DNA from: Elizabethkingia miricola
GTDB lineage: Bacteria > Bacteroidota > Bacteroidia > Flavobacteriales > Weeksellaceae
Assembly (NCBI RefSeq): GCF_001675285.1
Contig: NZ_LSGQ01000030.1
Location: 310,001-374,000, forward strand
DNA length: 64,000 nucleotides
Direction: 5' to 3'
Shown here: piece after piece, positions 1 through 64,000 of the stretch
Position numbering within the stretch: position 1 is the first letter of the stretch
Layout of the letters: each line of letters begins with the position of its first letter
Notes under the pieces: generated by a model
Told to the model about the DNA's origin: nothing
Seen by the model: only the letters and a program-made list of their open reading frames with translations
The model's database searches: none
Program-made: the position numbers and the translations under genes

Positions 1-873
1 GTCCAGTACCTCATCACTGATTTCTACATTTCTTCTCACCGGAAGACAGTGCATTACTTTAGCGTTATTAGTTTGCTTCAGCTTTTCCAAAGTGAGCAGC
101 CAGTCTCCTTTTACTTCAGGAGTAGCTCCGTAATCACTGAATGAAGACCAGTTTTTCACATAAATAAAGTCAGCATCTTTTAATGCTTCGTCCTGATCGT
201 TCGTAATCGTTAATCCGGCTGTATATTCTGTATCCAGATCATAACCTTCCGGGAAAGTAACTGTTACATCTGCATCTATTTCTTTTACCCATTCACAGAA
301 CGAATTTGCCACTGAATGCGCAATAGACTTTACATGAGGAGCCCAGGTTAGTACAACCTTAGGTTTTCTGTCTTCTTTCCAGTTCTCTTTTATGGTCAGC
401 ATATCCGTAAAGCTCTGCAACGGATGTCGGGTTGCCGATTCTAAAGAAACAATCGGAACTGTAGCATGTTCAATAAACTGATTCAATACCTTATCCTGTG
501 TATCTTCCTCTTTATCTTTAAAAGCAGGGAAACAACGAATAGCAATAACATCACAATATTCGCTTAACACTTTTGCAGCATCTTTAATATGCTCAACTGT
601 AGTTCCGTCCATCACTGCACCATCATGTAGCTCCCATGTCCATGCATCTTGTCCTGCATTAATAATAATGTAGTTTAAACCAAGATTCTGACATGCTTTC
701 TGCATGCTGATACGTGTACGAAGACTAGGATTAAGAAAAACCAGCCCTACAGTTTTGTTTTTCCCAAAATCCGGTGTTCCCAACGGATTATTCTTAATAT
801 CTATACATTCCTGCAGCGCCTGTTCCAGATTGGGGACATCGTCTACGCAAGTAAATTTCTGTAATTTAGCCAT
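1..873 (-). CDS. argF': N-acylornithine carbamoyltransferase (ArgF'), C-terminus cut by window edge
   Basis: Transfers a carbamoyl group to an N-acylated ornithine in the acylated arginine pathway of Bacteroidota; cytosolic. The frame reads from an ATG at 873 to the window edge without a stop, giving 291 residues of a family usually near 315-325. The carbamoyl-phosphate motif S-L-R-T-R is at residues 50-54, with H-P-L-Q and H-C-L-P-V-R-R further on. Trp78 matches the Trp typical of acetyl/succinyl-ornithine enzymes rather than ordinary ornithine carbamoyltransferase. The residue that sets acyl specificity is Val93 (in D-G-T-T-V-E-H), which from published mutant work favours N-succinylornithine (inference). 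The start overlaps the argD stop by 8 nt, so translation is probably coupled. The next operon genes, probably argB and argE, would lie outside the window. Confidence 0.92.
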   Translation of the reverse strand, partial: MAKLQKFTCVDDVPNLEQALQECIDIKNNPLGTPDFGKNKTVGLVFLNPSLRTRISMQKACQNLGLNYIIINAGQDAWTWELHDGAVMDGTTVEHIKDAAKVLSEYCDVIAIRCFPAFKDKEEDTQDKVLNQFIEHATVPIVSLESATRHPLQSFTDMLTIKENWKEDRKPKVVLTWAPHVKSIAHSVANSFCEWVKEIDADVTVTFPEGYDLDTEYTAGLTITNDQDEALKDADFIYVKNWSSFSDYGATPEVKGDWLLTLEKLKQTNNAKVMHCLPVRRNVEISDEVLD

Positions 874-1996
874 TGAGTTCAGTTTTTAGAGCATTAACAA
901 ATTGATCAATCTCCGCTTTGGAAACTGCTAACGACGGTAAAATTCTGAGTGTATTCTTATTGGATGCATTTCCTGTAAGAATCTTATGTTTCCATAATAA
1001 GTTGTTACGCACTTCAGCACATGGCATTTCCAATTCTATTCCGGTCATCAATCCAACACTACGAACCTCTTTTACTTTTGGCAAATCTTTTACCTGCTCA
1101 ACAAGATAATCGCCTATTTCCTGAGCATTCTGAATAAGATTCTCCTTCTCCAGAATCTGCAGTACAGCCAAAGAAGCCGCACATGCCAAATAGTTCCCGC
1201 CAAAAGTAGTCCCTAACATTCCCTTTTTGGCCTCTATTTTTGGAGAAATAAGTACTCCCGCTACCGGAAAACCATTTCCCATTCCTTTTGCTGTTGTAAT
1301 AAGATCTGGCTTTACGCCGGAAAACTGATGTGCAAAGAATTTACCTGTTCTTCCGTATCCTGATTGTATTTCATCCAGAATGAAAACAGCATTATGTTCC
1401 TGACACAATTTCTCTATTTTCTGAAGGAAAGAATCTGTAGGGATCTGAATCCCACCGACTCCCTGAATTCCTTCAATAATTACAGATGATATTTCATTTT
1501 CAGCAAAGGCTTTTTCCAGTGCTTCTTCGTTATTAAACTCTACAAACAATATATTATCCGTTTCGTTAACCGGCGCAACAATACTTGCATCATCTGTAGC
1601 AGCTACTGCTGCAGAGGTACGGCCATGGAAAGCTTTGCTGAAAGCTATTACTTTCTTCTTGCCATTATGAAAAGAAGCTAGTTTCAGTGCATTTTCATTA
1701 GCTTCAGCGCCCGAATTACACAGAAACAACTGATAATCATTGTAACCGCTTAATTTCCCTAATAATTCTGCTACCTGGCTCTGAATCGGGATATTTACTG
1801 AATTTGAGTAAAAACCAATGTTCTGTAATTGTTCAGAAATTGTTTTTACATAGTGCGGGTGGGAATGCCCCACTGAAATTACGGCATGTCCGCCGTATAA
1901 ATCTAAATATTTTTCACCTTTATCATCCCACAGATAAGAAGCTTCTGCTTTTACCGGTGTAAGATCGAAAAGGCTGTATACGTCAAATAAATTCAT
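866..1996 (-). CDS. argD: N-acylornithine aminotransferase (ArgD)
   Basis: PLP-dependent class III aminotransferase that converts N-acylglutamate semialdehyde to N-acylornithine with glutamate as amino donor. It has 376 residues, normal for ArgD. N-S-G-A-E-A-N at 94-100 binds the phosphate of PLP. The L-D-E-I-Q-S-G-Y-G-R-T-G block spans about 207-218, and the Schiff-base lysine is Lys237 in T-T-A-K-G-M-G-N-G. It sits between argC (115 nt upstream) and argF' (8 nt overlap), the only loose junction in the operon. A perfect palindrome lies 17 nt upstream of its ATG. Close homologues include succinylornithine transaminase, which fits an acyl pathway based on succinate, but the sequence does not separate the two activities. 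Confidence 0.93.
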   Translation of the reverse strand: MNLFDVYSLFDLTPVKAEASYLWDDKGEKYLDLYGGHAVISVGHSHPHYVKTISEQLQNIGFYSNSVNIPIQSQVAELLGKLSGYNDYQLFLCNSGAEANENALKLASFHNGKKKVIAFSKAFHGRTSAAVAATDDASIVAPVNETDNILFVEFNNEEALEKAFAENEISSVIIEGIQGVGGIQIPTDSFLQKIEKLCQEHNAVFILDEIQSGYGRTGKFFAHQFSGVKPDLITTAKGMGNGFPVAGVLISPKIEAKKGMLGTTFGGNYLACAASLAVLQILEKENLIQNAQEIGDYLVEQVKDLPKVKEVRSVGLMTGIELEMPCAEVRNNLLWKHKILTGNASNKNTLRILPSLAVSKAEIDQFVNALKTELNG

Positions 1997-2012
1997 TTTT
2001 GTTGTTTTTATC

Positions 2013-2027
2013 AGAACATTATGTTCT
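2013..2027. promoter_or_regulatory. 15-bp perfect palindrome upstream of argD
   Basis: AGAACATTATGTTCT, with 7-nt arms around a single T, lies in the 115-nt argC-argD gap just ahead of the argD ATG. It could be a regulator site or a small RNA hairpin affecting argD translation. Its function is unknown; only the symmetry is seen. Confidence 0.35.
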
Positions 2028-2111
2028 TAAGGTTAGTTTTCTTTAGGTTTCAACAAGCTCATCAGAAATTTAAATTTCACTTACAGAGCCTGCTGAAGTC
2101 CCTAATAAAAA

Positions 2112-3083
2112 TCAATATGCTAAAGGTTTTAGTTTTAATCCGGCCTGCTCTTCAAAACCAAACATTAAGTTCATATTCTGAATCGCCTGTCCTGAAGCTC
2201 CTTTTAAAAGATTGTCAATTGCTGAATGTACGACAAGCATATTGTCTTGTTTTTCCAGCTGAATTGCGCACTTATTGGTATTTACCACCTGCTTCATGTT
2301 AATGGCTTCCCTGGAAACCCATACAAAAGGCTGGTCTCTATAGAACTCTTCATAAGCCTGATAAAGTTCTTCCAGAGAATGATCGCATTCTAATGTTGCA
2401 CTTACAAAAATGCCTCTTGGCCAATCTCCTCTCCATGGTACGAAATGTACACCAACAGAATTTTTGTTTTCACTTTCCAGCGTCTGCTTTATTTCATCCA
2501 AATGTTGATGGGAAAGTGTTTTATATGCCGATATATTATTATTTCGCCACGAGAAATGCGTTGTATCCTGTAGTTTTACACCTGCGCCTGTGCTTCCGGT
2601 TACACCGGTTACAAAAACCTGATTCAATAATTTCTTATTCGCTAAAGGCAATAATGCATACTGAATTGCAGAAGCAAAACACCCTGGATTAGCAACTTCA
2701 TTAGCTCCTTTTATCTTTTCTTTTTGAACCTCCGGCAAACCATAGACAAAATTTTTATCCTGAAACTCTCCTTCTAAACGGAAATCATTCCCCAGATCAA
2801 TAATCTTTGTTTCCGGAGAGATTTCATTCTTCTCCAACCAAGGCTGGCTCTCTTTATGCGGCAGGCACAGGAAAAGTATATCTGCAGCCTGTAACTCCGA
2901 CGAGAATTCCATTTCTGTTTCACCCAAAAGGTCCTGATGAACACTATAAATCTTTTTACCTGCGGCATTTCTGCTCAATGTAAAAGCTAACTCTGCATAG
3001 GGATGGTTTAGTAACAAACGGATTAATTCTCCACCTGTATATCCTGTTCCGCCAACAATTCCGGCTTTAATTTTATTTTCCAT
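2112..3083 (-). CDS. argC: N-acetyl-gamma-glutamyl-phosphate reductase (ArgC)
   Basis: NADPH-dependent reduction of N-acyl-gamma-glutamyl phosphate to the semialdehyde, the third step of arginine synthesis. The 323-residue protein has the Rossmann dinucleotide motif G-G-T-G-Y-T-G at 11-17 and the catalytic cysteine Cys135 in N-P-G-C-F-A-S-A. A G-x-T-G-S-T-G-A-G stretch follows near 160. Its start overlaps the end of argG by 11 nt, which indicates one transcript and coupled translation. Length and motifs are ordinary for the family. Confidence 0.94.
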   Translation of the reverse strand: MENKIKAGIVGGTGYTGGELIRLLLNHPYAELAFTLSRNAAGKKIYSVHQDLLGETEMEFSSELQAADILFLCLPHKESQPWLEKNEISPETKIIDLGNDFRLEGEFQDKNFVYGLPEVQKEKIKGANEVANPGCFASAIQYALLPLANKKLLNQVFVTGVTGSTGAGVKLQDTTHFSWRNNNISAYKTLSHQHLDEIKQTLESENKNSVGVHFVPWRGDWPRGIFVSATLECDHSLEELYQAYEEFYRDQPFVWVSREAINMKQVVNTNKCAIQLEKQDNMLVVHSAIDNLLKGASGQAIQNMNLMFGFEEQAGLKLKPLAY

Positions 3084-4272
3084 ATCCCGGATTTGTCTGG
3101 TGGTATATTGTTAATGAATTTGCCAGAATTTTGGAGAAGCCTTTTACATCATCACCCGTCCATGCATTATTCATCTCTCCATACTGGCCAAACTTTCCGG
3201 ACATTAAATCGAATTGTGATTCGATGCCATTCAGAACAAATCGGTAAGGCATAAAGGTTACAAACACTTTACCACTTACACTGGTCTGGGAGTTTTTGAA
3301 AAAAGCTTCAATATTACGCATCACAGGATCCAGGAACATTGCTTCATGCAGCCAGTTTCCATACATTACCGCTAACTGGTCTTTTACAACCAACTGATTT
3401 TTAGAAAGCGTATGCTTTTCTAATAAATGATGTGCCTTTAGTGCTATTAATGCTGAAGCAGCTTCAAAGCCTACACGTCCTTTTATTCCGATAATTGTAT
3501 CTCCTACATGGATATCTCTCCCGATTCCGAAAGGAGCTGCCAGCTCTTCCAGCTTTTTAATGGCTTTAGTAGGGTGGTTATAAACTTCACCATCTATTCC
3601 TACTAGTTCGCCATTATCAAAAAGTAAAGTATGTTGCTCCTGCTCAGTTTTTTTAACCTGAGAAGGAAATGCGTCTTCCGGTAAATATTCATGTGAAGTA
3701 AGGGTTTCTTTTCCTCCAACTGAGGTTCCCCACAAACCTTTATTAATTGAATATTTAGCTTTCTCAAAATTCATATCCACTCCGTGTTCTTTAAGGAAGT
3801 CTATTTCCTCTTCACGGCTTAGTTTAAGATCACGGATAGGTGTTATAATCTCCATCTCTGGTGCCAGAATATTGAAAACCACATCAAATCGAACCTGGTC
3901 ATTACCAGCTCCGGTACTACCATGACAAATAGCCTCGGCACCTACTTCCAATGCGTATTCTGCGATTACTTTAGCCTGAATTGTCCTCTCTGCACTTACG
4001 GACAACGGATACGTGTTATTTTTCAACACATTTCCGAATAACAGGTATTTAACACAAGACTCGTAGTATTCCACTACGCTGTCTACACATCTGTAAGAAG
4101 CAATTCCTAACGATAATGCTTTTTGCTCGATCGTCTGAATTTCTTCAGCTGTAAATCCTCCTGTATTTACAGTTACAGCATGAACTTCATATCCTAATGT
4201 TTTCGACAGATACAAAGCACAATAAGTCGTGTCCAAACCGCCACTATAGGCTAAGACTACTTTCTTCTTCAT
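3073..4272 (-). CDS. argG: argininosuccinate synthase (ArgG)
   Basis: Condenses citrulline and aspartate with ATP to argininosuccinate. The 399-residue protein begins with the ATP-pyrophosphatase loop A-Y-S-G-G-L-D-T-T at 8-16 and carries H-G-S-T-G-A-G-N-D-Q-V-R-F near 117-129, the citrulline/aspartate-binding region. It is the second gene of the operon. Its ATG lies 29 nt inside the end of the upstream GNAT gene, and its own end overlaps argC by 11 nt. argH, for the last pathway step, is not in the window. Confidence 0.95.
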   Translation of the reverse strand: MKKKVVLAYSGGLDTTYCALYLSKTLGYEVHAVTVNTGGFTAEEIQTIEQKALSLGIASYRCVDSVVEYYESCVKYLLFGNVLKNNTYPLSVSAERTIQAKVIAEYALEVGAEAICHGSTGAGNDQVRFDVVFNILAPEMEIITPIRDLKLSREEEIDFLKEHGVDMNFEKAKYSINKGLWGTSVGGKETLTSHEYLPEDAFPSQVKKTEQEQHTLLFDNGELVGIDGEVYNHPTKAIKKLEELAAPFGIGRDIHVGDTIIGIKGRVGFEAASALIALKAHHLLEKHTLSKNQLVVKDQLAVMYGNWLHEAMFLDPVMRNIEAFFKNSQTSVSGKVFVTFMPYRFVLNGIESQFDLMSGKFGQYGEMNNAWTGDDVKGFSKILANSLTIYHQTNPGYGK

Positions 4273-4810
4273 TGTTTTGAGATTTTTTAGGTTTATATAA
4301 CATTGCCGTGCAGAGGCAATTTTTTCTTTCTTTACTCATCAGGATATCATAATTCACACAGCTTTTACAGCCGCTCCAGAAATCTTCATCCTGAGTCAGC
4401 TCCGAATAAGTTACCGGCCAGTATCCTAGTTCGCTGTTAATTTTCATTACAGCCAGCCCTGTAGTTAATCCGAAAATTTTAGCTTCCGGATATTTTTTAC
4501 GGGAAAGACTGAATATAGCATGCTTAATATCCCGTGCCAGTCCAAACTTTCGGTATCTTGGATTAACAATTAATCCTGAGTTTGCAACAAACTCTCCTGT
4601 CCAGGTTTCTATGTAACAGAACCCAGCCCATAAGCCATCGTCAGAAAAAGCAATTACGGCCTTCCCCTCCTGCATCTTTTTCTGAATGTATTCCGGTGTA
4701 CGCTTAGCAATCCCCGTTCCGCGAAGTTTCGCGGAATTCTCCATTTCATCACAAATCATTTGCGCGTATTTGCCGTCTTCAGCAATAGCTTGTCTTACAA
4801 CAAACGTCAT
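4244..4810 (-). CDS. GNAT-family N-acyltransferase at the head of the arginine operon
   Basis: A 188-residue GNAT protein. The N-terminal half has the acyl-CoA fold, with V-N-P-R-Y-R-K-F-G-L-A near 102-112 resembling the Q/R-x-x-G-x-G/A CoA pyrophosphate loop. The C-terminal part holds several cysteines (C-K-S-C and later C-L-C). It is first in the arginine operon and overlaps argG by 29 nt. Bacteroidota usually lack a classical ArgA or bifunctional ArgJ, so the position suggests it supplies the acylated glutamate that starts the pathway; this is inference. The alternative is an unrelated housekeeping acetyltransferase. Annotation by similarity alone would give only GNAT family. Confidence 0.8.
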   Translation of the reverse strand: MTFVVRQAIAEDGKYAQMICDEMENSAKLRGTGIAKRTPEYIQKKMQEGKAVIAFSDDGLWAGFCYIETWTGEFVANSGLIVNPRYRKFGLARDIKHAIFSLSRKKYPEAKIFGLTTGLAVMKINSELGYWPVTYSELTQDEDFWSGCKSCVNYDILMSKERKNCLCTAMLYKPKKSQNNEEESSLSL

Positions 4811-4958
4811 TTTTAGATCAAATTTTAAAAACAGGGGACAAATTTAGGTAATTAATTTGCAAAAATGCAAATTAATTTAATTTTAAATCTTTTAAAATTA
4901 TATACAGAAGATAATATTTTGGAATATAGGATTTAAAAAGATAAAATATCTAAAAACA

Positions 4959-4987
4959 AAAACTCTAATCTTGAAGATTAGAGTTTT
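4959..4987 (-). terminator. intrinsic terminator between the pseudouridine synthase gene and the arginine operon
   Basis: AAAACTCTAATC at 4959-4970 pairs perfectly with GATTAGAGTTTT at 4976-4987 around a 5-nt loop. It is flanked by A/T runs and lies just downstream of the stop at 5009. It separates the minus-strand rluA-like gene from the arginine operon, whose promoter should lie in the very AT-rich stretch 4811-4955. Confidence 0.8.
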
Positions 4988-5008
4988 TATTTATTTTCGT
5001 GTAAAAAA

Positions 5009-5689
5009 TTATTTTTCGCAGGCTTGCCAGATTTTATCCTGAGGGTTGGTTGGTGCAATAATTTCAATCGCTTCTTTTGTTACCGGATGAGTAAAGCTAA
5101 GCTTTCTGGCATGTAAATGAATTCCACCATCGGGATTAGACCTTGGAGCTCCGTATTTCAGATCGCCTTTTATCGGAATCCCAATTTTAGCCAACTGAGC
5201 TCTGATCTGATGATGCCTTCCTGTTTCCAGGTCTATTTCTAAAAGATAATAATTATCCAAAGTCCTGATTACTTTATAATGCAATCTGGCTTCTTTTGCT
5301 CCTTCAGTTACTTTTTCAAAAACTGTGGCTTTATTATTTTTTTCATTTTTACGAAGGTAATGTACCAACTTCTGCTCCAAAGGAATCATTTCTTTAGGTA
5401 CGATCGCCCAATAAGTCTTTTCAATTTCACGGTTCTTCACCATCTGCGTAAGCCTCGACAAGGCTTTGCTGGTTTTGGCATAAATAACAAGACCAGAAGT
5501 TGGTCTGTCTATACGATGCACTAAACCCAGAAAAACGTTTCCGGGTTTATGATCTCTTATTTTAATAAAATCTTTAATTTCGTCCAGAAGGGATTTATCA
5601 CCTGTCTTATCACCCTGCACTAATTGCCCTACCTGTTTGTTAATCACCAAAAGATGATTATCCTCATAAACGATCTGAGATTCTGTCAT
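5009..5689 (-). CDS. RluA-family RNA pseudouridine synthase
   Basis: Isomerises uridine to pseudouridine in ribosomal or transfer RNA. The 226-residue protein is a bare catalytic domain without an N-terminal S4 domain, shorter than RluC/RluD (about 310-325). The catalytic signature H-R-I-D-R-P-T-S-G-L spans 58-67, with Asp61 as nucleophile. L-E-T-G-R-H-H-Q-I-R-A-Q-L follows near 155-167. It ends at the terminator ahead of the arginine operon and starts 4 nt downstream of panB, so the two are probably co-transcribed. The target uridine cannot be told from sequence. Confidence 0.9.
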   Translation of the reverse strand: MTESQIVYEDNHLLVINKQVGQLVQGDKTGDKSLLDEIKDFIKIRDHKPGNVFLGLVHRIDRPTSGLVIYAKTSKALSRLTQMVKNREIEKTYWAIVPKEMIPLEQKLVHYLRKNEKNNKATVFEKVTEGAKEARLHYKVIRTLDNYYLLEIDLETGRHHQIRAQLAKIGIPIKGDLKYGAPRSNPDGGIHLHARKLSFTHPVTKEAIEIIAPTNPQDKIWQACEK

Positions 5690-5693
5690 GTAT

Positions 5694-6509
5694 TTAATAA
5701 CTTTCCTGCTGATTAGGGAAATCCTGAGATTTCACATCTTTCACATACTGTCCTACAGCACCAGCCACTTCATCAAAAAGATCAAGATATCTTCTTAAGA
5801 ATTTAGGACTAAAACCTTTATTCATTCCTACCATGTCATGGAAAACCAATACCTGTCCGTCACAGTCGGGCCCGGCACCAATACCAATTGTCGGAATATT
5901 TATACTTGCGGTTACCTGCTTTGCCAGGGAAGCCGGAATTTTTTCCAATACAACAGAGAAACATCCTAATTCTTCCAGAAGTTTAGCATCGCTAATCAAT
6001 TTCTGTGCTTCTGCTTCCTCCTTTGCCCTTACCTTATAAGTTCCGAACTGGTAAATAGATTGTGGCGTAAGTCCCAAATGTCCTATTACAGGGATACCGG
6101 CATTAACAATTCTTTTTATAGATTCAGCTACTTCAGCACCACCTTCCAGTTTTATAGCATGCGCTCCGGATTCTTTCATAATTCTTACAGCAGAATCCAG
6201 TGCCTTTTGCGGATCGGATTGGTAAGTACCAAAAGGAAGATCCACAATAACCAATGCACGGGTTACACCACGTACTACACTCTGCGCATGATAGATCATC
6301 TGATCCAGTGTAATCGGCAAAGTTGTTTCGTGTCCGGCCATTACATTAGATGCAGAGTCGCCTACCAATACAGCATCTACTCCACCTGCATCTACCATTT
6401 TTGCAATAGAGAAATCATATGCTGTAAGCATCGTAATTTTCTCATTGTCAAACTTCATTTTACGGAATGACTCAGTTGTCACCCTTTTAATTTCGCTGTG
6501 TACTGACAT
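5694..6509 (-). CDS. panB: 3-methyl-2-oxobutanoate hydroxymethyltransferase (PanB)
   Basis: First committed step of pantothenate synthesis: adds a hydroxymethyl group from methylene-tetrahydrofolate to ketoisovalerate, giving ketopantoate. The 271-residue protein shows T-A-Y-D-F-S near 30, metal-binding V-G-D-S-A-S near 49-54, K-L-E-G-G near 118-122, G-H-L-G-L-T-P-Q near 141-148 and G-I-G-A-G near 208, all standard for the family. It lies in a minus-strand group with the pseudouridine synthase (4-nt gap) and, 27 nt upstream, the Crp/Fnr regulator. folD, a folate one-carbon enzyme, is at 31638 but not linked. Confidence 0.96.
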
Positions 6510-6536
6510 ATTTGTTTGTGCTAAGGTTGAATGGGA

Positions 6537-7250
6537 CTAAATAGATACGTGTCCCAGTTTTTTTAATTTATCGTGATTCAGAATTCTGATATTTCTTCCG
6601 TCTACACTGATAAGTTCATCCTGTTTGAACTCGGAAATTAATCGGATAGCACTTTCTGTTGCTGTCCCTACAAGGTTGGCTATTTCCTCTCTTGTTAATG
6701 ATATTTTAATAAAACCTTCAGGATCGGTTCCAAGCTTTTGCTCTAATAACAATAATACTTCCGCAAGTCTTTCGCGAACTGTTTTCTGTGCCAGGAAGGT
6801 AATTGTTTTAGATGCCTCACCCAGTTCGTATGCTATCTTCTGCAGCATAGCATAAGAAAGTTTCGGGTCTGCTTCTAAAAGATGATTGAAGGTCTCTGCA
6901 GGAAGGAAGGTAATCTCAGCATCTTCCATTGCTTCAGCTGTTGCTCCGAACGGCTCATCGCAAAGAAGGGAACGATATCCCACCAAATCTCCTTCTACAC
7001 AAAACCTTAGAATTTGTTCTTTTTTGAAAAAACCTGACTTGGAAAGCTTAACTGTCCCTCTATCAATAAAATAGACACCTTGTGGAAAATCTCCTTCGTC
7101 AAAAATAGTATCTCCTTTTTTAAGACTTAGAACTTCTTTACCTTTAAGGTATCTTTCAAAATCTTCTTTAGAGAGATTTTCTTTGAAAGATTTCTCATTG
7201 AAAGTTTTTAAAAAAGCTGTCTCAATCTGTTGAAATTTAGAATCTGGCAT
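6537..7250 (-). CDS. Crp/Fnr-family transcriptional regulator next to the cbb3 cluster
   Basis: A 237-residue regulator with a cyclic-nucleotide-binding-like beta-roll (about residues 30-145), a dimerisation helix, and a C-terminal winged helix-turn-helix around 180-220 (I-S-L-T-R-E-E-I-A-N-L-V-G-T, then E-S-A-I-R-L-I-S-E-F). There is no N-terminal cysteine cluster, so it is not a direct oxygen-sensing [4Fe-4S] Fnr. It is divergent from ccoI with a 101-nt shared promoter region. In many bacteria Fnr-type factors control cbb3 oxidase and haem genes, so control of the neighbouring cluster is a reasonable inference. Confidence 0.88.
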   Translation of the reverse strand: MPDSKFQQIETAFLKTFNEKSFKENLSKEDFERYLKGKEVLSLKKGDTIFDEGDFPQGVYFIDRGTVKLSKSGFFKKEQILRFCVEGDLVGYRSLLCDEPFGATAEAMEDAEITFLPAETFNHLLEADPKLSYAMLQKIAYELGEASKTITFLAQKTVRERLAEVLLLLEQKLGTDPEGFIKISLTREEIANLVGTATESAIRLISEFKQDELISVDGRNIRILNHDKLKKLGHVSI

Positions 7251-7281
7251 CTTTTTGAAAGCTAATATGATAATAATCAGA

Positions 7282-7289
7282 CAAATTTA
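7282..7289 (-). promoter_or_regulatory. -7 promoter box (TAAATTTG) of the Crp/Fnr regulator gene
   Basis: On the minus strand this reads TAAATTTG, matching the Bacteroidota TAnnTTTG -7 element. It is 31 nt upstream of the regulator ATG at 7250. Confidence 0.6.
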
Positions 7290-7323
7290 GCGTAATTAAA
7301 CTGCTCCTCAAAAGTTTTTGTCA

Positions 7324-7331
7324 TAATTTTG
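7324..7331 (+). promoter_or_regulatory. -7 promoter box (TAATTTTG) of ccoI
   Basis: TAATTTTG matches the Bacteroidota -7 consensus and ends 20 nt before the ccoI ATG at 7352, back to back with the regulator promoter. Confidence 0.6.
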
Positions 7332-7351
7332 CATGCTAAAGCTATAATAAA

Positions 7352-9739
7352 ATGAAGGAAAGCTGTTTCCATTGTGGACAGGACATTGACAAAGAGATCA
7401 TAAGCTTTGACGAAAAAACATTCTGCTGTAACGGATGTAAGTCTGTATATGAGATCCTCAATATGAATAACCTTACCGGTTTTTATGATTTAAATAAGAA
7501 AGCCGGGATAAGACCTAGTGATGATACAGCTCCTTTTGACTATCTGGACACAAAAGAAGTTTTCGACCGTCTTGTAGATTTTTCTGAAGGCGCCACTTCT
7601 TTAGTAACCTTCAAAATTCCGGTAATTCATTGTTCTTCATGTATATGGTTACTGGAAAGCCTACAGACATTAAATAGCTCTATACATTATTCCACAGTGA
7701 ATTTCACTAAGAAAACAGTACAGATATCTTTCAATCATGAAGAGCTAAAACTAAGTGAACTGGCCCAGTTCCTTTCTAATCTTGGTTACAAACCAGTAAT
7801 CAACCTCGAAACAGCCGAAAGAAAGACTGAAAAAGTTGATAAAAGCTTAGTGATTAAGGTTGCTATTGCCGGATTTGCATTTGGTAACGGCATGTTCTTT
7901 TCCCTTCCTGAATACTGGTCAAAATGGTTTGGGCGGGACGACGTCTGGTTGGAACACTACACTCCTCTTTTCCGCTGGTTAATGTTTATGATGGCAACGG
8001 CAGTTGTTATATTCTCCGCTTCCGATTATTACAAATCAGCTTGGTACGGACTGAAAAATAAAAGAATTACGATAGACATTCCTATTGTTATTGGTATTCT
8101 TGTTCTATACTTCAGAAGTTGTTATGAGATTTTCTCGAATTACGGACCGGGATATTTCGATACTCTTTGTGGACTTTTATTCTTTATGCTTTCCGGAAAA
8201 ATTTTCCAGCAAAGAACATATAATGCATTGTCCTACGACAGAGATTATAAATCTTTCTATCCAATAGCAGTTACAAAAGTTGATTTTGGTGGAGAGCAGA
8301 AAAACATCCTGCTTTCCGAAATCAAGATAGGTGACAGAATTTTGGTAAGAAATGAAGAAATTATACCTGTTGATGCAATCCTTATCAATGGTGAGGGCAA
8401 TATAGACAACAGTTTCATCACTGGCGAAGCGGCTACTATTAGTAAAAATCCGGGAGATAAAATATTTGCAGGAGGGAAACAAAAAGGTTCCGTTCTGGAA
8501 TTGGAGGTTATTAAAAATGTTGACCAGAGTTACCTTACCCAACTGTGGAACAAGGAAGCTTTCAAAAAGCACGAAACCGGATTAGATACACTTACCAATG
8601 CAATTAGTAAGTACTTTACTATTATCATATTAGCTGTAACTCTTTTTGCCGGAATCTACTGGTCTACTGTAGATATGCAAAAGATGTTTCAGGTTACCTG
8701 CGCTATCCTTATCGTAGCATGTCCTTGCGCATTGGCTCTCTCCGCTCCGTTTACCATGGGACACATCATGCGTATTATGGGACGCCACAAAATGTATGTA
8801 AAGGACGCATTAACAGTAGAAAAGATGGCAAAAATCAATACTTTGGTTTTTGACAAAACAGGCACAATCACTTATAATAAGAGAGCAAATATTGCCTTTG
8901 AAGGTATTGAACTAAGTGCTTTTGATAAAGAAAATATCAAGACTCTTCTTAAAAATTCCAATCACCCACTGTCTAAATCCCTGTATGAATTTCTGGATAT
9001 TCAAGACCCTTATTATCCAACAGAAGATTTCGTTGAAATATCTGGAAAAGGTTATGAAGCAAAAGTTCGCAGCCACTTGTATAAAATAGGTTCTGCAAAA
9101 TTCACAGGAACAACTTCAGACACTATAGAAACCGCTGTTTACATCTCTAAAGACGGCGCTATTTTAGGTAAATATATTTTCAAGAACGAATACAGAACAG
9201 GTCTTAAAGAACTATTCAATGACCTGCTGGGATACGAAAAGCATATCCTGAGTGGTGACAACGAATCCGAAAGAGCTAATCTGGAACAGATTTGCAGCAT
9301 AAACGATCTTCACTTTAATCAGTCTCCCGAACAAAAGCTGGAATATATCCAGTCGTTGCAAAACCAGCATAAAAAGGTTGCAATGGTTGGTGACGGTCTG
9401 AATGATGCCGGTGCACTAAAACAAAGTAATGTAGGTATTGCCATCGCAGACGACAGCAACTCGTTTACCCCATCATCTGACATTATTATGAATGGTGATA
9501 TGCTGGGCTACCTGCCGGATTTCTTCCGTCTTTCGAAGGACGCAATCCGCATTGTAAAAGCAACCTTTATCATAAGTTTACTTTATAACGTTGTAGGCCT
9601 TACGCTTGCTGTAATAGGGAAAATGTCTCCTCTAGTAGCTGCCATCCTTATGCCTGCAAGCTCCATTAGCGTAGTCATATTTACGTCCGCAACAACATGG
9701 CTGACATCTCTAAAATATTTCAGGTCACGCCGAGGATAG
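7352..9739 (+). CDS. ccoI: cbb3 oxidase copper-supply P-type ATPase (CcoI/FixI)
   Basis: P1B-type ATPase that moves copper across the inner membrane for cbb3 oxidase assembly. The 795-residue protein begins with a cysteine-rich metal domain (C-F-H-C and C-C-N-G-C within the first 33 residues), then an HMA-like domain with C-S-S-C near 96-99. The transmembrane metal motif C-P-C is near 456-458 and the phosphorylation site D-K-T-G-T near 500-504. The hinge motif M-V-G-D-G-L-N-D follows near 677-684. It opens the cluster and is followed by ccoS and the structural genes, which identifies it as CcoI rather than a general copper exporter. Confidence 0.95.
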   Translation: MKESCFHCGQDIDKEIISFDEKTFCCNGCKSVYEILNMNNLTGFYDLNKKAGIRPSDDTAPFDYLDTKEVFDRLVDFSEGATSLVTFKIPVIHCSSCIWLLESLQTLNSSIHYSTVNFTKKTVQISFNHEELKLSELAQFLSNLGYKPVINLETAERKTEKVDKSLVIKVAIAGFAFGNGMFFSLPEYWSKWFGRDDVWLEHYTPLFRWLMFMMATAVVIFSASDYYKSAWYGLKNKRITIDIPIVIGILVLYFRSCYEIFSNYGPGYFDTLCGLLFFMLSGKIFQQRTYNALSYDRDYKSFYPIAVTKVDFGGEQKNILLSEIKIGDRILVRNEEIIPVDAILINGEGNIDNSFITGEAATISKNPGDKIFAGGKQKGSVLELEVIKNVDQSYLTQLWNKEAFKKHETGLDTLTNAISKYFTIIILAVTLFAGIYWSTVDMQKMFQVTCAILIVACPCALALSAPFTMGHIMRIMGRHKMYVKDALTVEKMAKINTLVFDKTGTITYNKRANIAFEGIELSAFDKENIKTLLKNSNHPLSKSLYEFLDIQDPYYPTEDFVEISGKGYEAKVRSHLYKIGSAKFTGTTSDTIETAVYISKDGAILGKYIFKNEYRTGLKELFNDLLGYEKHILSGDNESERANLEQICSINDLHFNQSPEQKLEYIQSLQNQHKKVAMVGDGLNDAGALKQSNVGIAIADDSNSFTPSSDIIMNGDMLGYLPDFFRLSKDAIRIVKATFIISLLYNVVGLTLAVIGKMSPLVAAILMPASSISVVIFTSATTWLTSLKYFRSRRG

Positions 9740-9827
9740 TCGAAACCCCAATATACGCTTTTGTTATTTAGAAACGTTTTAAATTAACGCTTTTTAACGT
9801 TCAATGACTAATCTCATAGATAATATG

Positions 9828-9835
9828 TAAATTTG
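9828..9835 (+). promoter_or_regulatory. -7 promoter box (TAAATTTG) upstream of ccoS
   Basis: TAAATTTG matches the -7 consensus, 33 nt before the ccoS ATG at 9869. It overlaps an upstream in-frame TTG at 9833, arguing against starting ccoS there. It suggests the ccoS-ccoNOQP genes can be transcribed separately from ccoI. Confidence 0.6.
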
Positions 9836-9868
9836 CAGAAGCAATTGTTTCATATATTTGCACAACTT

Positions 9869-10084
9869 ATGGACATTCTATATTTAATGATTATATGCAG
9901 CGTTTCGTTGGCTGTTATCTTCTTAATTATTTTTATTATAGGAGCCAAAAACGGGCAGTTTGAAGACGACGAATCCCCTGCTGTGAGAATGCTTTTTGAT
10001 TCTGAGATTCAGAAGGAAAAAGATCAGGAAAAAAAACAGCCGAAGGACGAGATAGAAGAAGACGAAAAAATAGATAAAAAATAG
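9869..10084 (+). CDS. ccoS: cbb3-type oxidase assembly protein CcoS
   Basis: Small inner-membrane protein needed for cofactor insertion into cbb3 oxidase. From the ATG at 9869 it has 71 residues: one membrane segment at about 4-24, then the family pattern G-A-K-N-G-Q-F-E-D-D-E-S-P near 26-38 and a highly charged Lys/Glu-rich tail. The frame is open from a TTG at 9833, but that lies inside the promoter box, and CcoS proteins start right before the membrane segment. It lies 12 nt before ccoNO. Confidence 0.9.
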   Translation: MDILYLMIICSVSLAVIFLIIFIIGAKNGQFEDDESPAVRMLFDSEIQKEKDQEKKQPKDEIEEDEKIDKK

Positions 10085-10096
10085 CGATTTTATAAA

Positions 10097-12370
10097 ATGG
10101 AGACACAAAAGTTTAGTTATGACAATAATATCGTCCGTGCATTCTTGTACGCAACGATTGTATTTGGTATAGCAGGATTTATATTAGGGCTTACAGCAGC
10201 TCTGATGCTTTTCTACCCTGAATTACCGGAATTCCTTTTCGGTACAGATGATACAACAATTCAGAGTTTGAAAAGCGGAAATATTCAGGGACTAATTAAT
10301 ACACAAGGAGCACTTGGTTTTGGTAGAATCAGAATGATGCACACCAATACTGTTATCTGGGCTTTTGTATGTAATTCATTTTTCTGTGCCGCATACTACA
10401 GTATGCAAAGGCTACTGAAAACCAGAATGTACAGTGATACACTTTCATGGGTACACTTCTGGACTTGGCAGATTATGATTGTTGTAAGCTGGGTTACTTT
10501 TGCAATGGGCTTCAACACTTCAAAAGAATATGCAGAGCATGAATGGCCAGTAGATATACTTATCCTTATTTCATGGGTAGTTTTCGGTCTTAACATGTTT
10601 GGTACAATTGCTAAGAGAAGAGTAAGACATTTATATGTAGCCATTTGGTTCTATCTTGCAACATGGATTGGGGTAGCATTACTTCACATTGTAAACAACT
10701 TAGAAGTTCCATTAGATTTCTGGAAGTCATATTCAGTATATTCAGGGGTAAAAGATGCTATCGTACAATGGTGGTATGGACACAATGCAGTAGCATTTGT
10801 ACTGACGACACCAGTATTAGGTATGATGTATTACTTTATGCCGAAAGCTGCTGACAGACCAGTATTCTCTTATAAATTATCTATTATTCACTTCTGGTCT
10901 CTAATCTTCGTATACCTTTGGGCTGGTCCTCACCACCTTCAGTATACAGCTTTACCAGGTTGGGCTCAGGCTTTAGCAACAGGTTTCTCTATTATGCTTA
11001 TCGCACCATCTTGGGGAGGTATGCTAAATGGATTATTAACATTAAGAGGAGCTTGGGATAAAGTAAGAGAAAATCCGGTACTTAAATTCTTCGTAGTAGC
11101 TGTTACATGTTATGGTATGGCAACATTCGAAGGACCATTATTAGCAACAAAAACATTAAATAAAATTGGGCACTTTACCGACTGGGTAATTGGTCACGTA
11201 CACTTAGGTGCACTAGGATGGAATGGCTTTATGGCATTTGGGGTAATTTACTTCATGGTTCCAATCTTATGGAGAACTAAACTTTGGTCAATAAAACTAG
11301 CTAACTGGCATTTCTGGTTAGGTACATTAGGAGTTATCTTCTATGCAGTACCAATGTATATCTCTGGTTTCACACAAGGTTTGATGTGGAAGCAATTTAA
11401 CCCGGATGGTACTTTGATGTACAAAAACTGGTTGGATACTGTAACAGCGATTATTCCTTACTACAAATTAAGATTCCTTGGAGGTTCCCTGTATTTAACA
11501 GGTGCAATCCTAATGGTAGTGAATATCTTCAAAACTGTTAGACAAGGTTCTTTCCAAAAAGAAGTTCCTGCAGAAGCTCCTGCATTAGCTAAAATTGGTA
11601 ATGACAGAAAAGCTGGTGAACCTGTTCACTTATGGATTGAAAGAATGCCGGTTCTACTTTCTATCGGAGCATTCATTACACTATCTATTGGTGGTGCTGT
11701 AGAGATTATCCCTACACTAACAATAAAGAAAAACGTTCCTACAATTTCTGCGGTTAAACCTTATTCTCCGTTAGAATTAGAAGGACGTGACTTATATATC
11801 CGTGAAGGATGTAACGCTTGTCACTCTCAGATGATCAGACCTTTCCGTGATGAGATTGTGAGATTTGATGGTAAAAACGGTCAGTATTCCAAAGCTGGTG
11901 AATTCGTATACGATCACCCATTCCTTTGGGGATCTAAGAGAACTGGTCCGGATTTACAAAGAGAAGGTAATAAAAACCCAGATTCTTGGCATTTCAAACA
12001 TATGTATAACCCGAGATCAACATCTCCAGGTTCTATTATGCCACGTTTCCCTTGGTTAATTACAAACGAGTTGGATCGTACACATATGGTAGACAAAATG
12101 AAACTAATGAAAAATTCATTTGATATACCTTATACTAAAGGACAGATAGATTCAGCTAATGCATGGGCAGATAGCCAGGCTAAAGTAATCGTTAAGAAAA
12201 TTTTATCTGAAGCTGCGGATGTTAAAGATCAAGTAGATAAAGAAAAAGTTGCTAAAGGAGACAAATTTGTTCCAATAGAGAAGAGAGAAATTGTAGCACT
12301 TATCGCATACCTTCAGAGATTAGGTACTGACATTAAGACTACAGATGTACAGACAGCAAGCAACAACTAA
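10097..12370 (+). CDS. ccoNO: cbb3-type cytochrome c oxidase, fused subunits I and II (CcoN-CcoO)
   Basis: Catalytic core of the high-affinity terminal oxidase. The 757-residue protein is a fusion: residues about 1-490 are CcoN, a 12-helix haem-copper subunit with H-T-N near 83-85, W-W-Y-G-H-N-A-V near 229-236, G-P-H-H-L near 275 and G-H-V-H near 366. Residues about 530-757 are CcoO, with one c-type haem motif C-N-A-C-H near 572 and H-S-Q-M-I-R-P-F immediately after. In Proteobacteria these are two genes; the fusion is usual in Bacteroidota. It passes electrons from CcoO haem to the haem b3-CuB site that reduces oxygen. Confidence 0.97.
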   Translation: METQKFSYDNNIVRAFLYATIVFGIAGFILGLTAALMLFYPELPEFLFGTDDTTIQSLKSGNIQGLINTQGALGFGRIRMMHTNTVIWAFVCNSFFCAAYYSMQRLLKTRMYSDTLSWVHFWTWQIMIVVSWVTFAMGFNTSKEYAEHEWPVDILILISWVVFGLNMFGTIAKRRVRHLYVAIWFYLATWIGVALLHIVNNLEVPLDFWKSYSVYSGVKDAIVQWWYGHNAVAFVLTTPVLGMMYYFMPKAADRPVFSYKLSIIHFWSLIFVYLWAGPHHLQYTALPGWAQALATGFSIMLIAPSWGGMLNGLLTLRGAWDKVRENPVLKFFVVAVTCYGMATFEGPLLATKTLNKIGHFTDWVIGHVHLGALGWNGFMAFGVIYFMVPILWRTKLWSIKLANWHFWLGTLGVIFYAVPMYISGFTQGLMWKQFNPDGTLMYKNWLDTVTAIIPYYKLRFLGGSLYLTGAILMVVNIFKTVRQGSFQKEVPAEAPALAKIGNDRKAGEPVHLWIERMPVLLSIGAFITLSIGGAVEIIPTLTIKKNVPTISAVKPYSPLELEGRDLYIREGCNACHSQMIRPFRDEIVRFDGKNGQYSKAGEFVYDHPFLWGSKRTGPDLQREGNKNPDSWHFKHMYNPRSTSPGSIMPRFPWLITNELDRTHMVDKMKLMKNSFDIPYTKGQIDSANAWADSQAKVIVKKILSEAADVKDQVDKEKVAKGDKFVPIEKREIVALIAYLQRLGTDIKTTDVQTASNN

Positions 12371-12384
12371 AAAATAATATTAAA

Positions 12385-12582
12385 ATGATCCCTCAGAACT
12401 TTAAAGACATACTAAGCAACGGCGAAAATGTAGGGTTATACCAGACTCTGGCGCTTATCTTATTTGTATTGTTCTTTATAGGATTGGTATATGTGGTTTT
12501 TAAAAAACCTAAAAAATACTACAGGGACAGAGAAAATGCACCATTGGAAGATGGTGACGAAATCAATAATAATCTACATTAA
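12385..12582 (+). CDS. ccoQ: CcoQ-like small subunit of cbb3 oxidase
   Basis: A 65-residue protein with one membrane helix (about 20-40), then F-K-K-P-K-K-Y-Y-R-D and an acidic tail. Size, topology and position between ccoNO (14-nt gap) and ccoP (12-nt gap) fit CcoQ/FixQ, which stabilises the complex. The call rests mainly on context because CcoQ sequences diverge strongly. Confidence 0.82.
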   Translation: MIPQNFKDILSNGENVGLYQTLALILFVLFFIGLVYVVFKKPKKYYRDRENAPLEDGDEINNNLH

Positions 12583-12594
12583 GAAAAAAACGAT

Positions 12595-13488
12595 ATGAAA
12601 CCAAGAACGCCCGTATTTGTAAACTTTGTAATTGTGGTGGCTTTGCTAATCATTGTTTACAATATGTTTGTGCAAAACACTTCTTTCTTTGGCTCTCCAT
12701 ACTTCTGGGCTACTATTATTATTGCCGGAATCATGGTATTTATAGCAAACGGAATTGGTGATCTTATAGAAAACAATCGTTTTCAAAAGCTATCCGAGGA
12801 AGAGAAGAAAGCTTATCTTGAAGACAAGAAGACTCCATACTACAAAAGATTGTGGGCTTCTGCATTCAAAAAGCAATCTAATGCTGAAGAGCAGGATATG
12901 ATCATCGACCATGGTTTCGATGGTATTACAGAATTAGACAACGCACTTCCAAAATGGTGGTTAGGTCTATTCTACTTCGGATGTATATTCTGCGTAGTGT
13001 ACGTTTCTGCTTATGCATTTACTGACTATGCGCACCCGGTAGCAGAATATGAAAAAGAATACAAAGAACAGTTAGCTGCAATTGCAGAGTATGAGAAAAC
13101 AGCTCCTAAGATTACAGTAGAAACTGCAAAATATGACCCTGCGAATATCCCTGAAGGACAACAGTTATTTGACTCTAACTGTGCATCTTGTCACGGACAG
13201 GGTGGTAAAGGGGGAATCGGTCCTAACTTAACAGATGACTACTGGATTAACGTTAAAGAACAAGACGTTTTCCACAACGTTTTCTGGATGGACGAAAACG
13301 GATCTCCTAATAACCCTGCGATGAGAGCCTTTATTAAAGAAGGTGTAATTACAGGAAAAGATGCTGAAAAAATTGCAGCATACATTTACCACATTAATCA
13401 GGAGATACCTCCGATTACACAAGCACAAGGAGGAGCAGCTCCGCAAGGAGAAGTCGCCCCATGGGTTAAAGGAACACCAAGAAAGTAA
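12595..13488 (+). CDS. ccoP: cbb3-type oxidase subunit III, single-haem CcoP
   Basis: Membrane-anchored cytochrome c subunit that feeds electrons to CcoN-CcoO. The 297 residues comprise two N-terminal helices (about 9-25 and 36-53), a cytoplasmic charged segment, a third helix near 121-142, and a periplasmic cytochrome c domain with the only C-x-x-C-H motif at 196-200 (C-A-S-C-H-G). Classical CcoP has two such motifs, so this is a monohaem form. The C-terminus is rich in Ala, Gly, Gln and Pro. The oxidase would therefore carry two c-haems rather than three. Confidence 0.93.
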   Translation: MKPRTPVFVNFVIVVALLIIVYNMFVQNTSFFGSPYFWATIIIAGIMVFIANGIGDLIENNRFQKLSEEEKKAYLEDKKTPYYKRLWASAFKKQSNAEEQDMIIDHGFDGITELDNALPKWWLGLFYFGCIFCVVYVSAYAFTDYAHPVAEYEKEYKEQLAAIAEYEKTAPKITVETAKYDPANIPEGQQLFDSNCASCHGQGGKGGIGPNLTDDYWINVKEQDVFHNVFWMDENGSPNNPAMRAFIKEGVITGKDAEKIAAYIYHINQEIPPITQAQGGAAPQGEVAPWVKGTPRK

Positions 13489-13530
13489 TAGCCCAGCTAT
13501 TACTTTTTATTTTTTATATAGGACTGAGTT

Positions 13531-14985
13531 ATGGCAACAGAAAAACAAAAATCAGATTTTGAACAGGCTTACGTTGTAGAGGCCGAAACATTTAGGGATT
13601 CTGTAGGTACAATGGACAACACCGGTAAACGGAAATGGGTATTCCCGAGGAAACCAAAGGGAAAATACACCAACTACCGAAACATTGTAAGTACACTCCT
13701 GCTAATTGTATTTTTTGTTTTACCGTTCCTGAAAATAAACGGAAACCCTGTTCTGAAATTTAATATTCTGGATCGTGAGTTCTTTATTTTCGGGCAGCCA
13801 TTCTACCCTCAGGACTTTTTTATTCTGACAATAGGTGCTATTACAGGATTAATCTTCATTACACTGTTTACTGTTGTTTTTGGTAGAATATTCTGCGGAT
13901 GGATATGCCCTCAGACAATTTTTATGGAAAGTGTTTTCCGTAAAATAGAATACCTTATAGAAGGTGACAGAAACAAACAAATTCGTCTCGATTCACAGCC
14001 ATGGAATTCAGAGAAAATCTGGAAACGCGGACTGAAGTGGAGCCTCTTCATTCTTATCTCATTAATTATTTCCCACCTGATGTTCTCTTATATCGTAGGA
14101 TATGAAAGAGTGCTGGAAATAATGAAAGAAGGACCTGTTAAGAATTACGATAATTTCCTTGTCATGATTCTGTTTTCAGCAGCGTTCTATTTTGTGTTTG
14201 CGTGGTTCAGAGAGCAGGTATGTACACTGGTTTGCCCATACGGAAGATTACAAGGTGTATTGATCGATAAAAAGACCATCAACGTATTCTATGATTTTAA
14301 GCGTGGTGAAAACCGTTCTAAATGGAGAAAAGGCGAAGATCGTAAGGCAGCAGGAAAAGGAGACTGTATCGATTGTGGACAATGTGTTGTTGTATGTCCG
14401 ACGGGTATTGACATTCGTAACGGCCAGCAGTTGGAATGTATCAACTGTACAGCATGTATTGATGCCTGCGATGAAGTAATGGACAAAGTTGGTCTTCCAA
14501 AAGGACTGATTCGTTATGCTTCTGAAGATGAAATAGAGAAAGGAGAGAAATTTAAATTCACAACAAGGATGAAAGCTTACGCTGCAGTTTTGCTTTTACT
14601 TATTGTAGGATCTTCATTCATTATCCTTAACCGTTCTGCTGTTGAAGGTAAATTTATAAAACCTGCAGGATCTACTTATTACGTAAAAGACAGCCGTACA
14701 ATCAATGTATACAATTATACTCTTCTTAATAAAAGTAATGAAGACAAAGTTGTTACTATTAAAATAATCTCACCTCAAAATGGAGAAATTGAAGTAATAG
14801 GCGGGGTTAACAAAATTATTATGAAGCGGGATGTTTCCACTAAAGGAACAATTAATATCTCCTTCCCTTCAAAAGAAATAAACCTTTCAAAACAAAATAT
14901 AGTTATCGGAGTTTATGACCAGAAAGGAGCCCTTATCGACTCTTATGAAACCTACTTCGAGGGACCATTTAAAATGACGTTGTAA
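13531..14985 (+). CDS. ccoG: cytochrome c oxidase accessory Fe-S protein CcoG
   Basis: Membrane-bound polyferredoxin-like protein of 484 residues, implicated in reducing copper for cbb3 assembly. Several membrane segments occur in the N-terminal half, with C-G-W-I-C-P near 130 and C-T-L-V-C-P-Y-G-R near 231-239. Two [4Fe-4S] binding blocks lie around 275-320 (C-I-D-C-G-Q-C-V-V-V-C-P, then C-I-N-C-T-A-C-I-D-A-C-D). A last helix is near 350, followed by an Ig-like C-terminal domain. It follows ccoP by 42 nt and precedes ccoH by 2 nt. Confidence 0.94.
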   Translation: MATEKQKSDFEQAYVVEAETFRDSVGTMDNTGKRKWVFPRKPKGKYTNYRNIVSTLLLIVFFVLPFLKINGNPVLKFNILDREFFIFGQPFYPQDFFILTIGAITGLIFITLFTVVFGRIFCGWICPQTIFMESVFRKIEYLIEGDRNKQIRLDSQPWNSEKIWKRGLKWSLFILISLIISHLMFSYIVGYERVLEIMKEGPVKNYDNFLVMILFSAAFYFVFAWFREQVCTLVCPYGRLQGVLIDKKTINVFYDFKRGENRSKWRKGEDRKAAGKGDCIDCGQCVVVCPTGIDIRNGQQLECINCTACIDACDEVMDKVGLPKGLIRYASEDEIEKGEKFKFTTRMKAYAAVLLLLIVGSSFIILNRSAVEGKFIKPAGSTYYVKDSRTINVYNYTLLNKSNEDKVVTIKIISPQNGEIEVIGGVNKIIMKRDVSTKGTINISFPSKEINLSKQNIVIGVYDQKGALIDSYETYFEGPFKMTL

Positions 14986-14987
14986 TT

Positions 14988-15458
14988 ATGAAATCTAAAT
15001 TCACTTGGGGACATGGGATGGTCCTTGCATTAGCAGGCTTTATTGCTTTTATACTTGGAATGATATTCTTCTATACAAGAGGTTATCAAACCTCGGAAAT
15101 GGTATCAGAAAACTACTATGAAGACGAATTAATATACCAGGATGTAATCGACGCTAAAACAGCAGCGGCTAGTTTAGCAGAAAAACCTGTATATACTCAG
15201 AATGCTGATGGAATAAGAATTACTTTTCCAAAGCAGTTTACCAATGCTAATTCAAAATTCAAATTTTTCCTGTTCAGAACTGAAGACTCTAATCTGGATA
15301 TTAAAAAGGAAACTGAATTAGACAGTAATAATTCTATTTTTATACCAGCTAAAGCAGGTATATTAAAAGACGGATCTTACACATTAAAACTTAACTGGAA
15401 AGAAAATTCCGGTAAAGCATATCAGATAGATTATAACCTTATATGGACTTCGCATTAG
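14988..15458 (+). CDS. ccoH: FixH/CcoH family protein
   Basis: A 156-residue protein with one N-terminal membrane helix (about 9-28), the segment S-E-N-Y-Y-E-D-E-L-I-Y-Q near 37-48 that is typical of FixH, and a small beta-rich extracytoplasmic domain. It supports assembly or stability of cbb3 oxidase. It starts 2 nt after ccoG and overlaps the next gene by 16 nt. Position and the Y-Y-x-D/E-x-L-x-Y-Q pattern both support the call. Confidence 0.88.
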   Translation: MKSKFTWGHGMVLALAGFIAFILGMIFFYTRGYQTSEMVSENYYEDELIYQDVIDAKTAAASLAEKPVYTQNADGIRITFPKQFTNANSKFKFFLFRTEDSNLDIKKETELDSNNSIFIPAKAGILKDGSYTLKLNWKENSGKAYQIDYNLIWTSH

Positions 15459-16192
15459 TCATATCAGCTATAGGATTAGGTTTTGCATCCGGGTTTCACT
15501 GTATCGGGATGTGCGGCCCTATTGCTCTTTCTATGGGGCTGACTAAACAGCAGCAGACCAATTTCTATTTGCAAAATCTGACTTACCAGTTTGGACGTAT
15601 ACTTACATATACTGTTTTAGGCGCCATTTTGGGCATTATAGGCGAAGGATTCGAGATGGCAGGGTTCCAGCAGGTTCTTACCATTTCCGTTGGAATTATG
15701 CTTATTATTATGGCTTTATTTTCTTTCGGAGGAAAAGACTTTGCTTCCAGAATACCTTTTATCAATAAGGCATTGTTAAAAGTGAAGATTAATCTGGGCC
15801 GGCTATTGCAAAAAGCAGATTACAAATCCCGTTTTACCACAGGATTACTGAACGGTCTACTACCATGTGGTATGGTCTATATGGCACTTACAGCTTCACT
15901 GGCTGCTGGTGGCGTATGGCAGGGGGCTGCATTTATGGGAATTTTCGGACTTGGAACTTTTCCATTTATGTTCGCAGTTGTACTGGTTGGAAATTTAATG
16001 AATCAGGCTTTAAGAATAAAGGTTTTAAAAGTGATTCCTATCGTTATGATTATTCTTGGCGGACTTTTTATTCTCCGTGGTATGGAAATAGGTATTCCGT
16101 ATCTTTCGCCTGCTTCTGAGGCTATGGGAATCTCTAAAGATGCTGCAAGCTGTCACACTCCGGGACACAGTTCCGAAGAACATTCACATTAA
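15443..16192 (+). CDS. TauE/SafE-like (DsbD-type) membrane protein of the cbb3 cluster
   Basis: A 249-residue protein with about six membrane helices. G-F-H-C-I-G-M-C-G-P near 14-23 and L-P-C-G-M near 139-143 resemble the cysteine pairs of DsbD-type thiol or metal transporters. The C-terminus is His/Cys-rich (C-H-T-P-G-H, H-S-H), suggesting metal binding. Automated names are usually sulfite exporter TauE/SafE, but such proteins at the end of cbb3 clusters are thought to act in copper delivery or redox maturation; sulfite export is not supported by this context. It overlaps ccoH by 16 nt and ends the operon at a strong terminator. Confidence 0.85.
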   Translation: MDFALVISAIGLGFASGFHCIGMCGPIALSMGLTKQQQTNFYLQNLTYQFGRILTYTVLGAILGIIGEGFEMAGFQQVLTISVGIMLIIMALFSFGGKDFASRIPFINKALLKVKINLGRLLQKADYKSRFTTGLLNGLLPCGMVYMALTASLAAGGVWQGAAFMGIFGLGTFPFMFAVVLVGNLMNQALRIKVLKVIPIVMIILGGLFILRGMEIGIPYLSPASEAMGISKDAASCHTPGHSSEEHSH

Positions 16193-16215
16193 AATTTATT
16201 TTGTTAATTATAAAA

Positions 16216-16250
16216 AGAAAGCGACCTGATTATTAATCGGGTCGCTTTCT
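16216..16250 (+). terminator. bidirectional terminator closing the cbb3 cluster and serS
   Basis: AGAAAGCGACCTGATT (16216-16231) pairs with AATCGGGTCGCTTTCT (16235-16250), 16 bp with one G-T pair and a 3-nt loop. It lies between the convergent ends at 16192 and 16269. Confidence 0.85.
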
Positions 16251-16268
16251 GTATATTATTGAATTTGA

Positions 16269-17534
16269 TTAGATTTTATCAAATCCTGTATAAGCTCTTA
16301 ATTTCTCCGGAATAGCAATTCCGTCTGCAGTCTGATTATTCTCTAAGATTGCAGCCATAATACGTGGCAATGCCATTGCAGAACCATTTAGTGTATGTAC
16401 CAGCTGAGTCTTACCATCTGCTTTATAACGACACTTAAGTCTGTTAGCCTGGAAAGATTCAAAGTTAGATACTGAACTTACTTCTAGCCATTTTTCCTGT
16501 GCAGCGCTCCATACTTCGAAATCATATGTCATTGCAGCTCCAAATCCGGTATCTCCACCGCATAGTCTAAGAATACGGTAAGGAAGCCCAAGGTCTTCAA
16601 GAATACCTTTTACGTGCTCTACCATTCCGTCCAAAGCAGCATAAGAATTTTCAGGCTTTTCAAGTCTTACAATCTCTACCTTTTCAAACTGATGCAGTCT
16701 GTTTAATCCTCTTACATGGGCACCATAAGATCCTGCTTCTCTTCTGTAACACTGAGAAAATGCTGTATGAAGAATAGGCAATTGTCTTTCTTCCAATAAT
16801 TCGTCTCTGTAAAGATTAGTTACCGGCACTTCTGCAGTAGGGATAAGATATAACTGATCTTCGTTGATGTAATACATCTGCCCTTCTTTATCAGGCAGCT
16901 GACCAGTTCCGTATCCAGAAGCTTCATTTACCACATGTGGCGGGTTTACTTCAATATATCCGGCTTCAGTATTCTTATCCAGGAAGTATTGTACTAATCC
17001 ACGTTGTAAACGTGCTCCTTTGCCTAAATAAACCGGAAACCCTGCTCCGGCAATCTTCACCCCCAATTCAAAATTGATGATGTTATATTTAGCTGCCAGC
17101 TCCCAATGCGGGATTGCCCCTTCTCCTAAACCTTCAACATCACAATTCTGGAATACAATTTCATTATCGGTTTCAGATACACCAGCTTTCACAAGCTCAT
17201 TAGGGATATTTGGAATCTGATAAAGAATCTGTAAAAGTGATTTTTCAACCTCATTTAATTCATGCTGAAGTTCTTTACTTCTTTCTTTAATGTCTGTAGT
17301 CTTTTGCTTCGCTGCTTCAGCTTCTTCTTTTTTGCCTTCTTTCATTAAAGCACCAATCTCTTTCGAGATTTTGTTCATTTCGGAAAGTTGCGAGTCAAGT
17401 TCAAACTGAATTTTCTTACGTTGGTCATCAGTGGACACAGCCAAATCTACCAATTCAGGGTTCTTGAAATTTCTCTTTTGTAAACCTTCTAAAACGCGTG
17501 CTTTCTCATCACGCAAAAAATTAACTTGTAACAT
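16269..17534 (-). CDS. serS: seryl-tRNA synthetase
   Basis: Charges tRNA-Ser (and tRNA-Sec where present) with serine. The 421 residues include an N-terminal long coiled-coil arm (about 28-110, rich in Lys and Glu) that grips tRNA, followed by a class II catalytic core. L-I-P-T-A-E-V near 228-234 and S-Q-C-Y-R-R-E-A-G-S-Y-G near 255-266 form motif 2; motif 3 is near 375-395 (H-T-L-N-G-S-A-M-A-L-P-R). It is monocistronic or ends the minus-strand group; a promoter box lies just upstream. Confidence 0.97.
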   Translation of the reverse strand: MLQVNFLRDEKARVLEGLQKRNFKNPELVDLAVSTDDQRKKIQFELDSQLSEMNKISKEIGALMKEGKKEEAEAAKQKTTDIKERSKELQHELNEVEKSLLQILYQIPNIPNELVKAGVSETDNEIVFQNCDVEGLGEGAIPHWELAAKYNIINFELGVKIAGAGFPVYLGKGARLQRGLVQYFLDKNTEAGYIEVNPPHVVNEASGYGTGQLPDKEGQMYYINEDQLYLIPTAEVPVTNLYRDELLEERQLPILHTAFSQCYRREAGSYGAHVRGLNRLHQFEKVEIVRLEKPENSYAALDGMVEHVKGILEDLGLPYRILRLCGGDTGFGAAMTYDFEVWSAAQEKWLEVSSVSNFESFQANRLKCRYKADGKTQLVHTLNGSAMALPRIMAAILENNQTADGIAIPEKLRAYTGFDKI

Positions 17535-17550
17535 AATATGAATTGTTTTG

Positions 17551-17558
17551 CAAAGTTA
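17551..17558 (-). promoter_or_regulatory. -7 promoter box (TAACTTTG) of serS
   Basis: The minus strand reads TAACTTTG, 16 nt upstream of the serS ATG at 17534. It matches TAnnTTTG. Confidence 0.6.
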
Positions 17559-17618
17559 AAAAAACCATGCTGTAAATTATAAAATTCTGAAAAGATGTGT
17601 GTGTATTTTACCGGAAAA

Positions 17619-18134
17619 TTATTGTTTGGTAATTAGGATATTTTTTGGCTGGCCACTGGAACCATTAAAAACTTCATTACCGTTTAATTTAATACTCGAT
17701 ACGCTAAAAAGTGTTGGTGTCCAGGAGTAGATAATATCTAATTGATCCTGTGCCATCACTTTTGTATCATTAGCGACTTTATTATAATTAATTAAAATCT
17801 GAGATTCATATTTCTTACTGGTAGCAGTTGAATCAGGTAATCCCTGCCTTGTAGCTCCGGCAATATACTGCATATAGTTTTTCTTGGCATCATCCACTCC
17901 CGGTGTTATACCCGAAACTGCAGTATTACCCGTAATAGACAAATTATCTATAAAGGTAATTCTACTGGCATATCCTGTAGCATCATTCGGAATAATAAGA
18001 TCATTGCCATTAGTATCCTGAAAATATATATTGATCGTCTGATCAATATTCTGGTGTACACCATCATCCTGCCTGCAAGCTGTCACAAGCAGAAAAATAA
18101 ATGCTAACCCGAAAAAAAATTGCCATTTCCTCAT
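17619..18134 (-). CDS. hypothetical lipoprotein
   Basis: A 171-residue protein from the ATG at 18134 (an in-frame TTG two codons earlier is less likely). It has a lipoprotein signal: positively charged start, hydrophobic stretch, then V-T-A-C with the lipidated Cys near 19. The mature part is rich in Asn, Asp, Ser and Thr with no motif I recognise. It starts 22 nt after the gene at 18157-18645 and may be its operon partner. It is probably exported and anchored in a membrane; function unknown. Confidence 0.75.
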   Translation of the reverse strand: MRKWQFFFGLAFIFLLVTACRQDDGVHQNIDQTINIYFQDTNGNDLIIPNDATGYASRITFIDNLSITGNTAVSGITPGVDDAKKNYMQYIAGATRQGLPDSTATSKKYESQILINYNKVANDTKVMAQDQLDIIYSWTPTLFSVSSIKLNGNEVFNGSSGQPKNILITKQ

Positions 18135-18156
18135 ATACAAAACTAACAGCTATAAC

Positions 18157-18645
18157 TTAGGCAATATGACCTGCCCAGCTTTTTTTAAGTGGAAGTAAAA
18201 AGTTACTTAAGAAATCCAGATAAGTGTTTTTAGAAAAGTCAAAAACTTCAACGTTCTCATCTATCTCTCCATTTTTTACTTTAGAGCGAAAATCTGTAAG
18301 TTTCAATGTTTTTACTGCTCCGTTCTCCAGGTAACAAGCTTTCATTCTGTCGAAAAGCCCAAGCTGATAATCTGCATCAATTTCATGCATTAGTTTACCC
18401 AATGCATCTATACTGCATCCGGAAGCCATCTCTTTCTCTTCGTCTACACAGATAATAATAAATTGATTCTTTTCGATTTTAAAAGAAGCTTCAAGCTCTT
18501 TTCCATGTGCCTTCCATCCGCCTAAAAAATCATAAATACGTTCTGTAATATCTTTAGCTTCCTTAGCCGTAAATGCTCTGCTTGCCGGATAAGTAATAAC
18601 TCTGTAATCGTTAGTTTCTACAACTTCTGAAGATTCAATTTTCAT
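18157..18645 (-). CDS. conserved small cytosolic protein (often misnamed ABC transporter ATPase)
   Basis: A 162-residue protein from the ATG at 18645. It has no signal peptide or membrane helix and none of the Walker A, Walker B or LSGGQ motifs of an ABC ATPase, although I recall homologues in Flavobacteriia carrying that label. Visible features: F-L-G-G-W-K-A-H-G near 40-48, I-I-I-C-V-D near 66-71, and a C-terminal run ending in F-L-L-P-L-K-K-S-W. It sits 17 nt downstream of the Fe-S CCG-domain gene, so it may belong to that redox module. Function unknown. Confidence 0.78.
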   Translation of the reverse strand: MKIESSEVVETNDYRVITYPASRAFTAKEAKDITERIYDFLGGWKAHGKELEASFKIEKNQFIIICVDEEKEMASGCSIDALGKLMHEIDADYQLGLFDRMKACYLENGAVKTLKLTDFRSKVKNGEIDENVEVFDFSKNTYLDFLSNFLLPLKKSWAGHIA

Positions 18646-18662
18646 CACAATACAATTTAATT

Positions 18663-19448
18663 CTACAATTCTTCTGCTTCAGCTATAAGCTCAACAATAT
18701 CTTTTACCTGAACTTCTTCATTTTTATTAAAATGCTTCACACCATCTGTCATCATTGTATTACAGAACGGGCAACCCGTTGCTACAATATTTGGTTTCAG
18801 TTCCAGTGCTTCTTCTGTTCTTTCTATATTGATGTCTTTATTACCTTTTTCGGGCTCTTTAAACATCTGTGCACCACCTGCTCCACAACATAGTCCGTTG
18901 GTTTTACAACGCTTCATTTCTACAAGCTCTGCATCCAGTTTTTCAAGGAGCTGTCTTGGTGCCTCATATTCATCATTTGCACGACCAAGATAGCATGGAT
19001 CGTGGAAAGTAATTCTTCTTCCTTTAAAGCTTCCACCTTCTATTTTCAGTCTTCCATCAGCCATTAACTCCTTTAGGAATTGTGTATGATGCAATACGTC
19101 ATAATGACCACCCAGTTCCGGATATTCATTTTTCAGAGTATTGAAACAGTGTGGACAAGCTGTTACAATTTTTTTTACTTCGTATGCATTTAGGATTTCT
19201 ATGTTGGTTAGTGCCATCATCTGGAAAACGAACTCGTTACCTGCACGTTTTGCAGGATCACCTGTACAACTTTCTTCCTGTCCCAATACAGCAAACTCTA
19301 CTCCTATTTTATTCAGGAGTTTTGCAAAAGCTTTTGTTATTTTTTTAGCACGATCATCAAAACTTCCGGCACAACCTACCCAGAATAATACTTCCGGAGC
19401 TTTGCCTTCAGCCATATAATCAGCCATTGTTTTTATAGTGAAGTCCAT
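18663..19448 (-). CDS. CCG-domain Fe-S protein (HdrB/GlcF/LutA-like)
   Basis: A 261-residue soluble protein with two cysteine-rich CCG repeats: the first near residues 23-85 (V-G-C-A-G-S early, then C-P-H-C-F-N) and the second near 150-235 (C-Y-L-G-R, G-L-C-C-G-A-G-G, G-C-P-F-C). This fold carries the unusual [4Fe-4S] clusters of heterodisulfide reductase HdrB, succinate:quinone reductase SdhE, and the lactate/glycolate oxidase subunits LutA/GlcF. It is 75 nt downstream of a membrane Fe-S protein resembling HdrC plus a haem b anchor, so the pair probably moves electrons between the quinone pool and an unidentified substrate. Confidence 0.85.
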   Translation of the reverse strand: MDFTIKTMADYMAEGKAPEVLFWVGCAGSFDDRAKKITKAFAKLLNKIGVEFAVLGQEESCTGDPAKRAGNEFVFQMMALTNIEILNAYEVKKIVTACPHCFNTLKNEYPELGGHYDVLHHTQFLKELMADGRLKIEGGSFKGRRITFHDPCYLGRANDEYEAPRQLLEKLDAELVEMKRCKTNGLCCGAGGAQMFKEPEKGNKDINIERTEEALELKPNIVATGCPFCNTMMTDGVKHFNKNEEVQVKDIVELIAEAEEL

Positions 19449-19523
19449 TTTTCTTAGTTTACCAATTTATCAATGTAACTGTTTACCAATATTGCTACAT
19501 TGTTATATTTTTACATTGTTATA

Positions 19524-20858
19524 TTAGCTTTCGTTCGCCCAGTTTAATCTGTCTGCCTGATTATACTGCCAAGGTGCAGCATTGTTTTCGATATTCGTCA
19601 TCATCAGATTAAGTTCCTGAGGTGCCGAAGACTGCTCCATTACCATAAACCTTCTCATTTCGAATATAATGGAAAGTGGATCAATAAGTACCGGACAAGC
19701 TTCTACACAAGCATTACAAGTTGTACATGCCCATAACTCTTCACGGGAGATATAATCGTCCAAAAGCTTTTTACCATCATCTACAAACTTCCCGTTTTTA
19801 TTAATGTTTTTACCAACCTCTTCCAGTCTGTCTCTCGTTGCCATCATAATACGACGCGGTGAAAGCTTTTTCCCGGTGATATTTGCCGGACAAACAGCTG
19901 TACAACGGCCACATTCTGTACACGAGTAAGCATTAAGCAATTGTACTTTATTCAGATCGAACACATCATTTGCCCCAAATTTATCAGGAACTGCATTTGG
20001 ATCTGCATCTGCAGGTGCTGCGGCATATGGATCTGCATTTGGATCCATCATCAGCTTTATTTCTTTTGTCACAGAATCAAGGTTATTGAATTTCCCTTTC
20101 TTCTGAAGATTTGCAAACCATGTATTAGGGAAGGCAAAAATAATATGCAAATGCTTAGAGTAATACAAGTAGTTCATAAAGAAGAATACTCCTATAATAT
20201 GAAACCACCATGCTGCCTTTTCTGTAAAGATCAGAAAGCCATTACTAAAGTTGTTAAATATCGGTGCAAACAGATGAGAGCTAACCGGGAAGTTACCATG
20301 TACAGGTAAAATTCCTCTCTGCTGTAAAACCCAATCTGCAGTGTTCATTTTAAAGAATGCCATCATCAGGGCAAATTCTATAACAAGAATCCAGTTGGCA
20401 TCATTCTTCGGCCATCCCAGTAGTTCTTTCATATTAAGCCGGCGAACATGTACAATGTTTCTTCTTATAAAGAATATAACAATAGAAACCGCTACCAGGA
20501 AAGCCATAACTTCTAAAACAGCAGTAAACACATTGTAAAAACTGTGTCCTAATACTCCGGCAAGGAAACGGTGCGTACCGAAAAGTCCATCTACAAAAAT
20601 CTCTATAAGCTCAAGATTTACAATAACAAATCCTAAGTAAACCAAAATATGCAATATCCCTGCAACAGGTCTTTTAACCATTTTGCCCTGACCAAGTGCC
20701 ACACGGCCCATAATAGCCCAACGTTCATTTTTATTATCTGAACGATCGATATCCTTTCCCAGATTAACATTACGCACAAGCTCTTTAAGGCTCTTAAAGA
20801 AAAGTCCGAAACCTACTATAAGGAGGATAAGAAACAAAATGTTACCAATATATTGCAT
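19524..20858 (-). CDS. membrane-anchored [4Fe-4S] dicluster protein (HdrC / NarI-like fusion)
   Basis: A 444-residue protein with about five membrane helices in the N-terminal 270 residues, resembling the haem b subunit of nitrate reductase (NarI). This is followed by an Asp/Pro/Ala-rich linker and a ferredoxin-like domain. C-T-E-C-G-R-C-T-A-V-C-P is near 315-326 and C-T-T-C-N-A-C-V-E-A-C-P near 378-389, giving two [4Fe-4S] clusters. With the CCG protein downstream it forms an HdrDE/LldEF-like electron-transfer pair. The electron donor or acceptor is not evident; no flavoprotein or lactate utilisation gene adjoins. Confidence 0.87.
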   Translation of the reverse strand: MQYIGNILFLILLIVGFGLFFKSLKELVRNVNLGKDIDRSDNKNERWAIMGRVALGQGKMVKRPVAGILHILVYLGFVIVNLELIEIFVDGLFGTHRFLAGVLGHSFYNVFTAVLEVMAFLVAVSIVIFFIRRNIVHVRRLNMKELLGWPKNDANWILVIEFALMMAFFKMNTADWVLQQRGILPVHGNFPVSSHLFAPIFNNFSNGFLIFTEKAAWWFHIIGVFFFMNYLYYSKHLHIIFAFPNTWFANLQKKGKFNNLDSVTKEIKLMMDPNADPYAAAPADADPNAVPDKFGANDVFDLNKVQLLNAYSCTECGRCTAVCPANITGKKLSPRRIMMATRDRLEEVGKNINKNGKFVDDGKKLLDDYISREELWACTTCNACVEACPVLIDPLSIIFEMRRFMVMEQSSAPQELNLMMTNIENNAAPWQYNQADRLNWANES

Positions 20859-20872
20859 ATCTAAATTTAATA

Positions 20873-21820
20873 TTATTTAGCAGATTTACCAAATACCGAA
20901 ATATTAATATAACGTTTCGGGTTGGCTTTAAGGTCTTCCATCAACGCATTAAGCGAAGCGGCAGACTTATTAAGGTTGTTATACAGTTCTTCATCTTTGG
21001 TCAGTTTACCTAAAGATCCTTTTCCGGATTCTATCCCTGCAATAACCTTATTTAACTGATCAGATGTTTCGCTTAATTTAGCAACTGCATCATTCAGCTG
21101 TTTTGTATTAATGCTTTCAGCTACCTTACCATATTTATCTACAGTACTGTTAGCCGTAATCATTGTTTTATTAGCATTATCCAGCACATTGTTCAGTCTG
21201 CCTTCACTACCAGCCAAAAGTTTGTTGGTCTGTTGTGAGGTTATTTTGAATGACTCAACCGTACCATTAAGATTTTTCAAAAGAAGCTTAATCTCTCTTC
21301 TGTTTTCATCATCCATAATTTTGTTGGTACTTGCTACAGCAGAATCAAGACGGGATAATACAGATGTTAGTTTATCTTTTACCGGCCCTACCTGAGACGA
21401 AAGGCTATTCATCATAGACTGTTTGAAAGCTCCCTTCAGAGTATCACCATTTTTAGCGTATGGTTGGTTATATGCCAGATTAACTCTGATTTCTTTGCCA
21501 GACATTAGTCCTGGTTCAAAAATTTCAACATTTGAATTTTTTGAAAACACAAAATCATTATTAACACTAATTTTTACCACAAAATAAATATGACCATTAC
21601 TCTGGGTCATCGGCTTAATCTCTGTAACCTGACCTACCTTCAATCCATTGATGGACACAGGGCTTGATTTTGCGAGGCCTTCTACGTTGTCGTATTTTAC
21701 ATAGTAGTTATCATCTGTTGAGAATAAACTCTTCCCTTTCATAAACTGAAAAAGAATAACAAAACCAACGATGGCCAAAATTGCTATAAGTCCTGCTTTA
21801 ACTTCTTTGGAAATTTTCAC
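20873..21820 (-). CDS. MlaD/MCE-family lipid-transport protein (GTG start)
   Basis: Periplasmic phospholipid-trafficking protein anchored by one N-terminal helix (about residues 9-27), followed by an MCE beta-barrel domain (about 36-115, with V-S-I-N-G-L-K-V-G-Q-V) and a long helical, Asn/Ser/Lys-rich C-terminus. I start it at the GTG at 21820, giving 315 residues. An upstream in-frame ATG at 21877 would add a poor extension and place the promoter box inside the gene. MlaE/MlaF-type partners are at 33252-34774, not adjacent. It lies 14 nt upstream of the Fe-S membrane protein gene. Confidence 0.87.
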   Translation of the reverse strand: MKISKEVKAGLIAILAIVGFVILFQFMKGKSLFSTDDNYYVKYDNVEGLAKSSPVSINGLKVGQVTEIKPMTQSNGHIYFVVKISVNNDFVFSKNSNVEIFEPGLMSGKEIRVNLAYNQPYAKNGDTLKGAFKQSMMNSLSSQVGPVKDKLTSVLSRLDSAVASTNKIMDDENRREIKLLLKNLNGTVESFKITSQQTNKLLAGSEGRLNNVLDNANKTMITANSTVDKYGKVAESINTKQLNDAVAKLSETSDQLNKVIAGIESGKGSLGKLTKDEELYNNLNKSAASLNALMEDLKANPKRYINISVFGKSAK

Positions 21821-21839
21821 GAATATATATTTTAATGAG

Positions 21840-21847
21840 CAAATATA
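21840..21847 (-). promoter_or_regulatory. -7 promoter box (TATATTTG) that fixes the MCE gene start
   Basis: The minus strand reads TATATTTG, 19 nt upstream of the GTG at 21820 and inside the frame if the ATG at 21877 were used. This supports the GTG start. Confidence 0.55.
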
Positions 21848-21884
21848 AGGTTTTTTAAAGTATGAAAAATTATTCAATAAATAG

Positions 21885-21912
21885 AAAAAGCAACCGATAA
21901 CGGTTGCTTTTT
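21885..21912 (-). terminator. terminator after the PpiD-like gene
   Basis: AAAAAGCAACCG (21885-21896) pairs with CGGTTGCTTTTT (21901-21912), a 12-bp perfect stem with a 4-nt loop. It is downstream of the stop at 21937 on the minus strand. Confidence 0.8.
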
Positions 21913-21936
21913 ATGTTGTTAGAATATCTTTATTTT

Positions 21937-24090
21937 TTAGTGCTGACCTGCGGCTGCCTTATTATAAATCTCTATTCTGTAATCTTTAATATCAGATTTG
22001 TCCTGAAGACTCTTCAATAAAGCCTGTCCGTACATCTGTGATCCTTGCTGCATCAATGCCTGAGCAATTGACTTCGTATCTCCACCTTGTTTGTTTTCAG
22101 CAACAGACTTTTTAACCACCACATATACTCCGGCAGTACCTTCAACTGGCTTAGAAAGCTGGTTAGCTTTTGCACCAAATGCAGCACCTGCAACTTTAGG
22201 CTCCATTCCTCCACCTAATGCAGGGTTCAGAATGTTAATCTGTCCGCTTTCTTTAGCAACTCCGAAAAGCTTTGCAACCTGATCCAATGAAGAAGGTTTC
22301 TGAGCATCGATCTTTTCAATAATCTTTTTAGCTAAAAGCTGGTTCTTTACAATTGGTTCAATTTCCGAACGTACAGATTCAGGATCAGCAAGACCTGCAT
22401 CTTGTTTTCCGTTCAGGTAAGCTACCACATAATCACCATTACTTGTAGTAAAGATATTAGTATCTCCTGCTTTTGTTTTCTTATCAAATGCCCATGCTAA
22501 TACATCTGCATCTTTATCTGTATTAATTCCCTGGATTTGTCCCTGGAAACGTTTTGCCATTTTTGGATTAGCAAAAGTGTAATTCTTCTTCTTTGCAATG
22601 TTGCTAAAGTCATTGAAGCTCTTACCTTGTACTTCCTGAATAAATTTATTTGCTTCAGTGTATACAGTACTATTTGTTTTATCAGAAGCTTTGATCTCTT
22701 TTACAAGATTAGCCACTTTGTAACCCATAGCTCCTGACTTCTTGTCTTCGATGTTGATGATATGATAACCAAATTGAGTTTCAACAACACCTGTAGCTCC
22801 TTTTGGATTTGCAGCTAAGTATGCTTTAAATTCAGGAACGAATGGCGTTTCTGGAGTAGTCCATCCCAATTCACCTCCTTGCGCAGCAGATCCCGGATCA
22901 GCTGAAAACTTAAGAAACTCAGTAAATTTAGCAGGGTTAGCTTTTACAACAACGCCAATACTATCTGCAAGCTTTTTAGCCTGTTCTTTTGTTCTTTTTT
23001 CTTTTCCTGCCTGATCAGCTGGGCTTCCCTTGAAAGCAATAAGAATATGTCTTGATTTTACAGAATCACTAGGCTGTTTCCCAACTAATTTAGAAACAAC
23101 ATAGTAACGGTCCTGTACTTTGTATGGTCCGAATGACTGTCCTACAGCTGCACCCCCTAAGAAACTTCTGATTTCTTCTGGCTGCTGAGCCAATGCTAAG
23201 AACTGAGAATTGAAAGGTACATCAGAATTAACTGTAACGAACATTGAGTCGTTCTTTGTATTCTGGAAACTTTCAACTCCTGCACCCATATCAACACCCT
23301 GAGTATTCAGTTTGTTAATTTCCGTTTGAGTAGCAGCTTCATCCTGAGCGCTTGGTTTAGCCGGGAACAATACAATCCCGATATTTCTGCTTGGATCTGC
23401 TTTGAACATCAATGGATGTTTTTTGATATAATCAGCAAGATCCTGAGTTGTAACTTTTACATTATTGACACGTGCAAATGCAGCATAATCTACTTTTACA
23501 TAATCAATATTCGCTAACTGATCTCTTTCTTTCAAGATTTCAGCAGCTTCTTTATTGTTGGCAGTAACTCCGGCAGTAACGTTTGCAAAGAACTGTCTTG
23601 CCATGATACGGTACTCAATACCTTTTTTCATTTTAAGCCAGTTAGCATACTGCTCCGGGTTCTGGGCTTTCATAGCCTCGATTTCTTTTTTAAGTTCCTG
23701 AACTTTAAAGTTCCCTTTTTCGTCTACCAATTGAGGATTCTGAGCAAACATCGGATCGTACTGAATTTGATTCCAGAACATTTCGTCAGTTAATTTCAGT
23801 CCCATTTTTTCAAACTGCTGTTTGATTAGTTTAGACTGAATAATCATTTGCCATGCCTGCTCTTCTAAAGCCTCTCTAGGCTGTCCCTGAGACTGTTGTT
23901 GTAAAAGAAAAATCTGATCATCCAGTTCTTCACGGGTGATTTTTTCTCCGTTTACTTTTCCTAAAATATTAGGGTCTTTACCAAATACTTTGTCCAAGCT
24001 ATCTGGGTTAACCAGGAAAGCCAAAAGCGCGATGGCTAAAAAACCTATCAGGATCCAAGGCCTCTTTCTAATTTCACTTAAAACTGCCAT
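21937..24090 (-). CDS. periplasmic peptidylprolyl isomerase / chaperone (PpiD/SurA-like)
   Basis: A 717-residue inner-membrane-anchored foldase. A single membrane helix is at about 12-28, followed by a SurA-type N-terminal domain (about 35-170). A parvulin PPIC domain follows near 340-455 (S-R-H-I-L-I-A-F ... G-G-E-L-G-W ... F-G-Y-H-I-I), then a second degenerate chaperone-like region. Overall layout and length match PpiD of Bacteroidota. It helps newly exported outer-membrane proteins fold. It is separated from the MCE gene by a terminator and appears monocistronic. Confidence 0.9.
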   Translation of the reverse strand: MAVLSEIRKRPWILIGFLAIALLAFLVNPDSLDKVFGKDPNILGKVNGEKITREELDDQIFLLQQQSQGQPREALEEQAWQMIIQSKLIKQQFEKMGLKLTDEMFWNQIQYDPMFAQNPQLVDEKGNFKVQELKKEIEAMKAQNPEQYANWLKMKKGIEYRIMARQFFANVTAGVTANNKEAAEILKERDQLANIDYVKVDYAAFARVNNVKVTTQDLADYIKKHPLMFKADPSRNIGIVLFPAKPSAQDEAATQTEINKLNTQGVDMGAGVESFQNTKNDSMFVTVNSDVPFNSQFLALAQQPEEIRSFLGGAAVGQSFGPYKVQDRYYVVSKLVGKQPSDSVKSRHILIAFKGSPADQAGKEKRTKEQAKKLADSIGVVVKANPAKFTEFLKFSADPGSAAQGGELGWTTPETPFVPEFKAYLAANPKGATGVVETQFGYHIINIEDKKSGAMGYKVANLVKEIKASDKTNSTVYTEANKFIQEVQGKSFNDFSNIAKKKNYTFANPKMAKRFQGQIQGINTDKDADVLAWAFDKKTKAGDTNIFTTSNGDYVVAYLNGKQDAGLADPESVRSEIEPIVKNQLLAKKIIEKIDAQKPSSLDQVAKLFGVAKESGQINILNPALGGGMEPKVAGAAFGAKANQLSKPVEGTAGVYVVVKKSVAENKQGGDTKSIAQALMQQGSQMYGQALLKSLQDKSDIKDYRIEIYNKAAAGQH

Positions 24091-24244
24091 TAATAATGTA
24101 TTTTCGTTTTAAAATTATTTGTAAACTTTTATTGAATATCAAGGTGCGAAAATAAACATTTTTAATGGAATAAAGAATTTTTTTTAGTATACCTCAATAA
24201 ATTTGAAAGCAGAAATTTTGTCCTAAAAAAAAAATTATTTCACA

Positions 24245-24265
24245 ATGGCATATCTATTGTGCCAT
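24245..24265. promoter_or_regulatory. inverted repeat ATGGCA-N9-TGCCAT upstream of lon
   Basis: 6-nt perfect arms at 24245-24250 and 24260-24265 lie 80 nt before the lon ATG, in the 254-nt ppiD-lon gap, which is otherwise AT-rich with no gene. CACAAT/ATTGTG half-sites overlap it. It is a candidate operator for lon; no known regulator was matched. Confidence 0.35.
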
Positions 24266-24344
24266 CTTAGCTACTCCCGAAAATTCAGTTGTTTATACAC
24301 GAAGCTGAAACGGAGTTTATTTTTTTATGACAAACTGACATAGT

Positions 24345-26744
24345 ATGAGCGACAAAGAAATATTAGAAATCGAAGATTTTTTAGAAGACGGTTTCAACAT
24401 TATTGAAGAGGAAATAAAAGACAGTATAGACAAAGAAACTGAGAAAAACCAAAAGATCTTCCCATTACTTGCAGTTCGCAACATCGTTCTTTTCCCTAAA
24501 GTGATTATGCCTATTACAGCAGGAAGAGAAAAATCAATCAAACTACTGCAGGAGGCGCACAAACAGGGCAAACTTATCGCAGTAGTAAGCCAGAAAAATG
24601 CGTCAGAAGAAGAGCCTACCCCATCTTCTCTGAATACAATCGGAACCCTTGGCAAGATCCTGAAGATCATTAACCTTCCCGAAGGAAATATCACAGCTAT
24701 TATTAAAGGTGTAGACCGCTGTAAAGTAAAAAAGATGCTGACCGAGGAACCTTACTTTACCACCGAAATCACCAGATTAAAAGATACAGAAGTTAAAAAG
24801 GACAAGCAGGAATTTGCTGCTTTAATAGATAACATCAAGGATATCTCTCTGCGCATTATCGAAATTGACCCTAATATTCCGAATGCAGCAAACTTTGCTG
24901 TAAAAAATATTACCGGAGAAGCAGATTTGCTCAACTTTATATGCTCTAATGCAAGTTTCCCAACCGAAACAAAGCAACAGCTGTTAGAAATTAAAGATCT
25001 ATATCAGCGTGCAGCCAAATGCTATGAGCTCTTATCTGAGGATTTTCAGAAAATAGAATTAAAAAATCAAATCCACCAGAAAACCAGTCGCGATCTGGAT
25101 AAGCAACAACGAGAATATTTTCTTAACCAACAGATCCGAACTATTCAGGAAGAATTGGGAGGCGGGCCAGAAGGTGATGCCGATGAACTTCGTGAGAAAG
25201 CACAAAAGAAAAACTGGAATGAAGATGTAGAACAGCATTTCCAGAAGGAATTAGGAAGACTGTTAAGACAAAATCCTAATTCACCGGATTACAACGTTCA
25301 GCGTAATTATCTGGACTTCTTTACAGATCTGCCATGGGCAACCTATTCTAAAGATATTTTTGATCTGAAGAAAGCACAGAAAGTTCTGGACAAAGCTCAT
25401 TTTGGACTGGAGGACATCAAGAAAAGAATACTGGAACACATGGCTGTTCTGAAGCTGAAAAACGACATGAAATCTCCTATTTTATGTCTTGCAGGCCCTC
25501 CGGGAGTTGGTAAAACTTCTTTAGGAAAATCCATTGCTGATGCTTTGGGAAGAAAGTATATCCGTATTTCTTTGGGAGGACTTCATGATGAAAGCGAAAT
25601 CCGAGGCCACCGCAAAACCTATATTGGTGCCATGGCCGGAAGAATACTTCAGGCAATAAAAAAAGCTGGAACATCTAACCCTGTTATTGTTTTAGACGAG
25701 ATCGATAAGATTGGTACGGGTGTACACGGTGATCCATCGTCAGCTCTTCTGGAAGTTTTAGACCCGGAACAGAATAATTCCTTCTACGACAACTTCTTAG
25801 AATACGGCTATGACTTGTCCAAAGCCATGTTTATCGCTACAGCCAATAACCTTGGTGCTGTACAGCGTCCATTATTAGATAGAATGGAGATTATTGACAT
25901 TTCCGGATATACACTGGAAGAAAAAATCGAAATCGCTAAAAGACACCTTATCAGTAAGCAGCTAAAAGAAAACGGATTGACATCCGACGCTATAAAACTG
26001 GGAAATAAAGAAATCGCCCACATCATTGAGGCTCATACCTCGGAAAGCGGTGTAAGAAGACTGGAAAAAAACATTGCTTCTGTTGTACGCTGGGTAGCTT
26101 TACAAAAAGCAATGGAGCAGGAATATGATTCAAAAATTACTGTAGAAAAGATTGATGAAATTCTTGGAGTACCTCGCCCTAAAAGCCTTTCTGAGACGAC
26201 AAATGTACCGGGAGTTGTTACCGGACTTGCATGGACAAGTGTAGGTGGTGATATTCTGTTTATTGAAAGTATATTATCCAAAGGTAAAGGCACAACCATA
26301 ACAATGACCGGAAACCTGGGTAATGTTATGAAAGAGTCTGCTACTATTGCTTTAGAATATATTAAAGCTAAGTATGAAGAACTAGGTATGATGGAAGAAC
26401 AAATAACAGATAAAAACATCCACATTCACGTACCCGAAGGAGCTACACCTAAAGACGGACCTTCAGCAGGTATTGCCATGTTAACTTCTATGGTTTCCAG
26501 CTTTACCAACAAAAAAGTGAAGTCTAATCTGGCTATGACCGGAGAGATTACACTTCGTGGAAAAGTTCTTCCTGTGGGCGGAATTAAAGAAAAATTGCTA
26601 GCCGCAACACGCGCCGGTATCAAAGATGTTATTTTGTGTGAAGCCAACCGTAAAGATGTTGAAGAAATAAAGAAAGAATATCTTAAAAATCTGAACATTC
26701 ATTATGTAAATAAAATGAAAGAAGTAATAGAAATAGCACTTTAG
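24345..26744 (+). CDS. lon: ATP-dependent protease Lon
   Basis: Cytosolic AAA+ serine protease that degrades misfolded and regulatory proteins. The 799 residues comprise an N-terminal substrate-binding domain (about 35-240), an AAA+ module with Walker A G-P-P-G-V-G-K-T near 384-391 and Walker B V-I-V-L-D-E-I-D near 446-453, and a C-terminal protease domain. The catalytic Ser is in P-K-D-G-P-S-A-G near 701-708, and the Lys of the dyad is in G-G-I-K-E-K near 745-750. An acidic N-terminal extension precedes the family start. Monocistronic, with its own terminator. Confidence 0.97.
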   Translation: MSDKEILEIEDFLEDGFNIIEEEIKDSIDKETEKNQKIFPLLAVRNIVLFPKVIMPITAGREKSIKLLQEAHKQGKLIAVVSQKNASEEEPTPSSLNTIGTLGKILKIINLPEGNITAIIKGVDRCKVKKMLTEEPYFTTEITRLKDTEVKKDKQEFAALIDNIKDISLRIIEIDPNIPNAANFAVKNITGEADLLNFICSNASFPTETKQQLLEIKDLYQRAAKCYELLSEDFQKIELKNQIHQKTSRDLDKQQREYFLNQQIRTIQEELGGGPEGDADELREKAQKKNWNEDVEQHFQKELGRLLRQNPNSPDYNVQRNYLDFFTDLPWATYSKDIFDLKKAQKVLDKAHFGLEDIKKRILEHMAVLKLKNDMKSPILCLAGPPGVGKTSLGKSIADALGRKYIRISLGGLHDESEIRGHRKTYIGAMAGRILQAIKKAGTSNPVIVLDEIDKIGTGVHGDPSSALLEVLDPEQNNSFYDNFLEYGYDLSKAMFIATANNLGAVQRPLLDRMEIIDISGYTLEEKIEIAKRHLISKQLKENGLTSDAIKLGNKEIAHIIEAHTSESGVRRLEKNIASVVRWVALQKAMEQEYDSKITVEKIDEILGVPRPKSLSETTNVPGVVTGLAWTSVGGDILFIESILSKGKGTTITMTGNLGNVMKESATIALEYIKAKYEELGMMEEQITDKNIHIHVPEGATPKDGPSAGIAMLTSMVSSFTNKKVKSNLAMTGEITLRGKVLPVGGIKEKLLAATRAGIKDVILCEANRKDVEEIKKEYLKNLNIHYVNKMKEVIEIAL

Positions 26745-26772
26745 TCATTCACAACATAAATACCATATAATT

Positions 26773-26801
26773 ATAAACTTCACATATTTTGTGAAGTTTA
26801 T
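26773..26801 (+). terminator. terminator after lon
   Basis: ATAAACTTCAC pairs with GTGAAGTTTAT around a 7-nt loop, followed by T-rich sequence, 29 nt after the lon stop. Confidence 0.75.
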
Positions 26802-26807
26802 TTTTTA

Positions 26808-26815
26808 TAATTTTG
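26808..26815 (+). promoter_or_regulatory. -7 promoter box (TAATTTTG) of the Ntn-hydrolase fusion gene
   Basis: TAATTTTG matches TAnnTTTG, 25 nt upstream of the ATG at 26841, directly after the lon terminator. Confidence 0.55.
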
Positions 26816-26840
26816 GCATACATCATTAAAACACAAGGCT

Positions 26841-28229
26841 ATGAAAATCAATAAATTAATACCTGATTTATTTTTGATCCTGTTTTTATTTCAATTCAAA
26901 ATATCTTTAGCCTGTACCATTTTTATTGCATCCGACAAGCAAAAGGTTTTAGTTGGAAATAACGAGGATTACAAACCCACATTAAAGAATTATCTATGGG
27001 TAAGACCAGCTGTAGAGAAGCAAAACGCTTATGTATTATGGGGTTTTGAAGAGCAGTATCCAGAAGGAGGTATGAACGACAAAGGTTTGTTCTTTGATGC
27101 AGCAGCTTTACCCCAAAAAGTAGAACTTGTAAAAGATTCTCAAAAAAAAGACTTTGAAGGCTATATTGTTGATAAAGTGCTGCAGGAGTGCAGTACAGTA
27201 AATGAAGTAATTGAATTAGTCAGCAAATATAATCTGACCTGGTACGAAAAGACCCAGGTATTCGTTGCTGATAAATCAGGAGATTATGCAATTATTAATG
27301 CTAATTATATAATTCGCCCCAATAACAACAAATACGTCCTTACAAACTATAACTTAAACGACCCTATAAATAAAGATTTTAAGTGCTGGCGGAGAAAAAC
27401 AGCTTACCAGCTATTAAATTCCGAACCTATATCTGTAGCACAATTTTCCAAAATACTGGACAGTACTTCGCAATTAGAAACTGATAATGCAACTATTTAT
27501 TCTCAGGTTTGCGATCTTAAGAATAATACAATTTACTTATATCAGAGACATAATTTTACACAGGTAAATAAAATTGATTTAATATCACTTTTACAAAAAG
27601 GAAAACAGGAAATTGAAATTAAAAATCTTTTCCCTAAAAACATTACAAATGAAATTATGTCTACCTACTTACAAAATGGCATTCATAAGACTATTGAATA
27701 TGTAAAAAAAAGAAAGTCTGATAAAAGTTATTTATTTTCCGAAAAAGATTTGATCCAAGTCGGTTATCAGCTAATTGATAGCAGTAAGGTTTCCGATGCA
27801 GAAAAAATATTCGCCCTTAATCTGAAATATTTCCCAAATTCAGAAAGTACTCTTACAGCATTAGCAAACAGTTTCTTATTATCCGGTAACACAAAAAAAG
27901 CAAATGCATTGTATAGTAAAGTGCGTAGAATAAATCCCAATAACTACTATGTAAATATTTTTGGCAAAAACAATGGGAATATTACATTTAGAATTAAAGG
28001 GTTTCAGGGGGCTGAAACAATTTCGTTAACCGGATCTTTCAATAATTATGACGTTAAAGCAAATCCCTTTACCAAAATTGGAAATGAATGGATTTGCTCA
28101 CTGAAAGTTCCTCCGGGAGTATACTCCTATAAATTAAACATCGATAACACTTATTGGGTACAAGATCCTTCAAACCAAATACACATAAAACCTAAGGAGT
28201 GGTGGGACTCACGATTAATAGTTCAATAA
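26841..28229 (+). CDS. secreted C45/choloylglycine-like Ntn hydrolase fused to TPR and a glycogen-binding-like E-set domain
   Basis: A 462-residue exported protein. A signal peptide covers about 1-24 and is followed directly by Cys25 (A-C-T-I-F). Cleavage there would expose Cys as N-terminal nucleophile, as in acyl-CoA:6-APA acyltransferase and bile-salt-hydrolase-like families. N-N-E-D near 42-45 and G-G-M-N-D-K-G-L near 76-83 fit that fold. Residues about 305-370 look like one or two TPR repeats. The C-terminal 85 residues resemble the beta-sandwich (AMPK beta / CBM48 type) of carbohydrate-interacting proteins: S-L-T-G-S-F-N-N-Y, later P-P-G-V-Y-S-Y-K and W-V-Q-D-P. The substrate is unknown; amide hydrolysis is inferred from fold. 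Confidence 0.78.
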   Translation: MKINKLIPDLFLILFLFQFKISLACTIFIASDKQKVLVGNNEDYKPTLKNYLWVRPAVEKQNAYVLWGFEEQYPEGGMNDKGLFFDAAALPQKVELVKDSQKKDFEGYIVDKVLQECSTVNEVIELVSKYNLTWYEKTQVFVADKSGDYAIINANYIIRPNNNKYVLTNYNLNDPINKDFKCWRRKTAYQLLNSEPISVAQFSKILDSTSQLETDNATIYSQVCDLKNNTIYLYQRHNFTQVNKIDLISLLQKGKQEIEIKNLFPKNITNEIMSTYLQNGIHKTIEYVKKRKSDKSYLFSEKDLIQVGYQLIDSSKVSDAEKIFALNLKYFPNSESTLTALANSFLLSGNTKKANALYSKVRRINPNNYYVNIFGKNNGNITFRIKGFQGAETISLTGSFNNYDVKANPFTKIGNEWICSLKVPPGVYSYKLNIDNTYWVQDPSNQIHIKPKEWWDSRLIVQ

Positions 28230-28289
28230 TTCCGCAAATATTTCTATTATTATTTAAAAGTTCACACAATAATGTGCAATTTATTTTTA

Positions 28290-28297
28290 TAACTTTG
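28290..28297 (+). promoter_or_regulatory. -7 promoter box (TAACTTTG) of the DoxX gene
   Basis: TAACTTTG matches TAnnTTTG, 25 nt before the ATG at 28323. A CACA/TGTG inverted repeat lies just upstream (28263-28276). Confidence 0.5.
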
Positions 28298-28322
28298 ATA
28301 TAAACTATTAAATAATAAGATT

Positions 28323-28691
28323 ATGAAAATCGTAAAATTCATTATTTTCCTATTGTTCGGACTAATGTTTATTCAGGCTGGATTGGATAAGTTTTTTCAC
28401 TTTATGCCAACTCCCCAGTTAACCGAAGAGCAGAAAAAAATATTCGGGGCAATTATGGAAATTGGCTGGCTTTTTCCTTTGGTGGCCGTTGTTGAATTTA
28501 CTGGCGGACTATTGGTTATATTTCCTAAAACAAGAGCTTTGGGAGCTATTATTATCCTTCCTGTTATGGTAGGTATTGTTCTGCACAACCTGAAAGACAC
28601 TACAGGATTACCTATTGCAGCTCCTTTAGCATTAATCAATCTTTGGATGCTGATAGACAACAGCAGCAAATACAAAAATCTGATCAGCTAA
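28323..28691 (+). CDS. DoxX-like membrane protein
   Basis: A 122-residue integral membrane protein with four predicted helices (about 4-22, 44-64, 70-88, 94-112). The start matches the DoxX fold: F-G-L-M-F-I-Q-A-G-L-D-K-F near 13-25, and E-F-T-G-G-L-L near 58-64. Family members are linked to quinone or thiol redox homeostasis, but no partner is nearby, so no specific role can be given. It has its own promoter box and terminator. Confidence 0.8.
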   Translation: MKIVKFIIFLLFGLMFIQAGLDKFFHFMPTPQLTEEQKKIFGAIMEIGWLFPLVAVVEFTGGLLVIFPKTRALGAIIILPVMVGIVLHNLKDTTGLPIAAPLALINLWMLIDNSSKYKNLIS

Positions 28692-28719
28692 ATACACTAA
28701 TCACTAAATATTTAATTAG

Positions 28720-28747
28720 CCGTCCAAATCTTTTGGGCGGTTTTTTT
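28720..28747 (+). terminator. terminator after the DoxX gene
   Basis: CCGTCCAAA pairs with TTTGGGCGG (one G-T) around a TCT loop, followed by seven T. Confidence 0.85.
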
Positions 28748-28919
28748 ATGCTTACTTAATATTTTAACTCTCAATAAAGAGAAATACAATTTTACAAAAC
28801 ATTCATTTTCAACCCATTAAAAGCTAAAATTCATTTACAAGAATTTTACGTTTAATTTTCAAGTGGCCAGATCAGAACTTTTAGACCTTTGGAATAGCTA
28901 ACAATCAAAAATTCTAATT

Positions 28920-29849
28920 ATGAAAAATAACACATTAAATCTAGCCCTTGCATCCGTACTTATTCTTAGCGTTTTTTCTTGCAAAAAACAGGAATCTGCC
29001 TCTATGTCTGATGCAAATTATGAATCCGCAAAAGCTGTTTCAGCAGAAGCCTCAGCGTCTACTACAGACAGCATATCTTCAGCAGCCTCTACACAGGTTA
29101 AAGGCAAAGAATTTGTAAAAACAGCATCTGTGAACATGGAAGTTAAAGACGTCTATGACGCAACGATCAAAATAGAAAATCAGCTAAAACAAATAGGTGG
29201 CTATGTGATTAACAGCGAACTGAAAAACAATCTGCTATCAGAAGAAACGTATAATGAGAGTGATGATAAAGCTGTTATGGTAAAAAAATCAACTATGCAG
29301 AATGATATGATTGTAAAAGTACCCATCATGCAGCTGGTAGATTTCCTCCAACAGATTAACAGCCAGAATTTGTTTTTAAATTCCAGAATTATCAATGCCG
29401 AGGACGTAACAGCAAACATTAAAATGGCACAGCTGGAACAGCAAAGAATGAAGAAAAAAGAAGGCAATATCGATAAGCTTAAACCTACATCCACGACAGT
29501 AGAACAAGGAGATGACAACGAAAGAGATCACAATCAGAATATTATAGATTCTTACAACCTGAAAGATAACATTGCTTACAGCACTGTGAATCTGAGTATA
29601 AAAGAGCCCAATGTTCGCGTAGCAGAAATAGCTGTAACCAATACCAAATCAATTGATGCAAAATATAAAACCAACTTCTTTTATGAAGCTAAACTATCAA
29701 TTATCAATGGCTTCTATCTTATTCAACAATTTTTTATCCTTCTGCTAAATTTATGGCCATTTGCTCTTATTGTAGCAGGGATTATATGGTTTGTCCGCGC
29801 TAAAGGCGTGAAGCGGCCAAAATCTCCAAAACCAACTGTAAATGACTAA
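28920..29849 (+). CDS. DUF4349 domain lipoprotein
   Basis: A 309-residue envelope protein. The lipoprotein signal ends in V-F-S-C, with the lipidated Cys near 21, followed by a Ser/Ala-rich linker. A DUF4349 domain spans about 62-290 (V-K-T-A-S-V-N-M-E-V near its start, I-G-G-Y-V-I-N-S-E near 92-100), with a coiled-coil middle near 160-185. A C-terminal membrane helix is at about 268-292, so the protein may be anchored at both ends. Function of the family is not established. Confidence 0.82.
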   Translation: MKNNTLNLALASVLILSVFSCKKQESASMSDANYESAKAVSAEASASTTDSISSAASTQVKGKEFVKTASVNMEVKDVYDATIKIENQLKQIGGYVINSELKNNLLSEETYNESDDKAVMVKKSTMQNDMIVKVPIMQLVDFLQQINSQNLFLNSRIINAEDVTANIKMAQLEQQRMKKKEGNIDKLKPTSTTVEQGDDNERDHNQNIIDSYNLKDNIAYSTVNLSIKEPNVRVAEIAVTNTKSIDAKYKTNFFYEAKLSIINGFYLIQQFFILLLNLWPFALIVAGIIWFVRAKGVKRPKSPKPTVND

Positions 29850-29861
29850 CCAAAAGGACTG

Positions 29862-29887
29862 CAAATGCAGTCCTTTTACTTTACAAT
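29862..29887 (+). terminator. terminator after the DUF4349 gene
   Basis: AAAAGGACTGCA pairs perfectly with TGCAGTCCTTTT with a 2-nt nominal loop, 12 nt after the stop. Confidence 0.85.
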
Positions 29888-29928
29888 CTATTCATACTCA
29901 AAAAAGTAAAAAATTCAATACGATTGCG

Positions 29929-29936
29929 TAAATTTG
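29929..29936 (+). promoter_or_regulatory. -7 promoter box (TAAATTTG) of pgi
   Basis: TAAATTTG matches TAnnTTTG and lies 21 nt before the ATG at 29958. The upstream in-frame TTG at 29934 is inside this box, so it is not the start. Confidence 0.65.
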
Positions 29937-29957
29937 CGTCTTAAAACCATTACGAAA

Positions 29958-31601
29958 ATGTCTTTAAATACAATCAATCCTACTGAAACCAAAGCCTGGG
30001 CACAACTAAAAGAACATTTCGCAGAAACAGATTTCGATCTGAAGCAGCTTTTCACAGAAGATAAAAGCAGATTTTCGGAATTTTCTATCCAGAAGGAAAG
30101 CCTTCTGTTCGATTTTTCAAAAAACCTTGTAGATAAAAAAGCTTTTCAGCTTCTTTTAGCACTGGCAGAAGAGTGCCAGTTGAAGGATGCTATTGAAAAA
30201 ATGTTTACCGGAGATCTGATTAACCAGACTGAAAACAGAGCTGTACTTCATACTGCCCTGAGAAATTTCGGAGAAGAGAAGATTATAGTTAATGGTAAAA
30301 GCATCGATGAAGATGTTCAAAGAGTACTGAGTCAAATGAAAGTTTTTTCTGAAAAAATTATTTCAGGAGAACACAAGGGCTTTTCAGGAAAAGAAATCAC
30401 AGATGTTGTAAACATAGGGATCGGAGGTTCTGATCTTGGTCCCGTAATGGTTTGCAGCGCACTGAAGCACTATAAAACAAGATTAAACACACACTTTGTA
30501 TCCAATGTAGATGGCAATCATATTGCTGAAGTTGTCAAAAATCTGAATCCGGAAACAACCTTATTTATCATTGCTTCCAAAACATTCACAACTCAGGAAA
30601 CAATGACCAATGCACTTTCTGCAAAAGAATGGTTCCTTAAAGCAGGAAAAGAGGAAGATGTTGCAAAACATTTCGTAGCTCTTTCCACAAATGTTGAAGC
30701 CGTAAAGAATTTCGGGATTGCAGAAGAAAATATCTTCGAATTCTGGGACTGGGTTGGCGGAAGATACTCGCTTTGGAGTGCAATCGGGTTAAGTATTGTA
30801 TTGGCTGTAGGATACGACAACTTCGAAAAATTACTTCGTGGTGCACAGGATACAGATAAACATTTTAGAAATACAGAATTCAAAAATAATATCCCTGTCT
30901 TAATGGGGGTATTAGGCGTTTGGTACCGCAACTTCTTCGATGCAAGTTCATATGCGATATTACCATACAGCCAGTATCTTGACAGATTTGCGGCATACCT
31001 GCAGCAAGGAGACATGGAAAGTAACGGTAAATCTGTTGACCGAAATGGTGAATTCGTAGATTACGAAACAGGACCTATCATCTGGGGAGAGCCGGGAACA
31101 AACGGTCAGCATGCTTTCTACCAATTGATTCACCAGGGAACAGAGCTTATCCCTGCAGACTTTATTGCATACGCAAAAGCAAACAATAACCTTAGTGATC
31201 ACCAGGACAAATTAATGTCCAACTTTTTTGCCCAGACAGAAGCTTTAGCTTTTGGTAAGACAAAAGAAGAAGTAATTACAGAGCTAAAAGCATCCGGGAA
31301 AAATAAAGAAGAAATTGCCTTTTTAACCAATTTCAAAACATTTACAGGAAATACACCTACCAACTCTTTCATTTTTGAAGAATTAACGCCATTTACTCTG
31401 GGACAGCTTATTTCTTTTTATGAGCACAAAATTTTTGTTCAGGGTGTCATCTGGAATATTTTCAGCTTCGACCAATGGGGTGTAGAATTAGGAAAAGCTT
31501 TGGCAAACAAAATTCTTCCGGAACTGGAGAATACTGTAGAAATTACATCACATGACAGTTCTACCAACGGACTGATTAATTTCTACAAAAAGCATAAATA
31601 A
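29958..31601 (+). CDS. pgi: glucose-6-phosphate isomerase
   Basis: Interconverts glucose-6-phosphate and fructose-6-phosphate in glycolysis and gluconeogenesis. The 547 residues include the sugar-phosphate loop [11 protein letters not shown] near 153-163, S-K-T-F-T-T-Q-E-T near 206-214, [11 protein letters not shown] near 263-273, and the catalytic E-x-x-x-x-G-R/K pair near 350 (M-E-S-N-G-K). G[12 protein letters not shown] follows near 375-387 and K-x-x-x-Q-G-V-I-W near the C-terminus. Start chosen at 29958 because the promoter box excludes the earlier codon. Confidence 0.97.
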
Positions 31602-31637
31602 ATCGGATAAATCTAAATAAAGTAAAAAGAAAGAAAA

Positions 31638-32522
31638 ATGGCACAAATCCTTGACGGGCTAAAAGTATCCAAAGAAGTAAAACAGGAAATAAAGGAAGAA
31701 GTTCAGAAGATTCTTTCCAACAAAAGACGTGCTCCGCACTTAGTTGCAATTCTTGTTGGAAACAATGGTGCAAGTAAAGCATATGTAAACAGTAAAGTAA
31801 AAGACTGTGAAGAAGTAGGCTTCTCCTCTTCACTGGTTAAGTTTCCTGCAACTGTTCCTGAAGCCGAACTTCTGGAGAAAATAGATGAACTGAATAAATC
31901 AAAACATGTAGATGGTTTTATCGTTCAGTTACCTTTGCCTAAGCAGATTGATCAGGAAAAGATCATTATGGCAATTGATCCAAGAAAAGACGTGGATGGT
32001 TTCCACCCTGAAAACTTCGGAAAAATGGCATTAGAAATGGATACATTCCTTCCGGCAACGCCATTCGGGATTCTGACACTGTTAGAAAGATACAATATTG
32101 AAACAAAAGGTAAAGACTGTGTAATTATCGGAAGAAGCCGTATCGTAGGACGTCCGATGAGTATCCTTATGGGACGTAAAGACTTCCCTGGAAACTCTAC
32201 TGTAACCCTTACACACTCTTATACTAAAGATATAGAAGAATATACAAAAAAGGCTGATATCGTAATTACCGCTCTTGGTGACCCTCATTTCCTGAAAGGA
32301 GAAATGATTAAAGAAGGTGCCGTAATTATCGATGTAGGAATTACCAGAGTAGATGATGACTCAGAAAAAGGTTATCACCTGGCAGGAGACGTAGATTTTG
32401 AAAGCTGTGAGAAAAAAGCAAGCTGGATTACTCCGGTTCCGGGAGGTGTTGGTCCGATGACCAGAGCTATGCTGATGAAAAATACCCTGATTGCCTACAA
32501 AACATCAGTGTATAATGATTAA
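31638..32522 (+). CDS. folD: bifunctional methylenetetrahydrofolate dehydrogenase / cyclohydrolase (FolD)
   Basis: Makes 10-formyl-tetrahydrofolate from methylene-tetrahydrofolate for purine and formyl-methionine synthesis. In its 294 residues are the catalytic Y-V-N-S-K near 52-56, D-G-F-I-V-Q-L-P-L-P near 93-102, the NADP-binding G-R-S-R-I-V-G-R-P near 168-176, and P-V-P-G-G-V-G-P-M-T near 264-273, all typical. It starts 36 nt after pgi. Its stop overlaps the queE start as TAATG, showing coupled translation with the folate-related deazapurine gene. Confidence 0.97.
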   Translation: MAQILDGLKVSKEVKQEIKEEVQKILSNKRRAPHLVAILVGNNGASKAYVNSKVKDCEEVGFSSSLVKFPATVPEAELLEKIDELNKSKHVDGFIVQLPLPKQIDQEKIIMAIDPRKDVDGFHPENFGKMALEMDTFLPATPFGILTLLERYNIETKGKDCVIIGRSRIVGRPMSILMGRKDFPGNSTVTLTHSYTKDIEEYTKKADIVITALGDPHFLKGEMIKEGAVIIDVGITRVDDDSEKGYHLAGDVDFESCEKKASWITPVPGGVGPMTRAMLMKNTLIAYKTSVYND

Positions 32523-33157
32523 TGAAAATGAATAAAGAACAAGATATTTTATTAAAAGAAGGTAAAATGCTCCCTGTAATGGAGCATTTTTACACTTTAC
32601 AAGGAGAAGGTGCTCATACAGGAAAAGCCGCATATTTCATTCGTTTAGGTGGATGCGATGTAGGCTGCCACTGGTGCGATGTAAAGGAAAGCTGGGATCC
32701 GAATTTACATCCGTTAATGAATGCAGAGGAAATTGCAGAAACCGCAGCAAAATACTGTAAAACAATTGTTTTAACAGGAGGGGAACCATTGATGTGGAAT
32801 CTTGAAATTCTGACATCAAAATTAAAGGAACTGGGGTGTACTATCCATATCGAAACTTCCGGTGCCTATCCTATGAGTGGGCATCTGGACTGGATTACAC
32901 TTTCCCCAAAAAAAACAGGTTTACCATTAGAAGATATTTACAAAGAAGCGAGCGAATTAAAGGTTATTGTTTTCAATAACAACGATTTCAAATTTGCAGA
33001 AGAGCAGTCCGCTAAAGTTTCTGACAACTGTAAACGTTATCTTCAGAGTGAATGGAGTAAGAGAGATGAAATGTACCCTAAGATCACGGATTATATATTG
33101 GAACATCCGGAATGGCAGGCTTCTGTACAGACTCATAAGTATCTGAACATTCCATAA
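32522..33157 (+). CDS. queE: 7-carboxy-7-deazaguanine synthase (QueE)
   Basis: Radical-SAM enzyme in queuosine biosynthesis that contracts 6-carboxy-tetrahydropterin to 7-carboxy-7-deazaguanine. The 211-residue protein has the iron-sulfur cysteines in G-G-C-D-V-G-C-H-W-C-D near 42-52, T-G-G-E-P near 81-85 for SAM binding, and T-L-Q-G-E-G near 25-30. Start at 32522 (TAATG overlap with folD); a second ATG two codons on is equally possible. Other queuosine genes are not in the window. Confidence 0.94.
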   Translation: MKMNKEQDILLKEGKMLPVMEHFYTLQGEGAHTGKAAYFIRLGGCDVGCHWCDVKESWDPNLHPLMNAEEIAETAAKYCKTIVLTGGEPLMWNLEILTSKLKELGCTIHIETSGAYPMSGHLDWITLSPKKTGLPLEDIYKEASELKVIVFNNNDFKFAEEQSAKVSDNCKRYLQSEWSKRDEMYPKITDYILEHPEWQASVQTHKYLNIP

Positions 33158-33251
33158 CCAAGACATTTCAAAGATCATTTTTGCAGGGTGTTCATTTGGA
33201 GCAGGCAGATGCAAAAATTCTCAATTTAAATAAAAACATTAATTTCGCAGC

Positions 33252-34001
33252 ATGTTAAAACTTTTTGGCGCAATTGGCGAATATTTTATGCTTCTGGGAA
33301 AGACCTTCCAGAAACCTCAGAAAATGAAGGTTTTTATGAAGCTACTGATGAGAGAAATTTACGACCTTGGAGTTAACTCCTTTGGTTTGGTACTTTTCAC
33401 CTCTATATTTGTGGGGGCCGTTGTTGCCATACAGATGTATAATAACTTCAGTGCTTCCTCTTTCCCCATCCCGAACTCATTTATCGGGTATGCAACCAAA
33501 GTAGTTTTGATTCTGGAATTTTCACCGACTATTATCAGTGTAATTCTTGCCGGAAAGGTAGGTTCATATATTGCTTCCAGTATAGGAACGATGCGTGTAA
33601 CAGAGCAGATTGATGCATTGGATATTATGGGGGTAAACTCTCCAAATTTTCTAATTTTACCAAAGATTATTGCCAGTGTTTTATTCAACCCATTACTTAT
33701 TGCCATCAGTATTGTATTTGGTATTGTAGGAGGCTACTGGGCAGGAGAACTAACCGGAAACTGGACACAGGCAGATTATATCACCGGTATCCAGATGTAT
33801 ATGCCAGCTTACTTTATTTGGTATGCATTCTTCAAAACAGCTGTATTTGCGTTCCTTATCGCTACAATCCCTGCATATTTCGGGTTCTTTGTTAAAGGCG
33901 GATCTCTGGAAGTAGGGCGTGCCAGTACACAAGCTGTAGTATGGACTATCGTAGCTGTTATTATAGCGAACTTAATATTAACCCAATTATTCCTGAGCTA
34001 A
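33252..34001 (+). CDS. MlaE-family ABC transporter permease
   Basis: A 249-residue integral inner-membrane permease of a lipid-asymmetry (Mla/MCE) transporter. It has an N-terminal amphipathic segment then about five membrane helices, with the family block L-E-F-S-P-T-I-I-S-V-I-L-A-G-K-V-G near 84-100 and I-G-T-M-R-V-T-E-Q-I-D-A-L near 107-119 that couples to the ATPase. Its stop overlaps the start of the ATPase gene as TAATG. The substrate-binding MCE protein is probably the one at 20873-21820, 12 kb away on the other strand; this pairing is inference. Confidence 0.93.
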   Translation: MLKLFGAIGEYFMLLGKTFQKPQKMKVFMKLLMREIYDLGVNSFGLVLFTSIFVGAVVAIQMYNNFSASSFPIPNSFIGYATKVVLILEFSPTIISVILAGKVGSYIASSIGTMRVTEQIDALDIMGVNSPNFLILPKIIASVLFNPLLIAISIVFGIVGGYWAGELTGNWTQADYITGIQMYMPAYFIWYAFFKTAVFAFLIATIPAYFGFFVKGGSLEVGRASTQAVVWTIVAVIIANLILTQLFLS

Positions 34002-34774
34002 TGATTGATATAAGAGATTTAAGAAAGAGTTTCGGTGATGTAGAAGTACTAAAGGGCATTTCTACCTCTTTTGAAGACGGAAAGATCAATCTTGTGATTG
34101 GACAGAGTGGATCCGGAAAAACGGTTTTCCTGAAGTGTTTATTGGGTGTTTACGAACCTTCCTCAGGAATTATTGATTTTGACGGAAGAAATTTTGTACA
34201 AATGACTCCGGTTGAAAGACTGAATCTACGTTCGGAAATCGGTACCGTTTTCCAGGGAAGTGCACTTTTCGACTCTATGACTGTGGAGGAAAACATTATG
34301 TTCCCGTTGGATATGTTTACAAATTTAACATACAGGGATAAGAAAAAAAGGGTTATCGACGTTATAGGTAGAGTGAAGCTGGAAAATGCTAACAATAAAT
34401 ATCCTTCGGAAATTTCCGGGGGAATGCAAAAAAGGGTTGCTATTGCCCGTGCTATTGTAAATAATCCGAAGTATCTGTTCTGTGATGAACCTAACTCGGG
34501 ATTAGATCCAAGCACTTCAATAGTAATTGATGAGTTGCTGAAAGAGATTACTGAAGAGTACAAAACAACAACCATTATCAATACCCACGATATGAACTCG
34601 GTGATGACAATTGGTGAAAAGATTGTCTATCTGAGAAACGGACTGAAGGAATGGGAAGGCTCTATGCACAACATTCTGACAGCTGATAATGAACATTTAA
34701 TAAACTTCGTCTACTCTTCAGCTTTGTTTAAAGAGCTAAGAAAGACACTATTAGAAAAAAAGCAAAATTTATAA
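34001..34774 (+). CDS. MlaF-family ABC transporter ATP-binding protein
   Basis: A 257-residue cytosolic ATPase that powers the MlaE permease. Walker A is G-Q-S-G-S-G-K-T at 34-41, the signature S-G-G-M-Q-K-R near 141-147, and Walker B Y-L-F-C-D-E-P-N-S-G-L-D near 160-171, with the switch histidine in N-T-H-D. The ATG at 34001 overlaps the permease stop. A longer frame from 33941 would add 20 residues that overlap the permease by 61 nt and match nothing in the family, so I reject it. Confidence 0.94.
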   Translation: MIDIRDLRKSFGDVEVLKGISTSFEDGKINLVIGQSGSGKTVFLKCLLGVYEPSSGIIDFDGRNFVQMTPVERLNLRSEIGTVFQGSALFDSMTVEENIMFPLDMFTNLTYRDKKKRVIDVIGRVKLENANNKYPSEISGGMQKRVAIARAIVNNPKYLFCDEPNSGLDPSTSIVIDELLKEITEEYKTTTIINTHDMNSVMTIGEKIVYLRNGLKEWEGSMHNILTADNEHLINFVYSSALFKELRKTLLEKKQNL

Positions 34775-34777
34775 GTT

Positions 34778-35431
34778 ATGAAGTCAAAGATTCAATCGAC
34801 CTCTGTAATGAAGAAATTATTCATTCCGGTAATGCTAGGTGCAGCAGCTTTTGCTCACGCACAGGTTAGTCTTGGTGTAAGAGCCAATGCGTTATTCAAT
34901 ACCTCATCTTCAAGATGGAGTGATATTAGCTCTACCGCACAAGGGGCTCTTAATAACCCTAAAGATGTTGCAGGTTTCAACGTAGGTCTTTCAGCGAAAA
35001 TAAAGTTACCAATCGTTTCTTTATTCGTAATGCCGGAGATTTACTATACAAACTTCAAAAGTAAAGCTACGTATGTTGAGGCAAACGGAAACTCTGTTGA
35101 ACTTTCTGCAAAAAGCAACAGATTGGATATTCCGGTAATGGTAGGTTTTGATGTTATCGGGCCATTAAGCGTATTTACAGGACCTGTATTCTCTACAAAC
35201 TTATCCAACAACGATACATTCCAGAATTTTAAAGAAGATACCTCTAAGAACTTCTCTGTAGGTTATCAGTTCGGTGCGAATGTAAAGATCTCTAAATTGA
35301 TTGTAAATGCACGTTATGAAGGCTCTTTCTCTAAAGACCAACGTAAATTCATCAACAATGTTACAGGTAGTGGTGTAAACTATGACAACAGACCAAGCTT
35401 ATTTATGGTAGGTCTTGGATACCAGTTCTAA
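34778..35431 (+). CDS. outer-membrane beta-barrel protein
   Basis: A 217-residue exported protein. The signal peptide is clearest from the internal ATG at 34808 (M-K-K-L-F-I-P-V-M-L ... A-H-A-Q), so the true start may be there rather than 34778. The mature part alternates polar and hydrophobic residues as in eight-stranded porin-like barrels and ends in L-G-Y-Q-F, a C-terminal aromatic typical of outer-membrane insertion. It is 3 nt after the MlaF-like ATPase gene, so it may be co-transcribed with the lipid transporter, though a direct role is not shown. Confidence 0.82.
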   Translation: MKSKIQSTSVMKKLFIPVMLGAAAFAHAQVSLGVRANALFNTSSSRWSDISSTAQGALNNPKDVAGFNVGLSAKIKLPIVSLFVMPEIYYTNFKSKATYVEANGNSVELSAKSNRLDIPVMVGFDVIGPLSVFTGPVFSTNLSNNDTFQNFKEDTSKNFSVGYQFGANVKISKLIVNARYEGSFSKDQRKFINNVTGSGVNYDNRPSLFMVGLGYQF

Positions 35432-35455
35432 TCTAAAGCAGATTTAATAAAAATA

Positions 35456-35484
35456 AAAGCCGGATTGTTATACATTCCGGCTTT
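35456..35484 (+). terminator. bidirectional terminator after the barrel protein gene
   Basis: AAAGCCGGA (35456-35464) pairs with TCCGGCTTT (35476-35484). It overlaps the last codons of the convergent minus-strand gene that ends at 35468. Confidence 0.7.
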
Positions 35485-35767
35485 GCTGTTCTTGCTCTTG
35501 TTGCGTAGCATCCTGCATGAGTTGGGCCTGTTTCTTTTCCAACTCATCTTTTTCTTTTTGCAGTTGCTTGAACTGGCGCATTTTATTTTCCTGCTTTACG
35601 GCAGATCCTTTGCTTACATAGCCTACAATACCTCCGAAGATAAGGCCAACACCGATTCCGCATAAAGCACCATATACCACTCTTAGATCCAGAGCCATAT
35701 TATTAAGGTAGAATAATACTACTCCAATGGCTAATAATATAATTCCTACAAATGTTAAATTTTTCAT
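35468..35767 (-). CDS. small membrane protein with C-terminal coiled coil
   Basis: A 99-residue protein from the ATG at 35767. Two membrane helices lie at about 3-20 and 32-52 (the latter Gly-rich, G-A-L-C-G-I-G-V-G-L-I-F-G-G), followed by a Lys/Glu/Gln-rich helical tail of about 40 residues likely to form a coiled coil. An upstream in-frame start at 35794 adds nine residues and looks less natural. No family recognised. It is convergent with the barrel gene and downstream of the M48 peptidase gene. Confidence 0.7.
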   Translation of the reverse strand: MKNLTFVGIILLAIGVVLFYLNNMALDLRVVYGALCGIGVGLIFGGIVGYVSKGSAVKQENKMRQFKQLQKEKDELEKKQAQLMQDATQQEQEQQSRNV

Positions 35768-35829
35768 ATTGTGTAATTTAGTAATCCTCTCCAAATATAT
35801 GTTTTTTGAAGAGGATTAATTAATGATCG

Positions 35830-36636
35830 TTATAATTTGCCTCCTGCAGCTCTGTAATATTCCAAAGCTTTTGGCATCATAGCCTCTAAGGCTGCTTTTC
35901 TGTTAACCGGATTCGGGTGGGTCGACAAGAATGCCGGAGTACCGGATGCTCCTCCCGAAGCATCTTGCATCCTTTGCCAGAACGCCGGTGCCGTACGTGG
36001 ATCATAGCCGGCCATAGCCATCAGATAAAGTCCCATTTGGTCTGCTTCAGATTCCTGCTTTCTGCCATAAGCCAGAAGACCTACCTGAGCACCCATAGGA
36101 TATAACTGATTAAAGATACTGGCCATTTGGCCATTGCTAAGTGAAGCACCAACCAGCTGTCCGCCATATTGAGCTAATGTAGCCTGAGATATTCTTTCGT
36201 TCCCGTGTCCTGCCAATGCATGGGATATTTCGTGCCCCATTACAACAGCCAAACCATTGTCATCTTTAGTTACCGGTAATATTCCTGTATATACCGCAAC
36301 TTTACCTCCTGGCATACACCATGCATTCAGTTGTTTGTCCTGAAGCAGATTGAATTCCCATTGGTAATTTGCCAGATCCTGCTCTCTTCCGATACTTCTG
36401 TAATAGTTTCTCGCTGCATTTGCAATCCGGGCTCCTACAGTTTTCACACGTGTTGCATCTGCACCTGTAACTACTTTGGATTTAGACAAAGTGGTCTTGT
36501 ACTCCTGTAAAGCCATCGTATTAATCTGATTAGAGTCAGCAAACTGTACTGACGACCTTCCTGTAATAGGATTGGTTACGCAACCTGTAAAAGTTGCGGC
36601 AATAGCTGCTGCACCTATAATGCTTGTTATTTTCAT
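35830..36636 (-). CDS. M48-family metallopeptidase lipoprotein (Oma87/BepA-LoiP-like)
   Basis: A 268-residue exported zinc protease. From the ATG at 36636 it has a lipoprotein signal with T-F-T-G-C, the lipidated Cys at 19, followed by T-N-P-I-T-G-R. The zinc motif H-E-I-S-H near 125-129 and the third ligand Glu in E-S-E-A-D near 185-189 are the M48 pattern. S-T-H-P-N-P near the C-terminus is also common in the group. A longer frame to 36690 lacks a signal peptide at its N-terminus. LoiP/BepA homologues act in outer-membrane protein quality control; a similar role is inferred. Confidence 0.88.
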   Translation of the reverse strand: MKITSIIGAAAIAATFTGCVTNPITGRSSVQFADSNQINTMALQEYKTTLSKSKVVTGADATRVKTVGARIANAARNYYRSIGREQDLANYQWEFNLLQDKQLNAWCMPGGKVAVYTGILPVTKDDNGLAVVMGHEISHALAGHGNERISQATLAQYGGQLVGASLSNGQMASIFNQLYPMGAQVGLLAYGRKQESEADQMGLYLMAMAGYDPRTAPAFWQRMQDASGGASGTPAFLSTHPNPVNRKAALEAMMPKALEYYRAAGGKL

Positions 36637-36800
36637 AGCAGTAAAATTTATCGTGATTTCGCAAAATTCAAATTCTATTCCAAAAAACAAAAACCAATTC
36701 AGGAATTGTGTAACTTTATTTAATAAAATCTGAATCAGATCTTTATTTGGTATAAAATTAGTATTTTAATATAAGCAACGATCATTTAAATTCCAAAAAA

Positions 36801-37349
36801 ATGAAAAAACAAGTATACATCTATCTATTAGCAGCATTAACTGTTACCTCAGTAATTTCATGTGCTGCATCCAACAAGCCGACAGATATTGCTAAATCCG
36901 AAGAAGTTGCGAAATTAGTTAATCAGGATAGTTACACCTTTATTGCGACAAGAGCTTATCCTATGGATCAGTCCACCATCAATAATGTAATGAGTGCTAT
37001 GAGACCAGCCGGTGCAGCCGCAACATTGTTTGACCTCAGTTATGGTTATGGTTTTAAAATACAGCCAAATGATCTGAGTGTAGATCTGCCATATTTTGGC
37101 CGGATTTTCACACCGAGTATGGATACTTCCCGAAACGGACTGAAGTTTAGTTCTAAAAAGTTTACAATTGCTAAAAAAGAAAGTAAGAAGAAAATATCTT
37201 ATACTATAAATGTCAATGATGTACAAAATATTCAGACTTTGTATATAGACGTTTATAATAACGGAAGAGCATTTTTATCTGTAAATGCTAACGACAGACA
37301 ACCTATTAGCTATGACGGATACATTAAAGCTACAAAAGCTGAGAAATAA
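36801..37349 (+). CDS. DUF4251-family lipoprotein
   Basis: A 182-residue exported protein with a lipoprotein signal ending in V-I-S-C (lipid Cys near 21). The mature domain has Y-G-Y-G-F near 85-89, D-L-P-Y-F-G-R near 99-105, and alternating beta strands, which fits the DUF4251 family of Bacteroidota envelope proteins. Function is not known. It is divergent from the M48 peptidase gene and convergent with meaB. Confidence 0.78.
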   Translation: MKKQVYIYLLAALTVTSVISCAASNKPTDIAKSEEVAKLVNQDSYTFIATRAYPMDQSTINNVMSAMRPAGAAATLFDLSYGYGFKIQPNDLSVDLPYFGRIFTPSMDTSRNGLKFSSKKFTIAKKESKKKISYTINVNDVQNIQTLYIDVYNNGRAFLSVNANDRQPISYDGYIKATKAEK

Positions 37350-37350
37350 A

Positions 37351-38337
37351 CTACTCGTTAAATAGCTTCTTAACAAAATCTTTTGCTTCAGAGATAGGAT
37401 TTACCGCCAACTCTGAAGCATTTTTTTTATGTTCATTGTAAGCATCTTCCAATTCTTTAGACGACCTGGTTTTACTCAGAATCAGTTCTTTTACCCAGTA
37501 ATCGAATCTCTTTTCAGCCTGCTGGTGGCGCTCTTCTTCAAAAGTATTGTCTTTATGCTTCTGAAGGATATAATCCTCTATTCTTTCATAACATTCTTCC
37601 AATCCTCTCTTCTTTAATGCAGAACCCAAAATAACCGGAACTTTCCAGACCTTATTCTTATGTGTTATAAAATGAAGAGCCCGCATCAACTCTAGTTTGG
37701 CATTCTTTGCTGCCTGATTATTATCTTCATCGGCTTTATTAATGAAGATAATATCTACCATCTCCATTATGCCTCGTTTTATTCCCTGCAATTCATCTCC
37801 GGTACCGGAAACTTTCAGAAACAGAAAAACATCCGTAATATCTGCCACCATTACTTCGCTCTGCCCTACACCAACAGTTTCAATTAATATATAATCATAT
37901 CCTGCTGCTTCGCAAATCAGCATGGTTTCAAATGTTGTATTGGCTATTCCCCCAAGAAATCCGCCACTAGGGCTGGGTCGGATAAAAGCATTCGGGTCTT
38001 TAGCCAGCTCTTCCATTCTGGTTTTATCCCCCAGGATACTTCCGTGATTCAGACTACTGCTAGGATCTATAGCCAGTACAGCAACTTTATTTCCTTTTTC
38101 AATAGCCAGTTTTCCGAAGCTTTCTATAAAAGTAGATTTACCGGCACCCGGAACTCCTGTTATTCCTACCCTTATAGATTTTCCAGTAAAAGGCATGAGT
38201 TGTCTCAGAAGCTCTTCCGCTTGTATACGATGTTCCGGTTTTTTGCTTTCAACAAGAGAAATGGCTTTTCCCAGCAATCGGGTATTATTGCTTCTGATTC
38301 CGTCAATAAGCTGTTCTGTAGAAAGCGTTTTAGCCAT
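37351..38337 (-). CDS. meaB: methylmalonyl-CoA mutase-associated G-protein chaperone (MeaB/ArgK)
   Basis: A 328-residue P-loop GTPase that protects and reloads adenosylcobalamin in methylmalonyl-CoA mutase. The P-loop G-V-P-G-A-G-K-S-T is at 61-69, followed by D-P-S-S near 91-94, E-T-V-G-V-G-Q-S near 153-160 and N-K-A-D near 201-204. The mutase large subunit is 4.4 kb away at 42720-44843 on the same strand, separated by the rtcB operon. It is probably monocistronic and its end is only 1 nt from the end of the DUF4251 gene on the other strand. Confidence 0.93.
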   Translation of the reverse strand: MAKTLSTEQLIDGIRSNNTRLLGKAISLVESKKPEHRIQAEELLRQLMPFTGKSIRVGITGVPGAGKSTFIESFGKLAIEKGNKVAVLAIDPSSSLNHGSILGDKTRMEELAKDPNAFIRPSPSGGFLGGIANTTFETMLICEAAGYDYILIETVGVGQSEVMVADITDVFLFLKVSGTGDELQGIKRGIMEMVDIIFINKADEDNNQAAKNAKLELMRALHFITHKNKVWKVPVILGSALKKRGLEECYERIEDYILQKHKDNTFEEERHQQAEKRFDYWVKELILSKTRSSKELEDAYNEHKKNASELAVNPISEAKDFVKKLFNE

Positions 38338-38407
38338 ACTATATTCGGTCTGAACAACAAAAATACTAAAGAAACAGTAATTTACAGAATCCTGTCTATA
38401 AAAAGAA

Positions 38408-38428
38408 ACCGGAAGAAAATCTTCCGGT
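38408..38428 (-). terminator. terminator of the rtcB-prfH operon
   Basis: ACCGGAAGA (38408-38416) pairs with TCTTCCGGT (38420-38428). On the minus strand it is followed by a T-rich run, 15 nt after the TPR gene stop. Confidence 0.8.
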
Positions 38429-38443
38429 CAGTTTTAAAGCCTG

Positions 38444-38944
38444 TCAGGCTTTCTTTTTCTTTTTTCGGGATATTTTCCCTTTAAGAAATTTTTTGCGGTT
38501 TTCAAGCTGATGTACCATTCCCTCGTCAAAGCTATATTCCCTGACTTCTGATAATATCTTTAAAGCTTTTTTTATTTTTCCTTTTCGTTCCTTTAAGATA
38601 GATCTTAAGAATAGAATATCTGCTTTATTGATTCCTTTCAGTGTAAGACTATAAGCAATTAGCTTTTCGGCCTCTTCATAGTCTTCATTATACAGCAGAC
38701 ATTTAATATAAAAATGAGGTATACTGATACTGGTCACATCATTTTTCATGGCTTCTTCAAAATATACCTTCGCAGTATTATAATCTTTTAGTATTTCGGA
38801 ATACACTCTGGCCATAAGACAGAGACTATCCGCATCCTGAGGATCATAAGACAAAGCATAATTCAGAGCTTCTACACAATCCGGTATACTGTAAGGATAA
38901 TGATCTAAAGCTTCGAAATAATATTTGTTTTTAGTTAAGTTCAT
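38444..38944 (-). CDS. TPR-like protein, last gene of the rtcB-prfH operon
   Basis: A 166-residue, mostly helical, soluble protein. L-M-A-R-V-Y-S-E-I-L-K-D-Y-N-T-A-K-V-Y-F near 44-63 and a second similar unit near 75-105 look like tetratricopeptide repeats. The C-terminus is very basic (R-K-K-K-K-K), as in RNA- or ribosome-binding tails. Its ATG overlaps the end of prfH by 14 nt. A role as scaffold for the ribosome repair proteins is inference from the operon only. Low-complexity C-termini can also be neutral. Confidence 0.8.
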   Translation of the reverse strand: MNLTKNKYYFEALDHYPYSIPDCVEALNYALSYDPQDADSLCLMARVYSEILKDYNTAKVYFEEAMKNDVTSISIPHFYIKCLLYNEDYEEAEKLIAYSLTLKGINKADILFLRSILKERKGKIKKALKILSEVREYSFDEGMVHQLENRKKFLKGKISRKKKKKA

Positions 38945-39629
38945 TTCTGTAATTTTTTAGCTCATTTTTGAGGAACTGCCTTTGTTTTTTAAAGGATTTA
39001 TCCTGATGATTCTTTTTAAAATCTGTTCCGGAATAAGTACGAATCGGATTTCCGCGCTGTACCTGCATATGATTGCTCCAGGTATCCTGCATTCTGCGCT
39101 GCATTTGCAAAATATGCTGTGCCATTACCTTTTCTTTTAAACGTGTAATTGATAATTTTTTATTCTCCAGCTGTGATCGGGAATCCTGTACAAAAACACT
39201 TTCTCCGGTTGGTATATGGGTAGCACGAACCGCTGTATTTACTTTGTTTACATTCTGTCCTCCGCTCCCCTGGCTGCGAGTTGTCTGAAACTGAACGTCT
39301 TTTTCATCAAAATGAATTTTTTCTGCATCTTCAATTTCAAATACTCCAACAAACCAATTACTCCTTTTGTGCAGCTTTCTGTATGTACTCTTTCCGACCC
39401 AACAAATACTTCCTAACCAGCTTTTTAGAAATGTTATTATGTCTTTATCCTTTAAAAGCAGGGTTACGGATTTTAATGTCAGGTTCTCATCACCGTTTTC
39501 ACGATGGATAATTTTATAATCTATTTTTTCTTGTTTTACTTCCTCCAGGAAAACCTTCAGAATCTTAGCAACTACCCACTGGCATTCTAAAGGTCCTCTT
39601 CCCGAAGTTATTTGTATGAATTTTTCCAT
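38931..39629 (-). CDS. prfH: peptide chain release factor homologue PrfH (RF-H)
   Basis: A 232-residue class I release-factor-like protein. The GGQ motif is at 123-125 within S-G-G-Q-N-V-N-K-V, the peptidyl-tRNA hydrolysis domain, followed by a basic C-terminal helix. The N-terminal 100 residues replace the stop-codon-recognition domain of RF1/RF2, so it should not read stop codons. Published work on Escherichia coli RtcB2-PrfH shows that PrfH releases peptides from ribosomes cut between A1493 and G1494 of 16S rRNA, after which RtcB religates the rRNA. Genes on both sides overlap it (14 and 22 nt), so all are translated together. Confidence 0.93.
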   Translation of the reverse strand: MEKFIQITSGRGPLECQWVVAKILKVFLEEVKQEKIDYKIIHRENGDENLTLKSVTLLLKDKDIITFLKSWLGSICWVGKSTYRKLHKRSNWFVGVFEIEDAEKIHFDEKDVQFQTTRSQGSGGQNVNKVNTAVRATHIPTGESVFVQDSRSQLENKKLSITRLKEKVMAQHILQMQRRMQDTWSNHMQVQRGNPIRTYSGTDFKKNHQDKSFKKQRQFLKNELKNYRNELN

Positions 39630-40201
39630 TTTTGTAAAATCTTTAAGATAGCGTCTCTGTGTTTCGCTTCTTTAATAAACGTTGGCAATCTTTCAACCAT
39701 ACGCATTTTGTATGGTAATCTGGTTCTCAGTTCAGAAGAGACATAGTTTTCCATTTCTAAAAGGTGTTCCATATTTCTAGCCCAGAATAATTTTCCTTTG
39801 AAGTCTTCCTGAAAATAAAACGGACATCCAAATACCGAGTCACGGATTAAGCCATTTTCTTTTGTAGCGTAATTCATTACATATTTCTCTGTCTTAGGCT
39901 TAATCTCGAATGCTGTATTACAGGCCTCACAATTTACAGGCAGGCTTTCTGGTTTTGTTTTCAGTCCGCCTTTTATATGGTGAATAAAATGTCCACATGC
40001 AGGACAATTGAGCTTTACGATTGCTTTATAAAACTCCACGTCTTCCTTCTTCTTTCTGAGATTACAATGCAGGCATTCCAGCTCTGCATTTTCATCACAC
40101 CCACATTCACTTTTAACTGTCGCATCTTTTCCACAAAAAGGGCAGATAACCAAGCAGTCTTTGTAGTAGGCATAATATTGTTGTTTATATCTCTTTTTCA
40201 T
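39608..40201 (-). CDS. double zinc-ribbon protein between rtcB and prfH
   Basis: A 197-residue, basic protein I do not recognise. C20-x2-C23 with C43-x2-C46, and C66-x2-C69 with C91-x2-C94, make two four-cysteine zinc ribbons; Cys33, Cys35 and Cys126 are extra. The C-terminal half (about 105-197) is helical and rich in Lys/Arg, with no catalytic motif that I can see. Zinc ribbons of this kind often bind RNA. It lies 28 nt downstream of rtcB and overlaps prfH by 22 nt. It is probably a third component of the ribosome repair pathway, for example an adaptor that recognises cut 30S subunits; that is inference. Confidence 0.85.
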   Translation of the reverse strand: MKKRYKQQYYAYYKDCLVICPFCGKDATVKSECGCDENAELECLHCNLRKKKEDVEFYKAIVKLNCPACGHFIHHIKGGLKTKPESLPVNCEACNTAFEIKPKTEKYVMNYATKENGLIRDSVFGCPFYFQEDFKGKLFWARNMEHLLEMENYVSSELRTRLPYKMRMVERLPTFIKEAKHRDAILKILQKWKNSYK

Positions 40202-40229
40202 TTCTTTATTTTTTGTTGTTCACACAAGG

Positions 40230-41621
40230 CTACTTATCCATTCTTACAATTCTTGGTTGAAATGTCCCCAGAATATCTACTAATTCGCTTTGTGCATTCA
40301 TTACTTCATGAATGTCTTTATAAGCCATTGGAGCTTCTTCGGCATTTCCACCCATCAGAGTTACATTTTTTAATTTCAACTCCTTCCTAATATCACTTTG
40401 AGTGAAAAGACTTCTGCATGCTCCTCTGGAATGAGCCCTTCCGGCGCCATGTGAAGCCGAATGCAATGAATCAGGATTCCCTTTACCGCAAACAATAAAC
40501 CCTTTCGCTGTCATAGATCCCGGAATCATTCCCAGCTCATTTTCATTAGCCGGTGTTGCTCCTTTGCGGTGAACAATCACTTCTTTTCCGTTATGAATTT
40601 CTTTCCAGGCAAAGTTATGATGGTTTTCTATTTTAGCTTTTACTCTCCCGCCTACAGCTTTAACCAATCTTCGGTGAATATCATCATGACAGGCTGAAGC
40701 ATAATCTCCGGCCAGAGTCATTGCAGTCCAGTATTCTAAGCCCATATGAGTATTTAGGTCTAGCCATGCAAATTGTTGCGCTTCTTTAGGCAGTGGACAT
40801 TGCTCTACAGCAACTCTGGAGTAATATTGAGCAATCTCTGCGCCTAGACCACGGGAGCCACTGTGAGATAAAATCCCAAGATATTTCCCTTTTGGAAGGC
40901 CGATTTGGCTATCTTCTTCTGTAATCTCCACTTCACCAAATTCTACGAAATGGTTTCCGCCTCCGGATGTTCCCATCTGTTTAATAGCTTTTGCTTTCAG
41001 TCTTCGCAGCACCGGGATCATTCCGAAAGTATCCCTTTCAAAGATCTCATGTTCAATATGAGATTTATGGGTTTCGTACATTCCGAATTTGGTATGTTCT
41101 GCCAGTGCTTTTTCATACTTATCTTTTGCCCCATCCAGATATGAAACCGGAGTATCCAAAATGCTAAGGCTCATTCTGCAGCCAATGTCCATCCCTACAC
41201 CGTACGGAATTACAGCATTTTCTACCGCCAGAACACCACCGATCGGAAGACCGTAGCCACTATGTGCATCAGGCATTAATGCTCCTTGAAGCGATATTGG
41301 CAATTTTAGCGCTGTATAAAGCTGATTCTTTGCCTCTTCTGAAATATTGTGTCCGAAAACCTGAAATGCAGCTCTCTGACTATTCAGCATTCGTTTTTCA
41401 GTCTTTTTAGATAATAATAAAGCTTCTGCTATTTGCCCGAAACTTAAGTCTTTTTCATAGTTTTCCGGATGCAGCAGAATTTCTTTTAAAAGAGATTTTA
41501 CATAATGAATATTTTTGGTTGCAAAATTTCTTTTCATAACTTCCAGAGCAACATTAACACTCTGATTATTAGGATAGCCAATCTTTAATATATCTTTTCC
41601 TTTAAGTTTTAAATTTCCCAT
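40230..41621 (-). CDS. rtcB: RNA ligase RtcB (PrfH-associated type)
   Basis: GTP/Mn-dependent RNA ligase that joins 2',3'-cyclic phosphate to 5'-hydroxyl ends. 463 residues from the ATG at 41621 (M-G-N-L-K-L-K-G-K-D), longer than E. coli RtcB (408). Metal ligands appear in G-V-G-M-D-I-G-C-R-M near 145 and G-G-G-N-H-F near 226; H-S-G-S-R-G-L-G near 260 follows. The likely guanylylated His is in H-R-K-G-A-T-P-A near 357. H-G-A-G-R-A-H-S-R follows near 400. An ATG at 41642 would add 7 residues, but a hairpin sits right before it. First gene of the operon with a zinc-ribbon gene, prfH and a TPR gene. Confidence 0.94.
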   Translation of the reverse strand: MGNLKLKGKDILKIGYPNNQSVNVALEVMKRNFATKNIHYVKSLLKEILLHPENYEKDLSFGQIAEALLLSKKTEKRMLNSQRAAFQVFGHNISEEAKNQLYTALKLPISLQGALMPDAHSGYGLPIGGVLAVENAVIPYGVGMDIGCRMSLSILDTPVSYLDGAKDKYEKALAEHTKFGMYETHKSHIEHEIFERDTFGMIPVLRRLKAKAIKQMGTSGGGNHFVEFGEVEITEEDSQIGLPKGKYLGILSHSGSRGLGAEIAQYYSRVAVEQCPLPKEAQQFAWLDLNTHMGLEYWTAMTLAGDYASACHDDIHRRLVKAVGGRVKAKIENHHNFAWKEIHNGKEVIVHRKGATPANENELGMIPGSMTAKGFIVCGKGNPDSLHSASHGAGRAHSRGACRSLFTQSDIRKELKLKNVTLMGGNAEEAPMAYKDIHEVMNAQSELVDILGTFQPRIVRMDK

Positions 41622-41642
41622 TGTTTTGTTCTTTAAATTCAT

Positions 41643-41668
41643 GATGCAAATGCTTTAAGCAACGCATC
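41643..41668 (-). promoter_or_regulatory. hairpin just upstream of rtcB
   Basis: GATGC (41643-41647) pairs with GCATC (41664-41668), with an inner TGCT/AGCA. It ends 21 nt before the preferred rtcB ATG and directly abuts the alternative ATG at 41642. It could block that upstream start. Confidence 0.45.
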
Positions 41669-41672
41669 GGTA

Positions 41673-41700
41673 ATGCTGGCCACAAATTTTAAGGCCGCAT
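41673..41700 (-). promoter_or_regulatory. second hairpin in the rtcB 5' region
   Basis: ATGC-T-GGCC (41673-41681) pairs with GGCCGCAT (41693-41700) with one bulged base. GCAT/ATGC repeats would let it pair alternatively with the hairpin at 41643-41668, a possible switch. Only complementarity is seen. Confidence 0.4.
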
Positions 41701-41737
41701 TATTTCATTCAACTATACAAATAGTCGAAAAAGTTCA

Positions 41738-41755
41738 TCACATTAAAATTTGTGA
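41738..41755. promoter_or_regulatory. inverted repeat TCACA-N8-TGTGA upstream of rtcB
   Basis: Perfect 5-nt arms TCACA (41738-41742) and TGTGA (41751-41755), between the leader terminator and rtcB. The order is opposite to the E. coli CRP consensus. It could be a regulator site or a small hairpin; unassigned. Confidence 0.3.
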
Positions 41756-41814
41756 CAAGAATTAATTTTGAAATAGAGATTCGGGGAAACTAAGTTTAAA
41801 ATATTGCGCAATAA

Positions 41815-41845
41815 AAAACCCGAAATCTCTACGACTTCGGGTTTT
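41815..41845 (-). terminator. intrinsic terminator in the rtcB leader (attenuator, segments 3 and 4)
   Basis: On the minus strand AAAACCCGAA (41845-41836) pairs perfectly with TTCGGGTTTT (41824-41815) around an 11-nt loop and runs into T-rich sequence: a strong terminator 194 nt before the rtcB start, in the direction of rtcB. No other minus-strand gene precedes it, apart from the 25-codon leader ORF. It therefore looks like a conditional attenuator rather than the end of a gene. Confidence 0.8.
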
Positions 41846-41867
41846 GATATTTCATTGTACTGTTATT

Positions 41868-41945
41868 CTAAGAATGTACCAAACCACGAAGCCTCACCAC
41901 TACAAGTGGCAATCCTGCTGAAGAGTTTTTCTGAAATCTGAACAT
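41868..41945 (-). CDS. 25-residue leader peptide ORF upstream of rtcB
   Basis: ATG at 41945 to TAG at 41868. Its 25 residues begin M-F-R-F-Q-K-N and have a Leu/Val/Arg-rich second half: L-P-L-V-V-V-R-L-R-G-L-V at 12-23. It starts about 35 nt after the predicted transcription start, and its stop is 22 nt before the terminator stem. Codons 19-22 contain the segment that can pair either with the stretch ahead of the ATG or with the 5' arm of the terminator. This is the arrangement of ribosome-controlled attenuators such as trp or ilv. Translation is not proven. Confidence 0.5.
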   Translation of the reverse strand: MFRFQKNSSAGLPLVVVRLRGLVHS

Positions 41946-41947
41946 TA

Positions 41948-41958
41948 CTTCGTTGTTT
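41948..41958 (-). promoter_or_regulatory. attenuator segment 1 in the rtcB leader
   Basis: Minus strand AAACAACGAAG. It pairs with segment 2 (41881-41891, CTTCGTGGTTT) with a single A-G mismatch in 11 positions, enclosing the small hairpin CCACT-TGT-AGTGG at 41894-41906. It is nearly a copy of segment 3 (AAACCCGAAG, 41835-41844), which also pairs with segment 2 with one bulged T. Segments 1 and 3 thus compete for segment 2. Confidence 0.55.
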
Positions 41959-41986
41959 TTAAATGGTTAAACTTTATTTTGAGCTG

Positions 41987-41994
41987 CAAATATA
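41987..41994 (-). promoter_or_regulatory. -7 promoter box (TATATTTG) of the rtcB leader
   Basis: The minus strand reads TATATTTG, with a TTG 17 nt upstream as possible -33 element. I found no TAnnTTTG box between the leader terminator and rtcB, so this is the best promoter for the whole operon. Confidence 0.6.
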
Positions 41995-42154
41995 TTAATT
42001 TTTATAAAAACCAATATATTTTTTTATTGTCAGCTGCTATACTTCTTAATTTTTTATTCAGACTAAATAACAAATGCGTGTCGTACAGGCTTTATCAGGC
42101 AATTTTAAGGCTAAAACCTGTACATTTAAATAACTAATTAATAAATAATAAGAT
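41995..42154. other. AT-rich intergenic stretch without recognised genes
   Basis: 160 nt between the rtcB leader promoter and the cytochrome c gene. It is AT-rich and should carry the cytochrome promoter on the plus strand, but no clean consensus box or small gene was found. With 41643-41994 it makes a 512-nt gap without a full-length gene. Confidence 0.5.
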
Positions 42155-42457
42155 ATGAAAAAGACACTGATAGCAGGTGGACTAATGTTGTTTATATTTT
42201 CATGCAGCACACGGACACAAGGCACCGCCAGTACTGGAAAACCGGTTTACAAGCTAACCGAACAACAATTCGCAGCTGCTAAAAATCTTTTTGAAACCAG
42301 ATGCGGTAAATGTCATGATCTTCCAAAACCTGAAGATCATACAGCGGAGAAATGGAAGCCTATTATGGATCAGATGGCTCCAAAAGCTAAATTAACCGAT
42401 GAAGAGAAAAACTGGGTTCTTGCTTATGTAAGCACAAATGCAAAAAAACAGAACTAA
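42155..42457 (+). CDS. monohaem cytochrome c lipoprotein
   Basis: A 100-residue exported electron carrier. The lipoprotein signal ends in F-S-C, lipid Cys near 17. A short class I cytochrome c domain carries C-G-K-C-H at 50-54 and M-D-Q-M-A-P near 71-76, one of whose methionines is a likely axial ligand. It would be anchored in a membrane facing the periplasm and could shuttle electrons to oxidases such as cbb3, but it is far from that cluster. Followed by a strong terminator. Confidence 0.88.
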   Translation: MKKTLIAGGLMLFIFSCSTRTQGTASTGKPVYKLTEQQFAAAKNLFETRCGKCHDLPKPEDHTAEKWKPIMDQMAPKAKLTDEEKNWVLAYVSTNAKKQN

Positions 42458-42463
42458 AAATAA

Positions 42464-42498
42464 TAAAAGAGCTGCCCTTACTTAGAGCAGCTCTTTTA
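42464..42498 (+). terminator. terminator between cytochrome c gene and small membrane protein gene
   Basis: TAAAAGAGCTGC (42464-42475) pairs perfectly with GCAGCTCTTTTA (42487-42498), 12 bp, and serves both convergent genes. Confidence 0.85.
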
Positions 42499-42508
42499 TT
42501 TTGATATA

Positions 42509-42706
42509 TTACTTTCTATTCTTTACAAAAGATATCCCGTATACAATAAGAGTTGTCAGTACAAGAAGTATTGCTAAAATTCTCAGCACAAACCCTGACC
42601 AATAAAAAATATAAGGAGGATCTAATCCGTAAATATTCTGTAAATAACCTCCGGCTAAATAACAGAGTAAACTTACTAAAATCAGTATTAATAATCTTTT
42701 TTTCAT
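42509..42706 (-). CDS. small two-helix membrane protein
   Basis: A 65-residue protein with a basic start (M-K-K-R), membrane helices at about 4-22 and 35-58, and a basic end. It begins 13 nt after the mutase stop, on the same strand, and ends at a terminator, so it looks like a real last gene of that unit. No family recognised. It is preferred over the overlapping frame at 42516-42719, which lacks membrane segments and coding character. Confidence 0.6.
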   Translation of the reverse strand: MKKRLLILILVSLLCYLAGGYLQNIYGLDPPYIFYWSGFVLRILAILLVLTTLIVYGISFVKNRK

Positions 42707-42719
42707 ATCTGATTATCAA

Positions 42720-44843
42720 TTATTCCGCAGCAATCAGTTTCTCCAGAATCTCACATGCACATTGCGGCAGGTTTGTTCCCGGCCCAAATATATGATCTGC
42801 TCCGTTTGCGTATAAGAATTCATAATCCTGTTGTGGGATAACACCGCCTACAACAATGGTAATATCTTCAGCACCTAATTTTTTCAATTCTTCCACTACC
42901 TGCGGAACCAGCGTTTTATGCCCTGCAGCAAGTGAGGAAACTCCCAGAATATGAATATCATTTTCCACTGCCTGTTTCGCTACTTCTTCCGGTGTCTGGA
43001 ATAATGGTGCAACGTCCACATCAAAGCCCATATCTGCAAAAGCTGTAGCTACTACCTTTGCACCCCTGTCGTGACCATCCTGCCCCATTTTCACAACCAT
43101 TAAACGCGGTCTGCGTCCTTCGTATTCTTCAAACTTTTGCGTCAGCTCAACGGCTTTAGCAAAGTATTCATTTTTAGATGCATTCATAGCGTAAACTCCC
43201 TGAATGGTTTTTATTTGTGCTTTATACCTTCCGAATTCCCCTTCCAGAGCATCAGAAATTTCTCCTAAAGTAGCTCTTCTTCTTGCAGCTTCTATACTCA
43301 GTGCGAGAAGATTGCCCTTACCCGTTTTTGCACATTCTTTAATCTCATCGAGAATTTGCTCTACGGCCTTATTATCTCTCCCAGATTTTATGCTATTCAG
43401 CCTTTCAATCTGTTTCTGGCGTACCAATGAATTATCAATATCCAGAATTTCAAATTGTGGTTGCTTCTGCTGAGTTCTGAAGCTGTTTACTCCGATGATA
43501 AATTCTTCACTACTGTCAATCTTTGCCTGCTTTTTAGCAGCTGCCTCCTCAATTCTCATTTTTGGAATTCCGGCTTCAATAGCCTTAGTCATCCCACCTT
43601 CTTTCTCTACCTCTTCAATATACTTCATGGCTTCATCAATCATCTGTTGGGTAAGACTTTCTACAAGATAGCTTCCCCCCATTGGATCTACTACATCACA
43701 TATTTTGCTTTCCTGCTGCAATATAATCTGTGTATTTCTGGCAATTTTAGCAGAATAATCTGTAGGCAAGGCAATAGCCTCATCCAGTGCATTGGTATGC
43801 AAAGATTGTGTTCCGCCTAATGCTGAGGACAAAGCTTCTATAGCAGTACGGGTAATATTATTAAACGGTTCTTGTTCTGTCAAGCTCCATCCCGAAGTCT
43901 GGGAATGCGTTCTTAGAGCAAGAGATTTTGAATTTTGAGGTTTGAACTGTGCAATCAGCTCGGACCAGATATATCTGGCCGCACGCATTTTGGCAATCTC
44001 CATAAAATGATTCATACCAATAGCCCAAAAGAATGATAAGCGTGGGGCAAAATCATCGATATTCATTCCGGCCTGAATTCCGGTTCTTACATACTCTAAC
44101 CCGTCAGCCAATGTATAAGCCATTTCCAAAACAGGTGTGGCTCCTGCTTCCTGCATGTGGTAGCCTGAAATAGAAATAGAATTGAACTTAGGGATATTTT
44201 GTGAAGTATATTCGAATATATCGGCAATAATCTTCATAGAAGGCGCTGGTGGATAGATATAGGTATTCCTTACCATAAACTCTTTCAGAATATCATTCTG
44301 GATGGTTCCCGAAAGGAGTTCCTGATTTACTCCTTGCTCTTCTGCGGCTACAATATAAAATGCTAAAATTGGCAGTACAGCACCGTTCATAGTCATGGAA
44401 ACGGAAATCTGATCCAAAGGAATTTCATTGAAGAGGATCTTCATATCTTCTACCGAATCTATCGCTACTCCGGCTTTTCCAACATCACCAACAACTCTTG
44501 TATGATCCGAGTCATATCCTCTGTGCGTTGCAAGATCGAATGCTACAGAAAGGCCTTTTTGACCTGCTGCCAGATTTCTACGGTAAAATGCATTGGATTC
44601 TTCTGCAGTAGAGAATCCTGCATATTGCCTGATTGTCCAAGGTTTCTGAACATACATTGTTGTATATGGCCCTCTGAGATAAGGAGCAATCCCTGCCGAA
44701 TATTCTTTATCAATCAAAGCCCGGGCATCGTCTGCAGAATACGAAGTCTTCATCTGAAGTCCGTCCTTCTCAAAATTATAATTTTCAAATGCTGAAGGCT
44801 TAATATCAAAATCAGGTTTCGGCGTCGTTATGGGTCTTCTCAT
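42720..44843 (-). CDS. scpA: methylmalonyl-CoA mutase large subunit
   Basis: Adenosylcobalamin-dependent interconversion of succinyl-CoA and methylmalonyl-CoA. The 707 residues comprise a TIM-barrel acyl-CoA domain (about 30-500; G-P-Y-T-T-M-Y near 58-64 and R-T-H-S-Q-T-S-G-W near 310-318 line the active site) and a C-terminal B12 domain. The latter has the D-x-H-x-x-G motif, D-G-H-D-R-G near 589-594, and G-V-S-S-L near 637. No small-subunit gene adjoins: upstream are the GG-leader peptide genes and downstream the small membrane protein. The GTPase chaperone meaB is at 37351. Confidence 0.96.
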
Positions 44844-44978
44844 TTCATGAAGTTTATGCCCGTAAATTTAAAAAATATTACCAATACACGTTCAGATTAC
44901 CGGATATGTTTTACCACTTAATAACTTATTCAAGCCTAAAAGAATCATTTCGCTGAAAGTCAGACAGTAAATCAAAAA

Positions 44979-45000
44979 AAACGGACTTTTAAGTCCGTTT
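44979..45000 (-). terminator. terminator of GG-leader peptide gene A
   Basis: AAACGGACTT (44979-44988) pairs with AAGTCCGTTT (44991-45000), a perfect stem just after the stop at 45008. The same ACGGACT stem recurs after gene B, so the terminator seems to have been duplicated with the gene. Confidence 0.8.
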
Positions 45001-45007
45001 AAATTTC

Positions 45008-45172
45008 TTATTCCTCGATAGGAGGGCACAATGGTATTGTTCCATTTAGGCACCTTTGATTGCAATCCCAAGGATATTTTGTTCCATTGATAATACAATA
45101 GCCTTGTCTAAATTCTATATTATCCTTTCCACCAAGGATATTACTTAAGTTTTTTCTAGTAATTTTTTTCAT
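45008..45172 (-). CDS. double-glycine-leader, four-cysteine bacteriocin-like peptide A
   Basis: A 54-residue peptide. Residues 1-15 form a leader M-K-K-I-T-R-K-N-L-S-N-I-L-G-G, the pattern cleaved by C39-peptidase ABC exporters. The 39-residue core has Cys26, Cys37, Cys41 and Cys49 (C-x10-C-x3-C-x7-C), Pro-Trp before the second Cys, and I-P-L-C-P near the end, finishing P-I-E-E. It is 18/28 identical to peptide B in the cysteine region and 11/15 in the leader. No exporter, immunity or modification gene is adjacent. It is probably secreted and disulfide-linked; antibacterial or signalling role is inference. Confidence 0.8.
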   Translation of the reverse strand: MKKITRKNLSNILGGKDNIEFRQGYCIINGTKYPWDCNQRCLNGTIPLCPPIEE

Positions 45173-45185
45173 ATTAAATCTTTAT

Positions 45186-45212
45186 TTGGTGAATTACATA
45201 GATACAATATTT
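45186..45212 (-). promoter_or_regulatory. conserved 5' leader element of peptide gene A
   Basis: 27-nt block identical at 26 positions to 45447-45473 upstream of gene B, and exactly 13 nt before the ATG in both. On the minus strand it contains ATTGTATCTATGTA and ends in TTCACCAA. It could hold the promoter or a translation control element shared by both genes. Confidence 0.6.
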
Positions 45213-45246
45213 TTGTCATATGGCAAAAATATTAGTATCAAGTAAA

Positions 45247-45268
45247 AAACGGACTCTATAGTCCGTTT
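45247..45268 (-). terminator. terminator of GG-leader peptide gene B
   Basis: AAACGGACT (45247-45255) pairs with AGTCCGTTT (45260-45268), 7 nt after the stop. The stem matches that after gene A. Confidence 0.8.
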
Positions 45269-45274
45269 AATCTT

Positions 45275-45433
45275 TTAGTCCTCAGTAAATGGGCATAATG
45301 GAATTAATCCGTTTGGACATCTTCTGTTGCATGGCCAAGGGCGTAATTTTCCATCAATAAGGCAATGTCCTTGTTGATCACTAAGATCTCCGCCAACAAT
45401 ACTGCTCAGTTCTTTTCTGTTAATTTTTTTCAT
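45275..45433 (-). CDS. double-glycine-leader, four-cysteine bacteriocin-like peptide B
   Basis: A 52-residue peptide. Leader M-K-K-I-N-R-K-E-L-S-S-I-V-G-G (1-15), core of 37 residues with Cys24, Cys35, Cys39 and Cys47 in the same C-x10-C-x3-C-x7-C spacing as peptide A. Q-G-x-C, P-W-x-C-N-x-R-C-x-N-G and I-P-L-C-P are shared; it ends F-T-E-D. The acidic tail and the Arg/Lys exchanges show conservative divergence with cysteines fixed, which indicates selection on a folded product. Each gene has its own leader block and terminator, so they are separate transcription units produced by tandem duplication. Confidence 0.8.
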   Translation of the reverse strand: MKKINRKELSSIVGGDLSDQQGHCLIDGKLRPWPCNRRCPNGLIPLCPFTED

Positions 45434-45446
45434 AATATATCATATA

Positions 45447-45473
45447 TTGGTGAACTACATAGATACAATATTT
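45447..45473 (-). promoter_or_regulatory. conserved 5' leader element of peptide gene B
   Basis: Counterpart of 45186-45212: 26 of 27 positions identical and the same 13-nt distance to the ATG, while the 13-nt spacer itself has diverged. Confidence 0.6.
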
Positions 45474-45520
45474 CTCCGAATAAAAAAAATAACATACTTA
45501 AGTATAAATTGAATACAAAA

Positions 45521-45543
45521 AAAGCGGGCTTCAAAGCCCACTT
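45521..45543 (-). terminator. terminator of prfA
   Basis: AGCGGGCTT (45523-45531) pairs with AAGCCCACT (45534-45542), with one G-T-type mismatch, shortly after the prfA stop at 45568. Confidence 0.75.
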
Positions 45544-45567
45544 AATCTTTATTCGAAAAGTATATTT

Positions 45568-46653
45568 TTAGAAGCCTTCTTCTTCTCCTTTCATTTTTTC
45601 AGCATTTTCTGCCATGATTACAGCATCGATCATCTCACCAATATCTCCATTCATATAAGCATCAAGGTTATAGATCGATTTATTAATACGGTGATCTGTA
45701 ACCCTACCCTGAGGATAATTGTAAGTTTTAATCTTAGCAGAACGGTCTCCTGTAGATACCATCGTCTTACGCTGTGCTGCAATATCACCTACCACTTCCT
45801 GAAGTTTGATATCATATAGTTTTGCACGAAGCATTTCCATTGCCAATTCACGGTTAGCTAACTGAGAACGAGCCTGCTGACATACAACTACGATTCCTGA
45901 TGGCTTATGTGTTAACTGTACTTTTGTTTCTACCTTGTTAACGTTCTGTCCACCGGCACCTCCTGAACGGGAAGTCTGCATTTCGATATCTGCAGGGTTA
46001 ATTTCCACATCCACCTCTTCAGCTTCCGGAAGAACTGCAATAGTAATAGCAGAGGTATGAACACGTCCTTGAGACTCGGTTTCCGGTACACGTTGTACAC
46101 GGTGAACTCCGGACTCAAACTTCATAATACCATAAACACCTTCCCCTTCAACTTTCATAATCAATTCCTTATAGCCTTTAGTAGCTTCGTTAGAATCGGT
46201 TACCTCATGTCTCCAACCTTTGGTTTTAAAGTACATAGAATACATTCTGTAGATATCCTCCACAAAAATAGCAGCCTCGTCTCCACCTGTACCTGCACGT
46301 AATTCTACAATGATGTTTTTATCATCAGCAGGATCTTTCGGGATTAGTAATACTTTCAGTTCTTCTTCAAAACCCGGAATTTTTTCCTGAGCTTCAAGCT
46401 TCTCCATTTTAGCCAAATCGGACAAATCTTTATCTGATCCGTCAGCAATAATTTCGTCGGACTCTTTTATCGTATCTAAAGCCGATTTGTACTGATCATA
46501 AACCTTAACGATTTTCCCCAGATCACTGTATTCTTTATTTAAAGAAGAATATCTTTTCTGATCTGAGATAACATCCGGCTGAATGATCAAATCAGCGACT
46601 TCGTTATATCTTTGTTTTATAGCTTCCAGCTTCGGAATTAAACTCTTTGACAT
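45568..46653 (-). CDS. prfA: peptide chain release factor 1
   Basis: Recognises UAA and UAG stop codons and triggers peptide release. The 361 residues are a normal length. An N-terminal helical domain is followed by the codon-recognition domain around 180-200 (the tripeptide lies in V-P-E-T-E-S-Q-G-R region), and the GGQ motif [10 protein letters not shown] near 228-237. The window thus encodes two GGQ proteins: this general factor and the specialised PrfH at 38931. Own promoter box and terminator; monocistronic. Confidence 0.96.
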
Positions 46654-46670
46654 AATAGAATTTTAGGCTG

Positions 46671-46678
46671 CAAAGATA
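46671..46678 (-). promoter_or_regulatory. -7 promoter box (TATCTTTG) of prfA
   Basis: The minus strand reads TATCTTTG, 17 nt upstream of the prfA ATG at 46653. It matches TAnnTTTG. Confidence 0.6.
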
Positions 46679-46737
46679 CGGATTTTCAGGAGACAAGAAA
46701 AAAGTAAAAAACAGCGGATTTTTACATTAAAAAAACA

Positions 46738-46769
46738 AAAATCCGTTCCTCAGAAGAGGAACGGATTTT
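46738..46769 (-). terminator. terminator after the small membrane protein gene at 46792
   Basis: A 14-bp stem, AAAATCCGTTCCTC-type arm at 46738-46751 with GAGGAACGGATTTT at 46756-46769, lies 22 nt after the stop. Confidence 0.85.
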
Positions 46770-46791
46770 CTTTATATAGTTTTGCTTTAAA

Positions 46792-47067
46792 CTAGTGTGC
46801 GTGATGTCCATGCGCTGGGCGCTCACCTGCAGGTCTTTGGTAGATTACCTCAACACCTTCCTGCTCATATAGCTTCTTGTATCTTACTTCTTCAGGATCA
46901 AAGTTTTTGTTCTTCTTTCCGAAGTATTCTAACAAACCTTCTGTTAACCAAAGCGGAACAATATATGTTGCGAACATAAAGATACACCAGAAACCAGCCA
47001 AGAACATTGTAAAGAAATACACTGTCCAAAGGAACTGATAGAATGGATAAAAAGATGATAAAATCAT
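46792..47067 (-). CDS. small membrane protein with His-rich tail
   Basis: A 91-residue protein with a hydrophobic N-terminal half (about 4-42; probably two short helices, rich in Phe and Trp), then a charged segment (F-G-K-K-N-K-N-F-D-P-E-E-V near 49-61) and a tail with H-G-H-H-A-H. Clear own terminator and position between prfA and the fumarase gene support a real gene. Family not recognised. The His cluster may bind metal, or be neutral. Confidence 0.7.
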   Translation of the reverse strand: MILSSFYPFYQFLWTVYFFTMFLAGFWCIFMFATYIVPLWLTEGLLEYFGKKNKNFDPEEVRYKKLYEQEGVEVIYQRPAGERPAHGHHAH

Positions 47068-47162
47068 TTCTCAAATATTTTATAGGGCAAAAATAGGTTT
47101 TTTTTACTTTTTAGCAAAGGATTTAAACGTCTATTTTTAATTTATACTCATTTTATATAGAA

Positions 47163-48770
47163 CTAGTGGGCAAGGTTTGCGAAGAAATCATTTCCTTTAT
47201 CATCGGTAATAATGAATGCAGGGAAATCTACTACTTCAATCTTTCTTACGGCCTCCATTCCCAGCTCTTCGAAGTCTACAACCTCAACAGATTTGATGTT
47301 TTCTTTTGCCAAAACTGCTGCAGGACCACCAATAGAACCAAGATAGAAACCACCATGTTTTGCGCATGCATCTGTTACATCTTTACTTCTGTTCCCTTTT
47401 GCCAGCATTACCATACTTCCGCCGTTTGCCTGGAACTCGTCTACATAAACATCCATTCTTCCTGCCGTTGTTGGGCCAAAGCTTCCTGAAGCCATTCCCT
47501 GAGGCGTTTTTGCAGGCCCTGCATAATAGATCGGGTGGTTTTTGAAATATTCCGGCATTGGTTTGCCACTATCTAATAATTCTTTGATCTTAGCATGGGC
47601 AATATCTCTTGCTACGATTAAAGTACCATTTAGTTTTAATCTAGTTTTAATCGGGTATTTTGATAGCTCAGCCAATACTTCATTCATTGGTCTGTTCAGA
47701 TTAATCGTTACGGGTTCTTCCAGATGTGGTGCTGTTTCTGGTAAGAATTTTTCAGGGCTTACTTCTAGTTGCTCAAGGAAAATCCCATCTTTGGTGATTT
47801 TTCCTTTGATATTTCTGTCAGCAGAACAAGAAACGCCCATACCAACAGGACAAGAAGCTGCATGGCGAGGTAAACGGATTACACGTACATCGTGTGTAAG
47901 ATATTTACCACCAAACTGTGCTCCGATAGCACTTTCCTGACAAATCTTTTGTACTCTCTTCTCCCATTCCAAATCACGGAATGCCTGACCACCAATGTTT
48001 CCTTCAGTCGGAAGGTTATCATAATATCCTGCACTAGCTTTCTTCACTGCTGCAAGGTTAGCTTCTGCAGACGTACCTCCGATTACTAAAGCCAGGTGAT
48101 ACGGTGGGCATGCCGCTGTACCAAGATCCATGATTCTTTCTTTAACAAATTCTTCCAGAGATTTATCATTCAATAATGATTTTGTCTTCTGGTAAAGGAA
48201 GGTCTTATTAGCAGAACCTCCTCCTTTTGCAAGAAATAAGAATTTATAAGCATCTCCTTCTTCTGCATAAATATCAATCTGTGCCGGAAGATTAGATCCA
48301 GAATTCTTTTCATCGAACATCGTTAACGGAACTACCTGAGAATATCTAAGATTCTGATTCTGGTAAGTATTATAAATTCCTTTGGAAATCCACTCAGCAT
48401 CGTTTGCTCCTGTATAAACGTTCTCTCCTTTTTTGGCAACACATATTGCTGTTCCGGTATCCTGGCAAGAAGGAAGTGCCCCCTTTACCGCTACAGATGC
48501 ATTCTGTAAAAGGTTATAAGCCACAAAGCGGTCATTGTCTGTCGCTTCAGGATCATCGATAATATTTTTAAGCTTCTGTAAATGAGTTGAACGAAGCATG
48601 AATGAAACATCTTTTAATGCTTCTTCTGCTAAAAGTTCCAGTCCTTTAGGATCAACAGTTACAATTTCTCTTTCACCTAACTTCTCAACCTTTACATAGT
48701 CGGAAGTCAATTTTTTGTATTGTGTGTCGTCTTTTAGAATAGGAAATGGTTCCTGATACTGAAATTCCAT
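47163..48770 (-). CDS. fumA: class I fumarate hydratase (iron-sulfur)
   Basis: Converts fumarate to malate with an oxygen-sensitive [4Fe-4S] cluster. At 535 residues it is the single-chain form with alpha and beta regions joined. Cluster cysteines are likely in P-S-C-Q-D-T-G-T-A near 99-107, A-A-C-P-P-Y near 218-223, and A-S-C-P-V-G-M near 310-316. The C-terminal region holds G-P-T-T-A-G-R-M-D near 434-442. A class II enzyme is encoded 2 kb away on the other strand, so the organism has both oxygen-sensitive and oxygen-stable fumarases. Confidence 0.95.
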
Positions 48771-48911
48771 TTTTAATATTTTTCTGAAAAATTAGAGTCG
48801 TAAAAATAAGAATAATGAAAGCTGTACTATCTCCAACATGAGTAAAATCACTCGATTTTATCGATATTTATAATGGTTATAAATTGGATGAAATCTATTT
48901 AGGAAAACCAA

Positions 48912-48929
48912 ACATACCGACTGGTATGT
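48912..48929. promoter_or_regulatory. TetR operator, copy 1
   Basis: ACATACCGACTGGTATGT, an 18-bp near-perfect palindrome, placed over the -33 region of the TetR gene promoter. An almost identical copy lies after the gene at 49569-49588, so it is very probably the binding site of the TetR protein encoded between them. Confidence 0.8.
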
Positions 48930-48947
48930 GAAATAAGAAAAGATTTC

Positions 48948-48955
48948 TATATTTG
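48948..48955 (+). promoter_or_regulatory. -7 promoter box (TATATTTG) of the TetR gene
   Basis: TATATTTG matches TAnnTTTG, 9 nt before the ATG at 48965, so the leader is very short. The operator sits 18 nt upstream. Confidence 0.6.
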
Positions 48956-48964
48956 TAACGTGTT

Positions 48965-49552
48965 ATGAAAGAAACGCCTGAATATATTATTGAAAAGGTA
49001 GCTCCTGTATTTAATAAGAAAGGATATACCGCCACTTCATTATCAGAAATTACTAAAGCCACCAGCCTTACTAAAGGGGCTGTATATTTCTATTTTAAGA
49101 ATAAGGAGGATCTTGCCATTAAAGCTTTTCATTTCAATATAGAGAAGATTATTAAGCCTTTAAGACAAAAGATAGCATCAAAAGAAAACAGCATAGAGAA
49201 GCTTAAGGCTATTACTGAATATTTTAGAACCGATTATTTTGATTTTGCAAGAGAAATTGGTGGTTGCCCAATGCTAAATCTTGGTGTAGACGCTCAGTTT
49301 AATAATAAAGTACTGTTTGATGAAGCCCAGAAGATATCAAAAATTTTCATCCGGAGTATTTCTGAGATCATCAAGTCTGGTGTTCTTAAAAGGGAAATTA
49401 AAGCCCATACAGATGTTGACAAAATATCAATGGTTATTTATGCCATGACAGAGGGAGCCGTATTCATGGCAATTACAAAAGATGATAAAAGCTTTCTGAC
49501 TCATATGAATGACCATATCGACAGCAGCATTATAGAACAAATACGTATTTAA
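48965..49552 (+). CDS. TetR/AcrR-family transcriptional repressor
   Basis: A 195-residue regulator. The N-terminal HTH (about 10-55) includes G-Y-T-A-T-S-L-S-E-I-T-K-A-T-S-L-T-K-G-A near 20-39 and V-Y-F-Y-F near 40-44. The C-terminal helical domain is a ligand pocket of the TetR_C type. Two copies of one palindrome flank the gene, so it should repress itself and the downstream KAS III-like gene. The ligand is unknown; a fatty-acyl or drug-like molecule is plausible given the target. Confidence 0.9.
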   Translation: MKETPEYIIEKVAPVFNKKGYTATSLSEITKATSLTKGAVYFYFKNKEDLAIKAFHFNIEKIIKPLRQKIASKENSIEKLKAITEYFRTDYFDFAREIGGCPMLNLGVDAQFNNKVLFDEAQKISKIFIRSISEIIKSGVLKREIKAHTDVDKISMVIYAMTEGAVFMAITKDDKSFLTHMNDHIDSSIIEQIRI

Positions 49553-49568
49553 AAATTTTTTAACCATC

Positions 49569-49588
49569 AACATACCGATTGGTATGTT
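49569..49588. promoter_or_regulatory. TetR operator, copy 2
   Basis: AACATACCGATTGGTATGTT, same core as copy 1 with one change in the centre. It lies in the 57-nt gap before the KAS III-like gene, 21 nt from its ATG, where a bound repressor would block initiation or elongation. Confidence 0.8.
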
Positions 49589-49609
49589 ATAAAATTTAAA
49601 GATAAAATC

Positions 49610-50602
49610 ATGGAAGCAACTATTGAATCGATCGGGATATACATCCCTGAAAACAAAATCACCAATCAGTATTTCGAAGAGATTATTGAAACCAGTGATG
49701 AATGGATTACGAGCAGAACTGGTATCAAAACAAGATACTTCATTAAGGAAAATGAGTATACGAGCGATTTATGTATCAAGGCCATTGAAAATCTGGAGAA
49801 GGAGTATAAAAAAGGCCTCACAGATATCGATTTCATTATTATAGCAACCAGCACGCCGGATCAGCAATTTCCAAGTGTTGCCAGTAAAATTCAGGACAGA
49901 TTCAATATTCCGCAGGCGGGTTGTGTTGATATTTCCGCAGGCTGCGCAGGATTTGTATATGGTATTATTATGGCTCAGGGTCTTATAGCTTCTGGCAGTT
50001 ATAAAAAAATTCTGGTAGCCGGTGCCGAAACATTATCCAAAATTTGTGATTTTACAGACCGAACAACCTGCATTCTTTTTGGCGACGGAGCCGGAGCAGT
50101 GATAGTAGAAGCGTCGGAGCAGAAGCAACTTTTCTCTTCAACGACTATCACAGACGGATCATATGGCAAGGAACTCTACAAATCGGAAGGACATGCCTCC
50201 ATAAACGGAGAAAACGTTGTAAATGACGGAAAAATACACCAAAACGGAAGAACGGTTTTCAAGTGGGCTGTATCCACATTACCTGTAGAAATCCTGAGAT
50301 TACTGGAAAAGAATAAACTCTCTTTGCAGGATATAACATGGATGATTCCGCATAGTGCCAATATAAGAATACTGGAAAATGTATGTGAAGAGCTTGGGTT
50401 TCCAAAAGAAAAATGTCTGCAAAGTGTTACAGACTACGGAAACACTTCTGCAGCGTCTATTCCCATAGCCTGGTATAATGGTATAAAAGACAGAAAACTA
50501 CAACCAGGAGATCTTATTGTATTGGCCGGTTTTGGTAGTGGCCTTACTTTCTCGGGAATATGTCTTCGGAATCAGATTGCAAATAAACACTTAATACAAT
50601 AA
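49610..50602 (+). CDS. 3-oxoacyl-ACP synthase III (FabH-like)
   Basis: A 330-residue KAS III condensing enzyme that joins an acyl-CoA to malonyl-ACP. The catalytic triad is visible: Cys112 in S-A-G-C-A-G-F, His near 248 in M-I-P-H-S-A-N, and Asn near 278 in D-Y-G-N-T-S-A-A-S. G-F-G-S-G-L-T-F-S near 311-319 closes the fold. It is under control of the neighbouring TetR protein and is not in a fab gene cluster. It is therefore probably an inducible additional FabH, perhaps for adapting membrane lipids, rather than the housekeeping copy. Confidence 0.88.
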   Translation: MEATIESIGIYIPENKITNQYFEEIIETSDEWITSRTGIKTRYFIKENEYTSDLCIKAIENLEKEYKKGLTDIDFIIIATSTPDQQFPSVASKIQDRFNIPQAGCVDISAGCAGFVYGIIMAQGLIASGSYKKILVAGAETLSKICDFTDRTTCILFGDGAGAVIVEASEQKQLFSSTTITDGSYGKELYKSEGHASINGENVVNDGKIHQNGRTVFKWAVSTLPVEILRLLEKNKLSLQDITWMIPHSANIRILENVCEELGFPKEKCLQSVTDYGNTSAASIPIAWYNGIKDRKLQPGDLIVLAGFGSGLTFSGICLRNQIANKHLIQ

Positions 50603-50713
50603 TAATCAATATTATAAACACAAAATTTCGTACAGTATTATTTTATAAATCATGATTATTATCAATTGCATAAAATCTGTTCTTTAGCTAACTTTATAAA
50701 AAATTAGATCACA

Positions 50714-52108
50714 ATGATTTACAGAACCGAACACGACACAATGGGCGAGGTAAAGGTACCCGCTGACAAATTTTGGGGAGCACAGACAGAACGTTCCCGA
50801 AATAATTTTAAAATCGGACCAGAGGCTTCCATGCCTCATGAAATTATAGAAGCTTTTGCTTATCTGAAGAAGGCTGCAGCTTATGCAAATACAGATCTGA
50901 GAGTCCTTCCTTCTGATAAACGGGATATGATTTCTCAGGTTTGTGATGAGATCCTTGAAGGAAAGCTTTTTGATCAGTTTCCGCTTGTGATCTGGCAAAC
51001 AGGATCAGGTACCCAATCGAATATGAATGTTAACGAGGTTGTTTCCAACAAAGCACATGTAAACAATGGTGGGCAATTGGGAGACAAATCAGAAGTACAT
51101 CCAAATGATGATGTAAACAAGTCTCAGTCTTCTAACGACACCTATCCTACAGCTATGCATATTGCAGCATATAAAAAGGTTGTAGAACATACTATTCCGG
51201 CTGTTGAAACATTAAAGAATACACTAAAAGCAAAATCGGAAGCTTTTAAAAACATCGTAAAGATTGGGAGAACACACCTAATGGATGCTACTCCACTTAC
51301 GCTGGGGCAGGAATTTTCCGGTTATGTGGCTCAACTGGAATTTGGTTTAAAAGCACTAAAAAATACATTACCGCATTTAGCAGAGCTGGCGCTAGGCGGA
51401 ACAGCCGTGGGAACAGGGCTAAACACTCCACAGGGCTACGATGTAAAAGTAGCAGAATATATTGCTAAGTTTACCGGACTGCCTTTTATAACTGCGGAAA
51501 ACAAATTTGAGGCTCTTGCAGCTCATGATGCTATTGTTGAATCCCACGGTGCACTAAAGCAACTTGCTGTATCTTTATTCAAAATAGCACAGGATATCCG
51601 TATGCTGGCTTCCGGCCCAAGATCCGGAATCGGAGAAATCTATATCCCGGAAAACGAACCAGGATCTTCTATTATGCCTGGAAAAGTAAATCCAACACAA
51701 AATGAAGCTATGACAATGGTTTGTGCACAGGTCTTAGGAAATGACACAACCATTTCATTTGCCGGAACACAGGGAAATTATGAACTGAATGTTTTCAAAC
51801 CTGTAATGGCCTATAACTTCCTGCAATCAGCACAGCTTATTGCTGATACCTGTATTTCTTTCAACGACCATTGTGCAGTAGGCATCGAACCTAATGAACC
51901 ACGAATAAAAGAACTGGTAGACAAATCACTGATGTTGGTTACAGCACTGAATACGCATATCGGTTACGAAAATGCTGCTAAAATTGCTAAAACAGCTCAC
52001 AAAAACGGTACAACACTGAAAGAGGAGGCTATCAATCTGGGACTTGTAACAGCTGAAATGTTTGATGAATGGGTGAAACCAGAGGATATGGTGGGCAGCC
52101 TGAAATAA
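50714..52108 (+). CDS. fumC: class II fumarate hydratase (FumC)
   Basis: Cofactor-free, oxygen-stable fumarase of the aspartase/fumarase superfamily. The 464 residues include [10 protein letters not shown] near 97-106, G-R-T-H-L-M-D-A near 186-193 and the signature [11 protein letters not shown] near 317-327, whose Ser starts the mobile catalytic loop. N-x-F-K-P near 357 also fits. Length matches E. coli FumC (467). It is not linked in an operon with the class I enzyme. Confidence 0.96.
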
Positions 52109-52138
52109 GGTTAATTTGTTTTATCATTCAATAGACTC

Positions 52139-53005
52139 ATGAAAATTCGGGATGAAAAGCTCCGGGAAATAATAGACTGGGCTAATGGAAATGAAGATAT
52201 CAGGGCAGTTATACTGACCAGCTCTCTTGTAAATCCTTTAGCTCCGGTCGACGATTTCAGTGACCTGGATGTAGAGCTTATATTTGAAGACAACCAAGCT
52301 TATATTGCAGATCGTAAATGGCTGAATCTTTTTGGCAAGCCAATTTCTATGATTGAAGAAGATGAAAGCTGTTTCAATGGGATACATGCCATGAAAATGG
52401 TTTTGTATGAAGATACTGTAAAGGTGGATTTCAAGCTTTATCGTAAGTCTTCTTTTCTACAGGAAATACAACATGAGGAGCTTCCCGAAGACTGGGACAT
52501 AGGATATAAAATATTGCTGGATAAAGATGGTATTACCCAAAATATGAAACCTCCGACACATCGGATTTCAATCATCAAAAAACCAGATGAAAAAGATTTT
52601 ACAAAACTATTCACAGATTTTTGGTGGGACTGTACCTATGTCGCAAAATGTCTGGCGCGCGGAGATATTTTCTATGCTAAATTTGTATCGGAAAATATCC
52701 TCAGAACGGAATATCTGGTTCCGCTATTGGAATGGCATATTGCAAATCAGCACAATTGGGACATTACAACCAATAAACACGGAAGGCTTTTCAAAAAATA
52801 TCTGTCACAAGATCTCTGGTCTAAAACTGAACAAACTTTTTCCGGAAGCAATATTGAAGAAAACTGGAAAGCTCTTTTTAGTATGACAGATATAGCTGGA
52901 GAGCTTGGGAAGAATTTAGCAGAAGCGCTCAATTATCCTTATCCTTCAGAGATGGAGAATAATATCAGAACCTATCTGGAAACAGTATATAAATCCTGTA
53001 ATTAG
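52139..53005 (+). CDS. aadS: aminoglycoside 6-adenylyltransferase (AadS/ANT(6)-like)
   Basis: Transfers AMP to the 6-hydroxyl of streptomycin-type aminoglycosides, inactivating them. The 288-residue protein has the nucleotidyltransferase fold at the N-terminus: S-S-L-V-N-P near 30-35 in place of the usual G-S-R-x-N, then D-D-F-S-D-L-D near 38-44 with the catalytic Asp-x-Asp. A helical C-terminal domain follows with F-W-W-D-C-T-Y-V-A-K near 158-167. Base composition is like its neighbours and there is no mobile element, so it appears to be a resident chromosomal gene. Whether it gives clinical resistance depends on expression. Confidence 0.88.
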   Translation: MKIRDEKLREIIDWANGNEDIRAVILTSSLVNPLAPVDDFSDLDVELIFEDNQAYIADRKWLNLFGKPISMIEEDESCFNGIHAMKMVLYEDTVKVDFKLYRKSSFLQEIQHEELPEDWDIGYKILLDKDGITQNMKPPTHRISIIKKPDEKDFTKLFTDFWWDCTYVAKCLARGDIFYAKFVSENILRTEYLVPLLEWHIANQHNWDITTNKHGRLFKKYLSQDLWSKTEQTFSGSNIEENWKALFSMTDIAGELGKNLAEALNYPYPSEMENNIRTYLETVYKSCN

Positions 53006-53045
53006 TTTGTCTTTTTGATTATCCATACAAGACACTAAGGAATAA

Positions 53046-53080
53046 TAAAATTGGCCTCAATAATTTTGAGGCCAATTTTA
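53046..53080 (+). terminator. bidirectional terminator between aadS and the ABC ATPase gene
   Basis: TAAAATTGGCCTCAA (53046-53060) pairs perfectly with TTGAGGCCAATTTTA (53066-53080), 15 bp with a 5-nt loop. Confidence 0.9.
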
Positions 53081-53101
53081 TATCTATTTACAGTTTAAAT
53101 T

Positions 53102-53809
53102 TCACGATACAATCTGATCTGCAAAATATTTCTCCAGATCCTGCAATGTCTCCGGATTGGTTTGTATATCTCTTACTACTTCACCTTTATTCAGAATCAC
53201 AATTCTGTTGCAAACCTCCGTTGTATGGGAAAGGTCGTGACTGGAAATAAGAAATGTAACATTAGCATCCTGTGACCAGTTTCTGATCAGGTTTTTCAGT
53301 TTAATCTGTGTAGAAGGATCCAGATTGGCAAAAGGCTCGTCCAATACAATAATTTCCGGATTACCTATCAATGCACCTACAATACCAACTTTCTTCATAT
53401 TCCCTTTAGAAAGATCCCGGATATATTTTCCGGCATTCAGAATTTCTCCATTAAACAGATCCGAAAATTGCTTCAGAAATTCGTCTACGCTAGCCCTGTT
53501 CTGCCCTCTCAATTCTCCCAGAAAATAAAAATACTCTTCTGGTGTAAGATAGCCAATAAGGAAGCTTTCATCTATAAAAGCACTAAGCTTTGTTTTCCAG
53601 GCTTCAGATTCGTTAACTTTAATATTATCAATACTGATAAATCCCGATGAAGGAGCTATAAGATCTAATAGTACACTGAATAAAGTAGTTTTTCCGGCAC
53701 CGTTATTTCCTACCAGTCCGAATGTCTCACCTTTGGGAATGCTAAGCTCATGGATATTTAAAACTTTATTGGCACCGTAAACTTTTGATATATTTTGAAT
53801 TGAAATCAT
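53102..53809 (-). CDS. ABC transporter ATP-binding protein
   Basis: A 235-residue cytosolic ATPase. Walker A G-N-N-G-A-G-K-T-T spans 34-42, the signature is in L-S-K-G-N-M-K-K near 133-140 (variant of LSGGQ), Walker B I-I-V-L-D-E-P-F-A-N-L-D near 154-165, and the H-loop in S-S-H-D. The Ser-Lys-Gly-Asn signature is common in exporter ATPases that pair with multi-helix permeases. It follows its permease partner, 53 nt upstream on the same strand. Substrate unknown. Confidence 0.92.
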   Translation of the reverse strand: MISIQNISKVYGANKVLNIHELSIPKGETFGLVGNNGAGKTTLFSVLLDLIAPSSGFISIDNIKVNESEAWKTKLSAFIDESFLIGYLTPEEYFYFLGELRGQNRASVDEFLKQFSDLFNGEILNAGKYIRDLSKGNMKKVGIVGALIGNPEIIVLDEPFANLDPSTQIKLKNLIRNWSQDANVTFLISSHDLSHTTEVCNRIVILNKGEVVRDIQTNPETLQDLEKYFADQIVS

Positions 53810-53862
53810 TTTATTGAATTTGGATATTAATTTATAGTTATTCGTTAAACTGTATAATATTG

Positions 53863-55332
53863 TTAGTCTACCTTTTTGAAGGCTGCAAGTGTAGAATACT
53901 TTTCGGACCTATAGATCTTCACGATCTGATCAAAAATCTTATCTCTTAAAAGGAATCCAATAAGCCCAAGAATACCTAAACTGATTACTGCTGCAGACAT
54001 TCCGGCAAAGTATTTTACAATCCCGAATACCGCCATCGGAACCAACATCTGCGGGATAATAATGATCAGAATCTTTATATTAAAATTATTTTGTCCTGCA
54101 GTGAATCCTTTTGAAGCTGAATTTAAATCAATCGGTTTTTTATTATAGGCACCGGCTAATAAAGTAAGGTAAGAGTTAACACCCAAGTTATACAGACCTG
54201 CCGCAAATATGGTGAAATAGAACTCCCAACTTGTGAAGAAAACGTAGAAAGTCGCCAATACCATAGAAACAGCTGTAACAATAACGAAAAGCCACCATTT
54301 AGCCTTCAGATACTCTTTATACGGAACATTCTGTGTCATCATCAGTGGATAATAGGAACTATCCCATGCCGGAACTCTTTGTCCGAACATTAAATTGAAC
54401 CCACCGGTAACAAAAATCCCAAGAAATACCTGCATAAAGCTATGGGAATACCCTTTATTAAAAATAAGCAATCCGTAAAATAAGAACAGAAAACCACCAA
54501 TAAGTGCACTTCTGGCAGCTTTACTTCTTTTAATAAGTTTAATATCATTATTAATAAAAGTTCCTATAGCACCAAAACGGTTTAGGTATTCAATATTTTC
54601 TGTTTTTCCGACCGTCTTCTTCATTTCCAAACCTTTATCCAGATAAAGATTCTGTTTAATAAAGCTAAAAGCCATTTTACCTAAAACAAGAACCAGAAGC
54701 AAAGGAATAAAAAACAACCACCATTTCTGATATACAGAATAGATTAGTGTTTCGGAAATATTCAATACATCAATAATCTTGAAATAATGTAATCCGCCTA
54801 ATACAATAATAACTGCAAAAATGGAATACAACAGTGTATTATTCTTATTGATGAATGTATTGATAAAGGCATTGGAAAAGATAAGTGCTACTACAGAAAT
54901 AAACACCGCCAGTACCGATAATATACTAAAACCGCCATCCACTAAAAGCAATACTGTAAACGGAAGCATAAACAACAAAAACACCCATGTAAAGAATGAC
55001 AAAAGAATCTTTACCAGAGTATAGCTTGTAATTTTATTCTTGGGAATATTAAGGGTAAGTAATGGCTTTATATTATTGGCTGGCAGCTGTTGCATGAAAT
55101 ATTTAAGCAACAGATCCAGTACCCAGTATACGAGAAAAAATCTACTGAAAAGGATCAATGGATTGACTCCCTCTTTCCTGGCACCAAAAAATAAGGCAAA
55201 TGCTCCTCCGAAGAATATTAATGCCATATAGGCGAAGATGAAGAACATACCAATCTTCATCAGGATACCGGCTCCTAACTGCGGACTTCTGAAAAAACTT
55301 TTAAATTCCAGACGAATTAGTTTTGCAAACAT
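53863..55332 (-). CDS. ABC transporter permease, DUF5687-like
   Basis: A 489-residue integral membrane protein with about twelve hydrophobic segments, starting with an F-K-S-F-F-R-S-P near 9-16 coupling-like segment. It fits the DUF5687 family of Bacteroidota permeases paired with an ABC ATPase, here the gene immediately downstream. It is probably an exporter or membrane-remodelling system; the substrate cannot be told. It has a long stretch of Lys/Asn between helices 6 and 7 in the middle. Confidence 0.85.
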   Translation of the reverse strand: MFAKLIRLEFKSFFRSPQLGAGILMKIGMFFIFAYMALIFFGGAFALFFGARKEGVNPLILFSRFFLVYWVLDLLLKYFMQQLPANNIKPLLTLNIPKNKITSYTLVKILLSFFTWVFLLFMLPFTVLLLVDGGFSILSVLAVFISVVALIFSNAFINTFINKNNTLLYSIFAVIIVLGGLHYFKIIDVLNISETLIYSVYQKWWLFFIPLLLVLVLGKMAFSFIKQNLYLDKGLEMKKTVGKTENIEYLNRFGAIGTFINNDIKLIKRSKAARSALIGGFLFLFYGLLIFNKGYSHSFMQVFLGIFVTGGFNLMFGQRVPAWDSSYYPLMMTQNVPYKEYLKAKWWLFVIVTAVSMVLATFYVFFTSWEFYFTIFAAGLYNLGVNSYLTLLAGAYNKKPIDLNSASKGFTAGQNNFNIKILIIIIPQMLVPMAVFGIVKYFAGMSAAVISLGILGLIGFLLRDKIFDQIVKIYRSEKYSTLAAFKKVD

Positions 55333-55385
55333 GTTAATTAGCTTTATCTAATTAGTTCATGATTTGCAAGAAATGTTACAAAAAT

Positions 55386-56333
55386 TTATTTTTTCTGATC
55401 TGTATTTCTGAAAGGCATAGAACCCACGTTAAAGCTACCATCAACAACAGCTTTCTCTAGTTCCAGAATACCTTTTAGAGATTCATAATCAACCTTATCG
55501 GCATCATCCGTAGGTTTATGATAGTCGTCGTGTCCGCCAGTATGGAAAAACAGAACAGGAATATCTTTTTCATAGAAAGATGTCTGATCCGATCCGCCAC
55601 GTCCTTCATAGCCCGTATAGAATTTCACAAACTTATTAGGATCTATTTCTTTGAAAATAGTCTCAAATTCTGTTGATGTTCCGTAGCCAATAACAGAAAC
55701 GCCTCTTTCTTTATTCAACCTTCCAATCATATCCATATTCAGCATCCAAAGCACTTTACTAAGGTCATATGTTGGGTGCTTTACAAAATACCGTGAACCT
55801 ACCAATCCTAACTCTTCTGCTCCGAAAGCAATAAACAGAAAATTCACTGGCTCTTTTATTTTATTTTGGCTATAAACACGTGCTAATTCCAATAATCCGG
55901 CAACACCCGAAGCATTGTCATCTGCACCATTGTGTATCATACCATAGCTGTCTTTTGCCAAAGAGCTTCCCTGTTTTCCTTCTCCAAGATGGTCATAGTG
56001 AGCCCCAATAACAACGGTTTTAGCCGCATTATTATCTAAAAAGCCAATCACATTTCTGGCAGGTCGGATGCTATCGGTAACTTTAACTTTTCTGACTTTA
56101 GCCTCAAAGTCCTGATAATAACCATTTACTCCTAAAGGCTCCAGTTTATATTTTTTAAATTGTGAAGTGATGTATTTTGCGGCTTCTTGATTTTGTTTGC
56201 TCCCTGTTCCACGGCCCTTCATTCGGTCACTAGCCAAAAAATAAACGTGCTTTTTCAGATTTTTAACTTCAATCTCCTGTGCATAGGAGCATAGTCCTAG
56301 TAATAAGAAAGTAAATAGAATAGTATTTTTCAT
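55386..56333 (-). CDS. secreted M28-family zinc aminopeptidase
   Basis: A 315-residue exported peptidase, start at the ATG at 56333. A signal peptide is at 1-18 (ending S-Y-A-Q). Metal ligands of the M28 family are all present: H in G-A-H-Y-D-H, D in A-D-D-N-A-S-G-V, the catalytic E-E in G-A-E-E-L-G, D in M-D-M-I-G-R, and H in G-H-D-D-Y-H-K-P. It probably works as a dizinc aminopeptidase in the periplasm or outside. A frame to 56351 would put six residues in front of the signal peptide. Confidence 0.9.
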   Translation of the reverse strand: MKNTILFTFLLLGLCSYAQEIEVKNLKKHVYFLASDRMKGRGTGSKQNQEAAKYITSQFKKYKLEPLGVNGYYQDFEAKVRKVKVTDSIRPARNVIGFLDNNAAKTVVIGAHYDHLGEGKQGSSLAKDSYGMIHNGADDNASGVAGLLELARVYSQNKIKEPVNFLFIAFGAEELGLVGSRYFVKHPTYDLSKVLWMLNMDMIGRLNKERGVSVIGYGTSTEFETIFKEIDPNKFVKFYTGYEGRGGSDQTSFYEKDIPVLFFHTGGHDDYHKPTDDADKVDYESLKGILELEKAVVDGSFNVGSMPFRNTDQKK

Positions 56334-56396
56334 GGGTATTAATTCGTACAAAAATAGAGAAAACCCTGCAACGTTGCCAGTTTTCGGAAAACGAAA

Positions 56397-58049
56397 CTAC
56401 AGCATCAGTTCTTTTGCCTGTTCTATTGCTGCTTCTGTAATCTTGCTACCACTAAGCAATTGGGCAATTTCCTGTAGCTTTTCGTCCTGATTCAGAGGAA
56501 TAATGGTAGACTGTGTTTTTCCTCCTACTTCGGATTTCATTACTTTATAATTGTAATCTCCTTTAGCAGCAACCTGAGCCAGGTGGGTGATAACAATAAG
56601 CTGCATATCCTGCCCCATCTCATGCATTAATTTTCCAATTTCTTCGGCTACACGTCCGGAAACTCCGGTATCTATTTCGTCCAGAATCAGGGTTGGCAGT
56701 TCAGAATTTTCAGCCATAATCTTTTTAACAGCAAGCATTACACGGGATCTTTCTCCTCCAGAAATAGCTGTATGAACAGGTTTCATCGGAAAACCGGTAT
56801 TAGCTTGAAATAAAAGCTGAATGGTATCACTACCATATTCATTAAATTCAGGATCTTCACTTAAATCTACTTCCATCCTGGCCTTTTCCAAACCAAGGCG
56901 CTGTAAAATATGCTGGCTTTTCTCAACAAATATTTTAGCCCCGGACTTTCTGTTTTTAGTAAGTTCCGCTGCTATTTTTTTGAGTTTCGTCTTTTGTTGT
57001 TCTATATACAGAAGCTGCTCTTTGATATGCTCCTCAAGATTTTCTGCAAGATTTTGCTCTTTAGCATACTCATCACGGATACTAACAAGTTCTTCCACAG
57101 TCTGTACCTGATGCTTGATTAATAAAGTATTTACCAGATTGAGTCTGGTATTAAGCTCTGCAAGAGCTTCAGGATTCATTTGTACTTTTTCAAGTTCGTT
57201 TTCACAGGAATCCGCTATGTCTTTTAGTTCAAAATACAAACTCTGGATTCGCTCTGAAAGTTGTTCATAATTCTCAGAATATCCTGTAATCTTTGAAAGT
57301 TTTGCTTTAGTTTCGTTCAGAATAGTAAGTACTCCGGCTTCATCCTGCTGCAAAAGCTGATAAGTCTGTGATAACTGTTCTATAATAGTCTCTGCATTTT
57401 CTTGTGCAGAAAGTTCATTCTTAAGTTCATCCAGATTCAACTGATCCAGTTGTGCTTCCTCCAGCTCCTGTAAAAGATATTGATGGTAATCTGCCTCTTT
57501 ATTACCTTCCGCTAAGCGTTTTTCTAACTGCAGAAGCTTGGCTTTTGCCTGTGTATAAATTTTAAATTCCGACTGATAGTCGGCTAATAATTTCTGATTT
57601 TTTGCCAGTCCGTCGATTATTCCAAACTGGTATGTTTCTGAAAAAAGATTAGAAGTTTCAAACTGCGAATGAATATCTATAAGTCTTTCAGAAAGCTCTT
57701 GCAATACAGATAATGTAACCGGAATATCATTAACAAAAGCTCTCGATTTACCGGCAGGTGCAATTTCTCTGCGTATAAGTGTTTCTTTCTCAAAGTCAAG
57801 ATCATTATCTTCAAAAAAGCTTTTAAACTTCGCTTCATCCAGTACAAAAGTTCCTTCAACGATACTTTTCTTTTCAGCATCGGCAATTGACTTCAGATCT
57901 GCCCTTTCGCCCATCATTAGGCGCAGTGCACCAAGAATAATCGATTTACCGGCTCCAGTTTCTCCGGTAATCACCAGTAGCCCCTTATGAAGGTCTACCT
58001 CCAGCCTATCGATCAATGCAAAATTCTGAATGAATATTTTAGATAACAT
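56397..58049 (-). CDS. recN: DNA repair protein RecN
   Basis: SMC-like ATPase that acts early in double-strand-break repair. The 550 residues have Walker A G-E-T-G-A-G-K-S at 29-36, two long coiled-coil arms (about 160-370, Glu/Gln/Leu-rich) around a short middle, and the C-terminal Walker B block L-I-L-D-E-I-D-T-G-V-S-G-R near 448-460. It ends the bamD-rpoZ-coaBC-recN unit, 24 nt after coaBC. Confidence 0.95.
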   Translation of the reverse strand: MLSKIFIQNFALIDRLEVDLHKGLLVITGETGAGKSIILGALRLMMGERADLKSIADAEKKSIVEGTFVLDEAKFKSFFEDNDLDFEKETLIRREIAPAGKSRAFVNDIPVTLSVLQELSERLIDIHSQFETSNLFSETYQFGIIDGLAKNQKLLADYQSEFKIYTQAKAKLLQLEKRLAEGNKEADYHQYLLQELEEAQLDQLNLDELKNELSAQENAETIIEQLSQTYQLLQQDEAGVLTILNETKAKLSKITGYSENYEQLSERIQSLYFELKDIADSCENELEKVQMNPEALAELNTRLNLVNTLLIKHQVQTVEELVSIRDEYAKEQNLAENLEEHIKEQLLYIEQQKTKLKKIAAELTKNRKSGAKIFVEKSQHILQRLGLEKARMEVDLSEDPEFNEYGSDTIQLLFQANTGFPMKPVHTAISGGERSRVMLAVKKIMAENSELPTLILDEIDTGVSGRVAEEIGKLMHEMGQDMQLIVITHLAQVAAKGDYNYKVMKSEVGGKTQSTIIPLNQDEKLQEIAQLLSGSKITEAAIEQAKELML

Positions 58050-58073
58050 TTTTCCTTCGTTTACGCTATTTAT

Positions 58074-59285
58074 TTAGTGTAATTTTTCTTCTACTACGTT
58101 TAGGATGTCCTCTGCTACTTCAGTCTTCTTTTTAAGGTCGAATACCTTACTTTCTCCTTCTTTTGTGAAAATACTGATCTTATTGGTATCTCTCTTAAAT
58201 CCTGCTCCGGAATCCTGAAGTGAATTCAGTATAATAAGATCCAGATTCTTCTGTACCAATTTAGATTTAGCATATTCTACTTCATTTTGAGTTTCCAGTG
58301 CAAAACCTACTAATAACTGGTGGCTTTTCTTTTCGCCCATTGTCTTCAGAATATCGGGGTTTTTCACAAGCTCTATCATAAAGTCCTGTTCCTTCTTTTT
58401 GATCTTCTGATCCGAATAGTATTTGGGTGTATAATCAGCAACAGCAGCACTCATAATGGCTACATCCACGTTCTCATAATATTCAAATACTTTTTCCAGC
58501 ATCTCTTTCGCTGAGATTACAGCATGCAATGAAATATCGGGATGAGTAGTATGCAGACTGCTTGGTCCGGTTATGAGAATAACTTCAGCACCTCTGTCTG
58601 CAGCGGCCTCTGCCAATGCAAACCCCATTTTTCCGGAAGAATGATTTCCAATAAAACGGACAGGATCTATTGGTTCAAAGGTTGGCCCTGCTGTAATCAG
58701 TACTTTCTTGCCTTTCAGCAGAGACTTTGAATTCTCTGTACTAAAGAATTGTTGTAAATGTCTGAATATAGTTTCTGGTTCAGCCATTCTGCCTAACCCC
58801 GTAAGACCACTTGCAAGCTCACCTTCTTCAGCCGGAATAATCCGGTTTCCAAAGCCCTCAATCTTTTTCAGATTTTCAGTTGTTGTAGGATGTGCATACA
58901 TATCCAAATCCATTGCAGGAGCTACAAAAACAGGACATTTAGCTGAAAGATATGTTGCCTGTAAAAGATTGTCACATAATCCTGTAGCCATCTTTGCCAG
59001 TGTATTGGCTGTACATGGAGCAATAAGCATTACATCTGCCCATAGTGCTAAATCAACATGATTGTTCCAGGTTCCTTCTGTATTATAAAAATCTGTATAT
59101 ACCGGATTCCTGGATAAGGTTGAAAGACTGAGAGGTGTAACAAACCGGTGTGCATCCTCCGTCATAATCACCTGCACTTCTGCACCGTTTTTCACCAGTT
59201 CTCTTATCAGAAAATGGATTTTATAGGCAGCAATACCGCCTGTAACGCCCACTAATACTTTTCTTCCTTGTAAGCTGTTCGCCAT
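58074..59285 (-). CDS. coaBC: bifunctional phosphopantothenoylcysteine decarboxylase / phosphopantothenate-cysteine ligase (CoaBC)
   Basis: Two steps of coenzyme A synthesis. 403 residues from the ATG at 59285. The N-terminal CoaC flavoprotein domain (about 1-180) has G-V-T-G-G-I-A-A-Y-K near 13-22 and P-A-M-D near 112. The C-terminal CoaB domain (about 190-400) has I-T-A-G-P-T-x-E-x-I-D-P-V-R near 200-213 and a later K-K-x-x-x-I/L-K region. A frame from 59315 would add ten residues, M-S-Y-Y-Y-F-type, not seen in the family. Pantothenate for this step comes from the panB pathway at 5694. Confidence 0.95.
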   Translation of the reverse strand: MANSLQGRKVLVGVTGGIAAYKIHFLIRELVKNGAEVQVIMTEDAHRFVTPLSLSTLSRNPVYTDFYNTEGTWNNHVDLALWADVMLIAPCTANTLAKMATGLCDNLLQATYLSAKCPVFVAPAMDLDMYAHPTTTENLKKIEGFGNRIIPAEEGELASGLTGLGRMAEPETIFRHLQQFFSTENSKSLLKGKKVLITAGPTFEPIDPVRFIGNHSSGKMGFALAEAAADRGAEVILITGPSSLHTTHPDISLHAVISAKEMLEKVFEYYENVDVAIMSAAVADYTPKYYSDQKIKKKEQDFMIELVKNPDILKTMGEKKSHQLLVGFALETQNEVEYAKSKLVQKNLDLIILNSLQDSGAGFKRDTNKISIFTKEGESKVFDLKKKTEVAEDILNVVEEKLH

Positions 59286-59373
59286 GCTGAAAAATTTGAA
59301 GTAATAATACGACAAAAAGATGTCTTAAAAAAACATCTTCCTGCCAATATTCATAAAAGTCGTTGTAAAACGC

Positions 59374-59697
59374 TTAGTTTCTGTCTTCTGTCTTACGGAA
59401 ATAGATATCACCATCCATCCATTCCTGAACTGCGATTGAAGTTGGTTTTGGTAATCTTTCGTAGTTCTTAGAAATCTCAATTTGTTCTCTGTTTTCAAAA
59501 ACTTCTTCCAGAGTTGAGTTATGAACAGCAAATTCATCTAATTTTTGGTGAAGTTCTGTTCTGATTTCAGCATTAATCTGCTCCGCTCTTTTACCCATAA
59601 TTACGATAGCTTCGTAGATGCTACCTACTTTTTCTTCGATCTTATTCTTATCGTAAGTGATGGTGTTTACTGGTGCTTTAGAATCTTTAACGCTCAT
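59374..59697 (-). CDS. rpoZ: RNA polymerase omega subunit
   Basis: A 107-residue RpoZ-type protein that stabilises the beta' subunit. The family block I-Y-E-A-I-V-I-M-G-K-R-A-E-Q-I near 27-41 fits the omega core (the E. coli counterpart has R-A-R-Q). Position between bamD (25 nt upstream) and coaBC supports it, since this order is common in Bacteroidota. Confidence 0.88.
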   Translation of the reverse strand: MSVKDSKAPVNTITYDKNKIEEKVGSIYEAIVIMGKRAEQINAEIRTELHQKLDEFAVHNSTLEEVFENREQIEISKNYERLPKPTSIAVQEWMDGDIYFRKTEDRN

Positions 59698-59722
59698 ATC
59701 TGATTTACTTTAATTTAAAATT

Positions 59723-60739
59723 TTAGTTGCTTTTTCTAGGTATTTTGAAAGTAGCTGCCGGAGGTGGTGTATTCAATACAGCCGAATCCTTTTGCAACCC
59801 TCTTACCTTATCTTTATATTCTTTTACAGCTTTAGCCTTGCGGTTATTCTCTGCTTTTTTTTCCATTTCAGCAGCTTGTTCAGCTGAAAGTTTTTTAATT
59901 CTTGCTTCTCTCTCTGCTCTTCTCTTATCGTATTCTACTTTAAGTTTAGCAAAGTTTTCTTTCTCATGCTCCAGAGACTCTCTTATTTTCACAGCATCTT
60001 TACTGTTATCAGAGTTAGGGAACTCACGCTCCACCTGTCTGGTAAAAGAAATAGCATTTTCTATTCTGTCTGATTTCAGATCATAACTAGATAATGTAGC
60101 CAATCTTTCTTTAGACCTCATCATATAATTAAAGATCTGTGGACGAAGTTTTGTAGAAGGATAATCTTCCAATACATTTTCAAATGCTATATCTGCAGCT
60201 TTATATTCCGCCATTTTATAATACTGACGGGCATTTTCATAAGCTTTGAATTCTAATTTGTAAGACAATTCATCTACAAGCTTAGAAATATTTTTTGATC
60301 TTTCCGAACCCGGATAAGTATTCAGGAATTCTTGAAGCTCATTGATTGCAGCAATTGTACTTTCCTGATCAAGATTATAATCTCTTGAATCCTGGTGGTA
60401 ACAAAGCGCTGACATATAAGCCGCTTCTTCTCTGCGTGGATCTCTCGGGTTATTTACAGTAAAGCTTTTAAACTGGTGCCCTGCTAATTTATAACTTTTG
60501 TCATAGTAATTAGCATAAGCCTGTTTGTAGCTCATATCGGCTAACTCATCGGTTCCTGCAAGCAGATTTGGTAATCTGTCGTAAAGCGCTAGAGCCTGCT
60601 TCCAATTCTTTTTTTCGTAATATTTGTCAGCTGCTTTAAGAATAACTTCTTTGTCTGCGCTTTTCATTGCGTTGTCAAACTCTTTGTTACAAGAAACAAC
60701 GATCAATGCAAGAGTAATAAAGGTTAGAATCTTTTTCAT
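59723..60739 (-). CDS. bamD: outer membrane protein assembly factor BamD
   Basis: Lipoprotein of the BAM complex that inserts beta-barrels into the outer membrane. The 338 residues have a lipoprotein signal (V-V-S-C, lipid Cys near 17), then about five TPR repeats over 30-240 (Y-E-K-K-N-W-K-Q-A-L-A-L-Y near 43-55; P-G-S-E-R near 142). The C-terminal region (about 250-320) is a Lys/Glu/Arg-rich coiled coil typical of Bacteroidota BamD. First gene of the bamD-rpoZ-coaBC-recN unit, with a promoter box upstream. Confidence 0.92.
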   Translation of the reverse strand: MKKILTFITLALIVVSCNKEFDNAMKSADKEVILKAADKYYEKKNWKQALALYDRLPNLLAGTDELADMSYKQAYANYYDKSYKLAGHQFKSFTVNNPRDPRREEAAYMSALCYHQDSRDYNLDQESTIAAINELQEFLNTYPGSERSKNISKLVDELSYKLEFKAYENARQYYKMAEYKAADIAFENVLEDYPSTKLRPQIFNYMMRSKERLATLSSYDLKSDRIENAISFTRQVEREFPNSDNSKDAVKIRESLEHEKENFAKLKVEYDKRRAEREARIKKLSAEQAAEMEKKAENNRKAKAVKEYKDKVRGLQKDSAVLNTPPPAATFKIPRKSN

Positions 60740-60798
60740 AAATATTTCCGGGCTTTACCTAAGGAATCTTTTCCTTATTAGTTTGCCTATTCGATCTG

Positions 60799-60806
60799 CA
60801 AAAATA
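60799..60806 (-). promoter_or_regulatory. -7 promoter box (TATTTTTG) of bamD
   Basis: The minus strand reads TATTTTTG, matching TAnnTTTG, 59 nt upstream of the bamD ATG at 60739. Confidence 0.5.
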
Positions 60807-60843
60807 AGATTTTTTTTACAATAGAATTGTTTTTATGATAGTT

Positions 60844-60886
60844 TAACAGTATAGTAATCTCTTTTTAAGAAACCACTACACTGTTA
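60844..60886 (-). terminator. hairpin at the end of the efflux operon
   Basis: TAACAGT and TAGT (60844-60850, 60852-60855) pair with ACTA and ACTGTTA (60875-60878, 60880-60886) with one internal mismatch. It is 31 nt after the efflux MFS stop on the minus strand; the U tail is weak, so efficiency is uncertain. Confidence 0.5.
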
Positions 60887-60916
60887 TTATCTGTTTATTA
60901 CGATTCCGGCACCTGT

Positions 60917-62494
60917 TTAGTGTGCTGCATCGGCAGGATTTATCTTTGATTTCCCCTGCTTGATGGAAAGCACAAACGGAATACAAATAAGGAATAGTAT
61001 ACCAAGATACAGGAAAACATCTGCATAGGTCAGTACCATTGCCTGCTTCATCACCTGTCCTTCCAATAGTTTATATGCTCTTCCTAAAGCCTCTTGCGCT
61101 GTAGCCCCTTTTGACATCATCATTTGCTGATACATCTGTATTCTTTGCGCAACGACCTCTTTGGTGATATCAACATGGGCCATTAGGTTTACTCTGTGTT
61201 TCTGGGAATCTCTCGCTATATATGTGGTAATAATTGCAATACCAAACGAACCACCTAACTGTCTCATCATCCCTGTAAAAGCTGCCCCTTCAGCAATCTC
61301 TCTTCCTTTTAAGGATGAAAGAGATAATGTTGTAATCGGTACGAATAACAGTCCTAATCCAACCCCTCTAATTACCAACGGCCAGAAAAACTCGTCCGTA
61401 GAGGTATATGGAGTCATCTCATAATACATTGCAAGACTGTATATAAAGAAGATTGCAAATCCCAGCGTAACCAAATATTTCTGTGGCACCCCTTTCTGAA
61501 GCAACTTCCCGATAATCGGCATCATAAGTCCAGTCATAATAGATGACGGTACCAATAGCAATCCGGCATCTGTAGCCGTCCATCCAAGGATAGACTGTGT
61601 ATATATTGGGACAATAAATGTTGACCCATATAAACCAAATCCTAATACAAAGGTTAGTACGGTTCCTACCGCAAGGTTAGTATTCTTCAGTACTCTCAGG
61701 TTTACAATAGGATATTTTGCTGTTAGCTCCCTCCATAAAAAGAAGATTGCAGACAATACAGTAACGATACTCAGAATCAGAATAATCTTATCATTGAACC
61801 AGTCATCTTGCTGACCATGCTCTAAAACGTACTGTAGAGATCCTACAGATGTAGAAAGTAATATAATCCCCCACCAGTCTACCTCACTCGGTTTACGTTT
61901 CTCACCATATCTTGGACTTTTCACAAAGTTCATTGCCAGCAATGCTGCAATTATCCCAAGCGGAATGTTGATATAGAAAATATATGGCCATGAAAAATTA
62001 TCTACAATATATCCTCCTAATGGCGGTCCTAATGTAGGTCCTACAATAACTCCCATACCATAAATGGCCTGAGCCATACCTCTTTTCTCCACCGGGAAAA
62101 TTTCGGTAATAATGGTTTGCGAGGTTACCAGTAAGGCTCCACCACCAAGTCCCTGTATAAATCTGAAGATAATAAGCTCTGCCATTGAGGTTGAATTTCC
62201 ACAAAGGAAAGATGCTGCGGTAAAGATAATGATGGAAGCTACAAAGTAATTTCTTCTACCAAACTGCTGAGAAAGCCATGCCGTCATGGGTACCATAATT
62301 ACGTTTGCAATAGCATAAGCCGTAACTACCCAGGCAACATCTTCCAGTGTTACTCCCAGACTCCCTTTCATAGAGTCCAAAGCCACGTTCACAATGGTAG
62401 TATCTACGATTTCCAGAAGGGCACACAATACCGCCATTAAAACGATAATACCCCTTCTAAAACCATATTCTACCAGAGAATCCGGATTTTCCAT
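60917..62494 (-). CDS. DHA2-family (EmrB-like) MFS drug efflux transporter
   Basis: A 525-residue inner-membrane antiporter with about 14 helices. D-T-T-I-V-N-V-A near 31-38 is the family motif in the first helix, and W-L-S-Q-Q-F-G-R-R-N near 69-78 the MFS loop A motif. The G-P-T-L-G-P-P-L-G-G-Y motif C of exporters lies near 153-163. With the upstream membrane-fusion and TolC-type proteins it forms a tripartite pump that expels hydrophobic toxic compounds across both membranes. Confidence 0.94.
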   Translation of the reverse strand: MENPDSLVEYGFRRGIIVLMAVLCALLEIVDTTIVNVALDSMKGSLGVTLEDVAWVVTAYAIANVIMVPMTAWLSQQFGRRNYFVASIIIFTAASFLCGNSTSMAELIIFRFIQGLGGGALLVTSQTIITEIFPVEKRGMAQAIYGMGVIVGPTLGPPLGGYIVDNFSWPYIFYINIPLGIIAALLAMNFVKSPRYGEKRKPSEVDWWGIILLSTSVGSLQYVLEHGQQDDWFNDKIILILSIVTVLSAIFFLWRELTAKYPIVNLRVLKNTNLAVGTVLTFVLGFGLYGSTFIVPIYTQSILGWTATDAGLLLVPSSIMTGLMMPIIGKLLQKGVPQKYLVTLGFAIFFIYSLAMYYEMTPYTSTDEFFWPLVIRGVGLGLLFVPITTLSLSSLKGREIAEGAAFTGMMRQLGGSFGIAIITTYIARDSQKHRVNLMAHVDITKEVVAQRIQMYQQMMMSKGATAQEALGRAYKLLEGQVMKQAMVLTYADVFLYLGILFLICIPFVLSIKQGKSKINPADAAH

Positions 62495-62547
62495 TAATCA
62501 ATTAAGGTATTTAGAACGGAGAAATCTCCGTTTCTTTTATTTATAAA

Positions 62548-63636
62548 TTATTTAGTAGTCACATCAACATCCAGATTCATTCCCGGACGAAGATATTTCA
62601 GCATAGGATCTTTCGGGTTTACAAACTCGATAGATACCGGTAGTCTTTGTACCACTTTTACAAAGTTTCCTGAAGCGTTATCCGGAGGTAAAAGTGAGAA
62701 CTGAGCTCCTGTTGCCGGAGAGAAAGAGCTTACCTTGGCTTCAAATTTATGCTGTGGATAAGCATCCGCTTTAATTTCCACTTTCTGTCCGATTCTTATT
62801 TTTTCTAACTGCGTTTCTTTGAAGTTAGCTACAACCCAGATATGTTCGTCTACAATGTTAAATAACTGCTGACCAGGGTTAAGCAACTGCCCCTGTTGTA
62901 AATCTACTCTTGAAACAAAACCTGAAACCGGTGCTGTAATCACAGTATAAGAAAGGTTGATTTTTGCAGCCTCTAAAGACGCTTTGCTTTTCTCCAGGTT
63001 AGCTTTTGCAACAGATACCTGAGATCCCACAGCGTGGCTTTGAGAAATTGTAGCCTGTGTCTGATTTTGAGTAGCCAATCTCTGGCTTTCATATCCTTTT
63101 ACAGTTGCCTGAGCTTCTAGCATTGCTGTACGAGCCTGCTCAAATTGTTGTTTTGTAATACTGTGATCCTGATAAAGATTGCTGTATCTGTTATAATCCT
63201 GTGTTGCCTGCCAAAGTTTAGCCTTTGCAGCATCAATATTAGCGTTCATTGCAGCAACCTGACTATTTGTAATAGGTAATGTAGAAGTAGATGCTTCAGT
63301 CTGCGCCTGTGCTGCAGTAATACCGCTTTCAGCCTGAGAAACTCCGGCTCTTGCTTCTTCTACCTTAGTATTGATATCACTTGCATCAAGAATTAAAAGT
63401 GTATCTCCTTTTTTCACATATTGGTTATCTTTTACTCTTACCTCTTTTATAAAGGCCTGAATTCGTGGAGTGATAGCCGTTATATTCGTTTCTATCTGCG
63501 CATCATCAGTTGTCTGATGCACTTGCGCATGCTGATATTTATAAAATCCAAATGCCCCACCTCCGACAATAAGAACTGCAAGGATGGCGATAAATTTTGA
63601 ATTAATTTTCTTTTTATTTGGAACTTGTTCAGACAT
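62548..63636 (-). CDS. HlyD-family membrane fusion protein (EmrA-like)
   Basis: A 362-residue periplasmic adaptor with one N-terminal helix (about 15-30), a biotinyl-lipoyl half-motif near 60-85 (V-R-V-K-D-N-Q-Y-V-K-K-G-D), a long alpha-hairpin rich in Ala/Gln (about 90-220), and the second lipoyl half with A-P-V-S-G near 240-244. It bridges the MFS pump and the outer-membrane channel. It lies 53 nt upstream of the MFS gene and 24 nt after the TolC-like gene. Confidence 0.93.
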   Translation of the reverse strand: MSEQVPNKKKINSKFIAILAVLIVGGGAFGFYKYQHAQVHQTTDDAQIETNITAITPRIQAFIKEVRVKDNQYVKKGDTLLILDASDINTKVEEARAGVSQAESGITAAQAQTEASTSTLPITNSQVAAMNANIDAAKAKLWQATQDYNRYSNLYQDHSITKQQFEQARTAMLEAQATVKGYESQRLATQNQTQATISQSHAVGSQVSVAKANLEKSKASLEAAKINLSYTVITAPVSGFVSRVDLQQGQLLNPGQQLFNIVDEHIWVVANFKETQLEKIRIGQKVEIKADAYPQHKFEAKVSSFSPATGAQFSLLPPDNASGNFVKVVQRLPVSIEFVNPKDPMLKYLRPGMNLDVDVTTK

Positions 63637-63660
63637 TTCTATGTTTATTATTTGCCGTTA

Positions 63661-64000
63661 TTAATATTTTATTTCTCCTGTTTGTCTTAGTAAATTGAAA
63701 TAAGACCATTTTTTATCTGCTTTTCCGTAAACCAGATTAAGCTGTGCCTGAAGCTGCTCTACGTCTGCAGTAAGAAGATCTGTTGTTGTTGCAAGACCAT
63801 TATCAAATTTGTTCTTTACAACTTTATAGTTTTCATTAGCCTGTCCCACAGCCTCTTCATAAACTTTAATCTTCTCGTTTTGCAGTTGATAATCCTCGAA
63901 TGCATTGTGGATATCAGTCTTCACCTTATCGTTCAGTGCTTTTCTATTTTCCTGAATTTCTACCTGCTGTAGTTTTGCTGTTTGTACAGTAGCTCTGTTT
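63661..64000 (-). CDS. TolC-family outer-membrane efflux protein, N-terminal part outside window
   Basis: Minus-strand frame open from the right window edge to the stop at 63661; 112 C-terminal residues are visible, without a start. They are helical, with V-D-N-G-L-A/K-N-K-F-D-N-G-L-A-T-T-T-D-L-L type repeat (the N-G-x-A-T-x-x-D-x-L motif of TolC proteins) near the middle. The last residues (S-Y-F-N-L-L-R-Q-T-G) fit TolC ends. It begins the EmrAB-TolC-like operon. Confidence 0.88.
   Translation of the reverse strand, partial: NRATVQTAKLQQVEIQENRKALNDKVKTDIHNAFEDYQLQNEKIKVYEEAVGQANENYKVVKNKFDNGLATTTDLLTADVEQLQAQLNLVYGKADKKWSYFNLLRQTGEIKY

Follow-up and report, generated by a model that had tools for sequence, protein, structure and literature searches.

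Known RtcB-PrfH systems

RtcB2-PrfH is known to protect E. coli from colicin E3 (PMC9223846). In 2019, Burroughs and Aravind (PMC6514570, Fig. 4G–I) described RFH-RtcB variants with two additional gene families next to prfH-rtcB, a TPR gene and a protein with one or two zinc ribbons and a positively charged helical C-terminus. In P. aeruginosa, the leader peptide PA5471.1 controls the RtcB-like gene armZ with prfH (PA5470) adjacent to it, and attenuation driven by ribosome-targeting drugs has been proposed there, but is called unconfirmed in a review (PMC12057347).

Organization of the rtcB-prfH operon

In the window analyzed here (the whole stretch of 64,000 nt from Elizabethkingia miricola), rtcB, a zinc-ribbon gene (ZnR), prfH, and a TPR gene form one tight operon on the minus strand, displaying the following features:

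40230–41642, minus strand: rtcB, RNA 3'-phosphate/5'-OH ligase of a Bacteroidota clade, likely start ATG at 41621
39608–40201, minus strand: ZnR, 197 aa, zinc-ribbon region and basic helical C-terminal domain of about 75 aa, accessory gene
38931–39629, minus strand: prfH, 232 aa, peptide chain release factor H, GGQ at residue 123
38934–39038, minus strand: C-terminal basic extension of PrfH, residues 198–232
38444–38944, minus strand: TPR gene, 166 aa, four TPR-like hairpins and a Lys-rich C-terminal helix
38407–38429, minus strand: terminator-like hairpin closing the operon 3' of the TPR gene, 10-pair stem followed by a U-rich tail

ZnR and prfH overlap by 22 nt and prfH and the TPR gene by 14 nt, while rtcB and ZnR are separated by a gap of 28 nt. 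This four-gene arrangement with its two overlaps had been described in an earlier note, the coordinates of which were confirmed, as was its start of rtcB at 41621, the internal ATG at which the homologs also begin. Gene order and overlaps recur in other genera; the 14-nt overlap is shared by almost every Chryseobacterium and Elizabethkingia locus, and of the eight ZnR loci in our first locus set, six keep the 22-nt overlap.

Judged by its sequence, the locus is an RtcB-PrfH operon with all catalytic motifs present. RtcB passed PF01139 (269 bits, cut-off 27) and PrfH passed TIGR03072 (208.3 bits, cut-off 166.65), with prfH adjoining the ligase gene in one operon. The RtcB motifs GMDIGC, GGGNHF, SHSGSRG, HHNF, and SHGAGR are intact, as is the GGQ of PrfH at 123. 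RtcB also has residues matching D95, C98, N202, H203, E206, H234, H329, and H404 of P. horikoshii RtcB. The designation RtcB2-PrfH in the earlier note is to be read as a functional analogy, as the ligase scored 136.5 bits with the RtcB2-type model TIGR03073, below its cut-off of 271.8. The solved chain closest to PrfH is 9mor_A (E 5e-99); 9mor and 9mq4, considered as structures that might hold the Capnocytophaga charged protein or RtcB, contain neither according to a PDB search. Comparison of the four operon proteins with the PADLOC 2023 models revealed no match at E ≤ 0.01.

Like E. coli RtcB2-PrfH (PMC9223846), the locus has adjacent rtcB and prfH genes with both sets of catalytic motifs and, by analogy, would free the peptide from E3-cut ribosomes and then religate 16S rRNA cut between A1493 and G1494. 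It differs in an RtcB of another clade, a basic PrfH tail, and the TPR and ZnR genes, and the flavobacterial leader described below is built differently from that of E. coli. The distinct RtcB clade, with TIGR03073 below its cut-off, might indicate repair of a substrate other than the E3 site, e.g., a tRNA or another rRNA cut, and the NTase, KptA-like, and exonuclease genes held by sister operons would suit such end processing. We nevertheless regard another substrate as rather unlikely, since PrfH is a release factor that acts on E3-cut ribosomes in E. coli (PMC9223846) and E3-type domains (PF09000) are present in two genomes of the Chryseobacterium group.

In phage records, matches to PrfH looked like ordinary RF2-type genes, a few stray fragments aside. 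More distant related loci (L046 onward, from Patescibacteria and others) with about 25–51% identity and no rtcB were likewise rejected as PrfH operons and taken as release factors.

TPR and zinc-ribbon proteins

Both accessory families of Burroughs and Aravind, a TPR gene and a zinc-ribbon/charged-helix gene, are found in this prfH-rtcB neighborhood. As held in the earlier note, the function of the two proteins is still undescribed, though their association with prfH-rtcB had already been published (PMC6514570). The same note regarded both genes as locked into the operon and asked for a gene-neighborhood survey, and among 395 Bacteroidota genomes, 28 of them bearing prfH, this was borne out for one gene, but not for the other. 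While the TPR gene adjoins prfH in 26 of the 28 genomes, ZnR does so in seven, and its family sits elsewhere in 11 of the 18 genomes that have it; on the PrfH tree, ZnR needs at least ten gains or losses compared to three changes for the TPR gene. By its neighborhood, the TPR gene is a near-constant core partner of prfH, with a Fisher p of about 5e-35 for the co-occurrence before any kinship correction.

The TPR protein passed PF14559, and its AlphaFold2 model (pLDDT 89.9, pTM 0.83) matched only generic TPR folds in the PDB. Its tail (residues 138–166) has a pI of 10.5 and a net charge of +8. The basic 28-residue tail of flavobacterial PrfH tracks with the TPR gene, the extension comprising 30–42 aa in TPR-bearing operons and 4–20 aa in PrfHs without TPR, such as those of E. 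coli and Aureibacter, though this correlation spans few independent changes on the PrfH tree (two for the tail, three for TPR), too few for independent pairs. One exception was detected each way, as Cloacibacterium has TPR without the tail and Capnocytophaga the tail with no TPR found. Drawing solely on co-occurrence, charge, and fold for the roles of both accessory proteins, we suggest that the TPR protein probably uses its Lys-rich helix to dock RtcB and PrfH, the latter perhaps via the co-occurring basic tail, on the damaged 30S subunit, and that ZnR may serve as an optional RNA-binding adaptor.

In ZnR, the cysteine pairs 20/23, 43/46, 66/69, and 91/94 are invariant in the A1 alignment. 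A fold search with its structure model (pLDDT 63) resulted in no match at E ≤ 0.001. The C-terminal domain, called "of unknown provenance" in PMC6514570, is a widespread domain of other bacteria, being common to Bacillota, Actinomycetota, and Cyanobacteria. Relatives were identified in Streptomyces, Priestia, and Nostoc plasmid records; the neighbors of two of these included no rtcB or prfH, and no ZnR was found in viral contigs or phages. An apparent in-frame TAA in five Flavobacterium ZnR genes is actually their own stop codon, located just inside the end of the match.

The frequent gain and loss of ZnR and its family's location elsewhere, together with two TPR homologs that stand alone (L171 and L172), would also fit ordinary co-transcribed hitchhikers with no role in ribosome repair. 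This seems unlikely to us, because the TPR gene is so regularly beside prfH, occurring without PrfH in just three genomes, in one of them beside an rtcB, and because accessory genes accrete in similar counter-conflict operons (PMC6514570). Separating a core (RtcB, PrfH, TPR) from shuffled accessories (ZnR, nucleotidyltransferase, charged protein) shows which partner to study first; the part of PMC6514570 on these variants mentions neither this distinction nor the PrfH tail or the leader.

A conserved leader upstream of rtcB

Upstream of rtcB, at 41813–41994 on the minus strand, we identified a leader in which a -7 box of the flavobacterial type is followed by an ORF of 25 codons and then by an intrinsic terminator:

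41987–41994, minus strand: Bacteroidota-type -7 promoter box TATATTTG, 49 nt 5' of the leader ATG, consensus match, predicted promoter
41947–41953, minus strand: strand 1 (ACGAAGU), before the ORF, pairs with strand 2
41868–41945, minus strand: leader ORF of 25 codons, MFRFQKNSSAGLPLVVVRLRGLVHS*, homologous ORF in 35 leaders
41877–41893, minus strand: strand 2 (GGCUUCGUGGUUUGGUA), codons 18–23 (LR codons), 5' half of the antiterminator
41833–41849, minus strand: strand 3 (UAUCAAAACCCGAAGUC), 3' half of the antiterminator, overlaps the 5' arm of the terminator
41813–41845, minus strand: intrinsic terminator (AAAACCCGAAG...UUUCGGGUUUUUU) between leader ORF and rtcB, 11-pair helix

This element lies outside the region 38444–41621 treated in the earlier note, where it was missed. 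No publication on a flavobacterial rtcB/prfH leader was found in the literature, so that a leader ahead of these operons is apparently unreported until now. In the window, no Rfam family exceeded its gathering score, the best sub-threshold match to the leader region being BTnc005 (25.7 of 174.8 bits).

The homologous 25-codon ORF was found in all 35 leaders compared (Weeksellaceae, Capnocytophaga, and Cloacibacterium), while those of other genera have 24–28 codons. Nearly all 35 display TAnnTTTG at about -46 to -51 from the leader ATG (-59 in L028); a simple sigma-70 promoter scan gave no more matches than shuffled sequences. Pro13 is invariant using all four Pro codons, the stop TAG is invariant as well, and the distance from stop to terminator is mostly 29 nt. 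Of the 68 flavobacterial prfH operons examined, essentially all have such a leader in front of them, with one copy per genome, and it is also single-copy in the genome of the window. A covariance model built from 26 leaders (threshold E ≤ 0.02) matched 36 further flavobacterial loci, ahead of operons that begin with rtcB, with a charged-protein gene, or with prfH, and revealed one match per genome in 15 of 59 relatives.

Three pairings are conserved with compensatory changes between genera, namely strand 1 with the LR codons, the LR codons with the 5' arm of the terminator, and the terminator itself. Strands 1 and 2 covary between genera, e.g., ACGAAGC/GCUUCGU, ACGAAGAA/UUCUUCGU, CUGAAG/CUUCAG, and CCGAAG/CUUCGG. 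Altogether, helices 1:2, P, and T revealed 28 two-sided changed cells compared to 7.2 ± 3.4 in shuffles and 1–13 when slid, and the 11-pair terminator helix is paired in 98.4% of cells (28 leaders). The 2:3 duplex has -18.4 kcal/mol in the window and a mean of -16.1 over 36 leaders versus -7.1 for shuffles, and pairings within a group are mostly stronger than those between groups. Core 2:3 pairs showed no two-sided change in the Weeksellaceae alignment, their support coming from the comparison between genera, and conservation of strand 3 could stem from the terminator alone, in whose arm it lies.

Proposed attenuation model

The leader has the anatomy of ribosome-dependent transcription attenuation: a short conserved ORF, predicted to be translated, 5' of the operon, an intrinsic terminator before the first gene, and an antiterminator that overlaps the ORF and excludes the terminator, its 2:3 pairing being conserved across genera and weak on one family alone. 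In leader-peptide attenuators of the trp, erm, and ABC-F type, as here, an ORF spans strands 1 and 2, and the pairings 1:2, 2:3, and 3:4 exclude one another. In contrast to these, the flavobacterial leader has no run of a single codon, its peptide is not conserved between genera, and it would control ribosome repair. The PA5471.1-armZ-prfH locus (PMC12057347) likewise has a short leader ORF and predicted terminators before an rtcB-like gene beside prfH, and its induction by ribosome-targeting drugs would parallel that predicted here; it belongs to another phylum and has a different leader, the two being compared by layout.

During normal translation, ribosomes moving over the 25 codons would mask strand 2, strand 3 would pair with strand 4, and transcription would end before rtcB. 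If a ribosome that is poisoned or damaged, e.g., cut in the decoding center by a colicin E3-type RNase, stalled or slowed in the first half of the ORF, strand 2 would be left free for 2:3 pairing, no terminator would form, and polymerase would enter the operon. PrfH may then free the peptide from the damaged 70S ribosome and RtcB reseal the 16S rRNA, as in E. coli. We therefore consider it quite likely that this is an inducible ribosome rescue-and-repair operon under a stall-sensing leader, and we infer ribosome stalling as its inducer. In equilibrium folding, 2:3 beats 1:2 as long as strand 4 is missing, even in the absence of a ribosome, and afterwards the terminator always wins; as this alone gives no switch, such folding was uninformative as proof of one, and the model needs co-transcriptional timing and masking by the ribosome.

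Instead of general stalling, the signal sensed by the leader might be an amino acid or a particular ligand of the macrolide type that causes peptide arrest, as its R-L-R motif is similar to the +X+ motif known from Erm leader peptides and G-L-P at codons 11–13 is nearly invariant in Weeksellaceae. We regard this as improbable, because the RLR codons are constrained at the nucleotide level as strand 2 (AGG in 32 and CTT in 34 of 35 leaders) and the peptide differs outside Weeksellaceae (LRG, LRD, LQD), where the residues further upstream have no arrest motif in common. We also consider it improbable that the leader is a separate small gene or sRNA ending at a terminator of its own, with rtcB transcribed from a promoter further downstream and no attenuation. 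Such a reading would suit the strong terminator, which in Weeksellaceae lies about 170–380 nt from the first gene of the operon, and the weak sub-threshold Rfam sRNA matches. Against it, the element occurs solely ahead of this operon, with the same orientation, before any first gene and once per genome, its strand 2/3 complementarity exceeds the needs of a terminator and covaries between genera, and a leader ORF followed by a terminator and then the operon is how attenuators are usually laid out.

A stall-sensing leader would offer a direct, testable answer to how cut ribosomes trigger repair, the damaged ribosome being the sensor, and would lead one to expect a response of the repair genes to ribosome-targeting drugs in Bacteroidota. 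It would also join two literatures, on ribotoxin repair in E. coli and on antibiotic-induced armZ-prfH in Pseudomonas. In a broader reading, to which we give an even chance, RtcB-PrfH repair operons would generally be under stall-sensing leader ORFs (the flavobacterial type, PA5471.1 of Pseudomonas, and an apparently related E. coli/Proteus type, MTNPLSMTLCRPFQD* and MTTTNMNTLCGQSQK*), and PrfH of Flavobacteriales would have evolved its tail for docking to a dedicated TPR scaffold; if true, bacteria would sense ribosome damage via the damaged ribosome's own failure to translate. Outside Flavobacteriales, this reading draws on short upstream ORFs inspected in E. coli, Proteus, Aureibacter, and two other Bacteroidota.

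Organization of the operon

The four minus-strand genes lie where the earlier note had placed them; ZnR (a 197-residue double zinc-ribbon protein) overlaps prfH by 22 nt and prfH overlaps TPR (166 residues, Lys-rich tail) by 14 nt, with a gap of 28 nt between rtcB and ZnR.

Features of the operon and its leader (window positions)
41994-41987, minus, putative promoter box TATATTTG upstream of rtcB
41945-41868, minus, leader ORF of 25 codons
41845-41813, minus, leader hairpin with U-run
40230-41642, minus, rtcB (homologues begin at the internal ATG 41621)
39608-40201, minus, ZnR
38931-39629, minus, prfH
38444-38944, minus, TPR
38429-38407, minus, terminator-like hairpin 3' of TPR

Family-model searches placed PrfH above the cut-off of TIGR03072, RtcB above that of PF01139 and below those of TIGR03073 and PRK09588, and the TPR protein above that of PF14559; ZnR matched no family above cut-off. 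The closest PrfH among the fetched relatives was that of Elizabethkingia sp. YR214 (94% identical). Several operons are disrupted by frameshifts in rtcB, prfH or TPR (e.g., loci L025, L029, L045, L005, L019, and L020). The genome to which the window belongs has another rtcB as well, of the general type, with nucleotidyltransferase-like genes on its flanks (G000:C3:660203-660964).

A putative attenuator upstream of rtcB

Using tblastn, the leader ORF was identified at the same place in 35 leaders of Weeksellaceae, Capnocytophaga and Cloacibacterium, always with TAG as stop, mostly 29 nt ahead of the terminator; in its own genome it is single-copy. Residue 13 is always proline, although each of the four proline codons is used to encode it, which supports translation; the RLR codons are fixed at the nucleotide level, which supports their pairing as RNA. 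A covariance model made from 26 leaders recovered the element, always immediately upstream of the operon's first gene, in 62 of 68 flavobacterial prfH loci (36 of them outside the building set), some of which may represent one species sampled from two collections. The leader of L045 was found via its peptide, those of L035 and L038 were sub-threshold matches, and L036, L037, and L040 revealed leader-like remnants by eye. Fifteen of 59 relatives' genomes carried one copy each.

Helix 1:2 joins the strand before the ATG (strand 1) with the LR codons (strand 2), and both sides change together between genera (ACGAAGC/GCUUCGU, ACGAAGAA/UUCUUCGU, ACGAAGAC/GUCUUCGU, CUGAAG/CUUCAG, CCGAAG/CUUCGG). Together with hairpin P and terminator T, it showed 28 two-sided changes versus 7.2 ± 3.4 in shuffled alignments, and 96.8% of cells paired versus 33-55% when slid. 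Strand 2 is also complementary to the 5' arm of the terminator (strand 3), giving a duplex of some 12-16 pairs interrupted by a single bulge, at -18.4 kcal/mol in the window and a mean of -16.1 in 36 leaders (shuffled, -7.1). Since the 2:3 pairs hardly vary within Weeksellaceae alone, an alignment of this family is no test of them; genus-specific forms are GGUUU/AAACC, GGCUU/AAGCC, and GGACUU/AAGUCC. Simple equilibrium folding of the leader did not reproduce a switch.

By sequence, the leader has the architecture of a ribosome-dependent transcription attenuator: full translation of the leader ORF would mask strand 2 and permit termination, while a ribosome stalled in its first half would leave strand 2 free to block the terminator. 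Pseudomonas aeruginosa armZ, an RtcB-like gene adjoining prfH (PA5470), is controlled by the leader peptide PA5471.1 with ribosome-targeting drugs as signal (PMC12057347), and by this precedent ribosome stalling is the likeliest signal for the flavobacterial leader.

In an unsystematic sample, short ORFs were also seen elsewhere. Those upstream of E. coli rtcB2 (L180:2690-2737, MTNPLSMTLCRPFQD) and Proteus rtcB (L182, MTTTNMNTLCGQSQK) follow a strong Shine-Dalgarno sequence (AAGGAGG), share TLC and a hairpin with compensatory change, and can pair at their end with a downstream strand (GCAGAC/GUCUGC and GCGGACA/UGUCCGC), making them candidate leader peptides. By eye, very short ORFs precede the operons of Aureibacter and two other Bacteroidota outside Flavobacteriales. 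Leader control may be general for RtcB-PrfH modules.

Core and accessory genes

The neighbours of prfH-rtcB listed by Burroughs and Aravind in 2019 (PMC6514570) include a TPR gene, a Pol-beta nucleotidyltransferase, a protein that combines one or two zinc ribbons with a helical, positively charged C-terminus, and a charged helical protein, with scaffold and rRNA-binding roles proposed. Co-occurrence of prfH-rtcB with TPR and ZnR, two proteins for which the earlier note knew no described function, was thus already published, together with suggested functions. The gene set described in the note was therefore known before; what this analysis adds is the putative leader attenuator, the tail of PrfH and the division into core and accessory genes.

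Both extra genes had been thought locked in, which a survey of 395 Bacteroidota genomes (390 for TPR, E <= 1e-12) bore out for TPR but not for ZnR: among 28 genomes with PrfH above cut-off, rtcB was a neighbour in all mapped; TPR adjoined prfH in 26 of the genomes, and ZnR did so in 7. The TPR family occurred in 29 genomes, just three without PrfH (one with TPR beside an rtcB), whereas ZnR lay away from prfH in 11 of its 18 genomes and has relatives in Streptomyces, Priestia, and Nostoc plasmid records. Minimum changes on the PrfH tree (72 rows) were 3 for TPR, 10 for ZnR, 15 for the nucleotidyltransferase, and 20 for the charged protein. Based on adjacency, family distribution and these changes, TPR can be classified as a core part and ZnR as an interchangeable accessory.

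The gene most often found between rtcB and prfH, or else farther downstream, encodes a nucleotidyltransferase-like protein of about 181 residues (L004:4883-5428, L008:5446-5997, and 19 other loci; PF10706, 21.8 bits, barely over cut-off), probably the Pol-beta enzyme of Burroughs and Aravind. Many operons carry, 5' of rtcB, ZnR or prfH, a gene for a highly charged protein of about 250 residues without Pfam match (e.g., L006:3761-4495, L027:5188-5982); in these operons it is this gene that comes first behind the leader. Capnocytophaga loci (L028:7498-8067, L027:7208-7762) harbor, between prfH and rtcB, genes for a KptA/Tpt1 RNA 2'-phosphotransferase and a DEDD 3'-5' exonuclease; rtcB is located downstream there rather than upstream. 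In a Flavobacterium-group genome without prfH (L173:6404-9871), a TPR homologue follows both an rtcB and a third, unclassified gene; TPR may thus associate with RtcB rather than PrfH.

ZnR, TPR and the PrfH tail

The ZnR cysteine pairs 20/23, 43/46, 66/69, and 91/94 are invariant, and its C-terminal domain (WA.N..HL..L..Y....LR......LP.FIK..KNRD..L) is alignable across phyla; AlphaFold2 predicted beta ribbons and three helices with low confidence. For the TPR protein, a solenoid ending in a basic helix was modeled with high confidence. PrfH of TPR-bearing operons extends past the E. coli end by a basic tail of about 28 residues, in every intact case except Cloacibacterium; Capnocytophaga has the tail with no TPR found. 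Tail and TPR are both absent in E. coli, Novosphingobium, Thiodictyon, Aureibacter, Algoriella, Empedobacter, and two other Bacteroidota. The Cloacibacterium operon (L044:4529-7118) looks chimeric, with RtcB 76%, TPR 53%, and the tailless PrfH just 46% identical to the window's proteins. PDB entries 9mor and 9mq4 contain a tailed PrfH matching Capnocytophaga sequences; a literature search found no publication for them. A natural guess, with very few independent events behind the correlation, is that the tail binds in the TPR groove.

Possible role in repair

The E. coli RtcB-PrfH module protects from colicin E3 (PMC9223846). Once expressed, PrfH and RtcB would work as these counterparts do, and we infer that TPR and ZnR could serve as adaptors to the damaged 30S subunit. 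E3-type domains (PF09000) were detected near the C-terminus of open frames of about 2300 residues in two Chryseobacterium-group (Weeksellaceae) genomes (G464:C1:400387-400602, G495:C14:23255-23470); they could plausibly be what inflicts, in nature, the damage to be repaired.

Follow-up and report, generated by a model that had tools for sequence, protein, structure and literature searches.

Elizabethkingia is a genus of multidrug-resistant opportunists, and a literature search found no paper on peptide weapons of its own. Two short open reading frames in a 64,000-nucleotide stretch of the E. miricola genome (contig NZ_LSGQ01000030.1, positions 310,001 to 374,000; hereafter the window) had been predicted, from the letters alone, to be a tandem pair of secreted four-cysteine peptide genes with Gly-Gly (GG) leaders. 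The locus raises the question of whether these frames are genes at all and, if so, by which route their products would leave the cell and what they would do there.

Two cassettes between prfA and mcm

Both frames are found on the minus strand, between prfA (peptide chain release factor 1, 45568–46653, minus strand), the conserved upstream neighbour that marks the locus, and a conserved downstream neighbour (42720–44843, minus strand) that we take to be the methylmalonyl-CoA mutase large subunit gene (mcm), a name given from sequence knowledge rather than from a family search. Gene A (45008–45172) encodes 54 residues, of which the leader MKKITRKNLSNILGG (45128–45172) precedes a predicted 39-residue mature peptide, KDNIEFRQGYCIINGTKYPWDCNQRCLNGTIPLCPPIEE. 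Likewise, gene B (45275–45433) encodes 52 residues, with the leader MKKINRKELSSIVGG (45389–45433) and a predicted 37-residue mature peptide, DLSDQQGHCLIDGKLRPWPCNRRCPNGLIPLCPFTED. The two proteins are 58% identical, and the features attributed to them in the original prediction are all present: the leaders end in LSNILGG and LSSIVGG, and both cores follow exactly the pattern C-x10-C-x3-C-x7-C, with PW-x-C-N-x-R-C-x-N-G and IPLCP. The net charge of the mature peptide is −1 in either case.

The flanking elements are equally alike. Each gene is preceded by a 27-nt block, AAATATTGTATCTATGTA[A/G]TTCACCAA, located at 45186–45212 for gene A and at 45447–45473 for gene B (both minus strand); as had been described, the two copies agree at 26 of 27 positions and end at the same distance, 13 nt, before the ATG. 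Genes A and B are the only places in the 4.29-Mb genome with a 24-nt form of the block, even when up to three mismatches are allowed, and the reversed 24-nt sequence, used as a control, is absent from the genome. The promoter-like element TATCTATG is the same in both genes (45197–45204 for gene A, with a TTG 19 nt upstream, and 45458–45465 for gene B, minus strand) and resembles the Bacteroidota −7 element TAnnTTTG, matching five of its six fixed bases. A sigma-70 promoter scan was set aside, since its model is unsuited to Bacteroidota promoters. Downstream, the claimed ACGGACT stems are present and terminator-like on the minus strand for gene A (44979–45000, 9-bp stem AAACGGACT/AGTCCGTTT followed by a T tail) as well as for gene B (45247–45268), and a further terminator (45522–45543, minus strand) separates prfA from gene B. 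In total, the region contains six terminator-like sites, where shuffled sequences would be expected to give 0.3. Each gene would form a self-contained cassette of promoter, gene and terminator, the promoter being a predicted assignment.

Copy number and selection at the site

A profile search of the genus recovered the prfA–mcm site in three other Elizabethkingia genomes, among them E. occulta G4070 and strain YR214, with prfA showing 94–100% identity across the homologous sites. All four of the large Elizabethkingia genomes in the sample thus carry the locus, while two small, fragmented genomes (2.7 and 2.2 Mb) grouped with the genus gave no match. Each of the three other genomes carries three four-cysteine genes at the site. 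Hence duplication was correctly proposed, and additional paralogs are found on contigs C5 and C1 of the window's genome, but the tandem pair is a reduced triad: two genes do stand in the window, and the middle copy is absent from it. Counting the two in the window, the site comprises 11 genes; every one has the terminal ACCAA of the 5′ block 13 nt ahead of its ATG, and each is followed by an ACGGACT/GTCCGT terminator. The gene A protein has an identical copy in E. occulta G4070. Judged from these sequences, the features common to genes A and B reflect homology and not chance, since the orthologs in the three other genomes keep them.

In the window spacer, the sequence that flanks the E. occulta copy-1 terminator on the left is joined to that flanking the copy-2 terminator on the right. 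This junction fits recombination between terminator repeats, by which the middle copy was apparently lost, the terminator of gene B being the probable recombination point. Parsimony favours, without proving, a loss in the window lineage. The third copy of YR214 shares its last 15 aligned bases with gene A and has a near-identical leader, whereas one stretch in between matches E. occulta copy 1 at 18 of 18 positions and gene A at 11 of 18; such a mosaic fits gene conversion. In one genome of a large neighbouring genus (g21, presumably Chryseobacterium) a peptide gene lies directly after prfA, its product having an Ala-Gly leader end and the retained spacing C-x10-C-x3-C-x7-C. Consequently, the use of this site for peptides is probably older than the genus Elizabethkingia.

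Selection, which had also been claimed, was assessed from Nei–Gojobori counts of dN/dS. The individual ortholog groups gave ratios of 0.05–0.37, with 0.10 for gene B, 0.07 for the middle (third) copy and 0.37 for gene A. Pooling of six ortholog groups gave 0.07 for the leader and 0.21 for the core, while the core of gene A alone reached 0.48. Pairwise Fisher tests returned p values from 3e-7 (gene B versus the E. occulta copy) to 0.02. As the sums reuse branches among four genomes, these ratios demonstrate constraint and do not provide a precise rate. Short frames amid housekeeping genes, flanked by repeated blocks, could in principle be non-coding, their conservation reflecting a regulatory or repeat DNA element. 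Such an element is contradicted by the codon pattern, as substitutions are concentrated at synonymous sites, and the cysteine spacing and leader are moreover kept at 35–58% protein identity and at unlinked loci, making this explanation exceedingly improbable. Genes A and B are real genes, and from their substitution pattern they are very probably translated and under selection.

A four-cysteine family with an invariant leader motif

The search for the cysteine spacing combined with a GG leader yielded homologues both in Elizabethkingia and in g21. The window's own genome holds a tandem four-cysteine pair, 35% identical to gene A and followed by two six-cysteine GG peptides (C5:24998-25397), as well as one more four-cysteine gene on contig C1, while the g21 relatives are found at the exporter described below, between lon and a DoxX-like gene, and at other sites. 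Together with the constraint described above, this excludes two outcomes that would have refuted the original prediction, namely a lack of homologues and a lack of constraint. Across 32 aligned relatives, the window genes included, the GG, Leu-7 and, as predicted, the four cysteines are invariant, the spacing being C-x(8-12)-C-x3-C-x(7 or 9)-C and the net charge of the mature peptides −4 to +2. Positions −4 and −12 are Ile or Leu in all 32, so that every relative combines hydrophobic residues at −4, −7 and −12 with a terminal GG, a feature of GG-leader PCAT substrates. In LahT, the leader is recognized through hydrophobic pockets for Val-4, Leu-7 and Leu-12, and the leader of gene A offers I-4, L-7, I-12 and GG at the same recognition positions (PMC6363468). 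The motif therefore fits recognition by a C39 protease.

The leader class as a whole is considerably larger. A profile search, from which the GG-peptide counts derive, gave 42 leader-model matches in the window's genome at E up to 1, and about 40 per genome. A figure of 112 of 296 genomes was rejected as the size of the four-cysteine family, because many of the weak matches were leader-only or belonged to other Cys-rich GG peptides, and an Actinobacteria MAG locus (L014) was set aside, as it comprised 14 matching residues only. Two further tandem arrays in the window's genome (C5:103269-104214 and C7:302882-303940; L109 and L110) each encode five peptides that combine a GG leader with cysteines in different patterns. 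Ahead of the four-Cys/six-Cys tetrad on C5, and ending 18 nt before it, lies a gene (C5:24533-24979, L017) for a 148-aa protein with a signal-peptide-like N-terminus; it is present in four Elizabethkingia genomes at 82–100% and has no Pfam match.

The ACCAA motif also recurs beyond the prfA site. Of the Cys-rich GG-peptide genes in the window's genome, 17 of 27 have it no more than 28 nt ahead of the ATG, compared with 3 of 98 genes of other kinds (Fisher p 2e-11, with paralogs that are not independent in these counts), the loci counted being 45186 and 45447 of the window, L015, L017, L018, L019 and L108–L110, with some of the genes inside operons. A weaker association is seen in g21 (17 of 49 GG-peptide genes versus 3 of 53 others). 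ACCAA could act in translation or regulation as an element common to these genes, or could have been inherited with the leader.

With respect to existing family models, NF047798 (leader_Chryseo, 'bacteriocin-like protein') represents the same leader class, but describes the leader only; the window peptides score 15.0 and 14.7 bits, below its cut-off of 23.5, which the C5 paralogs and the relatives in the neighbouring genus exceed. Gene B reaches 14.8 on the bacteriocin-type signal sequence model TIGR01847, also confined to the signal and with a cut-off of 15.7, and gene A alone registers on the Clo7bot Cys-rich peptide model TIGR04333 (14.6 bits against a cut-off of 31). None of the members tested reached NF047792 (CCPGW family putative bacteriocin), which also belongs to this leader class, and a sub-threshold defensin-like Pfam match of gene A was treated as chance. 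A literature search for the four-cysteine family found nothing specific. These peptides most likely constitute a new subfamily of a known kind of GG-leader peptide, whose leaders in Chryseobacterium NCBI already models.

A predicted VKOR-coupled exporter on contig C1

The peptides had been suggested to depend on a distant C39-type transporter, and the search for one in the same genome returned two C39 matches. The first is a PCAT (C39 ABC transporter, C1:552041-554242) with Peptidase_C39 (E 1.7e-31), ABC_membrane (4.8e-31) and ABC_tran (1.5e-28) domains, whose start, QPDAKDCGPTC, is what we would expect of an active C39 domain. It belongs to a cluster encoded on one strand throughout, together with a six-cysteine GG peptide (C1:551507-551683), the four-cysteine sister peptide (C1:551282-551464), a 434-aa HlyD-like adaptor (C1:549878-551182) and a 504-aa protein (C1:548301-549815) combining VKOR (E 1.6e-11) and Thioredoxin_4 (E 2e-5) domains, the cysteines of which at 259/262 and 371/374 form two CxxC motifs. 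In all four Elizabethkingia genomes the sister gene is placed between those for PCAT and HlyD, as it is at three loci of the neighbouring genus (L078–L080), and the three other Elizabethkingia genomes preserve the cluster arrangement, which is partly shuffled in g21. Many g21 genomes replace the four-cysteine gene at the exporter with one for a peptide whose leader ends in Gly-Ala or Gly-Ser and whose core reads CNCFC...W...C-N-x-Y-C-P (L050, L057, L058, L061, L067, L068, L070 and L099), in most cases between PCAT and HlyD.

Homologs of the VKOR-thioredoxin protein were detected in 18 of the 295 Bacteroidia genomes sampled. Outside Elizabethkingia there are 19 such loci, and 13 of them, including two that adjoin in one genome, have a Cys-containing GG-leader-like frame within 1.5 kb. 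This count has no matched control; it therefore speaks for a general link of this redox protein with Cys-rich GG peptides but falls short of proving one. As the window genes do not stand beside the exporter, we infer their use of the C1 PCAT from the leader motif and from the family linkage; the embedded sister gene makes dependence on a distant transporter well supported.

The second C39 transporter is part of a lanthipeptide-type cluster (C27:102290-110010, L107) with Lant_dehydr N and C proteins and a LANC_like protein, a setting that led us to discard it as the main exporter. The presence of a PCAT next to dehydratase and cyclase genes, along with weak scores of two relatives on TIGR04149, a leader model of rSAM-modified RiPPs, would be in line with the peptides being precursors of a further modified product. 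Against this, no modification enzyme was found at the window locus or in the VKOR–PCAT cluster, the TIGR04149 scores fall below the cut-off of the model, and the partner redox protein suits disulfides, leaving modification improbable. Simple disulfide-bonded peptides are preferred. By homology with characterized components, the 15-residue leader would dock in the C39 peptidase domain of the C1-encoded PCAT and be cut directly after Gly-Gly, the 37- or 39-residue core would leave through PCAT together with the HlyD adaptor and an outer-membrane channel from another locus, and the VKOR-thioredoxin membrane protein would oxidize the four cysteines to two disulfides. That the products of genes A and B are exported GG-leader peptides is predicted with high confidence, and that they are disulfide-bonded is also quite likely.

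Toxin, signal or inhibitor

The closest characterized analogues, by described anatomy, are the bacteroidetocins, proposed as class IIf bacteriocins (Coyne 2019, PMC6671954) and killing Bacteroidales by way of BamA (PMC8546649). Bacteroidetocins have a GG leader of 15–16 aa and a core of 42–48 aa with at least two, typically four, cysteines; their genes cluster with those for a transmembrane protein, a thiol oxidoreductase and a PCAT, and they kill without a known immunity gene (PMC6671954). The window peptides resemble them in the 15-residue leader with its predicted cut after GG, the four cysteines, the C39 ABC exporter, the thiol oxidoreductase, the lack of an immunity gene, the Bacteroidota host and a core of similar size. 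However, the cores are slightly shorter (37–39 aa) and near-neutral, whereas the first two bacteroidetocins have reported charges of +6 and +2 (PMC6671954). Moreover, the window genes are stand-alone cassettes between prfA and mcm, with only a paralog adjoining PCAT and VKOR-thioredoxin, and in place of the four-gene order of the bacteroidetocins the exporter cluster encodes HlyD and a protein in which VKOR and thioredoxin are fused. As this gene-cluster feature differs and the likeness is one of anatomy, drawn from published descriptions rather than from aligned cores, the peptides are not classed as bacteroidetocins. Class IIa pediocin-like bacteriocins likewise have the GG leader and a small core, along with the PCAT export and disulfides predicted for the window peptides, but here the producer is Gram-negative, there is no immunity gene, and the YGNGV motif is absent from the cores of genes A and B.

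Small, near-neutral, constrained four-cysteine cores could also belong to extracellular inhibitors, e.g. of proteases, or to structural or matrix peptides. Pfam contained no inhibitor-family match, and a sequence search of solved structures revealed no such relative and nothing better than E 1.4. A fold search with the AlphaFold model gave no match below E 0.001; the model is of low confidence (mean pLDDT 68.5, pTM 0.39, a short hairpin at about residues 21–34), so this last point is weak evidence against an inhibitor and no structural claim is made. Such a role has little probability.

A more serious rival, though an unlikely one, is that the producer uses the secreted disulfide-bonded peptides for signalling or kin recognition. 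Quorum peptides are among the cargoes of PCATs (PMC6363468), the cores lack a cationic character, there is no sign of an immunity gene, purifying selection on gene B and the third copy is strong, and conservation of the locus in every large genome sampled resembles a core function more than an accessory weapon. Conversely, no sensor kinase or receptor gene was found at the loci read, the dozens of GG-leader candidates with very different cores look more like an arsenal, copy number varies, and the gene A cores diverge. The near-neutral or acidic mature peptides do count against a toxin, whereas the missing immunity gene is uninformative, as bacteroidetocins lack one too. Taken together, a net charge of −1 and a conserved locus favour binding to a receptor over lysis of membranes, and for the same reasons signalling has to be taken seriously. 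On balance, bacteriocin-like, leader-cleaved, disulfide-bonded secreted peptides are the best overall explanation, and by analogy we lean towards antibacterial activity: the released peptide would bind a surface receptor of related Bacteroidota and act as a toxin in a mode comparable to that of the bacteroidetocins.

It is conceivable, if rather doubtful, that this genus-wide family of near-neutral four-cysteine cassettes, gaining, losing and converting copies at a fixed site, represents a new class of Weeksellaceae peptides that act through receptors as antibacterials or signals, with one VKOR-coupled exporter serving dozens of dispersed precursors. With the four-cysteine subfamily linked to a defined exporter and its predicted disulfide-forming partner, the GG-peptide repertoire becomes testable through one transporter, and a single site at which copies were apparently lost and converted provides a small natural model of repertoire evolution.
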